Shown here: piece after piece, positions 1 through 64,000 of the stretch
Numbering within the stretch: the stretch's first letter is position 1
Layout: every line of letters starts with the position of its first letter
Source of the DNA: Solirubrobacter phytolaccae
GTDB lineage: Bacteria > Actinomycetota > Thermoleophilia > Solirubrobacterales > Solirubrobacteraceae
Reading direction: 5' to 3'
Length of the DNA stretch: 64,000 nt
Assembly: GCF_027587195.1 (NCBI RefSeq)
Contig: NZ_JAPDDP010000031.1
Coordinates: forward strand, 1-64,000
The notes under the pieces: generated by a model
What the model was told of the DNA's origin: nothing
What the model saw: the letters and a program-made list of their open reading frames with translations, nothing else
Database searches by the model: none
Translations under genes and position numbers: made by a program

Positions 1-975
1 GACGTCGATCGGCTCGGCCGTGGTCAGCGCGCTGGTGGTGTGGTCGATGACCTCGTCCGCGCCGCCACCGTTAGCCGCCGCCGACGAGCCGCTGCCGCCG
101 GCCGGCCCCGTGCCGCGCGTCGCCGCGCCGCCCGTGGTCGCCGCCGAGCCGTTGCTCGCGCCGTTGCCGTTCGCCTCGTTCCGCCCGTTCGCGCGGGCGT
201 ATGTCGTGGTGCCACCACCGGTCGTCACTGCCGTGGCCGCGTCGAGCAGGTGCTCGGCGCGGTCCGCGCGGGCTTCGGCGTCCGCGGCGCGGGCCTCGGC
301 GTCGACCGCCGCGCGGCGGGCCTCGCGACCCTCCGCCACGGCCGCCGCCGCCTGGTCGTACGCCGCACGGATGCGGGCGTTCGCGTCGGCTGCGGCGTTC
401 TCGGCCTGCTCCGTTGCCTGCTCACCGGCCGAGCGCACGCGGTCGCGCGCCACACGGGCGCGACGCTCGCGGTCGCCGGCACGACGGGCGCGGGTACGCG
501 CGTCGTCGAGCAGCTCTTCGGCCTTCGAAGCACGGCGCTCGGCCGCCGACACGGCACGCTCCAACGCGGCCACCTGGCGCTCCAGAGCGAGCTCGCGCCC
601 CTCGGCCTCGACCAGCGCGTCGTTGACGGCGCGGGGCACGGCCTGGGGTGCGCGCTGCTCAACCGCCGGGCGAGCCGAACGGGCCGGACGGCGGCGTGGG
701 CCGGAGCGGTGAGGCTCCAGGCCGGCGGCACGCACGGCGGCGTCGAACGACCCGTCGAACGGGCGCTTCGCGGCGTTGGTGGACGGCCAGATTCCGTCGC
801 GGTACCGGTCGGCGCGCCATTCCTGCGCGCGCCAGCGGGCCAGCGACGGGTTCCAGTCGGCCGAGCACGGCGGTTCGCCGTAGAGCTCGTTCCACTCGGT
901 GATCTTCTCGATGATGGTCTCGCGGGTCCAGCGCGTCACTCGACGCCCGCCCGCGGAATTCGCGGACGGGGGCAT
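1..975 (-). CDS. HNH-associated-repeat / coiled-coil protein, 3' end beyond window
   Basis: The frame is open for 325 codons from an ATG at 975 down to base 1, so the C-terminus lies outside the window. A GGAG Shine-Dalgarno sits 5 nt before the ATG. Residues about 14-75 resemble the homing-endonuclease-associated (HNH) repeat, a small DNA-binding module: TRETIIEKITEWNELYGEP, a later IWPSTNAAK, and a closing AAGL. Residues about 105-225 are a long Ala/Glu/Arg coiled coil. From about 230 the chain is low-complexity Gly/Ser/Asn/Thr. I see no HNH nuclease motif in the visible part. A structural or DNA-associated role is likely, but the function is unknown. A second possible start is the GTG at codon 13. 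Confidence 0.72.
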   Translation of the reverse strand, partial: MPPSANSAGGRRVTRWTRETIIEKITEWNELYGEPPCSADWNPSLARWRAQEWRADRYRDGIWPSTNAAKRPFDGSFDAAVRAAGLEPHRSGPRRRPARSARPAVEQRAPQAVPRAVNDALVEAEGRELALERQVAALERAVSAAERRASKAEELLDDARTRARRAGDRERRARVARDRVRSAGEQATEQAENAAADANARIRAAYDQAAAAVAEGREARRAAVDAEARAADAEARADRAEHLLDAATAVTTGGGTTTYARANGRNEANGNGASNGSAATTGGAATRGTGPAGGSGSSAAANGGGADEVIDHTTSALTTAEPIDV

Positions 976-990
976 GTGCGCTCCGTTCCG

Positions 991-1119
991 CTAGTAGCCG
1001 GGCGGCAGGTCGATATTGAGCAGAGCCGCCTCGACACGCATGCCGGCCGCGCTCGCCCACGTCGACGTACCCGTGGACACGGGCCGCTGGAAGGCGTGGG
1101 TGTAGGCGGTGCAACGCAT
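991..1119 (-). CDS. Small ORF, 42 aa, upstream of the HNH-repeat gene
   Basis: A short frame beginning MRCTAYTHAFQRPVS and ending IDLPPGY stops 15 nt before the ATG of the HNH-repeat gene, and the Shine-Dalgarno of that gene lies in the gap. Its third positions are nearly all G or C, as in the surrounding real genes. No Shine-Dalgarno is obvious before its own ATG, so translation could be leaderless. It has no membrane segment and no motif I recognise. It may be a genuine small gene in an operon with the HNH-repeat gene, or a leader peptide. It could also be chance, because long open frames are common at this GC content. Confidence 0.35.
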   Translation of the reverse strand: MRCTAYTHAFQRPVSTGTSTWASAAGMRVEAALLNIDLPPGY

Positions 1120-1203
1120 CGGTACGAAGCAAAGTACCGCTCCCGGACCGATCCGTCCAGCCTGCACGGCCAAAAAGGTTCGAACCCTGCCACCCTCATC
1201 GCC

Positions 1204-1953
1204 ATGCCGGAAGCCGAGCCCACGCAGCTCGCTCCTGGGGTCCACCGCCTCGGGAACGAGTACGTCAACTGCTACCTGCTCGAAGAGGGCAACGAGCTCA
1301 CCCTCGTCGACGGGGGCTTCCCCGCGTTCCGGCACCAGCTGGAGGACTACCTGCAGTCACGCGGACGCAGGACCAGCGACATCACCGCCGTGATCTTGAC
1401 GCACGCGCACAGCGACCACGTCGGGATGGTCGAGGGCGTTCGCCGTGACGCGCCCGCCACCGTGCACGTGCACGCCGACGACGCGGAGATGGCCAAGACG
1501 GGCAAGTCGCACCCCCGCGAAGGCTCGATCCTGCCCTACCTGCGCTACCCCGCGCTCTACAAGCTCTTCCTGGTCGCGGGCAAGAGCGGCGGCGCCCGCA
1601 CGCCCGACATCGAAGCCGTGACCACCTTTGACGGCGAAATCGACCTCGACGTCCCCGGCCGCCCGCGCGTGATCCCCACGCCCGGCCACTCCCCCGGCCA
1701 CGTCGCCTTCCACCTGCCCGAGCACGGCGTGCTGATCGCCGGCGACGCGCTGTGCACGTACAACCCGCTGACCGGCAAGCGCGGCCCGCAGCTGATGCCG
1801 AAGGCGTTCGCCGCCGACGCGCGCCAGGCCACGGCCAGCCTCGAGGCGCTCGAGCGCATCGACGCCACGCTCACGCTGTTCGGCCACGGCGAGCCGTGGA
1901 CGGACTCTCCGAAGGTCGCGGTCGAGCAGGCCCGTGAGCGAGGCCTCACTTGA
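1204..1953 (+). CDS. Metallo-beta-lactamase fold hydrolase
   Basis: A 249-residue cytoplasmic enzyme of the metallo-beta-lactamase superfamily. The dinuclear metal site is complete: THAHSDH at residues 66-72, His162 in TPGHSPGH, Asp181 in IAGDALC and His228 in FGHGEP. The family hydrolyses thioesters, lactones, phosphodiesters or beta-lactams, and the substrate here cannot be told from sequence. The ATG at 1204 is chosen because the fold begins right after it (APGVHRLGNEYVN). The open frame reaches far upstream only because stops are rare in this GC-rich DNA. Its end overlaps the start of the next gene by 20 nt. Confidence 0.9.
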   Translation: MPEAEPTQLAPGVHRLGNEYVNCYLLEEGNELTLVDGGFPAFRHQLEDYLQSRGRRTSDITAVILTHAHSDHVGMVEGVRRDAPATVHVHADDAEMAKTGKSHPREGSILPYLRYPALYKLFLVAGKSGGARTPDIEAVTTFDGEIDLDVPGRPRVIPTPGHSPGHVAFHLPEHGVLIAGDALCTYNPLTGKRGPQLMPKAFAADARQATASLEALERIDATLTLFGHGEPWTDSPKVAVEQARERGLT

Positions 1954-3022
1954 CCCGCCTATCCTGGACACCCGGCGCGAGGTCGCGCCCGCGCACGTGA
2001 GCACGGACACGCCCACCTCAGAGCCCGCCCTCATGGCGGTCCCGGACCCGGCCGAACCCGCAGCCCCACAGGGCCGCGGCCGCCGGAACCTGCTTCCGAT
2101 CCTCGGCATCCTCGTCTCGGTCCTGTCGCTCGCCGGGGTCGTCTGGTGGGCGACCAAGCAGGAGGCCCCGACCTTCCCGAGCACGCCCGGCCAGATCACG
2201 GCGCTGATCGGGGCGATCGCCCTCTACGCGCTCGCCACGGTCGTCAGAGCCGAACGCTGGGAGCGCCTGATGAAGGACGAAGGCGCGACACCCAAGCGCT
2301 CGGACATGTACATGCTCACCGTGATCGGCTACATGGGCAACAACGTCCTGCCGGCGCGCGCCGGCGACGCGATCCGCGTCTTCCTCGCCGCGCCGCGCGC
2401 GAACACGTCCAAGCGCACCGTCGTCGGGACGCTGGTCGCCGAGCGCCTGCTCGACGTCGCGGTCCTGCTCGTCCTGTTCGTCGCGGTCGGCTACGGCCTG
2501 CTCGGCGAGGTCGGCGGGAACTCGGTCGAGCTGATCGCGATCATCGCCGTCGCCGCGATCGCCGCCGCCGCGGTCGGCTGGCGCTTCATCCGCCGCAACG
2601 AGCGGGTGCACGGCCTGCTCGCCCCGCTCGCGTCGGCCACGCTCGGCCTCCGTCGCGGCCGTCACGGCCTGGAGCTGCTGGCCTTGACGATCCTGATCTG
2701 GGCGATCGAGACGGGCGTGTGGATGTCCACCGGCGCCGCCGTCGGCTTCAACATGGACCCGATCGAAGGCATGTACATGGTCGCGCTCGCCAGCGTGTTC
2801 TCCATGATCCCGAGCGGGCCGGGGTACGCCGGAACGCAGGACGCCGCCGTCGCCACCGGCGTCAAGGCGCTGGGCGGGACGGGCGGCACCGCCGTCTCCT
2901 ACATGCTGATGTTGCGCTTCGTGATCGTCGTCCCGATCACGATCCTGGGTCTGATCTTGCTGGTCGCCCGCTACGGCGGGATCAAGAACCTGCGCGCCGC
3001 GCGCGCCGAGGCCCGGAGCTAA
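1934..3022 (+). CDS. Flippase-like / LPG-synthase transmembrane domain protein
   Basis: A 362-residue integral membrane protein with about eight hydrophobic segments after a 50-residue hydrophilic lead. It matches the lysylphosphatidylglycerol-synthase transmembrane (UPF0104, flippase-like) family in layout and in segments such as GYMGNNVLPARAGDAIR and VFSMIPSGPGYAGTQDA. It lacks the C-terminal acyltransferase of true MprF, so a lipid- or polyprenyl-linked sugar translocation role is more likely than lysyl-PG synthesis. The GTG start at 1934 lies inside the previous gene, and an ATG at 2033 is a possible alternative. It sits 7 nt before the Agl23-type gene, so the two are probably one operon serving a surface glycolipid or glycoprotein. 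Confidence 0.85.
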   Translation: MSEASLDPPILDTRREVAPAHVSTDTPTSEPALMAVPDPAEPAAPQGRGRRNLLPILGILVSVLSLAGVVWWATKQEAPTFPSTPGQITALIGAIALYALATVVRAERWERLMKDEGATPKRSDMYMLTVIGYMGNNVLPARAGDAIRVFLAAPRANTSKRTVVGTLVAERLLDVAVLLVLFVAVGYGLLGEVGGNSVELIAIIAVAAIAAAAVGWRFIRRNERVHGLLAPLASATLGLRRGRHGLELLALTILIWAIETGVWMSTGAAVGFNMDPIEGMYMVALASVFSMIPSGPGYAGTQDAAVATGVKALGGTGGTAVSYMLMLRFVIVVPITILGLILLVARYGGIKNLRAARAEARS

Positions 3023-3029
3023 CCAGACG

Positions 3030-4658
3030 ATGACCGACATCGCCGCCGATCGCCCGTTCACCACCACGGCCGAGGACCCGCCCGCGCGGACGCGCCGTCG
3101 CAGCGTGAAGCAGTGGTTCGCGGACCAGGACAAGCGCGAGCTCAGCGTCTGGGCCGTGATCCTCGTCCTCGGCCTGATCGTGCGCTTCATCGCCCTCGGC
3201 GAGCGCGCGTTCCACCACGACGAGAGCCAGGACGCGTACTTCTCGTACCTGTTCCGCCAGACCGGCGACTACGAGTACAACCCGCTCCTGCACGGCCCGT
3301 TCCGGTTCTACCTGACGGCGCTGATGTACGTCGTGTTCGGCGACACGGACTTCACCGCCCGCCTCGCCCCCGCCCTGATGGGCGCGGCGATGATCCCGAT
3401 GTGCTGGGGCCTGCGCAACCAGCTCGGCCGCGTCGCCGCGGCCGTCGCCGCCGTCTTCCTCGCCTTCGGCCCGAGCTTCCTGTACTTCAGCCGCTTCGCC
3501 CGCGAGGACATCTACTTCGCGTCGCTCACGCTTGCGCTGATCGTTGTGATCTGGCGCGGGATCGACCATCCGCGGCGGTACCACCCGGCGCTGATCGGCA
3601 TCCTGCTCGCGCTGCTGTTCGCGACCAAGGAGTCCACGTTCATCACGCTCTTCGCGATGGGCACGTTCTTCATCTTCGCCTTCGTGATCCCGGAGTGGCG
3701 GCGTGCGCTCATCCGCGCGCTCACCATCCCGGGCTGGGACGGCTGGGGCTGGTTCGTGGCGGCGTTCGCGATCGTCTACACGCTCACGTTCACGACCTTC
3801 CTGACCCACCCGAGTGGGATCAGCGGCATCTACGACGGCCTGGACTACTGGCTCGGCCAGCACGGCGTCAAGCGCGGCAACGAGCCGTTCGAGTTCTACA
3901 CGTGGATCCTGACCACGATCGAGTGGCCGATGCTGATCCTCGGCGCGATCGGGGCGGTGCCGCTGTGGAAGCGCAACTCGATGTTCGCCGCGTTCCTGGT
4001 CTGGTACTTCGTCGTCAGCTTCGGCGTCTACTCGTGGGCGGGCGAGAAGTTCGCGTGGCTCGTGCTGCACCCGCTGCTGCCGGTGATCCTGCTCGCCGGC
4101 GTCGGCCTGCAGGCGATCTGGCAGGCGCGTGGTGCCTGGCGCGTGGTCGGCGGCGCGGTCGCCGCCGTCGCGATCGTGTACGTGGCGCTCAGCTCGTGGT
4201 GGGTCAACCACGACCGTGGCGCCGACCCGCGCGAGTTCCTCGTCTCCACGCAGTCCTCCGAGCAGGTCAAGCAGGTCGCCGACCAGGTGCACGCGCTCGC
4301 CGAGAGCCGCGGGCCGGGCGCCCCGCCGCTGACCGTGACGGTGGACTCCGCCGAGGGCGCGACGTTCCCGTACGCGTGGTACTTCCGCCACCTGCAGGCC
4401 GGCTACATCGACTACCAGCAGGCCAACGCCCAGCCCCCGACCGCCGACGTGCTCGTGCTCACCGACGCGAGCAAGGCGCGGATGGAGCAGGCGGGCCAGC
4501 TCGCCACGTACAACGGCCGCCAGTTCGACTTCCGCGTCTGGTGGGTCCGTGAGCGCGACAAGTACCTGAGCGTCGGCAACTACTTCCGCTACGTCACCGA
4601 GCGCAAGACGTGGAACGAGACGGGCGGGATGAAGGAGTGGCTCTACATCAAGCGGTGA
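3030..4658 (+). CDS. Agl23-type membrane protein (TIGR03663 family)
   Basis: A 542-residue polytopic membrane protein resembling dolichyl-phosphate-mannose-protein mannosyltransferases (GT39/GT83-like). The first periplasmic loop carries HHDESQDAYF followed by YEYNPLLHGPF, the position where GT-C enzymes hold their catalytic acidic residues. The segment RFAREDIYFAS and a C-terminal soluble part are typical of the TIGR03663 (flippase-activity-associated Agl23) family. That family was defined by its frequent occurrence near TIGR03662 proteins, and such a gene follows here on the other strand. A GGAG Shine-Dalgarno lies 11 nt before the ATG. The two convergent genes overlap by 11 bp. The donor and acceptor are unknown. 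Confidence 0.85.
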   Translation: MTDIAADRPFTTTAEDPPARTRRRSVKQWFADQDKRELSVWAVILVLGLIVRFIALGERAFHHDESQDAYFSYLFRQTGDYEYNPLLHGPFRFYLTALMYVVFGDTDFTARLAPALMGAAMIPMCWGLRNQLGRVAAAVAAVFLAFGPSFLYFSRFAREDIYFASLTLALIVVIWRGIDHPRRYHPALIGILLALLFATKESTFITLFAMGTFFIFAFVIPEWRRALIRALTIPGWDGWGWFVAAFAIVYTLTFTTFLTHPSGISGIYDGLDYWLGQHGVKRGNEPFEFYTWILTTIEWPMLILGAIGAVPLWKRNSMFAAFLVWYFVVSFGVYSWAGEKFAWLVLHPLLPVILLAGVGLQAIWQARGAWRVVGGAVAAVAIVYVALSSWWVNHDRGADPREFLVSTQSSEQVKQVADQVHALAESRGPGAPPLTVTVDSAEGATFPYAWYFRHLQAGYIDYQQANAQPPTADVLVLTDASKARMEQAGQLATYNGRQFDFRVWWVRERDKYLSVGNYFRYVTERKTWNETGGMKEWLYIKR

Positions 4659-6852
4659 TCCGCCAGACGGTCGTGCCGTCGGCGGAGAACACGCGCTCGC
4701 CGAGCTGGTCCCACTTCGGCGTGCCCGCGTCGCCGTAGGTGGTCTGCTCGATCGGTCCGACCACGACGTAGTCGACCCCGTAGCGGCCCAGCAACTCCCG
4801 GGCCTGCGCGGGGTCGGCGGTCTGGTAGAGCGTCTGGACGTCGGTCTTGCGTGGACCGGGGTCGTGCTGCCACTGCACCTCGTGGCCCTCCCAGCCCATC
4901 ACGGTCTGGCGGCCGCTGAAGGTGGAGATGCGGGCGTGGCCGAACGCGCTGTAGTCGTCGCCGACCGCCTCGAGCACGACCGCGTCGCCGTCCGTGTTGT
5001 CGCGGATCCACGCGATCGCGGCCGGGTCACCCGGGGAGTTGGCCTTCAGCCAGCGCAGGCCGTCGAGCGTCGGGCCGTTCGCGTAGCCGCCGGTGCGCGC
5101 GTAGCCGCCCGCGTACGGGTAGACGAGCCCGAGCACGAGGAGCACGGCCATCGCGCTGGCCCACACCGGCCAGGTCCAGCGCGGGAGCCACGCCGCCGCC
5201 CACGGCAGCGCCACGCCGGCCGCGAGGCCGAGCACGAGGTACGCCTGATAGCCCGACTTGAAGACGGTGTTCATGCGCTCGAGCGCGCTGTTGTCGAACG
5301 CGTCGCGCAGGTACAGCAGCTCGGGGATCACCAGCAGCGCCATGCCGCCCGCCACGAGCAGCCACAGAAAGCGCGCGGGCTGCGAGAGGCCGCGGTCCAG
5401 CGCCGCGAAGACGCCGACCAGCATCCCGACGGCGACGAGTGCCGCACCCGTCAGGTGCTCCCCCGCGAGCAGGACGCCGAAGAGCAGCGCCGCGGCGAGC
5501 CCCCAGCCCACCCAGCGCCACGTGTGGCGGGCATCGATCAGCCGGCGCAGGAACAGGCCGAAGAGCGGCCACAGCAGGATCCCGTAGATCAGCGCCATGT
5601 CCCCGAGCCAGTGCTTGAAGTCGCGGCGGGTCTCGACGACGCCGATGATGCCGTCGCGCGACTCGGGCTTGAAGTCGAGCACGAACGGGAGGATCAGCGC
5701 GATGCTCGCCACGAGCACGATGCCGAGCCAGACGACCGCGTACGCCGTCCGCCCCTTGGCCTCCGGCGTCCGCAGCCAGATCACCACGGACGCGGCCAGC
5801 AGCCCCGCGGCGACCGGGTACGACCACGAGTTGATCGCGTACAGCATCCCGATCGCGAGCGCGGCCGCCAGCGCCTCGCTGACCGAGCGCCAGAGCGCGT
5901 CCCCACGCGGGCCGGCGAGCGCGATCTGCATCGCGAAGGCGATCGCGAGGACCGTGAACGGCAGCGCGATCACGTGCGCGTGCAGGTCGCCGAGGATGAA
6001 CGAGAACGACGGGAACTCGTTGATCGTGTCGGGGATCACGCGCGAGGGGTCGAACCACGCGAAGTCCTTCGGCGGGTCCTCGGCGCGAATCCAGGCGCGG
6101 ACGCCCGCGAGGTTGCCGAGGATCGCCACCAGCGCGGCGGCGACGAGGCCCGCGAGCACCGGTCCACCACGCGGCGCGCGGTCGCCCAGGGCGGCGCGCG
6201 CGGCGGCCCAGAGCGTGCCGGAGAACGTGTAGACGGCGGTCGCCGTCAGCGCCAGCACGAGGCCCCAGGCGAGCAGGTAGCCCGCGTCCGGCCGCAGCCC
6301 GAGCAGCTGCAGCGGCCACGCGAGGACGACGTGCCCGAGGTAGTAGTAGTTGAGCGTCTCGCCGCTCATCCACGGGTCGTGCGGCGGGAAGCTGTCGCTC
6401 GCGTTGATCGCGGTGATGAACGCCATGTCCATCGGCTTCTCGGTGTTCCAGACGTCGGGCGCGAAGCCCGCGAAGACGGCGCCGAGCGCGAAGGTGGCGG
6501 CGAAGACGAGCTCCGCGCCCCAGAACAGCCGCCGGCGCACCGGGTCCTCGGGCAGCGCGAGCCGGCGTAGGCGCTTTGAGCGCGACTCGGGGTCCAGCGA
6601 GCGCAGCCGCAGGCCGACGAGCACGCTGGTGATGCCGAACAGGACGAGCACGCCGACGATCAGCGGCGTGCCGTAGGGCGCGATGCCCAGGGCGCCCGCG
6701 ATCCAGATCAGCCACGTGACCAGCAGCAGCCCGAGGATCTTGGAGAAGCCGAGCCCGGCGCCCGGGAGGCGGCCGAGGACGAGCGCGGTCAGCGGTGTGG
6801 CCGCAAGGCCCACCACTTCAACGACGGCGAAGAGCCCGAGTGCGTCCAGCAT
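4648..6852 (-). CDS. DUF2298 / Chlor_Arch_YYY membrane protein (TIGR03662)
   Basis: A 734-residue, very hydrophobic protein with a dozen or more transmembrane segments and a soluble C-terminus of about 150 residues. It holds the family-defining YYYxG motif (LNYYYLGHVV) soon after a PHDPWMSGETL loop. It also has the conserved loop PDTINEFPSFSFILGDLHAH and an ERMNTVFKSGYQ segment. It is a single-copy form without TPR repeats. The family is of unknown function and is found mainly in archaea and Chloroflexi, usually with TIGR03663 proteins, so the gene pair here fits the described association. It is divergent from the enolase-like gene with only 29 bp between the two starts. Confidence 0.88.
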   Translation of the reverse strand: MLDALGLFAVVEVVGLAATPLTALVLGRLPGAGLGFSKILGLLLVTWLIWIAGALGIAPYGTPLIVGVLVLFGITSVLVGLRLRSLDPESRSKRLRRLALPEDPVRRRLFWGAELVFAATFALGAVFAGFAPDVWNTEKPMDMAFITAINASDSFPPHDPWMSGETLNYYYLGHVVLAWPLQLLGLRPDAGYLLAWGLVLALTATAVYTFSGTLWAAARAALGDRAPRGGPVLAGLVAAALVAILGNLAGVRAWIRAEDPPKDFAWFDPSRVIPDTINEFPSFSFILGDLHAHVIALPFTVLAIAFAMQIALAGPRGDALWRSVSEALAAALAIGMLYAINSWSYPVAAGLLAASVVIWLRTPEAKGRTAYAVVWLGIVLVASIALILPFVLDFKPESRDGIIGVVETRRDFKHWLGDMALIYGILLWPLFGLFLRRLIDARHTWRWVGWGLAAALLFGVLLAGEHLTGAALVAVGMLVGVFAALDRGLSQPARFLWLLVAGGMALLVIPELLYLRDAFDNSALERMNTVFKSGYQAYLVLGLAAGVALPWAAAWLPRWTWPVWASAMAVLLVLGLVYPYAGGYARTGGYANGPTLDGLRWLKANSPGDPAAIAWIRDNTDGDAVVLEAVGDDYSAFGHARISTFSGRQTVMGWEGHEVQWQHDPGPRKTDVQTLYQTADPAQARELLGRYGVDYVVVGPIEQTTYGDAGTPKWDQLGERVFSADGTTVWRITA

Positions 6853-6881
6853 CGCGGTCGCGGAGGGTACCGTCCTCAGGC

Positions 6882-7958
6882 ATGGCGCTCTATGACGCGA
6901 TTGCCGAACTGCCGCTGAAAGTCGACTCCTACTCCCTGGAGCGGCTGGCCCGGATGGTCTCCTCCGGGTTCGAGCGGGTCTCCACCGTCTACGCGCTGGA
7001 GGGCGGCGGCGAGACCGGCAAGGGCGAGGACGTGACCTACGAGGCGCCGGCCCAGGAGGCGCAGCTCGCGGCCGGCCCGGTGCTCGAGCTGGCGGGCGAG
7101 TGGACCTTCGACTCGTTCTCCGAGCACCTCGGTGGGTTGGACACGTTCCCGGGCTACACGCCCGAGCAGCCCGTCTACCGCTCCTACCGGCGCTGGGGCC
7201 TGGAGTCCGCGGCGCTGGACCTCGCGCTGCGCCAGGCGGGGAAGTCGCTGCACGAGGTGCTGGGCCGCGAGGTGCAGCCGGTGACGTTCGTCGTGTCGAG
7301 CCGTATGGGCGAGCCGCCGACGCTCGACCCGGTCACGCGCCGGCTCGCGCGCTACCCGGACATCCGCTTCAAGCTCGACGGCACGCCGGACTGGAGCGAC
7401 GAGCTGATCGAGGGCCTGGTCAAGACCGGCGCCGTCGACTCGATCGACTTCAAGGGCGCCTACAAGGGCACGGTCGTCGACGTGGACACCGACCCGGCCT
7501 TCTACCGCAAGATCGCCGAGACGTTCCCGGACGCGTGGCTCGAGGACCCCGACCTCGACGACGAGGCCGCGCTGAAGGCGCTCGCCCCGTTCCAGGACCG
7601 GATCACGTGGGACGCGCCGATCCACTCCGTCGAGGACATCCTGGCCCGCAAGGTGATCCCCCGAACGGTGAATCTGAAGCCGTCGCGGTTCGGCAGCGTC
7701 AAGGCCCTGTTCGAGGCCTACGAGTTCTGCGAGCAGCGCGGGATGGGCGCGTACGGCGGCGGCCAGTACGAGCTCGGCGTGGGTCGCGGGCACGTGCAGC
7801 TGCTCGCCGCGATCTTCCACCCGCACGCGCCGAACGACATCGCGCCGGGCGGCTACGACGACCTCGATCCCGAGCCGGGGCTCCCGCACTCGCCGCTGGA
7901 CGTCGATCCGGCGCCCGTGGGATTCCGGAGGAACAGTGATGACGCGCCAGCGGCATGA
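6882..7958 (+). CDS. Enolase-superfamily enzyme (mandelate racemase/muconate lactonizing-like)
   Basis: A 358-residue protein of the enolase superfamily. In order it shows a capping domain with the YRRWGLESAALDLALRQAG helix, the strand IRFKLDGTP, a lysine-bearing SIDFKGAYKG strand, and the metal ligands in AWLEDPDLDD and ITWDAPIHS. The C-terminal strand RTVNLKPSRFG precedes a GMGAYGGGQYELG substrate loop. These enzymes remove a proton alpha to a carboxylate, as in racemases, epimerases and dehydratases. The subgroup is not clear, and dipeptide epimerase or o-succinylbenzoate synthase-like are the nearest guesses. I chose the ATG at 6882 because homology starts there. A hairpin follows the stop. 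Confidence 0.82.
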   Translation: MALYDAIAELPLKVDSYSLERLARMVSSGFERVSTVYALEGGGETGKGEDVTYEAPAQEAQLAAGPVLELAGEWTFDSFSEHLGGLDTFPGYTPEQPVYRSYRRWGLESAALDLALRQAGKSLHEVLGREVQPVTFVVSSRMGEPPTLDPVTRRLARYPDIRFKLDGTPDWSDELIEGLVKTGAVDSIDFKGAYKGTVVDVDTDPAFYRKIAETFPDAWLEDPDLDDEAALKALAPFQDRITWDAPIHSVEDILARKVIPRTVNLKPSRFGSVKALFEAYEFCEQRGMGAYGGGQYELGVGRGHVQLLAAIFHPHAPNDIAPGGYDDLDPEPGLPHSPLDVDPAPVGFRRNSDDAPAA

Positions 7959-7960
7959 GA

Positions 7961-7982
7961 GTCAATCCGCGAAGCGATTGAC
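7961..7982 (+). terminator. Hairpin at gene end with repeated core
   Basis: The sequence GTCAATCCGCGAAGCG continues into ATTGAC. It forms a 6-bp stem, a bulged C, a 3-bp CGC/GCG stem and a GAA loop. It starts two bases after the enolase-like gene ends and stops 17 bp before the next ATG. No T-run follows, so it may be a weak terminator, an mRNA end-stabiliser or a repeated element. The 14-base core ATCCGCGAAGCGAT recurs at 9676-9689. Confidence 0.45.
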
Positions 7983-7999
7983 CGTAGACTGAGAGACCC

Positions 8000-8632
8000 A
8001 TGCCGCCCAAGCCCCGCCAGGTCCGCATCGAATCCAAATCGGCGATGAACGCCATGCAGCAGTTGGAGCAGCGCTCCGACGAGGAGCTGCAGAAGGAAAC
8101 GCGCTTCAAGGCCGCCGCGCAGGCCATCCTCGGCACCCGCGCGGCCGAGCGGATGGACGCGGAGCAGGCCCGCGTGCACTTCCGGGCCGCGATCGCCGCC
8201 GCCCGCCCCCAGGAGCGCCTGCAGCTGCGGCGCATGGCCGAGGCGTCGCTCGCGCTCGCCGAGCGCCGCCCGGGTGATCTGAAGGCCGCGACGGAGAAGC
8301 TCGGCGGCACGCCGCCGACCAACCGTCAGCTGCTGATGCTGCGGGTCATGGGCATCATCGCGCCGCCCAAGAGCGCCGGTCTGCCGCGCCGAATCGGCGG
8401 CATCGTGCTCGTGCTGCTGTTCATCATCGGCGTGATCGCGCTCGGCACGGGCATCGTCACGCTGATCTCGCTGCCGTTCGGCGGCGGTCTCGGCAGCGCG
8501 CGGTGGTTCTACGGCTTCCTGCTCGTGCTCGTGGTCCTCGGCGTGCTGGCCGTCCTCGGCCGGCGCCGGCAGCGGACCGCGCGGGCCAAGGTGGCCGAGC
8601 AGCGCGCGTCCATGTACGGCGGCAAGCGGTAG
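8000..8632 (+). CDS. Hypothetical membrane protein with soluble N-terminus
   Basis: A 210-residue protein with a basic, Ala/Glu-rich helical N-terminus (about residues 1-115) and two hydrophobic segments (about 133-160 and 169-190) close to the C-terminus, then a basic tail. I recognise no domain. The helical part, with repeated Arg/Glu/Ala, looks like two or three helices and would face the cytoplasm if the C-terminal hairpin anchors it. A GAGAG Shine-Dalgarno lies just before the ATG. It stands 35 bp before the sigma-factor gene and might share its transcript. Nothing in it suggests an anti-sigma factor, since there is no zinc-binding Cys/His set. Confidence 0.72.
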   Translation: MPPKPRQVRIESKSAMNAMQQLEQRSDEELQKETRFKAAAQAILGTRAAERMDAEQARVHFRAAIAAARPQERLQLRRMAEASLALAERRPGDLKAATEKLGGTPPTNRQLLMLRVMGIIAPPKSAGLPRRIGGIVLVLLFIIGVIALGTGIVTLISLPFGGGLGSARWFYGFLLVLVVLGVLAVLGRRRQRTARAKVAEQRASMYGGKR

Positions 8633-8667
8633 CTCACAGATCGGGCAGCACGGCCGTTACACCGGTT

Positions 8668-9114
8668 GTGCTGCCACCGTTCTGGACCCTCGTCGAAGCT
8701 CACGGCGACGAGCTGCTCGTGCACGCTCGTCGCCTCGCCGGCGACTCCGCCGAGGATGTGCTGCAGGACGCGCTCCTGCGCGCGCTGCGGGCGTATCCGA
8801 AGCTGCGCCACGCCGACCACCTGCGCGCGTGGCTGTACCGCGTCACCACCACGACCGCGATCGACCACCATCGCCGCACGCGGCGTGAGGTGCTCGTCGA
8901 CGAGCCGCCCGTGGTGGCCGCCTATGACACGCACGGCGACGACTTCGAGGGCCTGATCGCGCCCCTGAACGAGACGGCGCAGGCCGCGCTGCGGCTGCGC
9001 TTCGTCGACGACCTCGACTACGACGGGATCGCGGAGCGGCTCGACTGCTCCGTCGAGGCCGCGCGCCAGCGCGTCTCGTCCGCCGTCCGCACTCTCCGGG
9101 AGAGCTACGCATGA
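8668..9114 (+). CDS. ECF-type RNA polymerase sigma factor
   Basis: A compact 148-residue sigma-70 family protein. Region 2 includes HARRLAGDSAEDVLQDALLR and the LRAWLYRVTTTTAIDHHRRT helix that binds RNA polymerase and the -10 element. Region 4 includes AQAALRLRFVDDLDYDGIAE and the helix-turn-helix LDCSVEAARQRVSSAVRTL. It is shorter than most ECF factors because the linker is short. The GTG at 8668 is taken as start since region 2 begins immediately after it, though no good Shine-Dalgarno is seen. It overlaps the methyltransferase gene by 4 bp (ATGA), so the two are translationally coupled. No anti-sigma gene is adjacent. Confidence 0.83.
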   Translation: MLPPFWTLVEAHGDELLVHARRLAGDSAEDVLQDALLRALRAYPKLRHADHLRAWLYRVTTTTAIDHHRRTRREVLVDEPPVVAAYDTHGDDFEGLIAPLNETAQAALRLRFVDDLDYDGIAERLDCSVEAARQRVSSAVRTLRESYA

Positions 9115-9677
9115 GCCCGCTACCTGAATCCCTGCTGGAGTCCGTCGCGGCCGCCGCCGTCCGCGAAGGCCTCGCCGACGCGCTCTACACGCGGCTGAAC
9201 ACCCCGATCGGCCGGCTGCTGGTCGTGTCGGGGCCGAACGGCCTCATCCGGATCGCGTTCGAGACCGAGGCCGAGGACGTGGCGCTGCGTGAGGTCGCGG
9301 CGGCGCTGGGCCCGCGCCTGATCGGGTCGGACGCGGAGATGCGCGCGCCGCGTGAAGCGCTCAGCGACTACTTCGACGGGGCGCCGCTCGACCTGCCGGT
9401 GGACCTGCGGCTCGCCGCCGCGCCGTTCCGGCGGGCCGTGCTGGAGGAGCTGCGGGAGGTGCCGCGCGGCGCGACCGTGTCCTACGGCGAGCTGGCCGCG
9501 CGCGCCGGCAACCCGAAGGCGGCGCGGGCGGTCGGAACCGCCTGCGCGCGCAACCCCGTGCCGATCGTCGTGCCGTGCCACCGCGTGCTGCCGGGCACGG
9601 GGCGGCTCGGCAGCTACCGGGGTGGCCCTGAGCGCAAGGCCACCCTGCTGGAGCTCGAGGGCGTCGCGTCCCGGTGA
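9111..9677 (+). CDS. ogt: Methylated-DNA-[protein]-cysteine S-methyltransferase
   Basis: A 188-residue DNA repair protein that moves alkyl groups from O6-alkylguanine or O4-alkylthymine to its own cysteine. The active-site motif VPCHRV places the acceptor at Cys156. Upstream are the DNA-binding helix-turn-helix SYGELAARAGNPKAARAVG and the Asn hinge in CARNPVPIVV, and downstream is LGSYRGG. The first 25 residues are an extra helix absent from short Ogt proteins. It starts inside the stop of the ECF sigma gene. That arrangement suggests the sigma factor controls the response to alkylation, but this is inference. Confidence 0.92.
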   Translation: MSPLPESLLESVAAAAVREGLADALYTRLNTPIGRLLVVSGPNGLIRIAFETEAEDVALREVAAALGPRLIGSDAEMRAPREALSDYFDGAPLDLPVDLRLAAAPFRRAVLEELREVPRGATVSYGELAARAGNPKAARAVGTACARNPVPIVVPCHRVLPGTGRLGSYRGGPERKATLLELEGVASR

Positions 9678-9694
9678 TCCGCGAAGCGATCACC
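9673..9694 (+). terminator. Hairpin at ogt end with repeated core
   Basis: GGTGAT, a bulged C, CGC, a GAA loop, GCG and ATCACC form a perfect stem around the ogt stop codon. The core is the same 14 bases as in the hairpin at 7961-7982, while the outer three base pairs differ in both arms and still pair. No T-run follows. It lies between ogt and the convergent cyclophilin gene, where a bidirectional terminator would be expected. Confidence 0.45.
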
Positions 9695-9749
9695 CAGGCG
9701 CAAGCGGCCGCGGATGGCGCCGACGAAGTCGGCTGCCCCGCTCGGCCGC

Positions 9750-10469
9750 CTACTTCTCCTCGACGGTGACCGACTTGATGATCACCTGGGCGGCGGGCAT
9801 GCCCGTGTTCGGGTCCGCCTGGATGCCGCCGATCTTCTCGACGACGTCCATGCCCTCGGTGACCTTGCCCGCGACTGCGTAGTCGGGCGTCAGCTGCGCG
9901 GCACCGTTCTCGCTGGTGACGATGAAGAACTGCGAGCCGGAGGTGCCGGCGGGCTCGTCGCCGGTCTTGGCCATGGCGAGGTCGCCGGGGGCGTACTTGT
10001 AGTCGCTCGGCGGGGCTTCCTCGACCGAGTAGCCCGCGCCGCCCGTGCCCTGGCCGAGCGGGTCTCCGCCCTGGATCACGAAGTCGGCGACGATGCGGTG
10101 GAACGTCAGGCCGTCGTAGAACTTCTGGTCCGCCAGGTACTTGAACGAGCCCGCGGTGATCGGGTTGTCCTTGGCGTCGAGCGTGATCTGGATGTCGCCG
10201 CACGTGGTCGACATCGTCGCCACGTAGGTCTTCGACTCGTCGAGCTTCTCGGTCGGGGCCTTCAGCGTCCCGTCCTCCTTGGGCGCGGGCGCCTCGACGT
10301 TCTCGCAGCCCTCGGGCAGGAACTCGTTGGCGGCGGCCGGCGTGGTGGCGGCCTCTTCGGTGGCGGTGGGCTCCGGCGTGGCCTCGGACTCCGAGCTGGA
10401 GTCGTCGCCGCAGGCGGCGAACACGAGGGCGACGAGAGCGGCGGTGAGGAGTGCAAGGAGTCGGGACAC
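9750..10469 (-). CDS. Lipoprotein peptidyl-prolyl cis-trans isomerase, cyclophilin type
   Basis: An exported cyclophilin of about 239 residues. The N-terminus is a lipoprotein signal, with a hydrophobic core ending LVALVFAAC, so Cys is the lipidated residue. A Ser/Glu/Thr/Pro-rich linker follows. The catalytic domain has FYDGLTFHRIVADFVIQGGD, AMAKTGDEPAGTSGSQFFI and a YAVAGKVTEGMDVV ending, all standard cyclophilin motifs including the active-site Arg and Gln/Phe. It should assist folding of proteins outside the membrane. I take the GTG at 10469 as start because it gives a normal signal peptide, and a TTG three codons earlier (10478) is also possible. It is divergent from the HAD gene with about 14 bp between. 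Confidence 0.88.
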   Translation of the reverse strand: MSRLLALLTAALVALVFAACGDDSSSESEATPEPTATEEAATTPAAANEFLPEGCENVEAPAPKEDGTLKAPTEKLDESKTYVATMSTTCGDIQITLDAKDNPITAGSFKYLADQKFYDGLTFHRIVADFVIQGGDPLGQGTGGAGYSVEEAPPSDYKYAPGDLAMAKTGDEPAGTSGSQFFIVTSENGAAQLTPDYAVAGKVTEGMDVVEKIGGIQADPNTGMPAAQVIIKSVTVEEK

Positions 10470-10483
10470 GGCGGGCAAGGATA

Positions 10484-11296
10484 ATGCGGTTCTTGCCTCT
10501 TTCCGCCGCGGTTCGTCCGTACGACCACTTCCTCCTCGACCTCGACGGGACCCTCTGGGTCGGCGACGAGGCTCTCCCGGGCGCCGTCGACGCCGTTGCT
10601 GCCCTGCGTGAAGCGGGAAAGACGGTCCTGTTCCTCACCAACGACGTCCGTCACCCGCCCGAGGGGTTCGTCCGCAAGCTCTGGCGGCTGGGCTTCCAGG
10701 CGTCGCTGCCGGAGATCCTTAGCGTCGGCGCCGCCGTGCAGTTCGCGCTGGCCGAGCGCGTGACCGGCGGCACGGCCTACGTGATCGGCTCCCAGGCGCT
10801 CGTCGACCACGTCGCCGAGGCCGGCCTGCGGATCGTCAACGGCACGCAGTTCGCGACCCGTGCCGACGTCGTGGTCGTCGGCGGCCACGACGACTTCGTG
10901 TTCGAGGAGCTCAAGGTCGCCACCCAGGCCGTGCTGCGCGGCGCGGACCTGATCGGCGCCACCCGTGACGCGACGTTCCCGATGCCGGACGGCCCGTGGC
11001 CAGGGACCGGTGCGATCCTCGCGGCGGTCGAGGCCGCGGTCGGCCGCAAGGCGTCGACGATCATCGGCAAGCCCGAGCTGACGATGTACCAGGCGGCCCG
11101 CGACCGGCTCGGCGAGGGCCGCACCGTCGGCATCGGCGACAAGCTCGACTACGACATCGCCGGCGCGCGCCGCGCGGGCCTGGACCAGGCGCTCGTCCTC
11201 ACGGGCGGCACGTCCCGCGAGGAGGCGGAGGCCGCGAACCCCCGCCCCACGCACATCGCCGACTCGCTCGCCGCGCTCGTCCTACAGGAGGGCTGA
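10484..11296 (+). CDS. HAD-superfamily IIA (NagD-like) phosphatase
   Basis: A 270-residue HAD hydrolase of subclass IIA (NagD/PGP/4-nitrophenylphosphatase type). Motif I is LLDLDGTLW (nucleophile Asp19, acid Asp21), motif II is the LFLTNDVRH strand, motif III is the lysine in IIGKPELTM, and motif IV is VGIGDKLDYDIAGARRAG. The C2 cap between motifs II and III (about residues 80-190) contains DVVVVGGHDDFVFEEL. Members dephosphorylate small sugar or nucleotide phosphates, and the substrate is unknown. The ATG at 10484 follows an AAGGA closely. The gene converges on the aldo/keto reductase gene with a 15-bp overlap. Confidence 0.88.
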   Translation: MRFLPLSAAVRPYDHFLLDLDGTLWVGDEALPGAVDAVAALREAGKTVLFLTNDVRHPPEGFVRKLWRLGFQASLPEILSVGAAVQFALAERVTGGTAYVIGSQALVDHVAEAGLRIVNGTQFATRADVVVVGGHDDFVFEELKVATQAVLRGADLIGATRDATFPMPDGPWPGTGAILAAVEAAVGRKASTIIGKPELTMYQAARDRLGEGRTVGIGDKLDYDIAGARRAGLDQALVLTGGTSREEAEAANPRPTHIADSLAALVLQEG

Positions 11297-12241
11297 GCCG
11301 CTCGCGGCACCCGCCGGCGCGATCGCGTCGATCCGGGCCAGCGTCGTTGCGTCGAGGGTGACGTCGGCGGCGCGCAGGTTCTCGTCCAGGTGCGACGGGG
11401 TGCGGGTGCTCGGGATCGGGACGAGGTCCTCGCGCTGGTGGAGGAGCCAGGCGAGGGCGAGCTGGGCGGGCGTGATCTGAAGCTCCTCGGCCAGGCCGCG
11501 CAGGGGCGCGAAGCGGTCGCGGTTGGCGTCGAGGTTCTCGCGGGAGAAGCGCGGGTGGTTGGCGCGGAAGTCCTGCTCGACGTTCGCGACGCGGCCGGCG
11601 AAGAAGCCCGCGCCGAGCGGCGACCAGGGCACGAAGCCGATCCCCAGTTCGGCCAAGACGGGCAGCAGCTCGCGCTCGGGGTCGCGGGTCCAGAGCGAGT
11701 ACTCGGACTGGACGGCGGCCAGCGGATGGACCTGATGGGCGGCGAGCACCTGCTCGGCTCCGGCGTTGCAGAGCCCGAGGTCGCGGGCCTTGCCCTCCCC
11801 CACGAGCTCGGCCATCGCGCCGACGGTCTCCTCCACCGGGACGTCCGGGTCCGGGAAGTGCAGGTACCAGAGGTCCACGTGGTCGGTCCCGAGCCGCCTC
11901 AGGCTCGCCTCCAGCGCCGCGCGGGCGCGCTCGGGGCGGGCGTCGACGCGGATCTCCTGCGCGTGGTGGTGGGTGAGCGCGCGGCCGCCCTGGAAGACGA
12001 TGCCCCACTTGGTCGCGAGCTGGACCTCCTCGCGGCGGCCGGCGAGCGCGCGGCCGACGAGCCGCTCGTTGTCACCCGCGCCGTAGGCGTCGGCGGTGTC
12101 GATGAAGGTGGCGCCGGCGTCGACCGCGTGCCGGAGCGTCGTGAGCGCCTGCTCGTCGGAGGCGTCGCCGTACATGCCGGGCACGAGGGCCATCGCCCCG
12201 TAGCCGATGTCCGACGTGGTCAGGGTGCCGAGGGTGCGCAT
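11282..12241 (-). CDS. Aldo/keto reductase
   Basis: A 319-residue NAD(P)H-dependent aldo/keto reductase of TIM-barrel fold. The catalytic tetrad is visible: Asp in FIDTADAYGAGDNE, Tyr in the same motif, Lys in LATKWG and His in LWYLHFPDPD. The nucleotide-binding end has IPSTRTPSHLDENL. It resembles the YajO/oxidoreductase (AKR11-13) group. The natural substrate is not evident. The gene is divergent from the LysR-type regulator 69 bp away, the usual arrangement for a regulator and its target. Its 3' end overlaps the HAD gene tail. Confidence 0.92.
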   Translation of the reverse strand: MRTLGTLTTSDIGYGAMALVPGMYGDASDEQALTTLRHAVDAGATFIDTADAYGAGDNERLVGRALAGRREEVQLATKWGIVFQGGRALTHHHAQEIRVDARPERARAALEASLRRLGTDHVDLWYLHFPDPDVPVEETVGAMAELVGEGKARDLGLCNAGAEQVLAAHQVHPLAAVQSEYSLWTRDPERELLPVLAELGIGFVPWSPLGAGFFAGRVANVEQDFRANHPRFSRENLDANRDRFAPLRGLAEELQITPAQLALAWLLHQREDLVPIPSTRTPSHLDENLRAADVTLDATTLARIDAIAPAGAASGSALL

Positions 12242-12297
12242 GCTCCGATCGTCCCCGGCGCGGGGCGGCGGCTCCACAGGACTCACCGCCGCGTGGT

Positions 12298-12312
12298 ATC
12301 GGTTTTCCCGAT
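12298..12312. promoter_or_regulatory. Possible operator palindrome at the LysR start
   Basis: ATCGG and CCGAT are separated by five bases (TTTTC) and overlap the regulator's ATG, in the 69-bp space shared with the divergent aldo/keto reductase gene. The dyad is short and could be chance. A LysR-type regulator that controls both itself and its neighbour would be expected to bind in this interval. Confidence 0.25.
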
Positions 12313-13177
12313 GGCCGAGATCCGCCAGCTCCGGTACTTCCTCGCGGTCGTCGAGCACGGCAGTGTGTCGCGGGCCGCGGTCGAGCTGCACCTGAGCCAG
12401 TCGGCGCTGAGCGAGGCGCTGCGCAAGCTGGAGGTCGAGCTCGGCGTCGAGCTGCTCACCCGCGGCGGCCGCGGGGTGACGCCGACCGCGGCCGGCGACG
12501 CGTTGATCACGGCGGGCGAGGAGGCCGTCCGGTCCTTCGACGCCGCCCTGGCCGCGGCGCGCGGGCAGACCGGGCGGCTGCGCGTGGGCTTCGAGGCCGC
12601 GGGTGCCGGGCGGCTTTCCACTCAGGCCCGGGCACGACTGATCGCCCGCTTCCCGCACGTGCGCGTCGAGCCGCGCCGGTACGACTGGGGCGGCGAGGTC
12701 GCCGGGCTGCGCGACGGCGAGTGCGACGTCGCCTTCGTCTGGCTCCCCGCGGACCTCACGGGCCTGCAGTCGGAGATCGTCGCGACCGAGCCGCGCTACG
12801 CGGCCCTCGCGTACGAGCACCCGCTGTCCGGGCGCGACGGGATCGAGATCGACGAGCTCAACGCCGAGCCGATCATGTGGACGCGCCGCGCGCCCCGTTA
12901 CTGGGTCGACTGGTGGGCCGTGAACCCGCGCCCGGACGGCTCCGAGCCGCGCTGGGGCCCGGAGAACGAGAACGTGGAGGAGATGCTCGAGCAGGTCGCG
13001 GACGGCTCCGCGTACTGCATCGTGCCCGCCTCGATGACCGAGTTCTACGCGCGCCCGGACCTCGTCTGGGTGCCGATCGTCGATATCGACCCGCTGCGCA
13101 TCGCGCTCGCCTGGCGCGAGCGCGATGCCAACCCGCTGGTCGCCGCGTTCGCGGCGATCGTGCGCGAGCTCAGTTGA
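12311..13177 (+). CDS. LysR-family transcriptional regulator
   Basis: A 288-residue LysR-type regulator. The N-terminal winged helix-turn-helix reads IRQLRYFLAVVEHGSVSRAA then LHLSQSALSEALRKLEVELG, the standard LysR signature. From about residue 90 the periplasmic-binding-like effector domain follows (TGRLRVGFEAAGAGRLS, CDVAFVWLP). The central Trp-rich stretch (YWVDWWAVNPRP) suggests a subgroup that binds an aromatic or hydrophobic ligand, which is inference. It is likely to regulate the divergent aldo/keto reductase. It converges on the collagen-like gene with an 8-bp overlap. Confidence 0.92.
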   Translation: MAEIRQLRYFLAVVEHGSVSRAAVELHLSQSALSEALRKLEVELGVELLTRGGRGVTPTAAGDALITAGEEAVRSFDAALAAARGQTGRLRVGFEAAGAGRLSTQARARLIARFPHVRVEPRRYDWGGEVAGLRDGECDVAFVWLPADLTGLQSEIVATEPRYAALAYEHPLSGRDGIEIDELNAEPIMWTRRAPRYWVDWWAVNPRPDGSEPRWGPENENVEEMLEQVADGSAYCIVPASMTEFYARPDLVWVPIVDIDPLRIALAWRERDANPLVAAFAAIVRELS

Positions 13178-14438
13178 AGTAGCGCACCGTTCCGTCGCTG
13201 CCGTTGAAGGCGGCGAGTGGGCTGGTGCCGCCCGTGGCGCTGAGCGTGAGCCCGGCGGGCTTCGGCGTGGTGGACACGACGATGGCGACGCCGCCGCCAC
13301 CGCCGCCCGCGCCGCTGCTGCCGGCCGCGCCGCCGTTCGCGCTGATCGTCGCGTTGCCATTCACGACGATCTCCCGCGCCACGACGACAACCACGCCGCC
13401 GCCACCACCGCCGGCCCCCGTCGTGGTGGTGGTGTTCCCGCGCCCGCCCGCGCCGCCGTTGAACACGGCGCCGTCGAGGGTGCGGCCCGTGATCGCCGCG
13501 GTCGCGCTGTTGATGATCTGCGGCCCGCCGACCTCGTCCGCCGGCCGAGCGACGGTGCCACCGCCGCCGCAGTTGCCCAGACCGCCGGCGCCGCCGAGCG
13601 CGTTCTGGAACGCGCTGCCTGCGTTGCAGGCGACGGGCGAGCCGCCGAAACCCTGCGAGCCGGCCCCGAGCGTCCGTGCGGGAAGGGCGCCGCCCGGGAA
13701 GTTCGCGTTGCCGGGGTTGCCGTTGCGGTGGATGCGCGAGCCCTGGTTGAGCACGAGCGTGCCCGAGACGAAGATCCGGTAGCCGTTCGCGTTGATCTGG
13801 ACGCCCTGGCCGACGGTCAGGTCCTCGTAGTACATGTCGCGCGGGAGCGAGCCGTTGGCGGGCACGAGCTCGTCGCCGTCGGCGCCCGTGCCGAAGAAGC
13901 CGGCAAGCCCGATCCCGTTGGCGCCGGCCGCGCCCGTGGCCCCCGTCGCGCCGTCCTTGCCGGCCGCGCCGGTGTCGCCCTTGGCGCCGGCCGCGCCCGT
14001 GTCGCCCTTGAGGCCCTGCGGCCCCTGCGCGCCGGTGTCCCCCTTCGGGCCGGCCGAGCCCGTGGCGCCCTTCGCGCCGACCTCGCCGGTGTCGCCCTTC
14101 ACGCCCTGCGGCCCGGCCGCGCCCGTGTCGCCCTTGGCCGCCGCGGCGCCGTCCCTGCCCGCCGGCCCGCGCTCGCCCTGCGGTCCGGCGGGGCCGGTCG
14201 CGCCCGCCGGGCCGGGCTCGGTGCGCACGGTGCCCCGCACGGACGGGATCTCCCCCGTCGCGAAGTCGCCGCGCTTGAGCGACCCGTCCTTGACCTTCGC
14301 GGACGTCACCACGTTGTTGCGGAGCTGGGCGGTGCCGACGCTGTTGCGTGGCAGCGACGCCGCGTACGCCCCGCCGCCGAGGGCGACGAACAACGCGATC
14401 ATCGAGATGACGTGAGCGGACGAGAGCCTCCTGAGCAT
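13170..14438 (-). CDS. Secreted collagen-like repeat protein
   Basis: A 422-residue exported protein. Residues 1-27 are a signal peptide ending GGGAYAA. A short region with NSVGTAQLRNN and SLKRGDF follows. Residues about 75-175 are Gly-X-Y triplets, interrupted once in the AAAAK part and enriched in GPAG, GPQG and GDTG units, which should form a collagen triple helix. The C-terminal half is a Gly/Ala/Asn-rich domain with GYRIFVSGTLVLNQGSRI and long polyglycine runs, probably a beta-helical or trimeric head. Likely role: a surface or matrix fibre. No sortase motif or membrane anchor is visible. The repeats make the DNA itself repetitive. Confidence 0.85.
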   Translation of the reverse strand: MLRRLSSAHVISMIALFVALGGGAYAASLPRNSVGTAQLRNNVVTSAKVKDGSLKRGDFATGEIPSVRGTVRTEPGPAGATGPAGPQGERGPAGRDGAAAAKGDTGAAGPQGVKGDTGEVGAKGATGSAGPKGDTGAQGPQGLKGDTGAAGAKGDTGAAGKDGATGATGAAGANGIGLAGFFGTGADGDELVPANGSLPRDMYYEDLTVGQGVQINANGYRIFVSGTLVLNQGSRIHRNGNPGNANFPGGALPARTLGAGSQGFGGSPVACNAGSAFQNALGGAGGLGNCGGGGTVARPADEVGGPQIINSATAAITGRTLDGAVFNGGAGGRGNTTTTTGAGGGGGGVVVVVAREIVVNGNATISANGGAAGSSGAGGGGGGVAIVVSTTPKPAGLTLSATGGTSPLAAFNGSDGTVRYFN

Positions 14439-14499
14439 TCTGCGACGCTAGATCGAAGTGTGTGTGTCCGTCCTCCCCAGTCGTCTAGCCTCCCGGGCC

Positions 14500-15378
14500 G
14501 TGATCGACGGGCCTGTCTGCTTGATCGTCAACCCGCACGCCGGTGGTGGGCGCGCGCTGCGCCTCCTTCCCGCCGTCGAGGCTGCGCTGCGCAGCCAGGG
14601 ACGGCCGTTCCGGGTCGTGGAGACGATGTCGATGCAACACGCCCGCGAGCTCGCGCGTGAGGCCTGTGACAGCGGCGACATCGTGGCGGCGATGGGCGGC
14701 GACGGGATCGTCGGCGCGGTCGCGGGCGAGGTCCGCCACGGGGACGGCCTGCTGGTCGTGCTGCCGGGCGGACGCGGCAACGACTTCGCCCGCAAGCTCG
14801 GCATCCCGTTCGACCCGGTCGAGGCGTCGAAGCTGCTGATCAGCGGCGTCGAGCGACGGGTCGACCTGGCCGAGGCCAACGGCACCGTCTACCTGGGCAT
14901 CCTCAGCGCGGGGATCGACTCCGAGGTCAACCGGGTCGCGCTGGAGACGCGCCTGAAGCTCGGCACGTTCGTCTACACCTACGGGGTGCTGCGCGCGATC
15001 GCCCGCTGGAAGCCCGCGACCTGGACCGTCAGCGTCGACGGCGAGCCGCTCGACTTCCCTGGGTATTCGGTGGCGGTCGCGAACTCCGGCGTGTTCGGCG
15101 GCGGGATGTACCTGGCGCCCGACGCGTCGCTCGAGGACGGCAAGCTGGACGTCGTGCTGATCGCCCAGCAGTCCAAGCTCCGCTACCTGCGAGGCCTCCC
15201 GCGCGTGTTCAACGGCAGCCACCTCAAGGACCCCGCGATCACGCTCACGCAGGGCAGCGAGATCACCTTCTCCGCCGACCGCCCGTTCACCGCCTACGCC
15301 GACGGCGACCCGATCGGCGACCTCCCGCTGACGGTGCGCGCGCTGCCCGGTGCCCTGCGGGTGGTGGCGCCGCAGTGA
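14500..15378 (+). CDS. Diacylglycerol/lipid kinase (DagK/YegS family)
   Basis: A 292-residue lipid kinase. The ATP-binding motifs are NPHAGGGRALRLLP at the N-terminus and MGGDGIVGAVAGEV with LPGGRGNDFARKLG, the DAGK catalytic domain signature. The C-terminal half carries the metal and lipid site strands (SRGVFG-like SGVFGGGMYLAPDAS and FTAYADGDP). It phosphorylates a diacylglycerol or a related lipid at the inner membrane face. The GTG at 14500 starts immediately before the conserved domain, although the frame is open further upstream. It overlaps murT by 4 bp and heads an operon with murT-gatD. Confidence 0.88.
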   Translation: MIDGPVCLIVNPHAGGGRALRLLPAVEAALRSQGRPFRVVETMSMQHARELAREACDSGDIVAAMGGDGIVGAVAGEVRHGDGLLVVLPGGRGNDFARKLGIPFDPVEASKLLISGVERRVDLAEANGTVYLGILSAGIDSEVNRVALETRLKLGTFVYTYGVLRAIARWKPATWTVSVDGEPLDFPGYSVAVANSGVFGGGMYLAPDASLEDGKLDVVLIAQQSKLRYLRGLPRVFNGSHLKDPAITLTQGSEITFSADRPFTAYADGDPIGDLPLTVRALPGALRVVAPQ

Positions 15379-16727
15379 TCCGGCTCGCCGCAGGGGTGGC
15401 CGCCGCGAAGGCGGTCGGCACGCTCGCGCGTACCGCGGGCCGTGGCGGCGGGACGAGCCTGCCCGGCAAGGTGCTCACGCGCGTCGAGCCCGACGCCATC
15501 AAGCGGCTCGCCGCCCGGCTGGAGCGCGGCAACGTCGTCATCTCCGCCACCAACGGCAAGACGACCACCGCCGCGATGGTCGCGTCGATCCTCCAGCGCA
15601 CGGGCGCGGAACTCGTCCACAACCGGGCCGGGGCGAACATGGCGGGCGGGATCGCCTCCGCGCTCGCCGACGCCTCCCGCGGCGGCGGCCGGCGCCTGAC
15701 CGGCAACTTCGGCCTGTTCGAGGTCGACGAGTTCTGGCTCGGTCAGGTCTCCGACCAGCTGGAGCCGCGCGCGACGCTGCTCGGCAACCTCTTCCGCGAC
15801 CAGCTGGACCGCTTCGGCGAGCTGGAGATCATCGCCGACCGCTGGGCGACGATCGTCAGAAACCGCGCCGGGCTCGTGCTCAACGCCGACGACCCGCTCG
15901 TCGCCGACCTCGGCCGGCACGCGCCCGAGCCGGTCTACTTCGGCGTCGACGACGACCGCCTCGCGCTCCCCGAGCTCCAGCACGCGAGCGACTCCAAGCA
16001 CTGCCGCCGCTGCGGGCACGCGTACACCTACAGCGCCGTCTACCTCGCCCACCTCGGCCACTACAAGTGCCCGAACTGCGGCCAGGAGCGCCCGGAGCCC
16101 ACCGTCGTCGGCACGAACGTGCAGCTCAACGGCATCCGCAACGCGGCCTTCGACCTCAACGGCCACCGCGTCGAGCTGCCGCTCCCGGGCCTCTACAACG
16201 TCTACAACGCGCTCGGGGCCGCCGCGCTCACGCTCTCGCTGGGCGTGGAGCTCGAAGACGTGATCGCGGGCCTGGAGGCCGTCGCCCCCGCCTTCGGCCG
16301 CGCCGAGACGCTGGACCTCGGCCGCCCCACCTCCCTGCTGCTCGTCAAGAACCCGGCCGGCGCGAACGAGGTCCTCAGGACGCTCGCGCTCGAGGGCCAG
16401 CAGCTGGACCTGCTCGGCGTGCTCAACGACCGCATCGCCGACGGGCGCGACGTCAGCTGGGTCTGGGACGCCGACTGGGAGCTGCTGGTCGGCAGCGTCC
16501 GCCACTTCACGGCGTCCGGCTCCCGCGCGGCCGAGCTGGCGCTGCGGATGAAGTACGCGGGCCTGGCCGGAGACCGGATCACGATCGTCGACGACGTCGA
16601 GCAGGGCCTCGACGCCGCGCTCAAGGACGGCGAGGGACCGCTGTACGTCGTTCCCACCTACACGGCGCTGCTCGAGCTGCGCGAGATCCTCACGCGCCGC
16701 GGCCAGGCGGAGGCGTACTGGCGATGA
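15375..16727 (+). CDS. murT: Lipid II isoglutaminyl synthase, MurT subunit
   Basis: A 450-residue Mur-ligase-type protein that, with GatD, amidates the alpha-carboxyl of D-Glu in lipid II. The P-loop is ISATNGKTTTAAM (about residues 56-68). A four-cysteine zinc ribbon with CRRCGHAY and CPNCGQE is inserted in the middle domain, as in characterised MurT. The C-terminal DUF1727 part has VKNPAGANEVLR and DVSWVWDADWE. It starts with GTG inside the kinase stop and ends inside the methyltransferase start (4-bp overlaps). Amidation of peptidoglycan precursors supports cross-linking in Gram-positive bacteria. Confidence 0.94.
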   Translation: MIRLAAGVAAAKAVGTLARTAGRGGGTSLPGKVLTRVEPDAIKRLAARLERGNVVISATNGKTTTAAMVASILQRTGAELVHNRAGANMAGGIASALADASRGGGRRLTGNFGLFEVDEFWLGQVSDQLEPRATLLGNLFRDQLDRFGELEIIADRWATIVRNRAGLVLNADDPLVADLGRHAPEPVYFGVDDDRLALPELQHASDSKHCRRCGHAYTYSAVYLAHLGHYKCPNCGQERPEPTVVGTNVQLNGIRNAAFDLNGHRVELPLPGLYNVYNALGAAALTLSLGVELEDVIAGLEAVAPAFGRAETLDLGRPTSLLLVKNPAGANEVLRTLALEGQQLDLLGVLNDRIADGRDVSWVWDADWELLVGSVRHFTASGSRAAELALRMKYAGLAGDRITIVDDVEQGLDAALKDGEGPLYVVPTYTALLELREILTRRGQAEAYWR

Positions 16728-17428
16728 GCACCCCGGAGCACGCCGTCTGGCACGACGTCGAGTGCGGCCGCTACCTGGCCGACATGGCGCTGTGGGAGGA
16801 GCTGGCGAGCGAGGCCGAGCGCACGCTCGACATCGGCGCGGGAACGGGCCGCGTGACGCTCCGGCTCGTTGCGGCCGGCCACGACGTGACCGCGCTCGAC
16901 ATCGACGCCGGGTTGCTCGCCGAGCTGCAGCGCCGGGCGAAGACGCCGGTCGCGACCATCACCGCGGACGCGTCCGACTTCACCACCGACGGCCAGTTCG
17001 ACCTGATCGCCGTCCCGATGCAGACCGTCCAGCTGCTCACGGACCGCGACGGCTTCTTCGCGTCCGTCCGCCGCGCGCTCGCCCCCGGCGGACGCCTCGC
17101 GATCGCCATCGCCACCGAGCTCGAGCCCTACGACGGCTCGCCGCCGCTGCCCGCGCCGGACATCGGCCACGACGACGGCTGGACCTACATCTCCCAGCCC
17201 GTCGCGATCCGCGTCGACGAGGAGCGCGCGTCGATCGAGCGCGTGCGCCAGCGCGTCAGTCCCGAGCAGGAGCGGATCACGACCGAGGACCTGATCGAGC
17301 TGCACGTCGTCACCCCGGGCGAGCTCGCCGAAGAGGCCGCCGAGCACGGCCTGGAGGCCGAGGAGCTGCGCCACATCCCCGAGACGCTCGAGCACGTCGC
17401 CAGTCAGGTGGTGCTGTTCCGTGGCTGA
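16724..17428 (+). CDS. Class I SAM-dependent methyltransferase
   Basis: A 234-residue Rossmann-fold methyltransferase. Motif I is LDIGAGTGRVTLRL, followed by an acidic residue in VTALDIDAGLL that binds the ribose of SAM, then FDLIAVPMQTVQLL (motif IV) and LAPGGRLAIAIA (motif VI). The C-terminal third is acidic and holds no domain I can name. It lies between murT and gatD, overlapping both by 4 and 8 bp, so it is co-translated with a peptidoglycan-amidating complex. The substrate is unknown. The position suggests a cell-wall precursor or related lipid, but that is guesswork. Confidence 0.88.
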   Translation: MSTPEHAVWHDVECGRYLADMALWEELASEAERTLDIGAGTGRVTLRLVAAGHDVTALDIDAGLLAELQRRAKTPVATITADASDFTTDGQFDLIAVPMQTVQLLTDRDGFFASVRRALAPGGRLAIAIATELEPYDGSPPLPAPDIGHDDGWTYISQPVAIRVDEERASIERVRQRVSPEQERITTEDLIELHVVTPGELAEEAAEHGLEAEELRHIPETLEHVASQVVLFRG

Positions 17429-18161
17429 CGTGTTGCGCGTCTGCGCGCTCTATCCCGACCTGATGAACATCTACGCCGACCGCGGCAACCTGCAGCTGCT
17501 GCGCAAGCGCTGCGAGTGGCGCGGGCTCGGCTTCGAGCTGAGCGGCGTCGGCCTCGACGACCCGCTCGATCCCGACGCGCACGACCTGTTTTACGTGGGC
17601 GGCGGTCAGGACCGCGACCAGGCCCTGTGCGCCGAGGACATGGCGACGAACAAGCGCGACGCGCTGCACAAGGCGGCCGACGACGGCAAGGTCATCTTCG
17701 CCGTGTGCGGCGGCTACCAGCTGCTCGGCCACAGCTACGACCTCGACGGCACCAAGCTCCCGGGCGTCGGCCTGGTCGACCTGGAGACCGTGCGCGAGGA
17801 AGGCCCGCGCCTGATCGGCAACGTCGCGATCGAGGTGACGCTGGACGACACGCCCCAGGTGCTCGCCGGCTTCGAGAACCACGGCGGCCGGACCCGTCTG
17901 GGAGCGGACACGCGCCCGCTCGGCCGCGTCCTGAAGGGCCACGGCAACGACGGCCGCAGCGGCTTCGAGGGCGCTCGCGGCGGCGCGCGCGGCACCGTCG
18001 TGGGCACCTACCTGCACGGCCCGCTGCTGCCCAAGAACGCGTGGTTCGCGGACTGGCTGACGGCAACGGCCCTGCACCGGACGGTAAGTGAGCTCGGAGT
18101 ACTCGACGATCGCCTGGAGGACGCCGCGCACGCCGCGGCCCGGCGTGCCGCCGGTATCTGA
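17421..18161 (+). CDS. gatD: Lipid II isoglutaminyl synthase, GatD glutamine amidotransferase subunit
   Basis: A 246-residue class I glutamine amidotransferase of the CobB/CobQ-like type. The nucleophile elbow is IFAVCGGYQLLG (Cys96), and the catalytic His lies in GTYLHGPLLPK. The N-terminus (CALYPDLMNIYADRGN) and FYVGGGQDRDQ are typical of GatD. It releases ammonia from glutamine and channels it to MurT. Its GTG start overlaps the end of the methyltransferase gene by 8 bp. Unlike most genomes, murT and gatD are not directly adjacent here. Confidence 0.93.
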   Translation: MADVLRVCALYPDLMNIYADRGNLQLLRKRCEWRGLGFELSGVGLDDPLDPDAHDLFYVGGGQDRDQALCAEDMATNKRDALHKAADDGKVIFAVCGGYQLLGHSYDLDGTKLPGVGLVDLETVREEGPRLIGNVAIEVTLDDTPQVLAGFENHGGRTRLGADTRPLGRVLKGHGNDGRSGFEGARGGARGTVVGTYLHGPLLPKNAWFADWLTATALHRTVSELGVLDDRLEDAAHAAARRAAGI

Positions 18162-18206
18162 CCGGGTAGAGTCCCGCATTCCCCTTCCCCTTTTCGGGAT
18201 TTCCTC

Positions 18207-19208
18207 TTGTCATCGATCAACTCCGCCCAATCCGAGGGGCCGTCCGGCTACCGCCAAGCCGTCGAGCTGGAGTTCGCCGAGGCGACCAAGCGGTATCCGG
18301 GCACCGACAGCGCCGCCGTCGACGGCCTGAGCCTCACGGTCCCCGCCGGCGAGATCTGCGTCCTCGTCGGCCCGTCCGGCTGCGGCAAGACCACAGCGAT
18401 GCGGATGGTCAACCGGATGATCGACATCTCCGATGGCGACATCCTCGTCGGCGGGAAGAGCGTCAAGCACCGCAACGCGGACGAGCTGCGGCGCGAGATC
18501 GGCTACGTGATCCAGCAGATCGGCCTGTTCCCGCACCGGACGATCGCCGACAACATCGCCACCGTCCCGCGGCTGCTCGGCTGGAGCAAGGCCAAGATCA
18601 ACGACCGCGTGCACGAGCTGCTGGAGCTGATCGGGCTCCCCTCGGAGATGGCCACCCGCTACCCGACGCAGCTCTCCGGCGGCCAGCGCCAGCGCGTCGG
18701 CGTGGCCCGCGCGCTCGCCGCGGACCCGCCGCTGATGCTGATGGACGAGCCGTTCGGCGCGATCGACCCGATCAACCGCGAGCGCCTCCAGAGCGAGTTC
18801 CTGCGCCTGCAGGCCGAGATCCGTAAGACGATCGTCTTCGTCACCCACGACATCGACGAGGCGATCCGGATGGGCGACAAGATCGCGATCCTGCAGGTCG
18901 GCGGCAAGCTCGCCCAGTACGCGAGCCCGTCCGAGATCCTGCTGCACCCGGCGAACGCCTTCGTGGAGGACTTCGTGGGCGCCGACCGCGCGCTCAAGCG
19001 GCTGGCGTTGCTGCGCGTGAGCGACATCCCGCGCGACCAGCTCGGCACCGCCAACGGCGGCCCGGAGATCGCGCACGACACGATCCTGCGCGACGCGCTC
19101 TCGGACCTGCTCCAGCACGGCGAGCTCCACGGCCGCGTCGTGGACGAGCACGGCACCGCGATCGGGTCGCTCACCGTCGAGACGCTCGCGAGGTTGGCGA
19201 AGGCGTGA
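18207..19208 (+). CDS. Glycine betaine/choline-type ABC transporter ATP-binding protein
   Basis: A 333-residue ABC ATPase of the OpuCA/ProV group. Walker A is GPSGCGKTTAMRMV, the Q-loop is VIQQIGLFPH, the signature is QLSGGQRQRVGVARAL, Walker B is LLMLMDEPFGAIDP-like (PPLMLMDEPFGAID) and the H-loop is VFVTHDIDEA. After about residue 245 there is an extra C-terminal domain, a partial CBS-like part that in this family senses osmotic or ionic conditions. The proposed start is TTG at 18207, for lack of ATG or GTG upstream of the conserved domain. The gene overlaps the first permease by 4 bp. Confidence 0.92.
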   Translation: MSSINSAQSEGPSGYRQAVELEFAEATKRYPGTDSAAVDGLSLTVPAGEICVLVGPSGCGKTTAMRMVNRMIDISDGDILVGGKSVKHRNADELRREIGYVIQQIGLFPHRTIADNIATVPRLLGWSKAKINDRVHELLELIGLPSEMATRYPTQLSGGQRQRVGVARALAADPPLMLMDEPFGAIDPINRERLQSEFLRLQAEIRKTIVFVTHDIDEAIRMGDKIAILQVGGKLAQYASPSEILLHPANAFVEDFVGADRALKRLALLRVSDIPRDQLGTANGGPEIAHDTILRDALSDLLQHGELHGRVVDEHGTAIGSLTVETLARLAKA

Positions 19209-19915
19209 GCCTGGCCCTGTTCGCCCAGCTCGAGCTCCGCGACCGCGAGAACCAACCGCCGTCGTGCGTGGAGCGCAACGGGTTCTGCCCGGACTGGATC
19301 GCGGACAACTGGGAGCGGTACAAGACGCCGCTGATCGAGCACATCGAGTTGACGTTGATCAGCGTCGCGATCGGGTTCGTGATCGCGTTCAGCCTGGCGC
19401 TGATCGCGCACCGCCGGCGCTGGCTGATCCCGCCGATCACCCAGATCACCGGGATCCTCTACACGCTGCCGAGCGTCGCCCTGTTCTTCCTGCTGCTGCC
19501 GCTCACCGGGCGCGGCAAGACGACGGCGATCATCGCGCTCGTCGCCTACAGCCTGCTGATCATCTTCCGCAACGTCATCACGGGGCTGGACGAGGTGCCG
19601 GAGGAGGCGCGTGACGCCGGCCGCGGCATGGGCCTGACGCCGCGCCAGCTGCTGTGGCGCGTGGAGCTGCCGCTCGCGCTGCCGGCGATCATGGCCGGGC
19701 TGCGGATCGCGGTCACGACGACCGTCGGCCTGACCGCGCTCGTGTTCCTGGCCGGCGCCGGCGGGCTCGGGGAGGCGATCTTCGCCGACACCCAGTTCCG
19801 CTCGAACGTCGTCGTCGCGGGCGGGCTGTGCGTGGTGCTCGCGGTCGTGCTCGACCTGACCGTGCTCGGCGTCCAGAAGCTGATCACGCCGTGGACGCGC
19901 GGGGTGGCGACATGA
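19205..19915 (+). CDS. Compatible-solute ABC transporter permease 1 (OpuCB-like)
   Basis: A 236-residue inner-membrane permease with six predicted membrane segments after a hydrophilic N-terminus of about 35 residues. The coupling loop has DEVPEEARDAGRGMGLTPRQ with ELPLALPAIMAGLRIA, the EAA motif of binding-protein-dependent transporters. It starts with GTG inside the ATPase stop and ends inside the start of the second permease. Two different permeases next to one ATPase is the OpuB/OpuC arrangement for choline, glycine betaine, carnitine or similar solutes. Confidence 0.9.
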   Translation: MSLALFAQLELRDRENQPPSCVERNGFCPDWIADNWERYKTPLIEHIELTLISVAIGFVIAFSLALIAHRRRWLIPPITQITGILYTLPSVALFFLLLPLTGRGKTTAIIALVAYSLLIIFRNVITGLDEVPEEARDAGRGMGLTPRQLLWRVELPLALPAIMAGLRIAVTTTVGLTALVFLAGAGGLGEAIFADTQFRSNVVVAGGLCVVLAVVLDLTVLGVQKLITPWTRGVAT

Positions 19916-20682
19916 GTGCGACCTTCGCCGCCCTGGGCGAGTTCGGCGACGCGATCTCGTTCATCTTCACCGAGCGCGAGAACCAGCGCGGCTCGCCGGT
20001 CGGCGGCGCGGAGAACCTGCCGCTGCTGTGGGAGCACCTGAAGCTCACCGCCGCGGCCATGGCGCTCGCGCTCGTCATCGCGCTGCCGCTCGGGCTCGTC
20101 CTGGGCCACACGGGCCGCTTCTCGTTCCTGGCCATCAGCACCTCGAACGTCGGCCGCGCCGTGCCCAGCGTCGCGCTGATCGCGCTGTTCATCGCGTTCT
20201 TCCCGCGCAGCCCCGAGTTCCTGAACGTCACGCTCGCGCTGGCGCTGCTGGCGATCCCGCCGATCCTGACCAACGCCTACGTCGGCGTGCGCCAGACCGA
20301 CCGCGACGCGGTGGACGCCGCCCGCGGGATGGGGCTGAGCGGCGCGCAGATCATCCGTCAGATCGAGCTCCCGCTCGCGTTGCCGCTGATCTTCGGCGGC
20401 ATCAAGACGTCGACGGTCAACGTGATCGCGACCGCCACGATCGCGCCGCTGGTCGGCGTGGTCACGCTCGGCGACCCGCTGGTCGCCGCGTCCGTGTACG
20501 GGCGCGAGGGCCAGATCGGCGCCTCGATCATCGTCGCCGTGCTGGCGATCCTCGCGGAGGTCGGCCTGTCGGCCGTCCAGCGCGCGGTGACGCCCGACGG
20601 CATCAAGCTTGCGCGCGGTCCAGAAGACCGCGCACGCACCCGCTTCGGTCTTTCTAAGAGGAGGATTCAGACCGCACCATGA
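19912..20682 (+). CDS. Compatible-solute ABC transporter permease 2 (OpuCD-like)
   Basis: A 256-residue permease with about six membrane segments. The EAA loop reads VDAARGMGLSGAQIIRQIEL followed by PLALPLIFGGIKTS. The N-terminal 40 residues include a FTERENQRGSP segment that echoes RDRENQPPS of permease 1, so the two are probably diverged duplicates. The C-terminus has a basic tail of about 30 residues that extends to the start of the solute-binding gene, overlapping it by 4 bp. Confidence 0.9.
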   Translation: MSATFAALGEFGDAISFIFTERENQRGSPVGGAENLPLLWEHLKLTAAAMALALVIALPLGLVLGHTGRFSFLAISTSNVGRAVPSVALIALFIAFFPRSPEFLNVTLALALLAIPPILTNAYVGVRQTDRDAVDAARGMGLSGAQIIRQIELPLALPLIFGGIKTSTVNVIATATIAPLVGVVTLGDPLVAASVYGREGQIGASIIVAVLAILAEVGLSAVQRAVTPDGIKLARGPEDRARTRFGLSKRRIQTAP

Positions 20683-21665
20683 GACGTGCCCCCTACCTAC
20701 TCGCGACCGCTTTCGCCTCGCTCGCCCTCGGCCTCGCCGCCTGTGGCGACGAGGAGGAGCCGGCGCCCGCCACCGAGACGGAGGCCACCCCGTCGGCCAC
20801 CGCGGAGGCCAGTGGCCAGATCACGAGCAACCCCGACAACGCGAAGATCACGCTGACGATCGGGTCCAAGAACTTCACCGAGCAGAAGGTGCTCGGCGAG
20901 ATCTACGCCCAGGGCCTCGCGGCCGCGGGCTACACCACCAAGACCGACCTGAACCTGGGCGACCAGGACGCCGCGCTCGCGGCGCTGAAGGGCGGCGAGA
21001 TCTCCGCCTACCCGGAGTACACCGGCACGGCGCTGACGGTGTTCTTCAAGAAGGACGCCGGGGACCTGCCGAAGGATCCGCAGGCCGCCTACGAGGAGGT
21101 CAAGGCCGACTTCGAGAAGGAAGGCCTCACGGCGTTCCCGCCGACGCCGTTCACCTCGTCCAACGAGGTCGCGGTGACCAAGGAGACGGCCGAGAAGTAC
21201 AACCTCACGAACATCTCCGACCTGTCCGCGGTGGCCGGCGACCTGACGCTCTACGGCACGTCCGAGTGCCGCAAGCGCATGGACTGCCTGCTCGGGCTCG
21301 AGGAGATCTACGGGCTGAAGTTCAAGAAGTTCACGCCGGTCTCCCCCGACCAGCGTCACGAGGTGCTGTCCTCGGGCCGCGCCGACGTGTCGATCGTCTA
21401 CACGACCGACCCGCAGATCAAGCGCAACGGCGAGGTCCTGCTCGAGGACGACAAGGGCATGTTCCCGCCGTACAACCCGGTGCTGGTTATGAAGGCCGAG
21501 ACGGCCGAGCAGGCCGGCCCGGACCTGGCGAAGACGATCGACCTGATCCAGAAGCCGTTGACCGACGACGCGATGCAGGAGCTCGACGCGCGCGTCGACC
21601 TCGACAAGAAGGACCCGGCCGAGGTCGCCAAGGAGTACCTGGCCGAGACCGGCCTGGTCAAGTAG
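20679..21665 (+). CDS. Compatible-solute ABC transporter substrate-binding lipoprotein (OpuCC/ProX-like)
   Basis: A 328-residue lipoprotein. The signal ends LALGLAAC, with the lipidated Cys at residue 22, then a Glu/Pro/Thr linker. The type II periplasmic-binding fold starts ITLTIGSKNFTEQKVLGEIY, the hallmark of the QAT (quaternary amine) binding family, and has ISAYPEYTGTAL for the ligand pocket. It captures the osmolyte and delivers it to the two permeases. An AAGAGGAGGA lies 13 nt before the ATG, further than usual. It is the last gene of the operon and converges on the GGDEF-EAL gene with an 8-bp overlap. Confidence 0.93.
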   Translation: MRRAPYLLATAFASLALGLAACGDEEEPAPATETEATPSATAEASGQITSNPDNAKITLTIGSKNFTEQKVLGEIYAQGLAAAGYTTKTDLNLGDQDAALAALKGGEISAYPEYTGTALTVFFKKDAGDLPKDPQAAYEEVKADFEKEGLTAFPPTPFTSSNEVAVTKETAEKYNLTNISDLSAVAGDLTLYGTSECRKRMDCLLGLEEIYGLKFKKFTPVSPDQRHEVLSSGRADVSIVYTTDPQIKRNGEVLLEDDKGMFPPYNPVLVMKAETAEQAGPDLAKTIDLIQKPLTDDAMQELDARVDLDKKDPAEVAKEYLAETGLVK

Positions 21666-23655
21666 GCGCCGAAGCCAGCTGCTGCAGCACCTGCTCGGGC
21701 GGCGAGGGCCGTCCGAGCAGGTAGCCCTGCACGAACCCGCACCCCGAGGCGCGCAGCAGCTCGAGCTGATCCTCGGTCTCGACGCCCTCGGCGACGACGT
21801 TCAGGTCCGCCGCGCGGCCGATCGACACCGCCGCCTCGATGATCCGGCGGTCGCGCTCGCCGGTGTAGCGGGCGACGAAGCCGCGGTCGAGCTTGATCGC
21901 GTTCAGCGGCAGCCGCGCGAGCCGCGTGAGGCTCGAGTAGCCCGTGCCGAAGTCGTCGAGCGAGATGTACATGCCGTGCTGGGAGAGCTGTTCGAGGCCG
22001 CCGATCGCGGCGTCGCCGCCCTCCATCAGGGTCGTCTCGGTGATCTCCAGCCCGATCCGCTCGGGGGAGGTGCCGGTGCTCGCGAGCGTGTCGGCGATCC
22101 GCTCCGGGAAGCCCTCCTCCCCCAGCTCACGGGCCGCGACGTTGACGCTGATCCGGATGCCCTCCGGGAACAGACGCGACTCGATGCAGGCGCGGCGCAG
22201 CACCCAGCGGCCGATGTCGGAGATGAGCTGCGCGTCCTGCTCGGCGACCGGCAGGAACCGGCCCGGGGCGAGCAGGCCCTCCTCCGGGTGCTGCCAGCGC
22301 ACGAGCGCCTCGAGCGCGACCGTGCGCTGCGGGTCGAGCTGCACGATCGGCTGGTAGACGAGCCGCAGCTCGTCCTTGAGGATCGCGCGGCGCAGGCCGT
22401 CCTCGGTGCGCAGGCGGTCGCGCAGGCGGCCTTCCATCGCGCGGTCGAAGATCTCGAACGTGTTGCCGCCGCGCGCCTTGACGCGCTCGACGGCCGCGTC
22501 CGCGCCCTGGATCAGGTCGGCGGCGTCGTGGCCGGGCTCCTCGATCGCAATCCCGATCGACGCGGTGATCTGGCTTCCGGTCTGCAGCGGCGCGCGGAAC
22601 GTGCGCGACAGCCGCGCGGCGAGGTCGGCGGCCTCGCGCTCGTCGGCGCACTCGGCGAGCACCGCGAACTCGTCGCCACCCATGCGGGCGAGCGGCTCGG
22701 CGACGTCGAGCACCTGGTGCAGCCGGGTCGAGACCTCGATCAGCACGTTGTCGCCCGCTTCGTGGCCGTGCGTGTCGTTGACGGCGCGGAAGCGGTCCAG
22801 GCCGAGCAGGAAGACGGCGACGCGGTCACGCTGGGGCCGCTGGAGCGCCTGCTGGAGCCGTTCTTGGAAGAGCAGCCGGTTCGGGAGCCCGGTGAGCGGG
22901 TCGTGCAGGGCCAGGTGGGCGAGCCGGTCCTGCAGGCGCCGGGCCTCGGTGATGTCGGTGAGCGAGACGACGACGCCGCCGACCTCGCCGTTCGCCCCGG
23001 TGCGCAACGGTGAGTAGTTCGCGGAGATCGCGACCATCGCGCCGTCGGGACGCGTGATCTGCTGCTGGACGTCGCGGGTGGTCTCGCCGCGCATCATGGC
23101 CCGCGCTCCGGGGCTGGTCTCGTCCTGCGCGAGCGGATCGCCGTTCATGTCGCGCAGGGAGATCAGCTCCCACCAGCCCGCGTCGCCGACCAGGCGCTCG
23201 CGCGGGATGCCGAGGATCTCGAGCGCGGCGGGGTTGACGTCGACGACACGGCCGGTGTCGTCGATCGCCATCAGCCCGGACTCGACGGTGGCGAGCACGG
23301 CGCGCAGCCGTTCCTCGCTGACGCGCAGCGCGGTCACGTCCTCGGTGTGGGCGAGGATCCGGTCGTCGCCGATCGAGACGAAGCTCACGTGCAGCCGCCG
23401 CTGGACGCCGTCGGCGCCGGTGGCATAGCCGAGCTCGCGCTGCACCGCCTCGCCGGTCGTGCGCACGCGTTCGAGGTCGCCCGCGATCTCCGGCCGATCG
23501 GGGAAGACGTCGGTGACCGGACGCCCGATGAACGCGCTCAGGCGCTCGCCCGTCATCTCGAACGCGGCGCGGTTGGCGCGTTCGAGCGTGAACGTGCCGT
23601 CGCTGCAGTGCCACACGTAGCAAGGCACCGGAATTCCGTCGAACTGTGCCTGCAT
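21658..23655 (-). CDS. PAS-GGDEF-EAL cyclic-di-GMP signalling protein
   Basis: A 665-residue cytoplasmic protein with two PAS domains (about residues 1-120 and 125-250), a GGDEF domain (about 255-410) and an EAL domain (about 420-665). The cyclase signature GGDEF is intact in LARMGGDEFAVLA, but no RxxD inhibitory site precedes it. The EAL domain keeps EALVRW, SVNVAARE, ITETTL, LDDFGTGYSS, the Lys in AIKLDRGF and AEGVETEDQ, so phosphodiesterase activity is expected. Net activity cannot be read from sequence. The ATG at 23655 has an AGGGA 12 nt upstream and begins at the first PAS domain. No membrane segment is seen. Confidence 0.9.
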   Translation of the reverse strand: MQAQFDGIPVPCYVWHCSDGTFTLERANRAAFEMTGERLSAFIGRPVTDVFPDRPEIAGDLERVRTTGEAVQRELGYATGADGVQRRLHVSFVSIGDDRILAHTEDVTALRVSEERLRAVLATVESGLMAIDDTGRVVDVNPAALEILGIPRERLVGDAGWWELISLRDMNGDPLAQDETSPGARAMMRGETTRDVQQQITRPDGAMVAISANYSPLRTGANGEVGGVVVSLTDITEARRLQDRLAHLALHDPLTGLPNRLLFQERLQQALQRPQRDRVAVFLLGLDRFRAVNDTHGHEAGDNVLIEVSTRLHQVLDVAEPLARMGGDEFAVLAECADEREAADLAARLSRTFRAPLQTGSQITASIGIAIEEPGHDAADLIQGADAAVERVKARGGNTFEIFDRAMEGRLRDRLRTEDGLRRAILKDELRLVYQPIVQLDPQRTVALEALVRWQHPEEGLLAPGRFLPVAEQDAQLISDIGRWVLRRACIESRLFPEGIRISVNVAARELGEEGFPERIADTLASTGTSPERIGLEITETTLMEGGDAAIGGLEQLSQHGMYISLDDFGTGYSSLTRLARLPLNAIKLDRGFVARYTGERDRRIIEAAVSIGRAADLNVVAEGVETEDQLELLRASGCGFVQGYLLGRPSPPEQVLQQLASAPT

Positions 23656-23776
23656 GAGATCGCTTTCCCTGGACACTGACGAAACCAATGAGTACCCGTC
23701 CAGATCGGATCTAGACGTCCGGGTGGTGACCTGGTCCGTCATATTCGATGGAGTGAGATCTGGGAACAACGTCGTC

Positions 23777-24430
23777 ATGGACGCCTTCGACATCCCCCGT
23801 CTGCGCGGGGTCACGCATGCCTACGCGTTCTTCTTCGCGGTCGTCGCGGCTGCGCTGCTCATCGTCTTCACGCCCGGTGGCGAGCCGCGGATGGCCGCCA
23901 CGGTGTACGGAGTTGGCCTGTGCGCGCTCTTCGGCGGCAGTGGCCTCTACCACCGCTGGCGCTGGAATCCGAGCTGGCGGCCATGGCTGCGGCGGATCGA
24001 CCACTCGACGATCTACCTCTTCATCGCCGCCTCCTACACGCCGGTCGGGTGGCTGGTGCTCAGCGGTGCGACCCAGTGGATCGTGCTGATCACCGTCTGG
24101 GCGGGCGCGATCGCGGGCGTGACGCTCTCGGTCGCCTGGATCAACGCGCCGCGGGCGCTGTGCGCGCTCTGCTACGTGGCGCTCGGCTGGGTCGCCGTGC
24201 TGGCGTTCCCGCAGCTGCACGCGGAGCTGCCGACGATCGCGCTGGTCCTCGTCGCGCTCGGCGGCGTGCTCTACACGATCGGCGCGGTCATCTTCGCGCT
24301 CGGGCGCCCGAACCCGTGGCCGAAGGTGTTCGGCTTCCACGAGATCTTCCACGTGTTCGTGATCCTCGCCGCGGTGACGCACTTCGTCGCCATGGCCGGG
24401 TGGATCGTGCCGTCCGGGCTCGACGCTTAG
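23777..24430 (+). CDS. Hemolysin III / PAQR-family membrane protein
   Basis: A 217-residue protein with seven membrane segments of the HlyIII (TrhA/YqfA, PAQR) family. Conserved features are GVTHAYAFFF at the start, the metal-site residues in FGGSGLYHRW and WRPWLRRIDHSTIYLFIAAS, and the C-terminal FGFHEIFHVFVILAAVTHF with the paired histidines. Members act in membrane lipid or energy homeostasis in bacteria, and despite the name they are not toxins. The ATG at 23777 is chosen since homology begins there, though the frame is open 120 bases further up. The gene is divergent from the GGDEF-EAL gene. Confidence 0.88.
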   Translation: MDAFDIPRLRGVTHAYAFFFAVVAAALLIVFTPGGEPRMAATVYGVGLCALFGGSGLYHRWRWNPSWRPWLRRIDHSTIYLFIAASYTPVGWLVLSGATQWIVLITVWAGAIAGVTLSVAWINAPRALCALCYVALGWVAVLAFPQLHAELPTIALVLVALGGVLYTIGAVIFALGRPNPWPKVFGFHEIFHVFVILAAVTHFVAMAGWIVPSGLDA

Positions 24431-24862
24431 ATCACCCGCATCGAAGTCCAGCTGCTGCATCCTGAAGCGCGCGTCCCGGCGCGCGGCCGCGTGGGCGACG
24501 CCGCCTACGACCTCGCCTGCGTCGAGCCGGTCACGCTCGCCCCGGGTGAGCGCGCCCTCGTGGGCACGGGCGTCGCCGTCGCGATCCCGGCGGGCCTGTG
24601 CGGCCTCGTGCTCCCGCGCTCCGGCCTGGCGATCAAGCACGGCATCGCGTGCGTGAACGCGCCGGGCCTGATCGACCCGAACTACCGCGGCGAGGTGAAG
24701 GTGATCCTCATCAACCACGGCGAGGAGCCGTGGAGCGCCGCAGCGGGTGACCGGATCGCCCAGCTGCTGCTGGTGGCGTTCGCCGCGCCGGAGCTGACCG
24801 TCGTGGACACGCTGCCGGACAGCGAACGCGGCGCCGGCGGGTTCGGCTCATCCGGCCGCTGA
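24431..24862 (+). CDS. dut: dUTP diphosphatase, non-standard start
   Basis: A trimeric dUTPase that removes dUTP and makes dUMP for thymidylate. All five family motifs are present: GDAAYDLAC, PRSGLAIKHG, GLIDPNYRGEVKV, GDRIAQLLL and the C-terminal RGAGGFGSSGR. The N-terminal strand IEVQLLHPEARVPARGRV also reads in frame, but a TAG at 24428 (the stop of the preceding gene) closes the frame. Between that stop and motif 1 there is no ATG, GTG or TTG before 24491. Translation probably begins at ATC (24431 or 24440) or CTG (24452), possibly by coupling to the upstream stop. A start at the GTG 24491 would lose the first beta strand. Confidence 0.85.
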   Translation: MTRIEVQLLHPEARVPARGRVGDAAYDLACVEPVTLAPGERALVGTGVAVAIPAGLCGLVLPRSGLAIKHGIACVNAPGLIDPNYRGEVKVILINHGEEPWSAAAGDRIAQLLLVAFAAPELTVVDTLPDSERGAGGFGSSGR

Positions 24863-24879
24863 CGCAGTAAAGTGGCGCA

Positions 24880-25644
24880 ATGAGTGCGACCCGTCCACTG
24901 TGGCTGCGTGTCACTGCGGCCTTGATCGTGTTCGGCGCCGCGCCGGTCACGGTGTTCGCGGCCTTCTGGACGTTCTTCTGGCTGCCGTCGCCGTTTGCCG
25001 GGATCATGGCGCTGGTCGTCCTCGCCGCGTCCGCGGTGGCCGTCTCGCCCCTGGGCCGCGGCCGCTGGGACCGCGACGCGTTCGCCGTGCAGGGCTTCTT
25101 CGTCGTGCTTCTGCTGCTCGCTTACGCCGTGGTCGCGGTGGTCGCCGCGAACGAGGCACGGGAGGCGTTTGCGTCGCGGGCTACGCACGCGACCACCGCC
25201 GCGCAGTGCGCTGCCTGGCTGGCGCTGTGCGCGGAAGCCGTGATCCTGGGCGCGCTGGTCGTGGCCACGGTGCCGGTACGCGTCTCGCGACGTGTGCTGG
25301 TCCGTGTCGTGGGCGTGCTCGCCGTGCTCGGGTTCGGGACCGCCGGTGCCGCGGCGGCGACCGCCGGGTCTGACTCGTGCGGGCGGTTCCAGTTCGACCG
25401 TGCCGCCTGGCAACGCGATCCTGTAGCCGTCGCTGACGCGCTGGCCCGCTGCGGCACGCTCGAAGGGCTGACGGAAGGCCAGCTGCGAGCGCTCCTGGTC
25501 GAGTGGCCGGGCGAGCGGTCGTGGCGCGGCCACACGCGCGACACCCTCTGGCTCGGAGACCGGTTGGCGGTGGAGTTCGGCGACGACGGCCGCGTGCGCT
25601 CCGCGAAGTTGTACACGCCGGTCGCTGAGCCATGGATGGATTGA
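24880..25644 (+). CDS. Hypothetical membrane protein, paralogue 1
   Basis: A 254-residue protein with about five hydrophobic segments in the first 165 residues, then a soluble domain of about 85 residues starting DSCGRFQFDRAAWQRDP. I recognise no named domain. The soluble part contains FDRAAW, DALARCGTLEGL and LGDRLAVEFGDDGRVRS, which line up with the next gene. It begins 17 nt after dut with an AAAGTGG upstream. It overlaps the next gene by 13 bp, so both are probably made together. The soluble domain has two cysteines (SCG and RCG) that could form a disulfide if it lies outside the membrane. Confidence 0.75.
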   Translation: MSATRPLWLRVTAALIVFGAAPVTVFAAFWTFFWLPSPFAGIMALVVLAASAVAVSPLGRGRWDRDAFAVQGFFVVLLLLAYAVVAVVAANEAREAFASRATHATTAAQCAAWLALCAEAVILGALVVATVPVRVSRRVLVRVVGVLAVLGFGTAGAAAATAGSDSCGRFQFDRAAWQRDPVAVADALARCGTLEGLTEGQLRALLVEWPGERSWRGHTRDTLWLGDRLAVEFGDDGRVRSAKLYTPVAEPWMD

Positions 25645-26426
25645 GACCGCCCCTGTGGCTGCGGCTGGTCGCCGCAGCGCTCGTCCTGGCGGCGTCCTTC
25701 GTCGCGGCCCTGGCGAGCTTCTGGTTGCTGGTCCTGGGCTCGCTGGGCTTGGGTTCGCTGGTCGCTTCCCTCCTCGCCTGCGGGGTAGCGTCGCTCTTGG
25801 CCTTGGCGGCCTGGCCGATGCTGTCCGGCCGTTGGGCGCGTGGGGCGCTGGTCGCGCTGCAGCGCCTGGCAGTGGCCGTCGCGGTGGGCGGGTACGCCGT
25901 CCTGGGGCTGTTCTCGGCCGAGCAGGTCCGTGCCGGGCTGATGCAGCGTGACGTGCACGCCACGCCGTCGGACGAGCTGGGGTTCTGGACGGTCCTGGCG
26001 CTGTTCGGGGTCGTGGCGACGGTGGTCGTCCTCGTCGCGCTGCCGGTCGAGCTCACACGGCGCCTGCGGATGGGTGTGATCGGCTTGCTGGCCGCCTCGG
26101 TGCTGCTCGGTACGGGCGCGGCGGTCGCGATCGCCGCGAGCGGCGACCCGTGCGACGGGTTCCGCTTCGACCGGGCGGCGTGGCGCGCCAAGGACACCCG
26201 CGAGCGCGTCGGCGAGGCCCTGGTTCGCTGCCGCACGCTGCACGGCATGCATCGCGACGACGTCGACGAGCTGCTCGGCGGCCAGTTCGTCAATTCGCGG
26301 CAGCGCGGTTACACGCTCAGGGTCTCCGAGAACGCGCTGGGCTGGCCGATCTACCGCACGCTTGTCGTCGGCTACGGCGACGACAAGCGTGTGCGTTCGG
26401 TCTCGCTGAGTCAGTCGGACGACTGA
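25632..26426 (+). CDS. Hypothetical membrane protein, paralogue 2
   Basis: A 264-residue protein with the same plan as its upstream neighbour: about five membrane segments, then a soluble domain starting GDPCDGFRFDRAAWRAKD. Shared positions include PLWLR at the N-terminus, FDRAAW, EALVRCRTLHGM and the final GYGDDKRVRSVSL, so this is a tandem duplication. The two conserved cysteines are kept. Its 3' end overlaps hflX, on the other strand, by 16 bp. Function unknown. Confidence 0.75.
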   Translation: MDGLRPPLWLRLVAAALVLAASFVAALASFWLLVLGSLGLGSLVASLLACGVASLLALAAWPMLSGRWARGALVALQRLAVAVAVGGYAVLGLFSAEQVRAGLMQRDVHATPSDELGFWTVLALFGVVATVVVLVALPVELTRRLRMGVIGLLAASVLLGTGAAVAIAASGDPCDGFRFDRAAWRAKDTRERVGEALVRCRTLHGMHRDDVDELLGGQFVNSRQRGYTLRVSENALGWPIYRTLVVGYGDDKRVRSVSLSQSDD

Positions 26427-27730
26427 CCGTTGCGCGAGTAGCGGCCGTAGCGCTCCGCGACGACCTTCGGCAGGCGCGCGGTCACGACAACGCCCTCGGC
26501 CGTGTCTTCGCGGCCCATCTCGCCCGCGATGTCGTGCAGCTCCGAGAGCAGGCCGCCCTCGCGGTAGGGCACGAGCAGCTCCACGTCCTTGAGCGTCTTC
26601 TCGAACTCGACGTGGATGCGCTCCTGCAGCTCCTCGAGGCCCTCGCCGGTCTGCGCGGACACGAGCACGCCTTCCGGGTGGCGGAAAGAGAGCTCGCGGC
26701 GGCGCTCGTCGTCGAGGATGTCGGCCTTGTTGAGGACGAGCATGCGCGGCGAGCCGCCGGCCTCGATCTCCTCGAGCACGTCCTCGACGGCGCGGGTCAT
26801 CGCGTCGAGCTCCTCCTCGGGCGCGCCGGCGTCGACGACGTGCAGGACCATGTCGGCCAGCACGGTCTCCTCCAGCGTGGCCGCGAACGCGTTCACGAGC
26901 TGATGCGGGAGCTTGCGGATGAAGCCGACGGTGTCCGTCACGAGGAACGTGCGGCCGTGCAGCTTGAGCGTGCGCGTCGTCGGGTCCAGCGTGTGGAACA
27001 GCCGGTCGCGGACGCCGACCTCGGAGCCGGTGAGCGCGTTGAGCAGCGTCGACTTGCCGGCGTTCGTGTAGCCCGCGAGCGCGACGTTGGGCAGGTGCGC
27101 TCGCTCACGTTCGGCGCGCTGGGTCGCGCGGGTGAGCTTGACCTGGTCTAGGCGGCGGCGCAGGACGGTGATCCGGTCGCGCGCGAGGCGGCGGTCCGTC
27201 TCGATCTGCGACTCGCCCGGGCCGCGGGTGCCGATGCCGCCGACGCCACGACCGGCGCCGAGCCGTTCGAGGTGCGTCCACAGGCCGCGCATGCGGGCCA
27301 TGTTGTATTCGAGCTGGGCCAGCTCGACCTGCATCTTGCCCTCCGCGGTGTGCGCGTGCGAGGCGAAGATGTCGAGGATCACCGAGGTGCGGTCGAGCAC
27401 CGGCGTGTCGAGCTCGGTCTCCAGGTTGCGCTGCTGGCGCGGCGTGAGCTCGTCGTCGGCGACGACGACGTTCGCGTCCGCCTGCTTGAGCAGCGACTTG
27501 AGCTCGGCGACCTTGCCGGAGCCGAGGTAGGTGTTCGGGTGGACGGTGTCGCGCTTCTGCGTCAGCTCGCCCACGGTGGCGACACCGGCGGTGCGCAGGA
27601 GCTCCTTGAGCTCCTCCAGATCCGGCGTCTCCTCCGACGCGGCGATGCAGAAGGCGCGCTGGCGTGCCCGAGGCTCGGCCTTCGGGGCGTAGCTGGACTC
27701 AGTTGTGCGGCCATTGCGAGAGCGTTCCAA
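26411..27730 (-). CDS. hflX: GTPase HflX (ribosome-splitting)
   Basis: A 439-residue GTPase that binds the 50S subunit and splits stalled or stress-damaged ribosomes. The N-terminal HflX domain has TVHPNTYLGSGKVAEL and the segment ELTPRQQRNLETEL, with a GIGTRGPGESQIETDRR linker. The G domain has G1 GYTNAGKSTLLNAL, G2 around DPTTRTLKL, G3 DTVGFIRKLPHQL and G4 LNKADILDD. No ATG or GTG is available, and TTG at 27730, three bases after a GGAAG, is the best start. It is divergent from dapE, 26 bp away. Confidence 0.93.
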   Translation of the reverse strand: MERSRNGRTTESSYAPKAEPRARQRAFCIAASEETPDLEELKELLRTAGVATVGELTQKRDTVHPNTYLGSGKVAELKSLLKQADANVVVADDELTPRQQRNLETELDTPVLDRTSVILDIFASHAHTAEGKMQVELAQLEYNMARMRGLWTHLERLGAGRGVGGIGTRGPGESQIETDRRLARDRITVLRRRLDQVKLTRATQRAERERAHLPNVALAGYTNAGKSTLLNALTGSEVGVRDRLFHTLDPTTRTLKLHGRTFLVTDTVGFIRKLPHQLVNAFAATLEETVLADMVLHVVDAGAPEEELDAMTRAVEDVLEEIEAGGSPRMLVLNKADILDDERRRELSFRHPEGVLVSAQTGEGLEELQERIHVEFEKTLKDVELLVPYREGGLLSELHDIAGEMGREDTAEGVVVTARLPKVVAERYGRYSRNGQSSD

Positions 27731-27756
27731 GGTCTTCCATTCTAGAGTCCCCGCGC

Positions 27757-28815
27757 ATGCCCGTAACCCCCGCCCCAGGCGAGTCCGAGCTGGCTGAGCG
27801 TCTGGCGGCGCGGACGCTGGAGCTGATCGACATCCCCTCCGAGTCGCGGGAGGAGTCCGCGCTCGCTGCGCACGTCGCGAATGTGCTGCGTGAGGGCGGT
27901 GCGGTCGTCGAGGATCTGGGCGACGACTGCGTGCTCGCCTACCCCGCCGAGACGCGCCCGTCCGTGCTGCTCGCAGGGCACCTGGACACGGTGCCGGCGC
28001 AGGGCAACCTGCCGGGCCGGATCGAGCGCGGGCATGTGCACGGGCTCGGCGCGTCGGACATGCAGGGCGCGCTCGCGGTGATGATCGAGCTGGTGCTCGC
28101 GCGGGCGCCGTACGCGGCGCTGTTCTTCCCGCGCGAGGAGCTGCCGTCGGTCGACAGCGCGTTGACGCCACTGCTCTCGCGGCACACTCTGGATCACGAG
28201 TTCGTGGTCGTGATGGAGCCGACGGACGGCCAGCTGCACGCGGGCTGCCTCGGCAACATCAACGCGGCGTGGACGTTCAGCGGGCGTTCCGGGCACTCCG
28301 CGCGGCCGTGGCAGGCCGACAACGCGATCCACCGCGCCGCGATCGGGATCGCCGCGCTCGCCTCGGCGCCCTCGATCCCGGTGGTGTCGAACGGGTTGAC
28401 CTACCACGAGGTGGCGTCGGTCACGCGGGTGGAGGGCGGGATCGCCGCCAACGTGATCCCCGACCGCTGCGTCGCGCACGTCAACTACCGCTACGGCCCG
28501 GGCAAGACGCCCGAGGAGGCCGAGAAGCGCCTGCACGCGATGACGGCCGGGCTCGGCGAGCTGGAGGTCACCGGGAACTCCGGCGCCGCGCCCGCCGCGC
28601 TGGACCATCCGCTCGCGCAGAAGCTGATCAAGGCCGGCGATCTGACCGTCGCGCCCAAGCAGGCGTGGACGCCGGTGGCCGAGTTCGCCGCCGCGGGCTA
28701 CGCGGCCGTCAACTTCGGGCCGGGCCAGACCGCGCAGGCCCACCAGCGGACCGAGTCGATCACGATCGACGGCCTGCTGCACGCCCACCGCGTCCTGGAG
28801 GCCTTCGGCACGTGA
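27757..28815 (+). CDS. dapE: Succinyl-diaminopimelate desuccinylase
   Basis: A 352-residue M20-family metalloenzyme that removes succinate from N-succinyl-LL-diaminopimelate in lysine and peptidoglycan synthesis. The di-zinc ligands are visible: His and Asp in LLAGHLDTVPAQ, Asp in GLGASDMQGALAV, the Glu pair in FFPREELPS, Glu in VVMEPTD, and the late His in TAQAHQRTES. The dimerisation domain lies at about residues 165-275 (WTFSGRSGHSARPW). It is the actinobacterial DapE type. It overlaps the aminotransferase gene by 4 bp. ATG at 27757. Confidence 0.92.
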   Translation: MPVTPAPGESELAERLAARTLELIDIPSESREESALAAHVANVLREGGAVVEDLGDDCVLAYPAETRPSVLLAGHLDTVPAQGNLPGRIERGHVHGLGASDMQGALAVMIELVLARAPYAALFFPREELPSVDSALTPLLSRHTLDHEFVVVMEPTDGQLHAGCLGNINAAWTFSGRSGHSARPWQADNAIHRAAIGIAALASAPSIPVVSNGLTYHEVASVTRVEGGIAANVIPDRCVAHVNYRYGPGKTPEEAEKRLHAMTAGLGELEVTGNSGAAPAALDHPLAQKLIKAGDLTVAPKQAWTPVAEFAAAGYAAVNFGPGQTAQAHQRTESITIDGLLHAHRVLEAFGT

Positions 28816-29930
28816 TCAAGCTCTCCCCGGTCCTCGAGGGCCTCGGCACGTACCCGTTCGTGAAGTTGGACGCCGCTCGCGCCCAGCTGCGCGCGGCCGG
28901 GATCGAGATCATCGACTTCGGCATGGGCGAGCCGCGCGAGGAGACGCCCGCGTTCATCCGCGAGGCGCTCGCGGCCGCGATCACGCCGCTCGCCCCGTAC
29001 CCGACCGCGGTCGGGCTCCCCGAGCTGCGCGAGGCGATCGCGGCGTGGGCGGGCCGTCGCTTCGGCGCCGCGCTCGATCCCGACACGCAGGTGATCCCGA
29101 CCATGGGCTCCAAGGAGGCCGTGTTCTCCCTCGCCCACGTGTTCGCGGGCGACCAGGTGGTCGTGCCCCAGCCCGCCTACCCGGTCTACGACCGCGGCGC
29201 GCGCTTCGCCGGCAAGGAGGTCGTCGAGCTGCCGCTGCGCGAGGCGGACGGCTGGCTGCCGGACCTCGGCAGTGTCGACTGGTCGCGCGTCGCGATCCTC
29301 TGGCTCAACTACCCGAACAACCCGACGGGCGCCACCGCACCGGTCGAGTTCTACGCGGAGGCCGCCGCCCTGGCTCGCCGCCACGGGTTCGTGCTCGCGA
29401 GCGACGAGGCCTACTCCGAGCTCTACTTCGGCTCTGCCGCGCCGCAGTCCGCGCTCCAGCTCGACGACCTGACCAACGTCGCCGTCTTCAACACCCTCTC
29501 CAAGCGCTCCTCGATGCCCGGCTACCGCGCCGGCTTCGTCGCCGGCGACCCCGCCATCGTCGCCGCGCTCAAGAAGTACCGGCCCAACGTCGGCGTCGCG
29601 CCGCCCGAGATCCTCCAGCGCGCGGCCATCGCGGCCTGGAACGAGGAGGACCACGTCACCGAGGTCCGCGCCCGCTACCGCGCCAAGCGCGACCTCCTCC
29701 TCCCGGCCCTCGAGTCGCTCGGCCTGCGCTCGGCCGGCGGCGACGCGTCGTTCTTCCTCTGGATGGAGGGCTCCGACGCGCTCGCGGCCGAGTGGCTCGA
29801 AAAGGGCGTGATCGTCGCCCCGGGCTCGTTCTTCGGCCCGGCGGGCGAGGGCTACCTGCGCATCGCCTTCGTCCCACCGCTCGAGGTCATCGAAGCCGCG
29901 ATCAGTCGTTTGCGTGCAGCGCCGCGTTGA
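28812..29930 (+). CDS. dapC: N-succinyldiaminopimelate aminotransferase (fold-type I)
   Basis: A 372-residue PLP aminotransferase. It starts at GTG inside the dapE stop and has [27 protein letters not shown], the substrate and PLP loop [20 protein letters not shown], the PLP lysine in [17 protein letters not shown], and LRIAFVPPL at the end. Placed directly after dapE, it should make N-succinyl-L,L-DAP from the keto acid. LL-DAP aminotransferase or a general aminotransferase role is possible but less likely given the neighbours. It converges on dapD with a 29-bp overlap. Confidence 0.87.
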
Positions 29931-30858
29931 GGCCCTGCCAGTTGCCTGAGCGGGGCAGCGCCTCGACCGTGCCGGTCTTGGAGTTGCGGCGGAAGAGCAG
30001 GCCGTTCGCGCCGCTGAGGTCGCGGCCCTTGACGGTCTCGCCGTCCGGGAGGGTGATGATCGTGCCCGCGGTGACGTAGAGGCCGGCCTCGACCGTGCAT
30101 TCGTCGCCGAGCGAGATGCCGATGCCCGCGTTCGCGCCGAGCAGGCAGCGCTCGCCGATCGAGATGACCTCGGCGCCGCCGCCCGAGAGGGTGCCCATGA
30201 TCGATGCGCCGCCGCCGACGTCGGAGCCGTCGCCGACGAGGACGCCCGCGCTGATGCGGCCCTCGACCATGCTCGTGCCGAGCGTGCCGGCGTTGAAGTT
30301 CACGAAGCCCTCGTGCATGACGGTCGTGCCCTCGGCGAGGTGGGCGCCGAGGCGGACGCGGTCGGCGTCGGCGACGCGCACGCCGGCCGGCGCGACGTAG
30401 TCGGTCATGCGCGGGAACTTGTCGACGCTGAAGACCTGCACCGCGATGCCGTTCGCCCGGGCCTTGAGCTGCACCGCGGTCAGGTTCGCGGGATCGACGG
30501 GGCCGACGCTCGTCCAGGCCACGTTCGGCAGCACGCCGAAGAGGCCCTCGAGGTTGATCGTGTGCGGCTTGACGAGCCGGTGGCTGAGCAGGTGCAGGCG
30601 CAGGTAGGCGTCGGCGGTGTTGCGCGGCGGCGTGCTCAAGTCGGCGATCCGGGTCATCACGGACGCCTGGCGCACGTCGCGCAGGTCGTCGGAGCGCTGG
30701 CCGGTCGGCAGGCCGTGCTCGGCCGCCGCCTCCGCGCTCAGCTCGGTGAGGACCGACACGCCCTCGCCGCCGAGCTGCGGCGCGGGATAGAACACCTCCA
30801 GGATCCGGTCGCCCGAGTACGTCGCCAGCCCGGCACCCCAGGCCCCACCTTCGATCAT
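29902..30858 (-). CDS. dapD: Tetrahydrodipicolinate N-succinyltransferase
   Basis: A 318-residue enzyme that succinylates tetrahydrodipicolinate with succinyl-CoA. The C-terminal left-handed beta-helix carries hexapeptide repeats ([59 protein letters not shown]). The N-terminal domain and the 318-residue length match the actinobacterial DapD type. An AAGGAG stands 6 nt before the ATG. The start overlaps the stop of the NmrA-like gene by 4 bp. It is last in the - strand run miaA-dapF-NmrA-dapD. Confidence 0.92.
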
Positions 30859-31715
30859 GCCTGCTCCTTGAATGCGTCCACGTGGTCCTTCGCGAAGTCG
30901 TCGATGCTGCGGGGCTCGCGGCCCAGCGCGTCCTTGACGCCGGACGTCACCATCTGCAGCGCGCCGGCCGAGTAGAGCTCGAACTGCTCGCTCAGGCCCT
31001 CCGCGTTCCACGGCGGGACCCCGGCGCGCACGAGCTCGCGCTTGAGCGCCTCGACCGAGATCTCCTGCACCTCGATCTCCCGCCCGGCGGCCGCGAACAC
31101 CCGCTTCGCCTGGTCACGATAGGAGACGGCCTCGGGCCCGGACAGGCCGTAGGCCTTGCCCTCGTGGCCTTCCTCGGTGAGCGCGACCGCGGCGACCTCG
31201 GCCACGTCGCGGGCGTCGACGAGGCTGAACGCGGCGTCGGGGACCGGCGAGTAGAACGTGCCGTCGAGCACGCGCGAGCCCCACGCGAGCGTGTTCTGCA
31301 TGAAGCTCGTCGGGCGCAGCAGCGTCCAGCCCATGCCGGAGTCCTTGAGCGCCTGCTCGACGCGGGCGTGCGTGCGGGCGAAGCGCAGCGGCGCCTCGGG
31401 GTTCGCGCCGATCACGCTGAGCTTGACGACGTGCTGGACGCCCGCTTCCTTCGCGGTCTCCAGGAAGGCCTGCTCGAACTCGGACTGCATCGGGCCGATC
31501 GGCGAGCACAGGTACGCCCGGGTGACGCCCTCGAGCGCCGGGCCGAGCGTGCGCGGGTCACCGAGGTCGCCCGTGACCGGCTCGAAGCCGAGATCGCGCA
31601 GATGGTGGGCCTTGGTCTCGTCGCGCACCAGCGCGTGGGCCTCGGCGCCGCGGGCCTTGAGCGCCTTGATGACCTCCATCCCGGTCGTCCCGGTCGCACC
31701 GGTCACCAGCAGCAT
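30855..31715 (-). CDS. NmrA-like NAD(P)-binding protein
   Basis: A 286-residue atypical short-chain dehydrogenase of the NmrA/QOR2 type. The dinucleotide loop is [16 protein letters not shown], followed by [16 protein letters not shown] and [21 protein letters not shown]. There is no clear Tyr-x-x-x-Lys catalytic pair, as is normal in this group. It may reduce quinones or act as an NAD(P)(H) sensor. The ATG directly follows the dapF stop, with no gap, so it is coupled to dapF. I see no known link to lysine synthesis. Confidence 0.86.
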
Positions 31716-32528
31716 CTATTCGGCCTCCATGTCTTTCAAGAACTCCTCGCTCAGCTCGGCGCGGTAGATCGGCTTGGCCCATCCGGTCAGGTCCACGTGC
31801 AGCGACTCGTCGACGTCCACGACCAGCTCGCCACCGTCCAGGTGGACGGTCACGGGCGAGTCGCCGCCGCGGACCACGTGGGCCACGGCCGCGCCGCTCG
31901 CGCCGGTTCCGCTCGACAGCGTCTCCCCCACACCGCGCTCGAAGATGCGCGCGCGGATCGCGTCCGGGGCGATCTCGGTCCAGAAGGACACGTTCGTGCG
32001 GTTGGGGAACAGCTCGCTGTGCTCGATCCCCGGCCCGATCTTCGCCAGGTCCAGCGCGTCGGGATCCTCGACGCGGATCGCGCACTGCGGGTTGCCGATC
32101 GCGACGTGCTGGAAGCGGAAGCCGGCCACTTCGCCCGTGCCGTCCGGGCCGCCGCTCGGGAAGTTGGGCGAGCTCAGGCTCGCGCGGCCCATGTCCACGC
32201 TGCACGTCGTCGGCGACGTGATCGTCGGGCGGATCTCCCCGGCGAGCGTCTGGATCGAGAACGTGTCCGCGTCCGTCCAGTGGCGACGCAGGTACAGGAT
32301 CGCCTCGCGCGCCCCGTTGCCGGAGAGCTCGGCCTCGCTGCCGTCGGGGTTGTAGATCCGCAGCCGCGCGACGTAGCCCGGCTCATCCGGTTTGGTGAGC
32401 ACGAGCACGCCGTCCGCACCCGGCCCGAAGTGGGGATCGCACAGCGTCTTGATCGTCCGCGCGGACAGCTCGACCTCCTCGAAGATGAGGTAGTCGTTGC
32501 CCAGCGCCTGCCATTTTTCGAAGCGCAC
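31716..32528 (-). CDS. dapF: Diaminopimelate epimerase homologue lacking both catalytic cysteines
   Basis: A 270-residue protein of the DAP epimerase fold. Family motifs are LGNDYLIFEE at the N-terminus, PHFGPGADGVLVL, IYNPDGSEAELSGNGAREA, AIGNPQCAI and ERGVGETLSSGTGASGAA. In known epimerases the two motifs read CGNGxR and ACGTGA, and the cysteines are the acid and base. Here both are serine (Ser69, codon TCC; Ser206, codon AGC). The remaining cysteines (30, 109, 149) lie elsewhere. The start is GTG. The gene lies 4 nt after miaA, in a dap gene cluster, so DAP epimerisation remains the best guess for its role, but the chemistry would have to differ. Confidence 0.88.
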   Translation of the reverse strand: MRFEKWQALGNDYLIFEEVELSARTIKTLCDPHFGPGADGVLVLTKPDEPGYVARLRIYNPDGSEAELSGNGAREAILYLRRHWTDADTFSIQTLAGEIRPTITSPTTCSVDMGRASLSSPNFPSGGPDGTGEVAGFRFQHVAIGNPQCAIRVEDPDALDLAKIGPGIEHSELFPNRTNVSFWTEIAPDAIRARIFERGVGETLSSGTGASGAAVAHVVRGGDSPVTVHLDGGELVVDVDESLHVDLTGWAKPIYRAELSEEFLKDMEAE

Positions 32529-32532
32529 CGGC

Positions 32533-33390
32533 CTAGATCATGGCGACAAGCTCGGCGGCCACGTCCTCCGGGGCGCGATCCGTCATGTCGACGAGGTGCG
32601 CGCCGGGCAGCTTGCGCAGCCACGTGAGCTGGCGCTTGGCGTAGCGGCGGGTGTTGGTCTTCATCGCCTCGACGTCGCCTCGGAGCAGCTCGTCGAACCC
32701 GACGGCGCGGCGGGCGGTGGCGCCGGCGGTGTGCTGGACGCGCCGCACCTCCTCGGCCGCGCCCGCCGCGACCATCGCGTCTACACGGGCGTTGATGCGT
32801 TCGTACAGCGCCTCGCGGTCCATCACGAGCGCGGCGAGGAGCGTCGGGTGGCGGGTGTGCTCGGTCCACAGCTGGTCGCCGCTCGGGGGCTCCTGCCCGA
32901 CCGCGAGCAGCTCGTGCGCGCGGAGGATGCGGTGCGTGTCGGTGGGCTTGATGTCGAGGTGCGGCGGGAGCTCGGCGTGCAGCTCGGCGAGGTCGCGGGC
33001 GGCGAGTGCTTCGCGGATCGCCGGGTCGACGGGCGGGCGCAGGTCGAGGTCCGCGAGCGCGGCGCGCAGGTACAGGCCGGTGCCGCCGACGACGATCGGT
33101 CGCCTGCCTGTTGCGATCAGCCCGTCGATGGTGGCGTGCGCCTCGTGCGCGAAGGCGCCGGCCGAGTAGGTCTGGTCGATCGGCACGAAGCCCAGCAGCC
33201 GGTGCTCGAGCTGCGTCTGCTCGTGCGCGTCGGCGGCGCCGGTGAGGATCGGCAGGCCCGCATAGACCTGCATCGCGTCGGCGGAGACCGCCACTGGGTC
33301 CTCCCCGCGCTGGCGGAGCTGCTCCGCGACCGCGATGGCCACGGCGGTCTTGCCGACTCCTGTCGGCCCGAATACGGCGATGACGCGCAC
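32533..33390 (-). CDS. miaA: tRNA dimethylallyltransferase
   Basis: A 285-residue enzyme that adds a dimethylallyl group to A37 of tRNAs reading codons that start with U. The P-loop is VFGPTGVGKTAVAI, followed by the tRNA-binding VSADAMQVYAGLPILTG (SADSRQVY in most species), IVVGGTGLYLRAAL, and the C-terminal KTNTRRYAKRQLTWLRKLP. The length is slightly below the family average of about 300. The start is GTG, 25 bp from the divergent FIST gene. Its product is further modified by MiaB, which is encoded at 42.1-43.4 kb. Confidence 0.93.
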   Translation of the reverse strand: MRVIAVFGPTGVGKTAVAIAVAEQLRQRGEDPVAVSADAMQVYAGLPILTGAADAHEQTQLEHRLLGFVPIDQTYSAGAFAHEAHATIDGLIATGRRPIVVGGTGLYLRAALADLDLRPPVDPAIREALAARDLAELHAELPPHLDIKPTDTHRILRAHELLAVGQEPPSGDQLWTEHTRHPTLLAALVMDREALYERINARVDAMVAAGAAEEVRRVQHTAGATARRAVGFDELLRGDVEAMKTNTRRYAKRQLTWLRKLPGAHLVDMTDRAPEDVAAELVAMI

Positions 33391-33415
33391 GGGTGGGCAG
33401 TATCGTCACCCAGGC

Positions 33416-34582
33416 ATGTCCGTCCGCGTGGGAACCGGTTTGTCGACGCTCGCCGAGCCGCGAGCCGCCGCTTTGGACGCGGCCTCCGCGGCCGCCGCCG
33501 AGCTCGGCGACGCGCGCTGTGACCTCGTCGTCCTGTTCGCGTCCGGCGGTGTGCTGGGCGCGCCGGAGCTGGTGCTCGAGGCCGTCCACGAGATCCTCGC
33601 CCCGGAAGCGTTGATCGGCTGCGGCGCCGGCGGCGTGATCGGCCACGGGCGGGAGATCGAGAACGGCACCGCGGTGTCGGTCTGGGCCGCTTCGCTCGGT
33701 GAGGGCCACGCCACGTCGTTCCACGCCGCGGTCGAGGAGATCGAGCAGGGCACGGGCGCGCTGACCGGCATGGCGGACCTGACGGGCGCGGACGGCGCGG
33801 TGTTGCTCAGCGACCCAGTGACCTTCCCCACCGACGCGGTGCTGCGCTTCCTGAGCGAGTCGACGCCGATGCTGCCGCTGATCGGCGGGCTCGCGTCCGG
33901 GCAGCGCCTGGAAGAGGACGAGACGGTGCTGTTCATCGACGAGCGCGTGGTCGGCGAGGGCGCGGTCGGCATCCGGCTCGACGGCGTGGAGATGCTGCCG
34001 GCCGTGTCGCAGGGCGCCGCGCCGATCGGGCCCGAGCTGACGATCACCGCCGGCGAAGGCCACGTGATCGGCGAGCTGGCGGGCAAGCCGGCGCTGGAGA
34101 AGCTCCGCGACACGATCGAGGAGCTCCCGCCCGAGGAGCTGCGGCTCGTGCAGGGCGGGCTGCTCGTCGGGATCGTCGTGGACGCCAACAAGCCCGACTA
34201 CCTGCAGGGCGACTTCCTCGTCCGCGGGCTCGTCGGCGCCGATCCGGAGACCGGCCAGGTCGCGGTCGCCGCGGACGTGCACCCCGGGCAGGTCGTGCGG
34301 CTGCACGCGCGGGACGCGGAGAGCGCGGATCGCGACCTGCGCGAGGCTTTGAGCATCCGCATGACGGCGCTGGGCGGCCGGCCGCCGGCGGGAGCCTTGG
34401 TGTTCGCCTGCAACGGGCGGGGCCGCAGCATGTTCGGCCGCTCCGACCACGACGCCGAAGTCGTGCTCGACGCGCTGGGCGGCGCCCCGGCCGCCGGGTT
34501 CTTCGCCGCGGGCGAGATCGGCCCGGTCGGCGGTGGCTACTTCTTGCATTCCTTTACGGCGACGGTGGCGGTGTTCGCATGA
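33416..34582 (+). CDS. FIST N/C domain protein (putative sensory)
   Basis: A 388-residue cytoplasmic protein with the FIST_N (about 30-220) and FIST_C (about 225-370) domains. Supporting motifs are LIGCGAGGVIGHGREIENGT, LPLIGGLASGQRLEEDETVL and, near the end, FACNGRGRSMFG with GFFAAGEIGPVGGGYFLHSF. FIST domains are predicted to bind small ligands such as amino acids in signal transduction. No output domain is attached. It overlaps the SDR gene by 4 bp. The function is unknown beyond the domain call. Confidence 0.88.
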   Translation: MSVRVGTGLSTLAEPRAAALDAASAAAAELGDARCDLVVLFASGGVLGAPELVLEAVHEILAPEALIGCGAGGVIGHGREIENGTAVSVWAASLGEGHATSFHAAVEEIEQGTGALTGMADLTGADGAVLLSDPVTFPTDAVLRFLSESTPMLPLIGGLASGQRLEEDETVLFIDERVVGEGAVGIRLDGVEMLPAVSQGAAPIGPELTITAGEGHVIGELAGKPALEKLRDTIEELPPEELRLVQGGLLVGIVVDANKPDYLQGDFLVRGLVGADPETGQVAVAADVHPGQVVRLHARDAESADRDLREALSIRMTALGGRPPAGALVFACNGRGRSMFGRSDHDAEVVLDALGGAPAAGFFAAGEIGPVGGGYFLHSFTATVAVFA

Positions 34583-35370
34583 AGCTCGATGGTGCGCGGG
34601 TGTTGTTGACGGGCGCGACGGGCGGGCTCGGCCAGGCGATCGCGCGGGCGCTGGCGGCCCGGGGCGCGACGCTGGTGCTCACCGGACGGCGAGCCGAGGT
34701 GCTCGAGCCGCTCGCCGTGGAAGTGGGCGGCCGCGCCGTGGCGTCCGATCTTGCCGATCCGGCCGCGGTCTCCGCCCTGCTGGAGGAGGCCGGCGAGGTC
34801 GACGTGCTCGTCGCCAACGCCGGGCTGCCGGGCAGCGGCGGGCTGCACTCGTTCTCGGTCGACGAGATCGACCGGGCACTGACCGTGAACCTGCGCGCGC
34901 CGATGCTGCTCGCGCAGGCGCTCTCACCCTTGATGGTCGAGCGCGGGCGCGGGCACCTGGTGTTCATGTCCTCGCTGGCCGGGAAGGCCGGCGCGCCCGG
35001 CTCGTCGGTCTACGCGGCGACCAAGTTCGGCCTGCGCGGGTTCGGGCTCGCGCTGCGCGAGGATCTGGCGGCCAAGGGCGTCGGCGTGTCGGTCGTGCTG
35101 CCCGGGTTCATCCGCGAGGCCGGCATGTTCGCCGAGTCCGGCGCGAAGCTCCCGCCCTTCGTCGGCACCAAGCGCCCGGACGACGTCGCCCGTGCGGTCG
35201 TGAAGGCGATCGAGCAGAACCGCGCGGAGCTCGACGTGGCGCCGGTGGCACTGCGGGCGGGCACGCTGCTGGCGTCGTTGGCGCCCGGCCCGGTGGGCTC
35301 CGTGCAGCGGCGGCTCGGCGCCGTCAAGACGTCCGAAGAGATCGGGCGCGGGCAGACCGAGAAGCGCTAA
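34579..35370 (+). CDS. Short-chain dehydrogenase/reductase
   Basis: A 263-residue classical SDR. It shows the cofactor loop LLTGATGGLGQAIARAL, the NAG motif in LVANAGLPGSGG, the catalytic Ser in VFMSSLAGKAG and the YAATKFGLRGFGLAL helix with Tyr and Lys. An Arg in VLTGRRAEVLEPL suggests NADP(H) preference. Substrate unknown. The ATG lies inside the FIST gene stop, so the two are co-translated. The 3' end overlaps the broken MscS gene by 4 bp. Confidence 0.92.
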   Translation: MKLDGARVLLTGATGGLGQAIARALAARGATLVLTGRRAEVLEPLAVEVGGRAVASDLADPAAVSALLEEAGEVDVLVANAGLPGSGGLHSFSVDEIDRALTVNLRAPMLLAQALSPLMVERGRGHLVFMSSLAGKAGAPGSSVYAATKFGLRGFGLALREDLAAKGVGVSVVLPGFIREAGMFAESGAKLPPFVGTKRPDDVARAVVKAIEQNRAELDVAPVALRAGTLLASLAPGPVGSVQRRLGAVKTSEEIGRGQTEKR

Positions 35371-36098
35371 CCGTCGCTGCGCCGCCCGGCGTCGGTGACG
35401 CCGTTCGTGGGCTGGACCTCGGTGGCGGTGCCGACAGCGGCGAGAACCTCGTCGGCGAGCTTCGGGCCGTCCGCGTCAGACAGCGGTGTGGCCTGGATGC
35501 GGACGACGACCTCGTCCGCGTCCACCTCCTCCAGGGAGATGTTCGGCTCGCCGCGGGTGGGCGTCGTGATCGCCTCCTCGAGCATGGTCTGGATGGTGCT
35601 CGGACGCACGTCGGGCCGGAGGCGGGCTCGGAGGTCGACCGCCGCGGGCTCGCGCAGCGGCACGACCGCGGCGCTCAGCACGACGTTGTTCGGGACCATG
35701 ATCGAGTCCTGGTTCTGGGCGAAGGTCGTGTAGAGCAGCCCGAGGCTGGAGACGACGCCCTCGACCTGGCCCGCGAGGCCGCCCGCCTGCAGTCGCACGC
35801 GGTCGCCGACCTTGAACGGGCGGACGGAGATCAGCACGAGGCCGGCGATCAGGTTGCCGAGCGTCTGCTGGGCGGATCAGGAAGCGGCGGTGCCCGCGGT
35901 GCCCGGGTCCATCCGGCGGAACAGGGCGGGCGCGGTGAAGCGGCGGAGGTCGCGGGCGAGCGCCCAGCCGAGGGCGAGCATCACGACCGCCGCGGCGATC
36001 CGGACGGGCGCGTCGACGCCGAAGATCCGCTCGCGCTCGAAGTAGGCGATGAGCGTGACGGCGAACAACGGGATGACCGCTTCCCGATGGTCTCGGTT
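35367..36098 (-). pseudogene. Broken mechanosensitive ion channel (MscS) gene
   Basis: Two parts of one MscS-family gene lie in the same frame. The upstream part (36098-35880) encodes two membrane segments (LFAVTLIAYFERERIFG, AVVMLALGWALA) and RRMDPGTAGTAAS, then TGA at 35877-35879. The downstream part continues QQTLGNLIAGLVLISVRPFK with the beta domain of MscS (VGDRVRL, IMVPNNVVLSAAV). Between PGTAGT and QQTLGN about 25-30 codons, the third membrane helix that lines the pore in MscS proteins, are missing. No start codon other than TTG (36068) exists after an upstream in-frame TGA (36099-36101). I therefore read it as an inactivated gene. Expression of the C-terminal part alone from GTG 35837 is possible. 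Confidence 0.78.
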
Positions 36099-36113
36099 TC
36101 AGTCCGTGAGGGC

Positions 36114-36135
36114 GATCACAAATCGTTCACTCGAA
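36114..36135 (+). promoter_or_regulatory. Possible Pho box upstream of alkaline phosphatase
   Basis: GATCACA at 36114-36120 and GTTCACT at 36125-36131 form two direct repeats exactly 11 nt apart, resembling the GTTCACC units with 11-nt period bound by actinobacterial PhoP. They lie about 65-85 bp before the alkaline phosphatase start. One unit is a closer match than the other. The match is by eye only. Confidence 0.4.
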
Positions 36136-36187
36136 GTGCCTGCATACCCGGCAGGGTCCTCGCCGGAGGGACCCAACTACAGGCAAT

Positions 36188-36194
36188 AGGAGGA
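36188..36194 (+). promoter_or_regulatory. Strong ribosome binding site of alkaline phosphatase
   Basis: AGGAGGA, full anti-Shine-Dalgarno complement, 4-5 nt before the ATG at 36199. It decides this start over the out-of-frame ATG at 36195. Most genes in the window have much weaker sites. Confidence 0.75.
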
Positions 36195-36198
36195 ATGC

Positions 36199-38001
36199 AT
36201 GCGCGCAACGCGCATCGCGGTGCTGGCCGCTGTCGGCGTCGCGGCGGCCGGGGCGACGGGGGTCGCCGTCGGCCAGTCCGGGCCGGACAAGAGCGCCGCC
36301 CTGAAGGCTTCGGTGGACATCTCGAAGCCGAAGAACATCATCCTGTTCATCGGTGACGGCATGGGCGATTCCGAGGTCACCTCGGGCCGCTACTACGCCA
36401 AGGGCGCCGCTGGCCGCCTGAACATGGACGCGCTGCCCTTCCGCGGCGACGTCACGACCTACAACGTCGGGCCGGCGGCCGCTGCGCCGTACCCGCCCAA
36501 CTACGTGCCGGACTCCGCGCCGACCGCGGCCGCGTGGTCGAGCGGCATCAAGACGCTCGACGGCCGTCTGGGCCAGGGCCCGTCCTCGGGCGTCACCGTC
36601 CCGGGCACGAACTACGAGACCTACATGGAGATCGCCAAGAAGCGCGGGCTCTCCACGGGCAACGTCTCCACCGCGGAGATCACGGACGCCACGCCGGCCG
36701 GCCCGTCGGCGCACATCTCCCAGCGTGGTTGCCAGGGCCCGAACGACACGCGCAGCGCGTGCCCGACGGAGACCAAGGCGGCCGGTGGCCTCGGCTCGAT
36801 CGCCGAGCAGCAGGCCGACAACCAGTTCGATGTCGTCCTGGGTGGCGGCCGCGCTCGGTACGCGCAGCCGCTCGAGGCCGGTGGCACGACGAACGTCATC
36901 GACTACGCCAAGACCAAGGGCTACAAGTACGTTGCCACCGAGGCCGAGCTGGCCAGTGTGACGTCGCTGGCGGCGGGCGAGCGGCTGCTCGGCCTGTTCC
37001 ACGACTCGAACATGACGACCGAGTACCAGCCGCTGATCGCGTCTGACACCGGCGCCGGTTCGGCGACCACCAAGTGCCAGCCGTCCAACCGCGGCACCGA
37101 GCCCACGCTGGCCGAGATGACCGACAAGGCCATCAAGCTCCTCGAGGGCAACCAGAAGGGCTTCGTGCTCCAGGTCGAGGGCGCCTCGATCGACAAGCGC
37201 GATCACGCGTCCGACGCGTGCGGCCAGATCGGCGAGCTCATCGGCATGGACGACGCCATCGGCATCGCCCAGCAGTTCCAGAAGACGCACCCGGACACGC
37301 TGATCGTCGTCAGCGCCGATCACTCGCACACGAGCCAGATCATCGGGCCGACCACGGTTCCGCGCGGCCAGTACACGACCCTGCAGACCGTCGACGGCGC
37401 GCCGATCCGCATCTCCTACGGCACCGCCGCGATCGCCGGCTCCCAGTCCCACACGGGCGCCACCGTCCCGGTCTTCGCGTCGGGCCCGCGTGCCGCTGAC
37501 GTGACCGGCACGATCGACCAGACCGAGCTGTTCCCGGTCCTCACCAACACCCAGACCGGCAACGGTCCGGCCACCTCGACCCCGGTCGGCGGCGACGTCG
37601 GCGGTGCCGTTCCGGCCACCCTGTCGCTCACCGTCGGCGCTCCCGCGTCGTTCCCGGCCTTCGTGCCGGGCGTGGCGAAGGACTACACCGCCGGGATGCT
37701 GGCGGACGTCGTCTCCACCGCGGGCGTCGCGAACCTGTCGATCGCCGACGCCGGCACGACCGCTCCGGGCAAGCTCGTGAACGGCACCTTCGCGCTGGAG
37801 CAGCCGCTCCAGGCTCGTGCGAAGGACGGCGCCTTCGCGTCGCTCGGCGCCACTCCCCTGGGCCTGCTGACCTACACCGGCCCGGTCTCCAACGACCGCG
37901 TGTCGATCGACTTCAAGCAGTCGATCGGCGCCAACGAGCCGCTGCGCACCGGCACTTACGCCAAGACGCTCACGCTCACGCTCTCCACGACCACCCCGTA
38001 G
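36199..38001 (+). CDS. phoA: Secreted alkaline phosphatase, PhoA type
   Basis: A 600-residue exported phosphomonoesterase. Residues 1-25 are a signal peptide (AVLAAVGVAAAGATGVAVG). The enzyme domain shows the first metal site IILFIGDGMGDSEVTSGR, the nucleophile serine in YVPDSAPTAAAWSSG, VVLGGGRARYA, VLQVEGASIDKRDHASDA for zinc and magnesium binding, and the late VVSADHSHTSQI and GSQSHTGATVPVFASGP histidines. After about residue 465 an additional domain of about 130 residues, Thr/Ser/Ala-rich, lies outside the usual PhoA fold and may attach to the wall or to substrate. The likely role is phosphate scavenging. A possible Pho box and a strong Shine-Dalgarno precede it. Confidence 0.94.
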   Translation: MRATRIAVLAAVGVAAAGATGVAVGQSGPDKSAALKASVDISKPKNIILFIGDGMGDSEVTSGRYYAKGAAGRLNMDALPFRGDVTTYNVGPAAAAPYPPNYVPDSAPTAAAWSSGIKTLDGRLGQGPSSGVTVPGTNYETYMEIAKKRGLSTGNVSTAEITDATPAGPSAHISQRGCQGPNDTRSACPTETKAAGGLGSIAEQQADNQFDVVLGGGRARYAQPLEAGGTTNVIDYAKTKGYKYVATEAELASVTSLAAGERLLGLFHDSNMTTEYQPLIASDTGAGSATTKCQPSNRGTEPTLAEMTDKAIKLLEGNQKGFVLQVEGASIDKRDHASDACGQIGELIGMDDAIGIAQQFQKTHPDTLIVVSADHSHTSQIIGPTTVPRGQYTTLQTVDGAPIRISYGTAAIAGSQSHTGATVPVFASGPRAADVTGTIDQTELFPVLTNTQTGNGPATSTPVGGDVGGAVPATLSLTVGAPASFPAFVPGVAKDYTAGMLADVVSTAGVANLSIADAGTTAPGKLVNGTFALEQPLQARAKDGAFASLGATPLGLLTYTGPVSNDRVSIDFKQSIGANEPLRTGTYAKTLTLTLSTTTP

Positions 38002-38007
38002 CACCGA

Positions 38008-38045
38008 CGCCGCGCCGGCCGCCCTTGCGGGTGGCCGGCGCGGCG
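38008..38045. terminator. Strong hairpin after phoA, probable bidirectional terminator
   Basis: Perfect 13-base arms at 38008-38020 and 38033-38045 (CGCCGCGCCGGCC and its complement) are extended inside by four more pairs (one G-T) to leave a TTGC loop. The hairpin sits between the phoA stop and the end of the convergent DNRLRE gene. No T-run follows on either side, as is common for actinobacterial terminators. Confidence 0.65.
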
Positions 38046-38056
38046 CGGGGTCGCCA

Positions 38057-38624
38057 TCACGGCACGTAGTAGTCCACGTCGAGGACGATGTCCGAGACCT
38101 CGATCGCATGGTCGGCCGGCGCGGGCGCTCCGGGGATCGCGAGCCCGACGCCGTAGTTGTCGAGCGCGCCACTGACCCACGCGGCGACCAGCGCGGTGAC
38201 GTCCCGCCGGGTCGCTCCAGGCGTTGTTGCCGGGGGCCTCGAACGTGTTCCACTCCGACCCGTAGTCGCCGCCGACGTTCGACCACGGCCACAGCCAGTC
38301 CGCGCTGCTGTCCCAGTCGGTGATGACGTCCAGGATCGAGACGACCTTGGGATCGGTGCCGAGCTCGTTGGTCTGATACACGCTCAGCGTCGCGTCGGTG
38401 ACGACCGCGTTCGACGGAATCGCGCTGAGCCCGTCGAAGCGAGCGATCGTGATCTGGGTCGTGTTCCCCACCGTGTTCGGCGGGAAGTTGGCGTCGACCT
38501 CCCCGATCCAGCCGCCGCCTGCGCACTGATTCGACGGCGGGTACTCGATCAACCAGCACGACGTGTGCGCACTTGCCTTCTTGATTGGACCAGGAGTGAG
38601 AACTGCTATGCCGGCGGTGAGCAT
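38057..38624 (-). pseudogene. Frameshifted DNRLRE-domain surface protein gene
   Basis: The first frame from ATG 38624 (TTG 38636 also possible) encodes a domain with TTQITIARFDGLSAIPSNAV, TDATLSVYQTNE, ITDWDSSADWLWPW and NTFEAPGNNAWSDP, the beta-sandwich DNRLRE type found in secreted proteins of actinobacteria. At about 38201-38205 the reading must change frame. The other frame continues DVTALVAAWVSGALDNYGVG, then IEVSDIVLDVDYYVP and a stop at 38057. One extra G (or two missing bases) in a G-rich run explains it. It may be real decay or a sequencing error. The N-terminus holds no clear signal peptide, so the 5' part may be lost as well. Confidence 0.72.
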
Positions 38625-38758
38625 CGAACCATTCAACGCATACTAAGTCAACGTTCGTGTGCTGACACGTGTAACCGTCTGGCGTGTGGCGTGGCGTTCA
38701 GCTCAGGTGGCGCGCGGCGGGCTGAGTGCGCGTCGGGGAGCACACCCGCGGCCGCCGC

Positions 38759-38819
38759 GTCAAGCAATTCGTGCCCCGGCGGTCGCGAGTTCTGCGGCGG
38801 TCGTCACGAATGGCTTGAC
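38759..38819. repeat. Inverted repeat, 15-bp arms
   Basis: Left arm GTCAAGCAATTCGTG (38759-38773) and right arm CACGAATGGCTTGAC (38805-38819) pair at 14 of 15 positions around a 31-nt loop. GTCAAGC/GCTTGAC at its ends recalls the CTTGAC within the palindrome at 39127-39206. No target-site duplication is evident. Confidence 0.6.
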
Positions 38820-38897
38820 CCGTCGGGGCGGGTGCGCTCTTGTGCGGGTGAGCGGCTGCGCCGGAGTGCGCCCGGGCGCGGGCCGCGCGCTCGTGCG

Positions 38898-39042
38898 TGA
38901 TCCGTCAGTTGACGCCCGTGGGGGGCGTTAAGTGACGGATCACGGGAGCGATCCGTCAGTTGACCCCCGCACAGGGGGTCAAGTGACGGATGACGGGAGC
39001 GATCCGTCAGTTGGGGCCTTGTGGGGGCCCAAAGTGACGGAT
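38898..39042. repeat. Three tandem 51-bp hairpin repeats with covarying inner stems
   Basis: Units start at 38899, 38950 and 39001, an exact 51-bp period. Each begins GATCCGTCAGTTG and ends AAGTGACGGAT, so the outer 8 bp (ATCCGTCA/TGACGGAT) pair perfectly, with one unpaired G on each side. The inner stem differs between units but stays paired: GACGCCC/GGGCGTT, GACCCCC/GGGGGTC and GGGCC/GGCCC types. Linkers are CGGGAGC-like. Because the right arm of one unit can also pair with the left arm of the next, alternative folding is possible. No open frame crosses it convincingly. Confidence 0.85.
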
Positions 39043-39126
39043 GCCGCGCGTCTGGGTGGCAATGGCGTGTTGGCCCGTGTGCGCGGGCGCTTTCCGGCGC
39101 AGCCGGCTCATTGGGACGTCAGCGCA

Positions 39127-39206
39127 GCGGCGCCGGGCCTGTCAAGCCCGACCCGAAGGGCGGCGAAGCCGTCGCGCAGCGATCGCCTTGACAGGCCCGG
39201 CGCCGC
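39127..39206. repeat. Palindrome with perfect 20-bp arms
   Basis: Left arm 39127-39146 (GCGGCGCCGGGCCTGTCAAG) and right arm 39187-39206 are exact reverse complements, around a 40-nt centre that has smaller hairpins. It could be a mobile repeated palindromic element, a strong RNA hairpin, or a terminator. Confidence 0.75.
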
Positions 39207-39234
39207 GGAGCTACCCGAGTGCGGCGACGTGACC

Positions 39235-39440
39235 CGTGCGGGGCGCGCGGCGCGCCACGGCGGCGCGCGCCACGGCACGACGCCACGGCACGACACGACG
39301 GCACGACGGCACGGCACGGCGCCGCGGGACGGCATGCCACTGCGGGGCGGCGCAGAACGGCACGCGGCGGCGGTACGGGACGACATGGTGGCGCGGGACG
39401 ACAGGCGCCAGGGCGACGGCGCGGCGCGGCGCCATGAGTG
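39235..39440. repeat. Low-complexity short tandem repeats
   Basis: Irregular repeats of GGCACGAC, CACGGCG and GGCGCG units. They create open frames on both strands that read as Arg/His/Gly/Thr strings and are not proteins. Confidence 0.55.
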
Positions 39441-39505
39441 GCAACGTGCCAACTCGCGAAACTCGGCTCAAGGTTTCGGGCCGTGCTGCCGATGACATGA
39501 AGTAG

Positions 39506-39526
39506 ACCGCCCGCCGAGGCGGTTTT
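39506..39526 (+). terminator. Terminator-like hairpin with T-run
   Basis: ACCGCC (39506-39511) pairs with GGCGGT (39518-39523) around CGCCGA. The run continues TTT then CGCGTTT on the + strand. It lies 10 bp beyond the end of the radical SAM gene, so it may also stop - strand transcripts, although the T-run favours + strand transcription out of the hairpin patch. Confidence 0.5.
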
Positions 39527-39533
39527 CGCGTTT

Positions 39534-41507
39534 CTAGAACAGGGTCTCCTGCTTCACGCGGGGGACGGTCGGAAGCAGCGGTGGCGGCTGGCGGCGGGTG
39601 ATGCCGCCGCGGTGGCGACGGTACGGGTCCATGTCCGTGCGGGGGTTGAGCCACGGGACGCCGGCGGCCAGCTCGATCTTGTGGCGTTCCGGGGGTGAGA
39701 GGCGGGAGCCCTTCGCGTAGAGGCGCTCGTAGCGCGGGACGAGGTCTGGGCGGTAGTCGCGCAGCCAGTCCATGAAGATGCGGCGGACCGCGGTGGACAG
39801 GAACAGGGTCTGGCCGCCGATGTAGGTCGCGCCCGCCTCCGTGGCCATCTCGACGATCTTCTCGACCTGCTCGGGAGCGTCGTTGATGCCCGGGATGAGC
39901 GGGGCCATCAGGACGCCGGTGGGGATGCCGTTGCGGTTGAGCTCGGCCACCGCCTCCAGGCGTGCACGTGGGTGCGGCGTGTGCGGCTCGGTGGCGCGCC
40001 AGGCCTTCTCGTCCAGCGTCGGCACGGACAGGCAGGCGCTGATGTCGGTGACCGCGGCGATCTCCTTCATCAGGTCTAGATCGCGCAGCAGCAGTGGCGA
40101 CTTGGTGAGGATGGAGCACGGGTTCTCCGCGTCGCGCAGCGCTTCCCAGATGCCGCGCATGAGCTTGTAGCGGCCCTCGACCCACTGGTAGGGGTCCGTG
40201 TTCGTGCCCAGCGCGACGGTCTCCCCCGTCCAGGACGGCCGGCGCAGCTCCGCGCGCAGCACCTCGGGCACGTTGACCTTGACGACGATCTCACGCTCGA
40301 AGTCTCGGCCCGCGTCCAGCTCCAGGTACTCGTGCGTCGGGCGGGCGAAGCAGTTGTGGCTGACCACGCCGTTGGCGATGAAGTCGCCCGTGCCGGTCGT
40401 GATGTCGAACATCGGCATGTCGATGCCGAGCCGTTCCACCGATGTGACGCGCAGCGCGCCCGGGAACTTCACCGCGCGCCCCTCGACCGTGCAGCGACGC
40501 CGGATCGCCGGACCGACCGTGTGGAAGAACCGCAGATGCTCCCCAGCGTCACCGAGCACTCGCACCGTCCGCGCGTCCTCCGAGACGGAATGGAACCCGA
40601 GCACCCGCAGGCTGTCCGCCGCGCGGCGCAGCACGGCCGGGTCGGAGTTCGCGAGCCGCAGCGCTTCGCCGCTCGAGCCGTCCGCGTCGAACACGCCCGC
40701 CAGGAACCCCTTGCACCACTCGGGGCTCGCGTCCCACGGCCACGCGAGCACGTGCCGCATCGACTCCGCCGACGGGCGCGCCACGCGCATCTCTCGATAG
40801 CCCGCGACGGCCGCCGCGCTCATCGTCAGCCCCAGCTCGGCCAGGTAGAGCTCCACGCGCTCCAAGGCCTCACGCCCGGCCGGCGTGAGCCGGAACAGGT
40901 GATCGTCGCCGTGCACCGCGCCGCACAGGTAGCCGCGCCGGTAGTCCGCGTCTTCCACCGGCGCCACGGCGAACTGGCCGACGCCACCGAACCGGTCTCC
41001 CACCACGAGCGTGCGGCGCCGGCCCTCACCCTCCGCGACGTACCGCCAGCCGTGGCGGGTGAGGAAGCGGTGGTCGCCGCTCGCGACCAGCTCCGTGCCG
41101 TCCTCCAACGACACGCGGTACGCGGGCTTGAGCGTCGACCAGTGCGCGAGCACCTCGGTGTGCACGTAGCGGCGGGTGCGGCCGACCCGGCGCGTGCCGT
41201 AGATGCGATCCCCCTGGCGGAGGTCGGCCAGCGCCCGCGTGCGGCCGTCCGCGAGCAGGATCTGCGTGTCCCCCGCCAGGCAGTAGACGCACGCGTGCGA
41301 GCAGCCGCGGTAGGGGTTGACGGTCCAGTTGAAGGGCAGCCGCGAGGCCGCCGGGACACGGTTGAGGGCCGACTTGGTGCGGACCTCGTGGAACCGCATG
41401 TCCAGCGCCTCCGGCGCGTCGAACCGGCGGACCACCGTGTCCCCCAGGCCGGGGAGCCGCCCGGCGTCGTCTCGCTCGATGACCTGTGATGACCAGCGCA
41501 CGAACAC
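39534..41507 (-). CDS. Rv2578c-family radical SAM protein containing an intein
   Basis: A 657-residue precursor. Residues 76-385 are an intein. The joined extein (347 residues) is an Rv2578c-like radical SAM protein, related to spore photoproduct lyase-type enzymes. After splicing the iron-sulfur motif reads GCSHACVYCFARPTHEYL. Downstream are LGTNTDPYQWVEGRYKLMRG and LMAPLIPGINDAPEQ. The third cluster cysteine is the +1 residue of the splice junction, so the enzyme cannot hold its [4Fe-4S] cluster until the intein leaves. GTG at 41507 is the best start, lying within a LexA-type palindrome, with a second site just upstream. A DNA-repair or nucleic-acid role is inferred from this. The gene follows the GNAT gene by 41 bp. 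Confidence 0.9.
   Translation of the reverse strand: MFVRWSSQVIERDDAGRLPGLGDTVVRRFDAPEALDMRFHEVRTKSALNRVPAASRLPFNWTVNPYRGCSHACVYCLAGDTQILLADGRTRALADLRQGDRIYGTRRVGRTRRYVHTEVLAHWSTLKPAYRVSLEDGTELVASGDHRFLTRHGWRYVAEGEGRRRTLVVGDRFGGVGQFAVAPVEDADYRRGYLCGAVHGDDHLFRLTPAGREALERVELYLAELGLTMSAAAVAGYREMRVARPSAESMRHVLAWPWDASPEWCKGFLAGVFDADGSSGEALRLANSDPAVLRRAADSLRVLGFHSVSEDARTVRVLGDAGEHLRFFHTVGPAIRRRCTVEGRAVKFPGALRVTSVERLGIDMPMFDITTGTGDFIANGVVSHNCFARPTHEYLELDAGRDFEREIVVKVNVPEVLRAELRRPSWTGETVALGTNTDPYQWVEGRYKLMRGIWEALRDAENPCSILTKSPLLLRDLDLMKEIAAVTDISACLSVPTLDEKAWRATEPHTPHPRARLEAVAELNRNGIPTGVLMAPLIPGINDAPEQVEKIVEMATEAGATYIGGQTLFLSTAVRRIFMDWLRDYRPDLVPRYERLYAKGSRLSPPERHKIELAAGVPWLNPRTDMDPYRRHRGGITRRQPPPLLPTVPRVKQETLF
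40353..41282 (-). other. Intein with LAGLIDADG endonuclease domain (within the radical SAM gene)
   Basis: A 310-residue protein intron. It begins with Cys in CLAGDTQILLADG (block A), has the block B histidine in ASGDHRFLT, and ends FDITTGTGDFIANGVVSHN (blocks F and G) with the terminal His-Asn, followed by Cys+1 in CFARP. Two dodecapeptide-like motifs, GYLCGAVHGDDH (residues about 117-128) and FLAGVFDADGSSG (about 193-205), mark a homing endonuclease. Both keep an acidic residue, so it may still cut. All splicing residues are present, so self-splicing is expected. Confidence 0.9.
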
Positions 41508-41514
41508 ATGTTCG
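41501..41514. promoter_or_regulatory. LexA-type SOS box 1 at the radical SAM start
   Basis: CGAACACATGTTCG has perfect CGAAC/GTTCG arms with a 4-base centre, matching the actinobacterial LexA consensus (GAAC, four bases, GTTC). It covers the GTG start codon of the intein-bearing radical SAM gene. Confidence 0.7.
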
Positions 41515-41534
41515 CACGGGTTGCGGACGGAATG

Positions 41535-41550
41535 TCGAACGCGTGTTCTC
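41535..41550. promoter_or_regulatory. LexA-type SOS box 2 upstream of the radical SAM gene
   Basis: TCGAACGCGTGTTCTC contains GAAC, four bases, GTTC. Its centre is 35 bp from that of site 1, and it overlaps the last codons of the GNAT gene. Two such sites in 50 bp are unlikely by chance. Confidence 0.65.
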
Positions 41551-42079
41551 AGTCGGACGGCAGCAGGCTGTAGATCACCGTGTCCCGGCGTCCACCCTTG
41601 AACGGGAGGTGCGCTCGCAGCAGCCCTTCGCGCGTGAACCCACAGCGCTCGGCGACCCGCTGGGAGGCGACGTTGTCGGGGCCGCACGTGAGCTCCAGGC
41701 GCGCGACGTCGAGCTCGTCGAACGCCCAGCGCGCGAGCAGGCGGACGGCGTGCGTGGCGACTCCGCGCCCGCGTGCGTGCGGCGCCAGCCAGTAGCCGAT
41801 CCCGGCACGGCCCTCGCAGAAGCCGTGCAAAGACACGCCTCCCAGGACGACGTCACCGACCGCCGCGAACGCGATCTGCCGACCGCAGCGGCGCGCGTCC
41901 TCCAACTCGACCAGGTGCTCCCGCGCGGCGCTCTCAGTGAGCGGCGCCCAGTCGGAGAAGCGCGCGAACACCGGATCGTGGAACGCCGCGACCATCGCCG
42001 GCACGTCGGCCTCACGCCAGGGACGCAACGTCACGCGCTCGTCGGCGAGCGGAGGGCTCGGCCACGGCAACTCGGCCAT
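41549..42079 (-). CDS. GNAT-family N-acetyltransferase (RimJ/RimL-like)
   Basis: A 176-residue acetyltransferase. It starts RVTLRPWREADVPAMVAAF, has GYWLAPHARGRGVATHAVRL for acetyl-CoA binding, and ends with LELTCGPDNVASQRVAERCG and FTREGLLR, the pattern of RimJ/RimL ribosomal-protein or small-molecule acetyltransferases. The target is unknown. It follows miaB with 11 nt between and probably shares its transcript. Confidence 0.88.
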   Translation of the reverse strand: MAELPWPSPPLADERVTLRPWREADVPAMVAAFHDPVFARFSDWAPLTESAAREHLVELEDARRCGRQIAFAAVGDVVLGGVSLHGFCEGRAGIGYWLAPHARGRGVATHAVRLLARWAFDELDVARLELTCGPDNVASQRVAERCGFTREGLLRAHLPFKGGRRDTVIYSLLPSD

Positions 42080-42090
42080 GGCCGAGAACG

Positions 42091-43410
42091 CTACGCCACG
42101 CGCGAGAGCAGCGACTCGCTGCCGGTCAGCGACTGCGACGTGGCCGTCGCGATCTCGACCGAGACGAACTCGCCGGGCGCGGCGAGACCGTCGAAGTTCA
42201 CGACCTTGTTGTGCGTCGTGCGCCCGCGCAGGCGCGCCGGGTCGTAGCGCGACGGGCCGTCGACGAGCACGTCGAGCGTCCGCCCCACGAACCGCTGCGC
42301 GCGCTCACGGGCACGCCGCTGGACGGCCTCGACGAGCCGCTCCATCCGCTCGGTCTGCACCTCGTGCGGGACGAACTCGTCCACGAACTCAGCGGCCTCG
42401 GTGTCACGCCGGGGCGAGTAGATGAACGTGAAGGCGCCGTCGAAGCCGACCTCCTCGACCACCTCGAGCGTCTCGGCGAACTCCGCCTCGGTCTCCCCCG
42501 GGAAGCCGACGATGATGTCCGTCGTGATCGCGCAGTCCGGCACGTGCTCGCGGATCAGCGCGACGCGGTCCATGAAGCGCTCACGCCCGTACGTGCGGCG
42601 CATGCGCTTGAGCACCCGCGACGAGCCCGCCTGCAGCGGCAGGTGGATGTGCTGGCAGACGCTCTCCAGCTCAGCGTGCGCGCGGATGACGTCCTCGGTC
42701 ATGTGCGCCGGGTGCGGGCTCGTGTAGCGGATGCGCTCGATGCCGTCGATCGCGTCCACGGCGTGCAGCAGCTCGGAGAACTTGCGCGGCTCCGGCCGTA
42801 GCCGTGTGCCGTAGGAGTTCACGTTCTGGCCGAGCAGCGTCACCTCACGCACGCCCTCGGACGCGAGCACGCGCACCTCTTCCACCAGCTCCTCGAACGG
42901 CCGCGAGACCTCGCGGCCGCGCGTGGACGGCACGATGCAGTACGAGCACTTCATGTTGCAGCCGGCGCTGATCTGCACCCACGCGTGGACGTCCCGCGCG
43001 CGCTTGCCCGGCAGATGACCGGTGAAGCCCTCGAACTCGAAGAAGCCCTGGGCGGTGAGGCTGTCGCTCGTCAGGAACTCGGCGAGCTTGTGCACCTGGC
43101 CCGGGCCGAAGGCGACGTCCACGAACGGGTAGTCGCGGAAGACCTGGTCCTTGACCGACTGCGCCCAACAGCCGCCGACGCCGATCACGCGCTCGGGATC
43201 CTTGCGCTTGAGCGCGCGGGCGTCGTAGAGGTGGCTGACGAAGCGCTCGTCCGCCTTCTCGCGGATCGAGCACGTGTTGAACAGGATCAGGTCCGCTTCC
43301 TCGCGCGCCGGCGCCTCCGAATACCCGAGCGACTCGAGCATGCCCTTCATGCGCTCGGAGTCGTGCTCGTTCATCTGGCACCCGAAGGTGGTTACGTGGA
43401 AGCGCTTCAT
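42091..43410 (-). CDS. miaB: tRNA-2-methylthio-N6-dimethylallyladenosine synthase
   Basis: A 439-residue radical SAM enzyme that adds a methylthio group to i6A37 of tRNA. The N-terminal domain binds a cluster through Cys in TTFGCQMNEHDSERM, LFNTCSIREKA and GVGGCWAQ. The radical SAM motif is SAGCNMKCSYCIVPSTRG. The C-terminal TRAM domain starts RFVGRTLDVLVDGPS. It acts after MiaA. The start is 5 nt after the rny stop. Confidence 0.95.
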   Translation of the reverse strand: MKRFHVTTFGCQMNEHDSERMKGMLESLGYSEAPAREEADLILFNTCSIREKADERFVSHLYDARALKRKDPERVIGVGGCWAQSVKDQVFRDYPFVDVAFGPGQVHKLAEFLTSDSLTAQGFFEFEGFTGHLPGKRARDVHAWVQISAGCNMKCSYCIVPSTRGREVSRPFEELVEEVRVLASEGVREVTLLGQNVNSYGTRLRPEPRKFSELLHAVDAIDGIERIRYTSPHPAHMTEDVIRAHAELESVCQHIHLPLQAGSSRVLKRMRRTYGRERFMDRVALIREHVPDCAITTDIIVGFPGETEAEFAETLEVVEEVGFDGAFTFIYSPRRDTEAAEFVDEFVPHEVQTERMERLVEAVQRRARERAQRFVGRTLDVLVDGPSRYDPARLRGRTTHNKVVNFDGLAAPGEFVSVEIATATSQSLTGSESLLSRVA

Positions 43411-43415
43411 GACGG

Positions 43416-44879
43416 CTAACGAGCGTAGTCGGTGGCGCGCGACTCGCGGATGACGGTGACCTTGATCTGGCCCGGGTACTCGAGCTCCTGCTCGATCTCG
43501 CGGGCGATCGAGTGGCTGAGCAGGACGGCGCCATCGTCGTCGAGCGCGCCCGGAACGACCATGACGCGGATCTCGCGGCCGGCCTGCATGGCGTAGACCT
43601 TGTCCACGCCGTCGTGGCGGGTCGCGATCTGCTCGAGGTCGCGCAGGCGCTTGACGTACTGCTCGAGCGACTCGCCGCGGGCACCGGGCCGGGCGCCGGA
43701 CAGCGCGTCGGCGGCCTGGACGATCACGGCCTCGACGGTCTGCGGCTCGACCTCGTTGTGGTGCGCCTCCATCGCGTGCGCAACGGCCTCGGACTCGCCG
43801 TGGCGGCGGGCCAGGTCGCCGCCGACCAGCGCGTGCGGGCCCTCGACCTCGTGGGAGACCGCCTTGCCGATGTCGTGCAGCAGCGCGGCGCGGCGGGCCG
43901 TCTTCGGGCTCGCCCCCAGCTCCTCGGCCATCATCGCGGCGAGGTGCGCGCACTCGATCGAGTGCGCGAGGACGTTCTGGCCGTAGCTCGTGCGGTACTT
44001 CAGGCGGCCGAGGATGCGGACGAGCTCGGAGTCCAGGCCCTGGACGTTGGACTCGAGCGCGGCCTGCTCGCCCGACTCGACGATGTGGGACTCGAGCTCG
44101 GACTTGGCCTGGTAGTAGGTCTCCTCGATCCGCGCCGGGTGGATGCGGCCGTCCTGCAGGAGCTTCTCGAGCGTCATCCGGGCGATCTCGCGGCGGACGC
44201 CGTCGAAGCCGGAGAGGATGACCGCGTTCGGCGTGTCGTCGATGATGAAGTCGACGCCCGTGAGGTGCTCGAGCGCGCGGATGTTGCGGCCCTCGCGGCC
44301 GATGATGCGGCCCTTCATGTCGTCGGCGGGCAGCTGGACGACGGAGACCGTGGTCTCGGCGGCGTGGCCCGCCGCGAGGCGCTGCATGACCACGGCGAGG
44401 ATGTTGCGGACGCGGCGGTCGGCGTCGCGCTTGGTCTCCTCCTCGATCTGGCGGACGAGGCGGGCGGAGTCGTGACGGATCTGGTCCTCGAGCTCCTTGA
44501 GCAGAAGCTGCTTGGCCTGTGATGCGGAGTAGCCGGACGTGCGCTCGAGCGCCTTGACGTGGCGCTCGTGCGCCTCGTCGGCGCGCTGGGTGTGCTGGGC
44601 GAGCGTCTCCGCTCGGGCCTCGAGCTCGGCGGCGCGCGTCTCCAGGGCCTCCTCGCGAGCGACCAGGCGCTCTTCGAGGCGCCCGATCTCCTGCCGGCGG
44701 TTGAGGGCGTCGTCCGTCTCAGCGGCGCTGGCGGCGGCTTCGGCCGGGCCCACGGGGGCTCTCGACCCGGACGATCCGGCGCTCCCCGCGGCCGCGAGCC
44801 CAGGGGCCCGCTTGACCAGCAGGAGTGCCGCGACCACCAAGCCGACCGCGAGCACGGTGGCCGCGATCACAGTTTCCAT
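43416..44879 (-). CDS. rny: Ribonuclease Y
   Basis: A 487-residue membrane-anchored endoribonuclease that starts bulk mRNA decay. Residues 1-22 are a membrane helix, 30-55 an Ala/Gly/Pro-rich linker, and 57-150 a long coiled coil. A KH domain ([19 protein letters not shown]) follows, then the HD domain with the metal pair in [16 protein letters not shown] and [14 protein letters not shown]. The linker after the membrane helix is unusually Ala/Ser/Pro rich, fitting the GC content. It is followed closely by miaB. Confidence 0.94.
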
Positions 44880-44904
44880 TGTCCAGTGTCCTCTCTCCGT
44901 ACGC

Positions 44905-44919
44905 CGCCCTACTAGGGCG
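44905..44919. promoter_or_regulatory. Perfect palindrome before rny
   Basis: CGCCCTACTAGGGCG: 7-bp arms around a single base, 26-40 bp before the rny ATG. It might be an operator or the base of an RNA hairpin in the rny leader, where autoregulation of the nuclease would act. No known regulator matches it by eye. Confidence 0.4.
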
Positions 44920-44999
44920 CGGCGAGATCCGATGCTTCGATTTCAAGAGGCGGCAGATCGGGTCGACCCGGAGGTCCGGAACGAGGGATCAGCATGAAA

Positions 45000-45019
45000 G
45001 GCGGCCGAGGACGGCCGCC
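45000..45019 (-). terminator. Possible intrinsic terminator after recA-recX
   Basis: GGCGGCC and GGCCGCC arms (45000-45006, 45013-45019) with a six-base loop. On the - strand the hairpin is followed by TTTC. It lies about 320 nt downstream of the recX stop and upstream of rny. Confidence 0.45.
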
Positions 45020-45337
45020 GCGTCAGGTGGCGGCGGTCAGAAGTGAGTTCGAAGGGTGCCTAACGGGCGCCGGAGCCCGCTGGGTGGGCGCTCTCGCCCG
45101 AGTTGATGCGTGGTGGCCGTCAAGACTGAAGCTGCTGAATCACAAGTGAAATTGGCTTGATTTGCTGCTGGTTTCAAAGGGGCCGCGTAGACCCGGTCTG
45201 TCGCTGCGGCGGATCGTAGTACTGCAGAGTGCCGCACGCAACGACGCTCGGGCGCGACCGGGCCGGCAGTTGTCGCTCACGGGGCGAGAACACCCCGCGC
45301 ACGGCCGGATCGGCGCGGCTGCGAGACGTGAAACGTG

Positions 45338-46216
45338 TCAGCGCTCGACGGCGGAGGCGGCGTGGCGCCGCAACGCATCGTGCGCGAGCTCGAGGTCGAA
45401 CCCCTTGCGCACGAGGAAGCCCAGCGCCTTCTCGCGGTCTCGCGGCGCCTCGGGCGGAACCGGGTAGCGCCGGGCGAGCAGGGCCGTCGCGGCCGCCAGC
45501 TCGTCGTGGTCGCCGGCCGCGAGCGCGGCGGCGATGTGCGTGCGGTCCACGCCGAGCTCGCGCAGCCGGCGCTCGATGCGCTCCGCGCCCCAGTTGTCCA
45601 GGTTGCGCCGATCTTCGGCGAAGCGCTGCGCGTAGCCCGCGTCGTCCACGTAGCCGCAGGACTTCAGCTCGTCGAGGACCTCGTCGATCAGCGGCGCCTC
45701 GACGTCGTTGCGCTCCAGTCGCGCCCGGACCTCGGCCTCGGTGCGCTCACGCCGCGAGAGAAAGCGCCAGGCGGCGTTGAACGCCTCCTCGCGCAGCTGG
45801 TCCTCGGAGGCCGCGGGCGGCTCGCCGGAGAGGCTGCCGAGCGACTCGGGCGCGAAGTCGGCCGCGAGGGCCTCGAACGACAGCACGACGGGGCCGGGCG
45901 ACGAGTCCGTGGCGGGGCCGGTGGGGCCCGGCGACGAGTCCGTGGCGGGGCCGGCCGGAGCGTCAGCGGCGGCAGGCGGAGCGTCCGGGGCGGGGCCGGT
46001 CGCGGCGGGCGGTGCGTCCGCGGCGACGCCAGCGGGGCCGGGCGGAGAGTCGGCGGCGGGGCCGGTGGGCCGGGTCGCCGCGGGTGAAGAGGTGGGCTCG
46101 CCGCCGCGGGACGCGGCGGACGGGCCCGAACGGGCGGCGCCGGGCGAGGCCTCCGTGTCGGCGGAGGTCTCGCCCTGCGGGGTTGCGGGGCCGGAAGGCT
46201 CCGCGGCGCTGCCCAT
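45338..46216 (-). CDS. recX: Regulatory protein RecX with long Pro/Ala-rich extension
   Basis: A 292-residue protein. The RecX domain takes residues about 135-292 (AWRFLSRRERTEAEVRARLE, IDEVLDELKSCGYVDDAGYA, NWGAERIERRLRELG, RYPVPPEAPRDREKALGFLV), built of three-helix repeats. It binds RecA filaments and limits recombinase activity. The first about 130 residues are disordered, Ala/Pro/Gly/Ser rich, and include an 11-residue unit (TDSSPGP-type) duplicated as a 33-bp repeat at 45898-45963. It starts 15 nt after the recA stop, so the two are co-transcribed. The extension is much longer than usual. Confidence 0.92.
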   Translation of the reverse strand: MGSAAEPSGPATPQGETSADTEASPGAARSGPSAASRGGEPTSSPAATRPTGPAADSPPGPAGVAADAPPAATGPAPDAPPAAADAPAGPATDSSPGPTGPATDSSPGPVVLSFEALAADFAPESLGSLSGEPPAASEDQLREEAFNAAWRFLSRRERTEAEVRARLERNDVEAPLIDEVLDELKSCGYVDDAGYAQRFAEDRRNLDNWGAERIERRLRELGVDRTHIAAALAAGDHDELAAATALLARRYPVPPEAPRDREKALGFLVRKGFDLELAHDALRRHAASAVER

Positions 46217-46231
46217 AGCTAGAACGTGCCC

Positions 46232-47299
<1,068 letters not shown>

Positions 47300-47333
47300 G
47301 GACGTGCACGCTAGGGGCCGGGTCGGACGGATA

Positions 47334-47347
47334 CGAACATCTGTGCG
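47334..47347. promoter_or_regulatory. Degenerate LexA-type box upstream of recA
   Basis: CGAACATCTGTGCG matches GAAC, four bases, GTTC at all but one position. It lies about 35-50 bp before the recA ATG. Immediately beyond, at 47352-47370, are two GGCACAC direct repeats. The match is by eye. Confidence 0.4.
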
Positions 47348-47377
47348 CTTTTGGCACACAAAAGGCACACTTCTGTG

Positions 47378-49807
47378 TCAGTTCGTAGGCAACGTGAACC
47401 AAAAGGTCGAGCCGGTGTCCTCGACGCTCTCAAAGCCCATCGTCCCGCCGTGCGCGATCACGATGTCGTGGGCCAGCGCCAGCCCGAGACCGGTCCCGCC
47501 CACCCGCACCGCTTCCTCGCGCGCGACCCGGAAGAACTTCTCGAACACCCGCGCCTGCTGGCCGACCGGGATGCCGAGCCCGTCGTCGGACACGGTCACG
47601 CGCACGACCCCCTCGGCGCACTCGGCGTCGATCCGCACCACGCCGCCATCGGGCGAGTACTTGATCGCGTTCGAGAGCAGGTTCGCGACCACCTGCGCCA
47701 CCCGCGCCCGGTCGCCGCGCGCCATGACCGGCGTCGGGCACGGCCGCAGCTCGAGCCGGTGCGCCTCGCTCTGCCCCGCGAACACGGCCACGGCCTCGGC
47801 CAGCAGCTCGCCCACGTCGAACGAGGCGAGGGCCAGCACGAGCCGCTGCTCCTCGATCGTCTGCAGGTCCAGGAAGTCGTCGATCAGCGACGAGAGCCGC
47901 TTCGCCTCGCGGTGCACCGTGCCCAGGATCTCCGCGCGCGAGCTCTCGTCGAGCGGGCGCGTGCGCAGCAGGTCGGTGTAGCCGACCACGGACGCGAGCG
48001 GCGTGCGCAGCTCGTGCGAGACGGTCTGCATCAGGGTCGACTTGAGCTGGTCGACCTCGCGCTCGCGCGTGACGTCGCGCAGCACCACCAGGCGACCGAT
48101 CCGCGCGCCGTGCGCGTCGTCGATCGGCGCCGTGTAGCGCTCGAGCACGAACCCGGACACCGCCAGCTCGTCCGCGGTCGGCTCGTCGGAGTCGGCGAGC
48201 ACCGACTCCCAGTCGGCGAAGTACGACTCGCGGTCGAACGCGACCGGCAGCGGCCCGCGATCCGCCCCGATCGCCGACCCGATCGGCATCTCCAGCCGCG
48301 CGGAGAGCTGCTCCATCGCCGCGTTCGCGAACACGACCTCGTGGTCGAGGCCGACCAGCGCGATCCCCTCGCGCACGCCGTCGAGCACCGCGGCGTTGAC
48401 CTGCGAGAGCCAACCCTGCTGCCCGAGCGCGTCCGCCTCCGCGAGCGCGGTCGCCGCCTGGCCGGCGAGCCGCAGCACGCTCTCGGCCTCGGCGGTCGAG
48501 AAGCCGTCGGAGGTCACGCCCCCGAGCGAGGCCACGCCGATCGAGCGCTCGCCGATCTGCAGCGGCACGTGCAGCTCCCAGCGCACCGGCACCTCCCCGG
48601 CGAGCCCGCGGACGAGGAACGAGGAGTCCTCGAGGGCCAGGACGTCGCGCCCCGCGACCGCCCGCGCCGCCGCGCCCTCCCCGCCCGCCGCGACCCGCTC
48701 GGGCAGCGAGGCGGGATCGAGCCCGACCGCCGCCGCGCGCGCCCAGCGCTCCTGGTCCTGCCAGGAGCCCGCGTACAGGACCCCGACGTCGGCACCCGCC
48801 GCCTCGACCAGCCCGGACAGCGCGATCCACGCCAGCACGGCGGTCTCGCGCTCGGTCGCCAGCGTGTCCGCGAAGGACGCGTAGGCCTCGGCCCGGCGCT
48901 TCTGGTCGGCCAGCTGCGCCGCGGTCGCCGACAGCTCGTCACGCTGCGCGCGCAGCTCGTCGCTCGACGCCGACAGCTCTTCCTGGTGCTCCTCGAGCTC
49001 GATCGCCTGCATCTCGAGCTCCGTGTTCTGGCTCTCCAGCTCGTCCCGCGATTGCTCGAGCGAGCGGGCCATGGCGTTGAAGGTCGCCCCGAGCCGGCCG
49101 AGCTCACCACGCCCCGACGTGACGACGGTCGCGTCGAGCTCGCCCTGGCGCACGCGCTCCGCGGCCGCCGCGAGCTGCCCGACCGGCCGCACGATCCGCC
49201 GGGCGACGTACAGCGTGACCCACACCAGCGCGCCGATGCACGCGAGCAGGCCGACGAACGAGATCAGGAAGGCACGGTCGGTCGCCTGGTCGGCCTTCGC
49301 CGCCTGGCGCGCGGACCGCTCCTGCTCGGCCGCGGTCAGGTCGACGATGCGCTCCTCGACGGCGTTGGCCCGCGCGGTCCCTTCGGCCGCGCTCGCGAAC
49401 GCCCGCCCCGCGGCGACACCGTCCTCGCGCGTGCGCGCGATGACCGCGTCCGCGTAGTCGTTGATGTAGGAGAGCGCCTCGGCGCGGATCGTCTCGGCGC
49501 GACGCAGCTGCGCGGGGTCGTCGTCGACCAGCGCCGCCAGGTCGAGCGTGGCGTCCGGCAGCGCGGCGCGCGCCTGCCGGTAGGCCTGCAGCAGGTCTTC
49601 GTTGCCGGCGATCAGGTAGCCGCGGACGTTCGTCTGGACCGCCAGCAGACGCTGCTGGGTGAGGTTGCCGGCGGCGATCACGGCCTGCGACTCGCGGGCC
49701 TGACGCGCGGTCGCCTGCTGGCGGGCGATCGCCCACGTGAGCAGCCCGATGACGGTTGCGACGAGCACGACGAGCCCGAGCGAGCCGAGCACCGTCCGCT
49801 TGGTCAT
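47378..49807 (-). CDS. CHASE3-HAMP-GAF-PAS sensor histidine kinase
   Basis: An 809-residue membrane kinase. TM1 (about 7-27), an extracytoplasmic CHASE3-like four-helix bundle (about 30-175; GYLIAGNEDLLQAYRQA), TM2 (about 182-203), HAMP (RRIVRPVGQLAAAAERVRQG), a Glu/Gln-rich coiled coil (about 255-320), GAF (about 325-465), PAS (about 475-590), HisKA with the phospho-acceptor in TVSHELRTPLASVVG (His about 597), and HATPase_c (LLSNAIKYSPDGG, SDDGLGIP, GGTGLGLAL). It starts inside the CheR stop (4-bp overlap). No response regulator is adjacent. The signal is unknown. Confidence 0.92.
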   Translation of the reverse strand: MTKRTVLGSLGLVVLVATVIGLLTWAIARQQATARQARESQAVIAAGNLTQQRLLAVQTNVRGYLIAGNEDLLQAYRQARAALPDATLDLAALVDDDPAQLRRAETIRAEALSYINDYADAVIARTREDGVAAGRAFASAAEGTARANAVEERIVDLTAAEQERSARQAAKADQATDRAFLISFVGLLACIGALVWVTLYVARRIVRPVGQLAAAAERVRQGELDATVVTSGRGELGRLGATFNAMARSLEQSRDELESQNTELEMQAIELEEHQEELSASSDELRAQRDELSATAAQLADQKRRAEAYASFADTLATERETAVLAWIALSGLVEAAGADVGVLYAGSWQDQERWARAAAVGLDPASLPERVAAGGEGAAARAVAGRDVLALEDSSFLVRGLAGEVPVRWELHVPLQIGERSIGVASLGGVTSDGFSTAEAESVLRLAGQAATALAEADALGQQGWLSQVNAAVLDGVREGIALVGLDHEVVFANAAMEQLSARLEMPIGSAIGADRGPLPVAFDRESYFADWESVLADSDEPTADELAVSGFVLERYTAPIDDAHGARIGRLVVLRDVTREREVDQLKSTLMQTVSHELRTPLASVVGYTDLLRTRPLDESSRAEILGTVHREAKRLSSLIDDFLDLQTIEEQRLVLALASFDVGELLAEAVAVFAGQSEAHRLELRPCPTPVMARGDRARVAQVVANLLSNAIKYSPDGGVVRIDAECAEGVVRVTVSDDGLGIPVGQQARVFEKFFRVAREEAVRVGGTGLGLALAHDIVIAHGGTMGFESVEDTGSTFWFTLPTN

Positions 49808-50493
49808 CCACCCACCCGCTCGTACGCGTGCGGGCCGATCACGCGCAGCCCGTACGCGCTGGGGTCGATCAGCCGCTCGCTGCGGCCGAGGAGCAGCACG
49901 CCGCGCCGTGAGAGCGCCGCGACGAGGTTCCCGTAGAGCCGTTTGCGGGCCGCCGGACTCATGTAGATCGCGACGTTGCGGCAGACGACGAGGCGCCAGC
50001 GGCCGGGCGGCGGGCCGTCGGCCACCAGGTCCCGCTGCTCGAAGCGCACGCGTGCCCGCACAGCGTCAGAAACGCCGTCGAAGACGCCGACTTGCGCTAT
50101 TGCGAGGTTTTCTTCGAGTAGATCGCTGCCGAGCAGCAATGCACGGTCGAGCGCGCCGATGCGCTCGAGCAGGATCCCGAGCGAGTACAGCTCCGAGCCG
50201 TCCGAGCAGCCTGCCGACCAGGCGCTGACCCGTGCGCCGCCGGCCAGCAGGCGTGGCAGCAGGTCGTGCTCGAGCAGCGCGAACTGGTGCGGGTCGCGGG
50301 ACATCGCGGTGTGCGAGATCGCGATCGAGCGCCGGAAGCGGCGTCGCTCGCCCGCGTCGCCGCGCAGCACCCGGGCCAGCGAGGCCGGGTCGTCCAGCTC
50401 CAGCCGCCGGCACGCGCGAGCCACCTGCTCGTCCACGTGCTCGTCCCGGAAATTGGCCAGCGGCAGCCCGCTGACGCGCTCTAGTTCGCCCAC
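49804..50493 (-). CDS. CheR-type methyltransferase, short
   Basis: A 229-residue SAM-dependent methyltransferase of the CheR type. It shows the substrate-binding RRFRRSIAISHTAMSRDPHQ (for NVTxFFRD), the SAM motif VSAWSAGCSDGSELYSLGI, LLGSDLLEENLAIAQVG, and the motif LVVCRNVAIYMSPAARKRL. It is shorter than E. coli CheR (286), with a reduced N-terminal domain. It overlaps the large sensor kinase by 4 bp, separately from the che operon at 59.7 kb. Its target may be a receptor, or the Gln/Glu-rich coiled coil of its partner kinase. Confidence 0.85.
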   Translation of the reverse strand: MGELERVSGLPLANFRDEHVDEQVARACRRLELDDPASLARVLRGDAGERRRFRRSIAISHTAMSRDPHQFALLEHDLLPRLLAGGARVSAWSAGCSDGSELYSLGILLERIGALDRALLLGSDLLEENLAIAQVGVFDGVSDAVRARVRFEQRDLVADGPPPGRWRLVVCRNVAIYMSPAARKRLYGNLVAALSRRGVLLLGRSERLIDPSAYGLRVIGPHAYERVGG

Positions 50494-50550
50494 TCCGGGG
50501 CGGACCGTAGCGGCGCTACGGCGCCGCCACTCGGACCGGATCCCGGTCTG

Positions 50551-52404
50551 TCAGCGTGCCAACGCAGACAACGGTGTCACGCGCAATCTCGGTTGCAGCA
50601 GGCTCGCCTGGGCGTCCGACAGCGACAGCCGGATGCGCTTGCCGCCCAGCGTTCCGGACAGGCCGCGTCGGCCGAGCACGAGCCTGCCCTTCGCGGCCTT
50701 CGGTCCGGAGATGCGGAACGTCAGCGACCGCGAGAGATCCCCGCCGCCGCTCACGGTCAGGCCGGTCACAGCCTGGTAGTCATGCAGGACGAGGCGGCGG
50801 CCGCTGATGCGCCAGGAGCCGCCACGCAGTCCGCCTCCGCCTGTCGCCAGAGCGGTCGAGAACACGACATCGAGGTCGTTGAGCGTCTCGAAGACCCCGA
50901 ACAGCGTCCGCCCGACCTTACCCGAGTAGTCGGGGTACGACGCGAGCTTGTCGAACGACTTCGGCGCGGACGGCCCGCCCGGCACGCCCGTCGGCACGCG
51001 CTTGCAGGTCTTGGGCGGCGTCTTGCCGTCCAGGAAGCGGCTGACCGCGCGAGCCGCACAGGAACGCGGCTCGCTGAGTGTGGAGTGGCCGACGCCGGGG
51101 ATCACGATCCGGTGCGCGCCCGGGATCCGCGCCGCGACGTTGGCGGACCACTCCGGCGCGGTGCGCAGATCCTCGCCGCCCTGCAGGATCAGCGTCGGCA
51201 CGGTCGGGTACGGCGTCGGCGCGACCGTCGTCGGCGCGCGCGGGACGTCCGGCCAGCGCAGGCACAGGTTGATCTCGTCCTCGACGACCATCGCCGCGTC
51301 GAACGGCGCGAACGCGTTCGGCGGGAGCGTGGCGACGAGCGACTGCGACCACCCCGCGCGCTGCTCGACCGGCGTGCCCGCGGGCCACGGCAGCGGCGTC
51401 GTCTCGCACACCGTGGAGTAGCGCGCGACGGAGAAATCACGCGGCGAACCGAGGCCCTCGAGCCGCCGCGACTCGCGGATGAGGCGGGCCAGCAGCGCCC
51501 CGTCGCCCTTGAGCGCGGCCTGCACGCCGGCCGGGATCGCGGCCCGCAGCGGCGGCAGGTAGTCCGTGAGCAGCATGAGGTCGAACAGCTTCGTCGGCGT
51601 GATGTTCACGCGCTGCGAGCGGCCGAGCGAGTCGTAGGCGAAGGCCTGGAGCGGCTTGGCGCGCAGCTGGGCGACGAGCGCGGTGAGGTCGGCGCCGGGG
51701 TCCAGCGAGATCTCGCGGCAGCGCGCCGGGCACAACGACTTCAGCGACGGGCTCATCGCGCGGAACGTCACGCCCGCGAACGGATCGGGGTCGTCGTAGT
51801 CGACGACGGAGTCCAGGATGAGCCGCTCGACGTGCGCCGGGAACGCCCGCGCGTAGGCGACGGCGAGCTCGGTGCCGTAGGAGATGCCGAACAGCGTCAG
51901 CTTCTCGACGCCGAGCTGCTGGCGGATCGCCTCCATGTCCTGCACGGAGTCCGGGGTGGTGTAGAAGCGCCGCGCCGGGCCGATCCGGTTCGCGCACTCC
52001 TCGGCCGCGCCGGTGTCGCGCAGGTGCGGATCCTTCTCCAGGCGCGGGCAGCGCAGCAGGCCGGAACGCCCGGTGCCGCGCTGGTCGTAGCCGATCAGCT
52101 GGAAGTCCTCGGCGAGCTCGGGAAGCGCGCTGCCGACCACGCTGAGCATCTCGCTCACGCCCGCACCGCCCGGGCCGCCGGACAGGTACATCATCGTCTT
52201 GCCGGAGGTCTTTCCGATCCGGGCGATCCGCAGCGGGATCGTCCCCGGCATCGTGTTCGCCCGGTCGAGGGGCACGTCGAGCGTCGCGCAGCGGATGCCG
52301 GCGAAGTCGACGCAGGACCGCCACTGCAGGGCGGCGTGAGACGCGCTCGGAAGGACCGCGAGCGCCGCAAGGGCGAGCAGCGCCCCGATCATGAACCTCC
52401 GCAT
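50551..52404 (-). CDS. Secreted alpha/beta hydrolase (tripeptidyl-aminopeptidase-like)
   Basis: A 617-residue exported hydrolase. Residues 1-24 are a signal peptide (MIGALLALAALAVLPSASHA). The oxyanion region is YLSGGPGGAGVSE and YDQRGTGRSGLLRCP. The nucleophile is Ser in LFGISYGTELAVAYA, the acid Asp lies in LILQGGEDLRTAPEW and the His in VIPGVGHSTLSEP. This is the arrangement of actinobacterial secreted tri- or tetrapeptidyl aminopeptidases and related esterases. After about residue 475 an extra beta-rich domain of about 140 residues ends RLRVTPLSALAR. It follows thpR by 8 nt. Confidence 0.9.
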   Translation of the reverse strand: MRRFMIGALLALAALAVLPSASHAALQWRSCVDFAGIRCATLDVPLDRANTMPGTIPLRIARIGKTSGKTMMYLSGGPGGAGVSEMLSVVGSALPELAEDFQLIGYDQRGTGRSGLLRCPRLEKDPHLRDTGAAEECANRIGPARRFYTTPDSVQDMEAIRQQLGVEKLTLFGISYGTELAVAYARAFPAHVERLILDSVVDYDDPDPFAGVTFRAMSPSLKSLCPARCREISLDPGADLTALVAQLRAKPLQAFAYDSLGRSQRVNITPTKLFDLMLLTDYLPPLRAAIPAGVQAALKGDGALLARLIRESRRLEGLGSPRDFSVARYSTVCETTPLPWPAGTPVEQRAGWSQSLVATLPPNAFAPFDAAMVVEDEINLCLRWPDVPRAPTTVAPTPYPTVPTLILQGGEDLRTAPEWSANVAARIPGAHRIVIPGVGHSTLSEPRSCAARAVSRFLDGKTPPKTCKRVPTGVPGGPSAPKSFDKLASYPDYSGKVGRTLFGVFETLNDLDVVFSTALATGGGGLRGGSWRISGRRLVLHDYQAVTGLTVSGGGDLSRSLTFRISGPKAAKGRLVLGRRGLSGTLGGKRIRLSLSDAQASLLQPRLRVTPLSALAR

Positions 52405-52412
52405 ATGAGGCC

Positions 52413-52943
52413 TCAGGCTACCCGCTGCGCTAGAGGCGCTTTCACAAGTGGTTGATAGGTGGCGCCGTGTTGATGCAGGCGGGAGACGTAGAGCGTCACG
52501 GACGGCCCCGCGAAGGCGATCGGGGCGAGCGCCAGCGGCGCCTCACGCGGCGGGCGCACCCGCGGTCGCAGCCGGGCGATCGTCACGTGGGCGCGGAACG
52601 GACGCGTCTCGGGCGTGTAGACGCCGGCGGCCTCCAGTCCGGCGGAGACGCGCGCCTGCAGGTCGCCGAGCGGCCCGTGGATCTCGACCGTGAGCACCCG
52701 CGCGCGGCGCGGCGGGAGCAGGAGCACGTCGCCGAGCTCCAGCCGCGGGGCGACCGACTCCGCCAGCACGACCGGCGCGATCGCTTCCACGTCCTCCTCC
52801 GGGCGCTCGCCGAGGAAGGCCAGCGTGATGTGGAGGGACTCCGGCTTCACCGGCCGCCAGACCTCGGGATCCGCCGCCTGGCCCGCCGCGGTGAGGGCGT
52901 CGCGCACGTCCTCCGGGAGGTCGAGCGCGACGAAGAGCCTCAT
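52413..52943 (-). CDS. thpR: RNA 2',3'-cyclic phosphodiesterase
   Basis: A 176-residue 2H phosphoesterase (LigT/ThpR) that opens cyclic 2',3'-phosphates at RNA ends, originally described as a tRNA ligase-like activity. The two catalytic HxT motifs are LHITLAFLGE and AHVTIARL. The start MRLFVALDLPEDVRDAL is typical. The ATG overlaps the cinA stop by 4 bp. The role with CinA and RodZ-like is unknown. Confidence 0.92.
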   Translation of the reverse strand: MRLFVALDLPEDVRDALTAAGQAADPEVWRPVKPESLHITLAFLGERPEEDVEAIAPVVLAESVAPRLELGDVLLLPPRRARVLTVEIHGPLGDLQARVSAGLEAAGVYTPETRPFRAHVTIARLRPRVRPPREAPLALAPIAFAGPSVTLYVSRLHQHGATYQPLVKAPLAQRVA

Positions 52944-54184
52944 CGCCGCAGGATCAGCGCGCGGAGCATGTGCAGCGCGACGGTGGTCGTGCGGTCGCGC
53001 ACGTCGGTGCGGGAGCCCGGGAGGCGCACGGTGCGCTCCTCCACGCCCCACGGTGCGGCGATGCTCAGGCAGACCGTGCCGACGGGCTTCTCAGGCGTGC
53101 CGCCGCCCGGGCCGGCGATGCCCGTGATGCCGATGCCCAGGTCCGCGCCGAAGCGCTCCCGCGCGCCCGCCGACAACGCGGACGCCACCTCCGGGGAGAC
53201 GGCTCCGTGGGCGGCGATCAGGCCCGCGTCGACGCCCGCCAACGCCGTCTTGGCCTCGTTCGAGTACACGACGACGCCACCGAGGACGTAGGCGGAGGAG
53301 CCGGCGAGGTCGGTCAGCCGCCCCGCCATCAGCCCGCCCGTGCACGACTCCGCCGTCGCGATCGTCAAACCCGAGAGCAGCTGCGCGATCACCTCGTCGA
53401 TGGTCGCGCCGCTGTCCGAGAAGAGCGCGTCGCCGTGCCGCGCCCGGATCTCGGCCTCGAAGTCCGCGTACGCGGCCGCAGCCGGCTCCTCGTAGACCGT
53501 CGCCAGCTCGAGCTCGCCGCGCCGCAGGCAAGTGGTGATCTCCAGCGGGCGCGAGTCGGCGTCGAGCTCGCGCAGCGTCGCGGCGATCTGCGGCTCCGAC
53601 AGCGGGAAGAAGCGCAGGATCCGCTGCTCCAAGGACCCGGCGGAGGCGAGCAACGAGCGCAGCGGCTCCGTCGACACCGCGTCGCCCCACATCGCCTGCA
53701 GCTCGCGCGGCGGCCCCGGGAGCACGGCCACGAGCGGCGCGGAGCCGATCAGGAAGCCGGGTGCGGTCCCGCGCGGCTCGAGCACCACCGCGCCGACGGG
53801 CACGTGCGCCTGCTTGCGCGCCCCCGCCCGCATCGGCGCCTCTTCGCCCCCGATCCGGCGCCGCAGCGTGTTGACGATCGCCCAGATCCGCTCCTCGAGC
53901 GCCGGGTCGAGCTCCATCCGCGTCCCCGCCCACCCGGCGACCACCTCGGCCGTGAGATCGTCGGCGGTCGGGCCGAGGCCGCCGCTCGTCAGCACCAGGT
54001 CGACGTCGGAGAAGAAGTCCAGCGCCCGCCGCAGGTCCTCGGGACGGTCGCCGACCACGACGATCTCCCGCAAGGAGACGCCGTGCGCGCGCAGCTGCTC
54101 GGACAGCCACGGCCCATTGGCGTCCCGGATGAGGCCCGAGAGCACCTCGGTGCCGGTCACGATGATCCCCGCGCGGACGCTCAA
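52940..54184 (-). CDS. cinA: CinA-like protein (NMN amidohydrolase / MoCF domain)
   Basis: A 414-residue two-domain protein. The N-terminal MoCF/COG1058 domain has IIVTGTEVLSGLIRDANGPW and LTSGGLGPTADDLT. The C-terminal domain (about 255-414) has TIATAESCTGGLMAGRLTD and GITGIAGPGGGTPEKPVGTV, the nicotinamide-mononucleotide amidohydrolase signature. It recycles NMN, formed for example by NAD-dependent ligase. The start is TTG at 54184, overlapping the RodZ-like stop as TTGA. This is the only codon upstream of the conserved N-terminus. Confidence 0.9.
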   Translation of the reverse strand: MSVRAGIIVTGTEVLSGLIRDANGPWLSEQLRAHGVSLREIVVVGDRPEDLRRALDFFSDVDLVLTSGGLGPTADDLTAEVVAGWAGTRMELDPALEERIWAIVNTLRRRIGGEEAPMRAGARKQAHVPVGAVVLEPRGTAPGFLIGSAPLVAVLPGPPRELQAMWGDAVSTEPLRSLLASAGSLEQRILRFFPLSEPQIAATLRELDADSRPLEITTCLRRGELELATVYEEPAAAAYADFEAEIRARHGDALFSDSGATIDEVIAQLLSGLTIATAESCTGGLMAGRLTDLAGSSAYVLGGVVVYSNEAKTALAGVDAGLIAAHGAVSPEVASALSAGARERFGADLGIGITGIAGPGGGTPEKPVGTVCLSIAAPWGVEERTVRLPGSRTDVRDRTTTVALHMLRALILRR

Positions 54185-54972
54185 GTGGCGCAGAGCCCCG
54201 TCCGCACCGACTCCTTGAGCCGCTTGGGCTTCTTGCCCGGCCGCAGCTCGTACCCGATCGGCTGGCCGATGTTGGCCGCGGGGTAGCGCTTGCCGCCGTA
54301 GGTCATGCGCACCGAGCTGTTGCCCAGGTTGACGCGGAAGGACTTCGACCGGAACGTCTTGGTGCTCGCGCCCTTCTCGAGGTACTCGCCATTGACGACC
54401 GCCTTGCCCGTCGCGTCGACCAGGCACACGTACACGCGGTCGGTCGCGGTCAGCTTCAGGGACACGCGGGTGGGCGCGGCCTTCTTCTTGCGCTTGGCCG
54501 GCGTCGCCGTGGCCTTGGGCGGCTCGCTCGTGGCCGTCGCGGTGGGCGTCGGCGTGCCGTTCCCGGTGAGGTCGGTCTCGGGGTCGTCGCCGGTACGCCC
54601 GAGCAGGTAGAGCGCCGCGCAGACGATCAGGATCCCCAGCCCGACGACGATGAACGGCCCGATCGGCCGCCGCGGGCGCTGACGCTGGCGACCGCCGCCC
54701 CGGTTGGGCCGGAACGGCGTCAGGTCCTGCGTCGTCGGGCGCTCGAAACGCTGCCGGTATTCCTCCACGAGCAAGCGTGGGTCGAGTTCCAGGTACTCCG
54801 CGTACGTGCGCAGGAACGTCTTGACGAAGGTGGGCCCGGGCAGCAGGTCCCACTCCTCGTTCTCGAGGGCGCGCAGGTATTTGGCACGGATCTTCGTCGC
54901 CGCCTCGACCTCGGTCATGTCGATGCGGCGGCGCATCCGTGTCTCGCGAAGCGTCTCACCGATCTCCGGCAT
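54181..54972 (-). CDS. RodZ-like helix-turn-helix membrane protein
   Basis: A 263-residue bitopic protein. The N-terminal Cro-like HTH (PEIGETLRETRMRRRIDMTE, VEAATKIRAKYLRALENEEW, TFVKTFLRTYAEYLELDP) is the RodZ fold that binds the MreB filament. A basic linker leads to a membrane segment (about 105-125, FIVVGLGILIVCAALYLLG). The outer part has a Thr/Pro-rich stretch and a beta-domain ending GKKPKRLKESVRTGLCAT. A role in cell shape is inferred by family. It lies between ftsK and cinA. Confidence 0.87.
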   Translation of the reverse strand: MPEIGETLRETRMRRRIDMTEVEAATKIRAKYLRALENEEWDLLPGPTFVKTFLRTYAEYLELDPRLLVEEYRQRFERPTTQDLTPFRPNRGGGRQRQRPRRPIGPFIVVGLGILIVCAALYLLGRTGDDPETDLTGNGTPTPTATATSEPPKATATPAKRKKKAAPTRVSLKLTATDRVYVCLVDATGKAVVNGEYLEKGASTKTFRSKSFRVNLGNSSVRMTYGGKRYPAANIGQPIGYELRPGKKPKRLKESVRTGLCAT

Positions 54973-54997
54973 CAGCTTCTACGAGGCTACAAGCGCC

Positions 54998-57505
54998 CTA
55001 CTCGGGCGAGCCGTCGTCATCGGGCACTTTCGCCGGCGTTCCGGCGAGCGCCTCGAGCACGCGGGGCACGTCAGCTTCGGTCACAAGCACCTGGCGTGGC
55101 TTAGAACCTTCATATCCGGAGATCACACCACGCCGCTCGAGCATGTCGATCAGTCTCCCGGCTCGGGTGTACCCGAGACGCAAGCGACGTTGCAACATCG
55201 ACGTCGAGGCGGTCTGCATCTCGGCGACGAGTCGGATCGCGTCCTCCAGCAGCGGGTCCTCGTCCGGGTCGAACTCGTCCGGAGCGCTCTCGGCCTCGAC
55301 CGGTTCCTCCGCGACCTCCTCGAGCAGGTCGTCGCGCAGCTCCGGCTCGCCCTGGTCGCGCCAGGCGTCCGTGATGGCCTCGATCTGGGGCTCGTCGATG
55401 AACGCGCCCTGGATGCGCTGCAGGCGCGAGGAACCGACCGGCGAGAAGAGCATGTCGCCCATGCCGAGCAGCGCCTCGGCGCCGTTCTGGTCGAGGATCA
55501 CGCGCGAGTCCGTCTGCGAGGAGACCGCGAACGCGATCCGCGACGGCACGTTGGCCTTGATCATGCCCGTGATGACGTCCACGCGCGGCGACTGAGTGGC
55601 CAGCACGAGGTGGATGCCGACCGCGCGCGCCTTCTGGGCGATGCGGATGATCGAGTCCTCGACGTCGGCGGGCGCGACCATCATCAGGTCCGCGAGCTCG
55701 TCGATCACGCACAGGATGTACGGGAGCGGCGGCTGGTCGCGGGTCGCGCGGACCTTGTTGAGGTCCTTCAGCGTGCGCGTCCGGGCCAGCGCCATCGCGC
55801 CGTAGCGCTGCTCCATCTCGCGCACGAGGTTCTGCAGCGCGGTCGCGGCCTGGCGTGGCGAGGTGATCACCGGCGTCAGCAGGTGCGGGATCGAGTCGTA
55901 GTGCGTGAGCTCGACCTGCTTGGGGTCCACGAGCACCATCCGCACCTCGTGCGGGGTTGCGCGCAGCAGGATCGACGAGAGCATCGCGTTCACGCACGCG
56001 GACTTGCCCGCGCCGGTGGTGCCGGCGACGAGCAGGTGCGGCATCTTCGCCAGGTCGGCGCCGATCGCGCGACCCGCGACGTCCTTGCCCAGCCAGACCG
56101 TGAGCGGCGACCAGTCCTCGGGCGGCTGCCCGTAGATGTCGCCGAGGTGCACGATCCGGCGGCGCGCGTTGGGCACCTCGATGCCGACCGCCTGCTTGCC
56201 CGGGATCGGCGCGAGGATGCGGATGTCCGCCGCGGCGAGCGCGTACGCGAGGTCGTCCTTGAGCTGGGCGACCTTGCCGACCTTGATGCCCGGCGCGAGC
56301 CGCAGCTCGTAGCGCGTGATGTGCGGGCCGGCGACCATGCCGATGACCTTGGCCTCGATCTTGAAGTGCGCGAGCGCCTCGATCAGCTGCGCGGCGACCT
56401 TCTCCTGGCCGGCCGTGTCCGGGCGCGACTGGTCCTCGGTCGAGCGCGTCAGCGCGCTCGCGTCCGGGACCTGCCAGACGAAGTCGGGCGAGTCGGTGAC
56501 CTCGGCGCGGTAGCGGCCCTGCGGCGTGAGCTGCTCGGGATCGACGGGCTTGGCGGGGCCACGCATGACGCCCTCTTCGTCCTGGTCCTCGGCGAGGCGC
56601 TCGAGCTCGGGGACCTCTTCGACCTCCGGCTCGTCCTCGATCTCCGGCTCGAGGATCGGCTCGGGCTCGAGGTCGGGCTCCGGTTCCGGCGCGAAGGCTT
56701 CGACGACGATCGGCTCCTCGTCGGGCTCATCCGCTTCGGGTGTCGCATCCCACAGAGACGAGAACTCGGGCGGCTCGTTGATCTCCGTCGCCGGCGGCGC
56801 CTTCGTGGACACCTTCACGCGGGTGGAGCGCTCCAGCGTCGCCAGGTCGTCCCGGACCCGCGGGCGGGGCCGCGGGCGCGGCGCGTTCTTGGCGGCGGTG
56901 CGCAGCTCACGCGTCGTCGAGGACACGGAGTCGGTCGTGAACTTGATCACGCTCGCCACGGACGCGCCCGTGAGCAGCAGCACGCCCGCGATGAACAGGA
57001 AGACCGCGACGATGTGCGCGCCGACCGCGCCGAACAGGGTCTCGAGCCCCCAGTCGAGGGTCTCCCCCACCATGCCGCCGCGCGTCTTGACCCACTCGGC
57101 GTCCCACCAGTCCGGCCGCGCGCCGTCGGGGCCGACGCCGAGCGTCCCGGCCGACAGGGCGAGCGTCACCGCGAGGAAGAGGCAGATCGCGCCGGAGCGG
57201 AACGGCCGCACGGCGGGCAGCACGGGGCGCAGCATCACGATCGCGCCCGCGGCCACGAGCGCCACCGGCACGAGGTAGTGCCCGGCGCCGAGCAGCCACA
57301 TCAGGGCCTCGACCGCCTGCGAGCCCACGCGTCCGCCCTCCCAGCCGGCGTAGACGAGGAACCCGAAGAACAGGCCGAGGCCGACCGTTCCGAGGCCGAT
57401 CAGGTCGAGCTGGCGCTGCTCGAGGGCGGGCAGGCCGAGCCCCGGCGCCGAGCGGCGCGCACGGGCAGCGGGCTTCTTCTTGGGCTTCTTCTTGGCGGCA
57501 GGCAT
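54998..57505 (-). CDS. ftsK: DNA translocase FtsK
   Basis: An 835-residue DNA pump. Four membrane segments lie in the first about 200 residues after a Lys-rich start (MPAAKKKPKKKPAARAR). The linker at about 235-370 is acidic, with runs of Glu/Pro (EPEPDLEPEPILEPEIE). The motor has VAGTTGAGKSACVNAML (Walker A, near residue 495), VLVDPKQVELTHYDSIPHL, CVIDELADLMMVA and LATQSPRVDVITG. The C-terminal winged-helix gamma domain (TSTSMLQRRLRLGYTRAGR) reads KOPS sites. It helps chromosome segregation at division. The ATG at 57505 has a GGGG-rich ribosome site. Confidence 0.95.
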   Translation of the reverse strand: MPAAKKKPKKKPAARARRSAPGLGLPALEQRQLDLIGLGTVGLGLFFGFLVYAGWEGGRVGSQAVEALMWLLGAGHYLVPVALVAAGAIVMLRPVLPAVRPFRSGAICLFLAVTLALSAGTLGVGPDGARPDWWDAEWVKTRGGMVGETLDWGLETLFGAVGAHIVAVFLFIAGVLLLTGASVASVIKFTTDSVSSTTRELRTAAKNAPRPRPRPRVRDDLATLERSTRVKVSTKAPPATEINEPPEFSSLWDATPEADEPDEEPIVVEAFAPEPEPDLEPEPILEPEIEDEPEVEEVPELERLAEDQDEEGVMRGPAKPVDPEQLTPQGRYRAEVTDSPDFVWQVPDASALTRSTEDQSRPDTAGQEKVAAQLIEALAHFKIEAKVIGMVAGPHITRYELRLAPGIKVGKVAQLKDDLAYALAAADIRILAPIPGKQAVGIEVPNARRRIVHLGDIYGQPPEDWSPLTVWLGKDVAGRAIGADLAKMPHLLVAGTTGAGKSACVNAMLSSILLRATPHEVRMVLVDPKQVELTHYDSIPHLLTPVITSPRQAATALQNLVREMEQRYGAMALARTRTLKDLNKVRATRDQPPLPYILCVIDELADLMMVAPADVEDSIIRIAQKARAVGIHLVLATQSPRVDVITGMIKANVPSRIAFAVSSQTDSRVILDQNGAEALLGMGDMLFSPVGSSRLQRIQGAFIDEPQIEAITDAWRDQGEPELRDDLLEEVAEEPVEAESAPDEFDPDEDPLLEDAIRLVAEMQTASTSMLQRRLRLGYTRAGRLIDMLERRGVISGYEGSKPRQVLVTEADVPRVLEALAGTPAKVPDDDGSPE

Positions 57506-57607
57506 CTGGCCCCCGCCCCTTCGACATAACGTCGCCGACCCCTGCACCCTCAGGGCCAGCTAAAAGGTCGGGCGCATTCCGCCGCCGTCGGCGTACCATC
57601 TTTAAGA

Positions 57608-58297
57608 ATGGATGCCGCAAGCCGTCCCGTGCGCGTGCTCGTCGTCGAAGATGACGAGGAGATCGCCCAGGTCCTCCAGCGCTCGCTGCGCCTGGAGGGC
57701 TATGAGGTCAAGCTCGCCGCCGACGGCGTGCGCGGCCTCGATGAAGCGCACGCGTTCCTGCCGGACATCATCGTCCTGGACCTCGGTCTGCCCCGTCTCG
57801 ACGGCATCGACGTCGCGAAGCGGCTGCGTGAGGACGGGGACGACACGCCGATCCTGATGCTGACCGCGCGTGACGCCTTGGAGTCACGCGTGGAGGGCCT
57901 GGACGTCGGCGCCGACGACTACCTCGTGAAGCCGTTCGAGCGTCAGGAGCTGCTCGCGCGTCTGCGCGCGCTGCTGCGCCGGCGCCCGCCGCGCGGCATG
58001 GCCCCGCTGCGCGTCGGCGACCTCACGCTCAACCCGGACACGCACGAGGTCGCGCGTGCGGACCGGTCGATCGACCTGACGCAGCGCGAGTTCGAGCTGC
58101 TCGAGTACCTGATGCGCAACGAGCGCCTCGTGATCAGCCGCCAGAAGCTGCTCGACGAGGTCTGGGGCTACGACCCGTTCTCCATCACGAACACCATCGA
58201 GGTGTTCGTGTCCAACCTCAGAAGGAAGCTCGAAGCCGGTGGCGAGCCCCGTCTCCTCCACACGGTCCGCGGCGCGGGCTACGTACTCCGCGTATAA
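57608..58297 (+). CDS. OmpR/PhoB-family response regulator
   Basis: A 229-residue regulator. The receiver domain has the acidic pocket VVEDDEE (Glu14-Asp15), the phospho-acceptor Asp58 in IVLDLGLPRLDG, and Lys in YLVKPFERQEL. The C-terminal winged helix has REFELLEYLMRNERLVISRQ and EVFVSNLRRKLEA, with VRGAGYVLR. Its ATG follows TACCAT by 8 nt with no ribosome site, so the message may be leaderless. It overlaps the kinase start by 59 bp, an MprA-MprB-like arrangement. It is divergent from ftsK. Confidence 0.92.
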   Translation: MDAASRPVRVLVVEDDEEIAQVLQRSLRLEGYEVKLAADGVRGLDEAHAFLPDIIVLDLGLPRLDGIDVAKRLREDGDDTPILMLTARDALESRVEGLDVGADDYLVKPFERQELLARLRALLRRRPPRGMAPLRVGDLTLNPDTHEVARADRSIDLTQREFELLEYLMRNERLVISRQKLLDEVWGYDPFSITNTIEVFVSNLRRKLEAGGEPRLLHTVRGAGYVLRV

Positions 58298-59678
58298 GCG
58301 GCAGCCGATCCGCTGGCGCCTCGCCGGCGGTGCGGCCGCGCTGACGCTGATCATCCTGCTGAGCTTCGCCGTGATCGTCGGCACGCTGACGACGCGGGCG
58401 ATCTACGCCGACTTCAACCGCCAGGTGTCGTCCGCCGCGGACAAGCTGCAGCAGCGGCTGGACTACAAGTCGGCCGGGCGGGACACCAAGGGCAACCCGC
58501 TCTTCAACAGCAACACGGACCTCGACGCGTACACGTCGGGCAGCAACGCGGTCGTCCGCGTCGTGTACACCAACGGCGCCCGCTTCGACGGCTCGGCGAA
58601 CGCGCCGAGCTTCGGTGAGCCCGAAGTCGGCGGGCGCGAGATCGACGGCTGGCGGGTGGAGACGCGCGAGCTGCGCCTGTATCCGGGCGACACGGCCGTC
58701 TACCTGCTGATCTACCTGCAGTACGCGCGCCGTGTCTCGGACGTGTCCGCCACCGCCAACCGCGTGAAGGTCTTCCTCGGCCTCGGCGTGCTCGGCGGCA
58801 CCGGCCTCGCCCTGCTCGCCGGCCTCGCCACGGCCCGGCGCGCGATGGAGCCGATCGCGGAGCTGACCGCCGCCGCCCGCGAGGTCGAACGCACCCGCGA
58901 CGCGTCGCTGAAGCTCCCGCGCCCCGAGGCCGACGACGAGATCGCCGAGCTGGCCACGACGCTGGAGGGCATGCTGCACGCGCTCGACGAGGCCCGCACC
59001 GAGACCGAGGGGACGCTCGCGCGCCAGCGCGAGTTCATCGCCGACGCCTCGCATGAGCTGCGCACGCCGCTCACGTCGGTGCTGGCCAACCTCGAGCTGC
59101 TCGAGGAGACGCTGCACGGCGAGCACCGGGAGGCGGCGGCGTCCGCGCTGCGCTCGAGCAAGCGGATGCGCCGGCTCGTCGCCGACCTGTTGCTGCTGGC
59201 GCGCCAGGACGCGGGCCGAGTGCCGATCCAGCACCACCCCGTGGACCTCTCCGAGGTCATCGTCGCGGCCGCGTCCGAGCTCGAGCCGGTCGCCGGGGAC
59301 CACGACATCTCGATCACGGCCGCGCCGGGCACCGAGATCGAGGGCGTGCAGGACGAACTTCACCGTCTGGTCCTGAACCTCATGGAGAACGCCCTCCGGC
59401 ACACCGACCCGGGCACCGCGGTCGAGGCGTCGGTGGAGCGGCAGAACGGCCATGTCGTGCTCGCGGTGGAGGACGACGGGCCGGGCATCGCGCCCGAGCT
59501 GCGCGAGAAGGTGTTCGAGCGCTTTTTCCGCGCCCACGGGGATCGCAGCGGGTCATCGGGCCTCGGCCTGGCGATCGTGCGGGCGGTCGCGGAGAGCCAT
59601 CACGGGACCGTCACGCTCGAGCCGCCGCTCGACGGCCGCGGCGCCCGCTTCGTAGTGCGGTTCCCCGCCCTCCCCTGA
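58239..59678 (+). CDS. Sensor histidine kinase, OmpR-system partner
   Basis: A 479-residue membrane kinase. TM1 at about 28-55 and TM2 at about 175-197 flank an extracytoplasmic domain of about 120 residues (ADKLQQRLDYKSAGRDTKG). HAMP (ARRAMEPIAELTAAAREV), HisKA with the acceptor His272 in FIADASHELRTPLTSVLA, and HATPase_c (NLMENALRHTDPG, EDDGPGIAPE, SSGLGLAIV) follow. It resembles the MprB/BaeS group of stress sensors. The start is GTG at 58239, inside the response regulator gene. Confidence 0.92.
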   Translation: MASPVSSTRSAARATYSAYKRQPIRWRLAGGAAALTLIILLSFAVIVGTLTTRAIYADFNRQVSSAADKLQQRLDYKSAGRDTKGNPLFNSNTDLDAYTSGSNAVVRVVYTNGARFDGSANAPSFGEPEVGGREIDGWRVETRELRLYPGDTAVYLLIYLQYARRVSDVSATANRVKVFLGLGVLGGTGLALLAGLATARRAMEPIAELTAAAREVERTRDASLKLPRPEADDEIAELATTLEGMLHALDEARTETEGTLARQREFIADASHELRTPLTSVLANLELLEETLHGEHREAAASALRSSKRMRRLVADLLLLARQDAGRVPIQHHPVDLSEVIVAAASELEPVAGDHDISITAAPGTEIEGVQDELHRLVLNLMENALRHTDPGTAVEASVERQNGHVVLAVEDDGPGIAPELREKVFERFFRAHGDRSGSSGLGLAIVRAVAESHHGTVTLEPPLDGRGARFVVRFPALP

Positions 59679-59731
59679 ACGGTCGGACGCCCTCTCAAGC
59701 CGCGGCCCGTTCGGCCGATGCACAGAGGGAC

Positions 59732-60175
59732 ATGTCTGACACCACTTCCCAGCAGCTCGTCGTCTTCAGCCTCGGGTCGGAGGAGTACGCCCTCCCGATC
59801 GGCTCGGTCCACGAGATCATCCGCTTCTCGGAGCCCCGTTCGGTGGCTTCTGACGTGCCGTGGATCCGCGGCGTCATCGGCCTGCGCGGCAAGATCATCC
59901 CGATCTACGACCTCGCTTCGCGCATCGGCATCGACGCCGGCGACGCCGAGTTCGGCAAGATCGTCATCGTCGAGACGGGCACCGGCCAGGCCGGCGTCGT
60001 CGTCGGCGACGTCGAGGAGGTCCTCACCGTCACGGCCGAGCAGCTCGAGGCCGTCCCGTCCGCCGACCTGCAGACGATCGAGTCGATCGCGAAGATCGGC
60101 GACCGTCTGGTCATCCTGCTCAACCCGGAGGGCCTGTTCGCCGGCACCGGCGTTGACGAGCTCGCCGCCGCGTAG
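59732..60175 (+). CDS. cheW: Chemotaxis coupling protein CheW
   Basis: A 147-residue adaptor that links chemoreceptors to CheA. Family features are LVVFSLGSEEYALPIGSVHE, EIIRFSEPRSVASDVPWIRG, GVIGLRGKIIPIYDLASRIG and VVVGDVEEVLTVTAEQLE. It is the first gene of the che operon, followed by cheB 11 nt later. A -10-like or ribosome site is not sharply visible. Confidence 0.94.
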   Translation: MSDTTSQQLVVFSLGSEEYALPIGSVHEIIRFSEPRSVASDVPWIRGVIGLRGKIIPIYDLASRIGIDAGDAEFGKIVIVETGTGQAGVVVGDVEEVLTVTAEQLEAVPSADLQTIESIAKIGDRLVILLNPEGLFAGTGVDELAAA

Positions 60176-60186
60176 TCCCCGGTCCG

Positions 60187-61284
60187 GTGGCCAGCCTCCC
60201 CAACACGAGCGCGCGGGTGCGAGTCGTCGTCGCTGACGACTCGCGCCTGATGCGCCGCATTCTCTCCGACGCCCTTTCTCGCCAGGGTTTCGACGTGGTC
60301 GCGGGTGCGGCCAATGGCGATGAGGCACTGGCCGCCTGCAACGAGCACCGGCCCGACGCGATGACCCTCGACCTGCACATGCCCGGCCTCGACGGCCTCG
60401 GCGTGCTGCGCGCGCTCAAGGCCGGCAAGGCCACGAGCGTCCCGGTCATCGTGGTCTCCGCGTTCTCCCCCGCCCACGGCGCCCGCGCGGTCGACGCGCT
60501 GGCCGAGGGCGCGTTCGACCTCGTCGCCAAGCCGGCGATGGGTGAGTCGATGGACGAGTTCACCAAGGACCTCGCCCGCAAGGTCAACGACGCGGCCGAC
60601 AGCGGCAAGGCGCGTGCGCGCCGCCGTCTGGCGCCGGCCACGTCCGCCGCTTCCGTCACCCCGCTCGTCAACAAGCCTGCCGTGGCGCGCGTCGCTCCGG
60701 CCCGCCCGGTCCGCACGGGTGGCAAGAAGTTCGTGATGATCGCTTCCTCGACCGGCGGCCCGAAGGCCCTCGGGGAGCTGATCCCGAAGCTGCCGTCGCC
60801 GCTCGGCTCCGGCTCGGTGATCGTCCAGCACATGCCGCCCGGCTTCACCGCCTCGCTGGCGACGCGCCTGGACGGCACCTCGCGCCTGAACGTGATCGAG
60901 GCCAAGGCCGGCGACGCCGTCGACCCCAAGCGCCTCCTGCTCGCCCCTGGTGGCGCGCATCTCCGCATGGAGAAGGACGGGCGCGTGCGCCTGTCCGACG
61001 ACGCCCCGATGGGTGGCCTGCGCCCGCGCGCGGACCTCACGATCGAGGACGTCGCGAAGATCTACGGCTCCAACCTCGTGCTGGTCGTGTTGACCGGCAT
61101 GGGCAAGGACGGCCTGGAAGGCGCGAAGGCGGTCAAGAAGGCCGGCGGACGCATCCTCGTCGAAGCCGAGTCGACCTGCGTCGTCTACGGCATGCCGCGC
61201 GCGGTGGCCGAGGCCGGCCTCGCCGACGAGATCCTTCCACTCAACGACCTGCCCGCCGCAATTGCCCGGGAGGCCGGCGCATGA
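60187..61284 (+). CDS. cheB: Chemotaxis response regulator methylesterase CheB
   Basis: A 365-residue receptor methylesterase and deamidase. The receiver (about 10-120) has VVVADDSRLMRRIL with phospho-acceptor Asp62 in TLDLHMPGLDGLGVL and FDLVAKPA. A Lys/Arg/Ala-rich linker leads to the esterase domain with nucleophile Ser188 in ASSTGGPKALGELIPKL, His in VIVQHMPPGFTASLA and Asp in LTGMGKDGLEGAK. GTG start. It overlaps cheR by 4 bp. Confidence 0.95.
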   Translation: MASLPNTSARVRVVVADDSRLMRRILSDALSRQGFDVVAGAANGDEALAACNEHRPDAMTLDLHMPGLDGLGVLRALKAGKATSVPVIVVSAFSPAHGARAVDALAEGAFDLVAKPAMGESMDEFTKDLARKVNDAADSGKARARRRLAPATSAASVTPLVNKPAVARVAPARPVRTGGKKFVMIASSTGGPKALGELIPKLPSPLGSGSVIVQHMPPGFTASLATRLDGTSRLNVIEAKAGDAVDPKRLLLAPGGAHLRMEKDGRVRLSDDAPMGGLRPRADLTIEDVAKIYGSNLVLVVLTGMGKDGLEGAKAVKKAGGRILVEAESTCVVYGMPRAVAEAGLADEILPLNDLPAAIAREAGA

Positions 61285-62219
61285 CCCTTCCCCCTCGTAC
61301 CCCCCTCACGCCGCGCAAGCCGCTGATCACGCCCAAGGGCGTCGATCGTCCGGCCCGCACGCCGCTGGCGCCGCGCCCGGCCACGTCGGCCGCGCCGGCG
61401 CGTCCCGCCGCCGCGCGCCCCGCCGTCGGCACCGCGAGCCTGAAGAACGACGATTTCACCGCCCTGTGCGAGCTCGTTCGCACGCTGTGCGCCGTGGATC
61501 TGCTCCAGTACAAGCGCAACCAGATGGAGCGCCGCGTCCGCACGTGGACCGAGCGCCGCGGCACGCCGGACCTGACCGAGTACGGCAAGATCCTGCGCAA
61601 GGACCCGCAGGAGCTCGACGCGTTCCTGGACCGCGTGACGATCAACGTCTCGCACCTGTGGCGCCACGAGGACCAGTTCGAGGTCCTGCGCAACAAGATC
61701 CTCCCGGAGCTGGCCGAGCGCAAGCGCCTGAAGATCTGGAGCGCCGGCTCCTCCTACGGCGCCGAGGCGTACACGATCGCCGCGGTCTGCCGCGAGACGC
61801 TGCCCAAGATCCCCGTGGAGATCGTCGGCACCGACCTCGACAAGCGCATGGTGGCCCGCGCCCGTGAGGGCTACTTCACCCCGGAGGACGCGCGCACGTC
61901 GCCGAAGGGAATGTTGCAGAAGCACTTCGACCCGCGTGAGGACGGCGGCTGGACCGCGAAGCCCGAACTCAAGCGCATGTTGCGCTTCGAAAATGGGGAC
62001 CTTCTGCGTATGGCGGTTCCCACCGCACGCTACGACGTGGTCTTCTGCCGCAACACCGTGATCTACTTCACGGAAGAGGTCCGGGACGCGCTGCACCAGC
62101 GGCTCGTCCAGGCGCTCTCGCCTGGCGGCTACCTCGTCGTCGGAACGTCTGAGCGCGTGTCCGACCCGAAGGGCCTCGGCCTGACCTCGCCCTACCACTT
62201 CATCTACCAGAAGAGCTAA
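61281..62219 (+). CDS. cheR: Chemoreceptor glutamate methyltransferase CheR
   Basis: A 312-residue SAM-dependent methyltransferase. After a Pro/Ala-rich start of about 50 residues comes the small helical domain, then NVSHLWRHEDQFEVL, IWSAGSSYGAEAYTIAAV for SAM binding, EIVGTDLDKRMVARAREG and VVFCRNTVIYFTEEVRDAL. It replaces the canonical AGCSTGEEPYS by AGSSYGAEAYT. This is a variant, though the SAM loop shape is kept. It overlaps cheB by 4 bp and cheA by one base (TAATG). Confidence 0.94.
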   Translation: MTLPPRTPLTPRKPLITPKGVDRPARTPLAPRPATSAAPARPAAARPAVGTASLKNDDFTALCELVRTLCAVDLLQYKRNQMERRVRTWTERRGTPDLTEYGKILRKDPQELDAFLDRVTINVSHLWRHEDQFEVLRNKILPELAERKRLKIWSAGSSYGAEAYTIAAVCRETLPKIPVEIVGTDLDKRMVARAREGYFTPEDARTSPKGMLQKHFDPREDGGWTAKPELKRMLRFENGDLLRMAVPTARYDVVFCRNTVIYFTEEVRDALHQRLVQALSPGGYLVVGTSERVSDPKGLGLTSPYHFIYQKS

Positions 62220-64000
62220 TGGACGAGTATCTCCCGATGTTCCTCGCCGAGGGGCGTGAGCACCTGCAGGAGCTCAACCTCGCGGTCGTTCAGATCGAGG
62301 AGACCCCCGACGACCAAGCAACGGTCGACGAGATCTTCCGCATCGCGCATTCCATGAAGGGGATGAGCGCGACGATGGGCTTCGCCGGCATGGCGGCCCT
62401 GACGCACGAGATGGAAGACGTGTTCGAGCTCCTGCGCCAGCGCGCGGGCGGCCTCGAGCGCGTCGCCATCGACGTGCTGTTCCAGTGCCTGGACGCGCTC
62501 TCCGCGGCGGTCGAGTCGATCGACGAGACCGGCCAGGAGAACATCCAGCCGCAGGTGCTGATCGAGAGCCTCCAGGGCCTCGTGCGCGAGCGCACGGCCG
62601 AGCAGGAGGCCGAGCGGATCGGCGTCACGCCGCCGCCGTCGGATCTCAGCGAGCTGGCCGACGGCCGGCGCGTGATCCAGATCTCCGCGCGCCTCGACGA
62701 CGACGTCTCCATGCCCGCCGTGCGCGGCTACATGGTCCTGTCGGTGATCGCGGGCTACGGCGAGACGCTCAAGTGCATCCCGTCGCCCGAGGACGTCGAC
62801 ACCTTCGACGGCCGCAACATCGACGCGTGGGTCGTCTCCGAGCGCACCGACACCGAGATCCAGGACGCGGTCGCGTCCGTGCCCGAGGTCGCCGAGGTGC
62901 ACGTCTTCGAGGCCGCTTCGGACGCCGCGCTCGACGCGCCGGACGAGGTCGCCGAGGAAGTCACCGCCCCGCCGGCCGCGCCGGTCGCGGCGCTCGACGT
63001 CGACGTGCCCGCGGGCGAGGCCCCCGAGGCCGCGGCTCCGGTCGCGCCGACGAAGCCCGCCGCCCCGGCCGCGCCCGCGCCGCCGGCCAAGGCCGAGAAG
63101 CCGCAGGAGAAGAAGGCCCACGGCGGCTCCTCCACCGTCCGCGTGGACGCGGAGCGCCTGGACCAGCTCATGCACTTCATGGGCGAGCTCGTCCTGCACC
63201 GCACGCAGGTCGAGGCGCTCATCCAGCAGGCCGACGTGCCGGGCCTCTCGCAGGCCATGCAGAACCTGACGCGCACGTCGCACGCCCTGCAGTCGATGGT
63301 CATGCAGGTCCGGATGATCCCCGTGGAAGCCGTGTTCCTGCGCTTCCCGCGGCTCGTGCGCGACCTCCAGACCAAGCTCGGCAAGCAGGTCGACCTGCAG
63401 CTCGTGGGCAAGGACACCGAGCTCGACCGCACCGTGGTCGACGCGCTCGGCGACCCGCTCGTGCACCTCGTCCGCAACTCGCTCGACCACGGTCTCGAGG
63501 GACCGGAGGAGCGCGTCGCGGCCGGCAAGCCCGCCCAGGGCATCCTCGAGATCTCGGCCCGCCACGCCGGCGGCAACGTGATCATCACGGTCGCCGACGA
63601 CGGTCGCGGCATCAACGCGCGCAAGGTGGCCGAGAAGGCCGCGGAGCGCGGGCTGATCGACCCGATGGCGGTCGACTCGATCGACATGCCGCGCGCGGTC
63701 GAGCTGCTGTTCACCCCCGGGTTCTCCACGGCCGAGGTCACGAGTGACATCTCCGGCCGCGGTGTCGGCATGGACGCGGTCCGCGCCGCGATCCGTGGGC
63801 TCGGCGGCGAGGTCATCATGACCTCCGAGCCGGGCAAGGGCACGAGCTCGCAGATCCGCCTCCCGCTGACGCTGGCGATCATGGCCGCGCTCATCGTCGA
63901 GGCCGACAACCGCCCGTTCGCGATCCCGCTGGACCGCATCGAGCGCACGGTGCGCGTCGCCGACCACGCGGTCCGCTCCGTGGCCGGGACCAAGATGCTC
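62219..64000 (+). CDS. cheA: Chemotaxis histidine kinase CheA, 3' end beyond window
   Basis: The open frame runs 594 codons to the window edge. P1 (HPt) has IAHSMKGMSATMGFAGM with phospho-acceptor His44. A P2-like domain (ACT-like strand VIQISARLDDDVSMPAVRGY) and a Pro/Ala-rich linker follow. P3 dimerises (VDAERLDQLMHFMGELVLHR), and P4 has VHLVRNSLDHGLEGPEER (N box), VADDGRGI (G1), LFTPGFSTAEVTSDISGRGV (F/G2) and GMDAVRAAIRGLGG. The P5 CheW-like end begins (LPLTLAIMAALIVEA) and is cut. The ATG shares its first base with the cheR stop. Confidence 0.95.
   Translation, partial: MDEYLPMFLAEGREHLQELNLAVVQIEETPDDQATVDEIFRIAHSMKGMSATMGFAGMAALTHEMEDVFELLRQRAGGLERVAIDVLFQCLDALSAAVESIDETGQENIQPQVLIESLQGLVRERTAEQEAERIGVTPPPSDLSELADGRRVIQISARLDDDVSMPAVRGYMVLSVIAGYGETLKCIPSPEDVDTFDGRNIDAWVVSERTDTEIQDAVASVPEVAEVHVFEAASDAALDAPDEVAEEVTAPPAAPVAALDVDVPAGEAPEAAAPVAPTKPAAPAAPAPPAKAEKPQEKKAHGGSSTVRVDAERLDQLMHFMGELVLHRTQVEALIQQADVPGLSQAMQNLTRTSHALQSMVMQVRMIPVEAVFLRFPRLVRDLQTKLGKQVDLQLVGKDTELDRTVVDALGDPLVHLVRNSLDHGLEGPEERVAAGKPAQGILEISARHAGGNVIITVADDGRGINARKVAEKAAERGLIDPMAVDSIDMPRAVELLFTPGFSTAEVTSDISGRGVGMDAVRAAIRGLGGEVIMTSEPGKGTSSQIRLPLTLAIMAALIVEADNRPFAIPLDRIERTVRVADHAVRSVAGTKML

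What the first reader, a model, noticed from the sequence alone, without database searches (positions are those of the whole stretch)
31716..32528. Diaminopimelate epimerase homologue with both catalytic cysteines replaced by serine
The two acid/base cysteines of DapF sit in CGNGxR and xCGTGA. Here both motifs keep every other residue but read SGNGAR (Ser69, TCC) and SSGTGAS (Ser206, AGC). Two independent substitutions at both catalytic positions are unlikely to be errors, and the gene sits in an otherwise normal dap cluster with dapE, dapC and dapD. Family knowledge: in the related proline racemase family, Ser at one of the paired positions marks a distinct activity. Either Ser/Ser works as the acid/base pair with a changed mechanism, or this enzyme has another substrate and a second epimerase exists.
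Basis: partly seen in the sequence, partly recalled or inferred. Interest (0 to 1): 0.72.

Follow-up and report, generated by a model that had tools for sequence, protein, structure and literature searches.

The report
Serine–serine diaminopimelate epimerase
This soil actinobacterium makes an essential cell-wall and lysine building block with an enzyme whose two textbook catalytic cysteines are both serines; the same swap is fixed across whole bacterial orders, so the rule that this enzyme needs two thiols is probably wrong.

Summary
The gene is on the minus strand (31716–32528, GTG start, 270 aa) and has Ser69 (TCC) and Ser206 (AGC) where DapF has its two catalytic cysteines. It is not an oddity of one genome: 119 of 119 sampled sequences from the window's order and two sister lineages are Ser/Ser, other lineages of the class are Cys/Cys, and one genus is Ser/Cys. 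Every residue that binds diaminopimelate (DAP) is kept. The genome has no second DapF-fold protein and no meso-DAP dehydrogenase, yet has LysA and a DNPR-type MurE, and the literature gives meso-DAP in the walls of this order. Patulibacter americanus DSM 16676 also has a single Ser/Ser DapF and no dehydrogenase. Best explanation: a working DapF that uses a Ser/Ser acid–base pair. Wider sampling shows Ser/Cys, Cys/Ser and Ser/Ser enzymes arising repeatedly, often as sole copies. Ser at 206 goes with Val195→Ile: 11 of 11 Cys/Ser enzymes and all 66 sequences of the window's order have Ile, against 0 of 153 Cys/Cys. Activity has not been measured. Rating: new variant of a known kind.

The parts
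31716..32528 (-). dapF, Ser/Ser diaminopimelate epimerase, 270 aa, GTG start
32322..32324 (-). codon TCC, Ser69, at the position of the first catalytic Cys, at the N-terminus of helix 70-83 in the model
   Evidence: position computed from the gene's start at 32528
31911..31913 (-). codon AGC, Ser206, at the position of the second catalytic Cys, at the N-terminus of helix 207-219 in the model
   Evidence: position computed from the gene's start at 32528
31944..31946 (-). codon of Ile195, the Val-to-Ile change that accompanies Ser206
   Evidence: position computed from the gene's start at 32528
32533..33390 (-). miaA, tRNA dimethylallyltransferase, directly upstream of dapF as in nearly all relatives examined
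29902..30858 (-). dapD, tetrahydrodipicolinate N-succinyltransferase (probable ATG start at 30858)
   Evidence: TIGR03535, 469.6 bits
28815..29930 (+). dapC-type aminotransferase
   Evidence: best model TIGR03537, 362 bits, under its cut-off of 453.6
27757..28815 (+). dapE, succinyl-DAP desuccinylase (probable ATG start at 27757)
   Evidence: TIGR01900, 318.9 bits, cut-off 304.2
30855..31715 (-). NmrA-like NAD(P)-binding protein between dapF and dapD; no known part in the pathway

Best explanation
The gene encodes the organism's only diaminopimelate epimerase. It converts LL-DAP, made by the neighbouring DapD/DapC/DapE, into meso-DAP for lysine (LysA) and peptidoglycan (MurE). [quoted passage not shown] Each serine sits at the N-terminus of an active-site helix, whose backbone amides and dipole would lower the hydroxyl pKa in the closed, water-free site; one serine would take the alpha proton as alkoxide while the other donates from the opposite face. 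SHOWN by sequence: both serines, their invariance, conserved binding residues, absence of a second DapF-fold gene or of a DAP dehydrogenase, presence of the genes that need meso-DAP, and the Val195-to-Ile co-substitution. INFERRED: that the enzyme is active on LL-DAP, that the serines are the acid/base residues, and that Ile195 fills the space left by the smaller side chain.
For: Only one PF01678/TIGR00652 gene in G000 (99.1% complete) and in each of eight single-contig Ser/Ser genomes of the order. 119/119 Ser/Ser in the window's order and its sister lineages, never Thr, Ala, Gly or Cys, with N11, N60, G70, N71, N146, N179, E197, R198 and G207 invariant. Serines encoded by both TCN and AGY codons. 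dN/dS well below 1 against congeners, 0.22-0.24 by NG86. No meso-DAP dehydrogenase over the cut-off in G000 or any of the Ser/Ser class genomes tested, nor in P. americanus. LysA in all 31 genomes tested; own MurE carries DNPR. Meso-DAP is diagnostic for the order Solirubrobacterales (PMC3035278) and found in Solirubrobacter (PMC10722151). dapF sits beside LL-DAP makers in many genomes of the order, whether DapD/C/E or LL-DAP aminotransferase. Model pLDDT 96.2; best PDB match a ligand-bound DapF, Z 37.2, rmsd 1.5 A over 259 residues. Repeated independent Cys/Ser changes at both sites, with Ile195 in 11/11 Cys/Ser and 66/66 of the window's order against 0/153 Cys/Cys. Precedent: a natural Ser/Cys 4-hydroxyproline 2-epimerase in the related proline racemase superfamily is active (PMC4113996).
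Against: In enzymes that evolved with two Cys, Cys-to-Ser mutation nearly abolishes turnover: under 0.1% in PddB, and similar reports cited there for M. tuberculosis DapF (PMC8225329); greatly reduced in HisR (PMC11602996). No Ser/Ser enzyme of this fold has a measured epimerase activity that I could find. An unrelated PLP-dependent or other DAP epimerase cannot be excluded by homology search. Meso-DAP reports come from relatives, not this strain.
Confidence: 0.77

Rival explanations
1. The protein is a DAP epimerase, but the serines are not the acid/base residues: another residue, a bound water or hydroxide, or a modified side chain does the proton transfers and the serines only hold the site.
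For: Free hydroxyls are poor bases and Cys-to-Ser mutants of Cys/Cys enzymes are nearly dead. Group-specific changes exist in the window's order (His148 to Gln, Ala212 to Gly, Val195 to Ile).
Against: Among columns conserved in Cys/Cys enzymes, none shows a titratable residue gained by all Ser/Ser groups; the change His148 to Gln removes a titratable group instead. Strict Ser with no Thr or Ala and repeated Ser/Cys and Cys/Ser singles fit a like-for-like catalytic role.
Confidence: 0.1
2. The gene is a paralogue-like enzyme with another substrate, and meso-DAP is made by an unrelated, unrecognised epimerase.
For: Ser/Ser second copies exist beside another DapF in other lineages (families f26, f40; Lacrimispora), so Ser/Ser can mark a second role.
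Against: Here it is the only copy, in a dap cluster, with a full DAP-binding set, across a whole order. The second copies in f26 and f40 have a broken SGTG motif (SATG or SAAG), unlike this one. No DAP dehydrogenase.
Confidence: 0.09
3. A crippled, slow DapF is tolerated because demand for meso-DAP is low or LL-DAP is used in the wall.
For: Cys-to-Ser mutants of relatives keep traces of activity (PMC8225329); general knowledge that E. coli dapF mutants survive with LL-DAP in the wall.
Against: Meso-DAP is reported as the wall diamino acid of this order and MurE is of DNPR type; a decaying site would drift, whereas both serines and the binding residues are invariant over deep divergence.
Confidence: 0.04

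Closest known systems
DapF, diaminopimelate epimerase (TIGR00652 / PF01678; e.g. H. influenzae 1gqz, Anabaena 9mro, C. glutamicum 5m47)
   Same: Fold (Z 33-37 for these three), length, DAP-binding residues, gene context, place in pathway.
   Different: Both catalytic cysteines are serine; in the window's order also Val195 to Ile, His148 to Gln in the GNPH motif, and Ala212 to Gly.
Engineered C73S and C217S mutants of H. influenzae DapF (2q9h, 2q9j)
   Same: Same residue at one or the other catalytic position; same fold (Z 32).
   Different: Laboratory single mutants; here both changes are natural, together and fixed over deep time.
Ser/Cys 4-hydroxyproline 2-epimerase and Ser/Thr trans-3-hydroxyproline dehydratase of the proline racemase superfamily (PMC4113996)
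   Same: Natural Ser at the first catalytic position of a related fold, with epimerase activity in the Ser/Cys case.
   Different: Different family and substrate; in the epimerase only one position is Ser and a Cys is kept for the other face; the Ser/Thr enzyme is a dehydratase, not an epimerase.

Membership tests
DapF (TIGR00652 equivalog) | Profile score above the curated cut-off over the full length | tested here: met
   193.6 bits against 114.65, residues 2-260
DapF (TIGR00652 equivalog) | Two catalytic cysteines (CGNGxR and ACGTGA) | tested here: not met
   Ser69 and Ser206
DapF (TIGR00652 equivalog) | Residues that bind the DAP substrate (Asn, Glu, Arg set; contacts described for Anabaena DapF in PMC12039745) | tested here: met
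   N11, N60, N146, N179, E197, R198 conserved as in Cys/Cys DapF
DapF (TIGR00652 equivalog) | Two-domain DapF fold, catalytic residues at helix N-termini | tested here: met
   AF2 pLDDT 96.2; Z 37.2 to 9mro
DapF (TIGR00652 equivalog) | LL-DAP to meso-DAP epimerase activity | not testable with these tools
   needs enzyme assay or complementation; indirect genomic evidence
Proline racemase superfamily, Ser/Cys type | Same sequence family, with Ser at the first and Cys at the second position | tested here: not met
   Sequence families hit are DapF ones only; second position is Ser; about 11-16% identity to proline racemase or hydroxyproline epimerase structures

The most novel reading that the evidence does not exclude
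Cofactor-independent amino-acid epimerases do not need a thiol: DapF has switched between Cys/Cys, Ser/Cys, Cys/Ser and Ser/Ser several times, with a compensating Val-to-Ile change next to the conserved Glu-Arg pair, and whole bacterial orders build their wall and lysine with a hydroxyl-only acid/base pair.
Probability: 0.55. Interest if true: 0.78.

Novelty: new variant of a known kind. Interest (0 to 1): 0.63.

Why it matters
Papers on this enzyme group describe two catalytic cysteines as the rule, and DapF inhibitors such as aziridino-DAP bind covalently to them. A natural Ser/Ser DapF that is the only source of meso-DAP would make the question 'why thiols?' directly testable by comparing kinetics, pKa and isotope effects of natural Cys/Cys, Ser/Cys, Cys/Ser and Ser/Ser enzymes. 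It would also predict lineages insensitive to thiol-directed DapF inhibitors and to oxidation of the active site. The Val195/Ile195 co-change gives a specific structural handle. I found no report of natural Ser DapF in the papers I could search, but most subscription journals are not held.

Tried and rejected
Sequencing or assembly error: rejected, over 100 genomes agree. Misalignment hiding a nearby Cys: the only cysteines are 30, 109 and 149. General loss of cysteine: Cys30 is kept in 101 of 119 Ser/Ser proteins. Second Cys/Cys dapF: none; the only other hit in G000 was a 12.5-bit fragment with a stop, under the cut-off. Bypass by meso-DAP dehydrogenase: none over the cut-off in Ser/Ser class genomes; weak hits elsewhere are under the cut-off, except in Lacrimispora, whose Ser/Ser protein is one of two copies. 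A gained catalytic residue common to all Ser/Ser groups: none found among the columns compared. A single origin of Ser/Ser inside the class: undecided, the tree needs two changes but starred branches force only one. L089 gave a wrong ORF and was dropped. The phylum sample was chosen across families and includes second copies, so its counts are not frequencies.

Full report
OBSERVATION. The reported interval holds one gene on the minus strand: 31716-32528, GTG start, 270 codons and a stop. The protein reads PDGSEAELSGNGAR around residue 69 and RIFERGVGETLSSGTGAS around residue 206, with codons TCC and AGC. It passes the NCBIfam DapF equivalog by a wide margin (193.6 bits, cut-off 114.65) and matches Pfam DAP_epimerase twice. 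In alignments to solved DapF structures the two serines stand exactly at the catalytic cysteines.

CONTEXT IN THE WINDOW. miaA lies directly upstream on the same strand; an NmrA-like NAD(P)-binding gene and dapD lie downstream on the same strand; a DapC-type aminotransferase and dapE lie beyond on the plus strand, then hflX on the minus strand. The aminotransferase's best model is DapC but it is under that model's cut-off. The miaA-dapF pair is kept in almost all relatives examined. Across the order the partner next to dapF is either the succinylase set (window, Patulibacter americanus L272) or an LL-DAP aminotransferase (L268, L273; also L283 of another order); both routes end in LL-DAP and need an epimerase.

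HOW WIDESPREAD. A search of 299 genomes of the class found DapF in 280, almost always one copy. I extracted 156 distinct proteins: 119 Ser/Ser, 32 Cys/Cys, 5 Ser/Cys. Ser/Ser covers every sequence sampled from the window's order (families f1-f4), every one from family f7, and f11, plus one divergent second copy (L094). Cys/Cys covers f5, f6, f8, f10 and most of f9, and Ser/Cys one genus of f9. In the Ser/Ser set both positions are 119/119 serine, and the DAP-binding residues are invariant. Codons are mostly TCN with some AGY at both positions, so serine itself is held, not a codon. Against two congeners dN/dS is about 0.22-0.24 by NG86; more distant pairs are too saturated to use.

OUTSIDE THE CLASS. 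Sequences from the rest of the phylum, picked across families, gave 59 Cys/Cys, 12 Ser/Cys, 11 Cys/Ser and 8 Ser/Ser. Five of the eight Ser/Ser are second copies in genomes that also hold another, higher-scoring DapF, and their motif is broken (SATG or SAAG). Named genomes added Ser/Ser in two Acidobacteria MAGs and a Chloroflexi MAG, single copy in each, and one of two copies in Lacrimispora xylanisolvens, which also has meso-DAP dehydrogenase. The tree of 224 sequences needs at least 13 label changes, against 85 for shuffled labels: the swap is recurrent but stable within lineages. Ser/Cys and Cys/Ser genomes that I tested also lack a DAP dehydrogenase over the cut-off and have one DapF.

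IS IT THE ONLY EPIMERASE? In the window's own genome (7.7 Mb, 99.1% complete) neither the protein nor Pfam PF01678 finds a second member above noise. The same holds for eight single-contig relatives of the order (G198, G017, G228, G081, G139, G260, G093, G103) and for P. americanus DSM 16676; G009 of f7 has only a further fragment hit under the cut-off. meso-DAP dehydrogenase, the known bypass, is absent from all Ser/Ser class genomes tested. The needs are present: LysA in all, and a MurE whose motif reads SDNPRSEAP (L175); DNPR is the signature of meso-DAP-adding MurE (family knowledge). [quoted passage not shown] That the window belongs to this order is inferred from its nearest named relatives: Solirubrobacter, Conexibacter and Patulibacter.

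STRUCTURE AND MECHANISM. The AlphaFold2 model (pLDDT 96.2, pTM 0.91) puts Ser69 just before helix 70-83 and Ser206 just before helix 207-219, the arrangement that stabilises the thiolates in Cys/Cys DapF. Its best matches are ligand-bound DapF structures (9mro Z 37.2, rmsd 1.5 A; 3ejx Z 36.1), followed by O-ureidoserine racemase (Z 35.0). [quoted passage not shown] A natural Ser/Cys hydroxyproline epimerase, active and crystallised with substrate (PMC4113996), shows that serine can serve on one face. The difficulty is real: mutating one Cys to Ser in enzymes built for Cys costs more than 99.9% of activity in PddB (PMC8225329) and much of it in HisR (PMC11602996).

A CO-SUBSTITUTION. Comparing groups, the column that separates Cys/Ser from Cys/Cys cleanly, besides 206 itself, is residue 195, two before the conserved Glu-Arg pair. 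It is Val in 151 of 153 Cys/Cys (Thr in 2, Ile in none), Ile in 11 of 11 Cys/Ser, Ile in 66 of 66 of the window's order, and Ile in the Acidobacteria, Lacrimispora, Chloroflexi and L094 proteins; family f7 mostly keeps Val, so the change is not obligatory. Cys/Ser alone needs three changes on the tree, so this is convergent. The likeliest reading is that Ile fills space when Cys206 becomes Ser; this is inference, since I could not read model coordinates. The window's order also fixes His148 to Gln and Ala212 to Gly (66/66 each).

VERDICT. A real, lineage-wide Ser/Ser variant of DapF, most likely the organism's working DAP epimerase. By sequence, fold, context and binding site it is DapF; by the catalytic-cysteine criterion it fails, so it is filed as a variant. 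Activity is the missing measurement.

Noticed in passing
window 30855-31715 (-): NmrA-like NAD(P)-binding gene inserted between dapF and dapD; not seen at this place in the relatives examined.
   Followed up: partly
L268 7251-8414; L273 10837-12006; L283 2059-3213, compared with window 27757-30858: Next to dapF the LL-DAP-making step differs between relatives: an LL-DAP aminotransferase in some, the DapD/DapC/DapE set in others, within one order.
   Followed up: partly
L245, L261, L262, L263, L264: Second DapF copies with Ser/Ser and a broken SGTG motif (SATG or SAAG) in genomes that also hold another DapF: candidate paralogues of other function in two actinobacterial families.
   Followed up: no
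L233-L238, L252, L253, L246 (Ser/Cys); L220-L224, L241, L249, L256-L258 (Cys/Ser): Whole actinobacterial families with one Cys and one Ser in a sole-copy DapF; tested members lack meso-DAP dehydrogenase.
   Followed up: partly
L094 (G050 contig C119): A second, divergent Ser/Ser DapF on a short contig in a genome with 4% contamination; groups with Chloroflexi and Lacrimispora proteins, so probably a foreign contig or transfer.
   Followed up: partly
window 33335-34582 (+): FIST N plus FIST C domain protein divergent from miaA, kept beside miaA in several relatives.
   Followed up: no

What the first reader, a model, noticed from the sequence alone, without database searches (positions are those of the whole stretch)
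38899..39042. Three tandem 51-bp hairpins with compensatory inner stems
The period is exactly 51 bp. Outer arms ATCCGTCA/TGACGGAT are identical in all three units, while the inner halves of the stem have changed on both sides and still pair. That is the mark of selection for structure, not sequence. Adjacent units can also pair with each other, so the array could switch folds. It is not in a gene, does not end in T-runs and does not match a CRISPR (no spacers, palindromic units), an integron site or a known terminator. Candidate roles: an RNA element, an array of six operator half-sites, a nucleoid or segregation protein site, or a remnant mobile element.
Basis: seen in the sequence. Interest (0 to 1): 0.72.

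Follow-up and report, generated by a model that had tools for sequence, protein, structure and literature searches.

The report
Mosaic hairpin repeats at gene ends
The three hairpins are the core of a roughly 600-base repeat, built from interchangeable palindromic pieces, that is scattered through this bacterium and its close relatives, mostly where two genes end facing each other; it is a new lineage-specific version of a known kind of bacterial repeat rather than a single-locus RNA.

Summary
In detail: three 41-bp hairpins with a 51-bp period lie at 38900-39042, with identical outer arms and inner stems that differ yet pair. They are not a local curiosity. The hairpin occurs at least 29 times at 20 places in this genome, and variants occur in congeners. 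Across 33 variants, 93% of pair cells still pair and 7 of 17 pairs change on both sides, one of them in the outer arm. The array is the centre of a ~600-bp composite palindrome (about 38689-39287). Its outer arms recur in dozens of copies, around centres holding one to three hairpins of at least three sequence types. Hairpins also stand alone. Elements lie mostly between convergent genes (24 of 32, against 33 of 262 other gene pairs). Two of three orthologous sites lack the element in some relative; at two sites a relative carries a different module. Best reading: a mosaic interspersed repeat comparable to BIME, BOX or NIME, made of non-autonomous palindromic modules that spread and settle at 3' gene ends. 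Whether they also stop transcription there, without a T-run, is open. No mobilising enzyme was identified; the RAYT genes present have other palindromes beside them.

The parts
38689..39287 (.). whole composite palindromic repeat element (ends approximate to about 20 bp)
   Evidence: homologous copies start near 38689 and run to about 39258-39269; self reverse-complement match of 38680-39285; fold z -13.65
38689..38899 (+). left outer arm module, repeated dozens of times in this genome and congeners, often as an inverted pair
38759..38819 (.). hairpin inside the left arm (GTCAAGCAATTCGTG...CACGAATGGCTTGAC)
   Evidence: sequence and fold; same design in other copies
38853..38877 (+). left half of the inner shell, pairs with 39081-39105
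   Evidence: 25-nt inverted repeat, 88% complementary
38900..38940 (+). type-1 hairpin unit 1
38951..38991 (+). type-1 hairpin unit 2, identical to copies on contigs C91 and C131
39002..39042 (+). type-1 hairpin unit 3
39081..39105 (-). right half of the inner shell
39043..39287 (+). right outer arm module
39121..39212 (.). hairpin inside the right arm (CTTGACAGGCCCGGCGCC arms)
   Evidence: 26-nt arms, 92% complementary

Best explanation
The array is the centre of a dispersed, modular, palindrome-within-palindrome repeat. Small symmetric modules (this 41-bp hairpin and at least two other hairpin types) and larger arm modules are copied around the genome without carrying a gene. They come to rest mainly in the short space between the 3' ends of convergent genes, where they are tolerated and where hairpins are in any case common. 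Shown: dispersal, modularity, covariation, restriction to part of one genus, presence/absence at orthologous sites and convergent location. Inferred: that they move as non-autonomous units, probably because an enzyme or a replication process recognises the folded palindrome (the GTCA-S-TT / AA-G-TGAC core is nearly invariant and keeps a G/G mismatch in most copies), and that modules insert into or replace the centre of earlier palindromes. Possible but unproven: that the transcribed hairpins stop or slow RNA polymerase from both sides.
For: 29 copies at 20 places in G000, none for the reversed control pattern. Variants in G001, G002, G004 and G006, with ATCC/GGAT changed to ATCG/CGAT in the outer stem. 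93% of pair cells paired and 7 of 17 pairs with two-sided change, against at most 49% paired when the partner is slid. Outer arms in dozens of copies, often as inverted pairs around centres with other hairpins. Lone hairpins without arms on C102, C124 and C161. Convergent context for 24 of 32 elements against 33 of 262 other adjacent pairs, Fisher p 2.7e-13; 14 of 21 in relatives and 3 of 3 in a 464-kb sample. Orthologous phoX/radical-SAM gap: short and empty in G004, element with type-2 hairpins in G002. C83 site: empty short gap in G002. C161 site: type-1 hairpin in G000, type-2-like hairpin in G001, outer-arm remnant in G002.
Against: No target-site duplication was seen and no enzyme is linked to the element. 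RAYT genes exist but are flanked by different palindromes, and one genome (G005) has RAYT with almost no element matches. The presence/absence pattern could also come from loss, gene conversion or recombination rather than transposition. Gene orientation rests on a simple codon-bias caller of my own. Only three orthologous sites were compared.
Confidence: 0.68

Rival explanations
1. Bidirectional transcription barrier: tandem GC-rich hairpins without a T-run end or slow transcription of both convergent genes; modules are interchangeable because only the fold matters, and selection keeps a hairpin at each convergent gap.
For: Convergent location. Ordinary convergent gaps lacking the element also hold strong hairpins without T-runs, z lower than in tandem gaps (p 0.0005 with n=4, p 0.0016 with n=6). 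At the C161 site different species hold different palindromes at the same place. Hairpin clusters are reported as common at termination sites and as not needing a U/A trail (PMC8355165).
Against: Very small sample of convergent gaps. No transcript data. Here a T-run terminator for the + strand already lies at 39506-39526. Congeners do without the element at the same site. [quoted passage not shown]
Confidence: 0.22
2. Selected RNA element (riboregulator or structured non-coding RNA) whose stem is maintained by compensatory mutation.
For: Covariation; very stable fold.
Against: Multi-copy, absent from close relatives at the same site, no conserved gene partner found, no Rfam match. Covariation is equally expected for a DNA palindrome.
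Confidence: 0.06
3. Binding-site array for a nucleoid, gyrase or segregation protein.
For: Near-invariant GTCA-S-TT / AA-G-TGAC core with a conserved G/G mismatch; 3' convergent sites tend to collect supercoils (PMC1525189).
Against: Patchy distribution even within the genus, with almost no match in G003 and G005, argues against a general chromosomal function.
Confidence: 0.08

Closest known systems
BOX elements of Streptococcus pneumoniae (boxA-boxBn-boxC)
   Same: Composite interspersed repeat with end modules and a variable number of inner hairpin units; over-represented between convergent genes; no gene inside (PMC3049150).
   Different: Here the centre holds different hairpin types as well as different numbers, the whole is a nested palindrome and G+C-rich; no sequence relation was tested.
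REP / BIME and the GTAG / CGTC REP superfamilies
   Same: Short intergenic palindromes in many copies, singly or clustered, at 3' ends and between convergent genes; some REPs lie inside larger palindromes (PMC3733652).
   Different: No unpaired GTAG or CGTC tag (the CGTC here is inside the stem); 41-bp fixed length; not next to the RAYT genes of these genomes.
Neisserial intergenic mosaic elements (NIME) and Correia elements
   Same: Composite intergenic repeats; Correia elements have internal sequence bounded by inverted repeats (PMC3049150 background).
   Different: Other lineage and sizes; the Correia terminal repeats are 26 bp, here the arms are about 210 bp and themselves contain hairpins.
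MITEs
   Same: Non-coding, inverted-repeat arms, strongly folded, polymorphic presence.
   Different: No target-site duplication found, no parent transposase known, not AT-rich, variable centre.

Membership tests
REP superfamily (GTAG/CGTC) | intergenic palindrome in many copies | tested here: met
   29 copies at 20 places, intergenic
REP superfamily (GTAG/CGTC) | unpaired GTAG or CGTC tag at one end | tested here: not met
   alignment A1 and fold: ends are paired, CGTC lies in the stem
RAYT-associated REP | RAYT gene flanked by the repeat | tested here: not met
   PF01797 genes in 6 of 7 genomes, flanked by CCTAAAGAGGGAC-type or other palindromes, not this one
BOX-like modular repeat | end modules with variable number of inner hairpin units | tested here: met
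   0 to 3 type-1 units between conserved arms
BOX-like modular repeat | sequence homology to pneumococcal BOX | not tested
   no BOX sequence was compared
MITE | terminal inverted repeats | tested here: met
   about 210-bp inverted arms
MITE | target-site duplication | tested here: inconclusive
   flanks inspected by eye, no clear duplication; empty-site flanks too diverged
MITE | transposase with matching ends | not tested
   only RAYT (PF01797) was examined, and it does not match
intrinsic terminator | T-run directly after the hairpin | tested here: not met
   no T-run after any unit
CRISPR | unique spacers between repeats | tested here: not met
   10-bp linkers are nearly identical, CACGGGAGCG and GACGGGAGCG
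Rfam families | score above gathering cut-off | tested here: not met
   no match in 38000-40000

The most novel reading that the evidence does not exclude
Convergent gene ends in this genus carry exchangeable hairpin cassettes: one folded module is replaced by another of unrelated sequence at the same site because only a fold is needed there, as a T-run-free two-way transcription stop, and a palindrome-recognising mechanism supplies the cassettes by inserting into the centre of existing palindromes.
Probability: 0.2. Interest if true: 0.7.

Novelty: new variant of a known kind. Interest (0 to 1): 0.42.

Why it matters
It gives a countable set of palindromic repeats with empty and differently filled orthologous sites in close relatives. 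That would allow direct tests of how gene-less palindromes spread when no RAYT is attached to them, and whether hairpins without T-runs end convergent transcription in a GC-rich bacterium.

Tried and rejected
Rfam: nothing. RAYT as the mover: the genes have other palindromes beside them and one genome has RAYT with almost no element matches. Autonomous composite element: a 6-kb contig of G004 bounded by two elements holds ordinary chromosomal genes and is most likely an assembly break. Viral spread: one viral-contig match with a different spacing, not followed. Hits of the arm pattern in unrelated phyla: read as background hairpins, apart from Herbiconiux. Arms outside the genus: only weak 34-37-bp matches. 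Published work naming Solirubrobacter with palindromes, or actinobacterial interspersed palindromes: nothing relevant in the paper library.

Full report
Observation. The window holds three 41-bp hairpins at 38900-38940, 38951-38991 and 39002-39042, spacing 51 bp. No such pattern is expected in shuffled sequence. Each folds well on its own. The stems contain an unpaired G/G at positions 9 and 33; unit 3 has one further mismatch.

Dispersal. A search of the whole assembly with up to 3 mismatches finds 29 copies at 20 places; the reversed control pattern finds none. Unit 2 is letter-identical to copies on contigs C91 and C131. Variants occur in G001, G002, G004 and G006 of the same genus; no convincing copy was found among 54 genomes from other genera of the family and order. 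From genome size and base composition I suspect a Solirubrobacter-like actinobacterium, which I did not test.

Covariation. I aligned 33 distinct 41-mers without gaps. For the 17-pair stem, 93% of cells pair; 7 pairs have two-sided changes, including C-G to G-C in the outer arm (pair 4/38) and G-C to C-G in 13 of 33 sequences at pair 15/27. Sliding the partner by one to three columns drops pairing to 49% or less. GTC, TT, AA and GTGAC are invariant. So symmetry is maintained, while a core sequence is also kept. This does not separate selection on RNA from upkeep of a DNA palindrome.

The larger element. The array sits in a ~600-bp element, about 38689-39287, that matches its own reverse complement and folds with z -13.65. 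Its outer arms match many places in G000, G002 and G004, fewer in G001 and G006, and almost none in G003 and G005. Many of these are inverted pairs about 500 bp across. Centres differ: type-1 hairpins as here; type-2 hairpins with CCACGCGAGCG-like arms; type-3 hairpins with GGGTGTGTCC-like arms. A second arm set surrounds single type-1 hairpins, and a few type-1 hairpins have no recognisable arms (C102, C124, C161). The modules therefore assort independently. Several contigs end inside the element, so counts are lower bounds.

Location. With a simple codon-bias gene caller, 24 of 32 elements with two called neighbours lie between convergent genes, 7 between tandem and 1 between divergent genes; the other adjacent pairs in the same stretches are 33 of 262 convergent (odds ratio 20.8, p 2.7e-13). 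In relatives 14 of 21 are convergent. In a 464-kb sample (400 kb of large contigs taken without regard to elements apart from leaving out stretches already fetched, plus the window) 3 of 3 are convergent. Many begin within tens of bases of a stop codon.

Orthologous sites. Between phoX (36199-38001, alkaline phosphatase) and the radical-SAM gene (39534-41687, minus strand), G004 has a short gap without an element, G002 has an element whose centre is two type-2 hairpins, and G001, G006, G003 and G005 show no element in the stretch read. At the C83 site G002 has a gap of under 100 bp between the two convergent genes where G000 has about 700 bp. At the C161 site G000 has a lone type-1 hairpin, G001 a type-2-like hairpin, G002 a joined remnant of outer arms, and G004 something unrelated. 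This shows turnover at fixed places; it does not say whether modules were inserted afresh or exchanged in place.

Mechanism. Most likely these are non-autonomous palindromic modules spread by an unidentified process and tolerated at 3' ends. [quoted passage not shown] REPs inside larger palindromes are also on record (PMC3733652), which fits nesting. RAYT is not supported as the mover. A role in ending transcription is possible: convergent gaps without the element also hold strong hairpins lacking T-runs (only 4 and 6 gaps, overlapping samples), and hairpin clusters without U-trails are described as termination sites (PMC8355165). Against it, relatives do without the element at the same site.

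Place among known things. It works like a BOX/BIME/NIME mosaic repeat. It fails the tag test for GTAG/CGTC REPs and the flanking test for RAYT-REPs. I file it as a new variant of the interspersed mosaic palindrome kind. The paper library gave no earlier description, which is weak evidence of novelty because most subscription papers are not held.

Noticed in passing
L043, L045-L046, L048, L051-L056, L059, L061-L064, L067-L068, L071, L073 (Herbiconiux): A Herbiconiux MAG (and one copy in H. ginsengi) carries about 19 copies of a 51-52-bp palindrome with the same 11-bp arms ATCCGTCASTT / AASTGACGGAT but a different body; 9 lie between convergent genes, 10 tandem, none divergent. Shared recognition or coincidence is open.
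   Followed up: partly
window 39467-39526: A sigma-28-like promoter motif (CTCAAGGTT-N12-GCCGAT) followed within about 15 bases by a T-run terminator hairpin; the same arrangement lies downstream of the radical-SAM gene in G001 (twice), G002 and G004; the motif occurs 4 times in this genome. Possibly a tiny RNA.
   Followed up: partly
window 39534-41687 (-): Radical-SAM gene interrupted by an intein with weak Intein_splicing and LAGLIDADG matches.
   Followed up: no
L087, L088, L136-L145: RAYT-type genes (PF01797) in six of seven congeners, several with their own CCTAAAGAGGGAC...GTCCCTCTTTAGG palindromes nearby.
   Followed up: partly
window 37956-38636 (-): A 226-aa reading frame between phoX and the element is absent from the same gap in G002 and G004; it looks like a secreted-protein fragment.
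   Followed up: no
window 39236-39430: Right of the element lies a low-complexity CGGCACGACGGCACGG-type stretch; similar stretches follow the element at C83 and lie in the G004 gap at C83.
   Followed up: no
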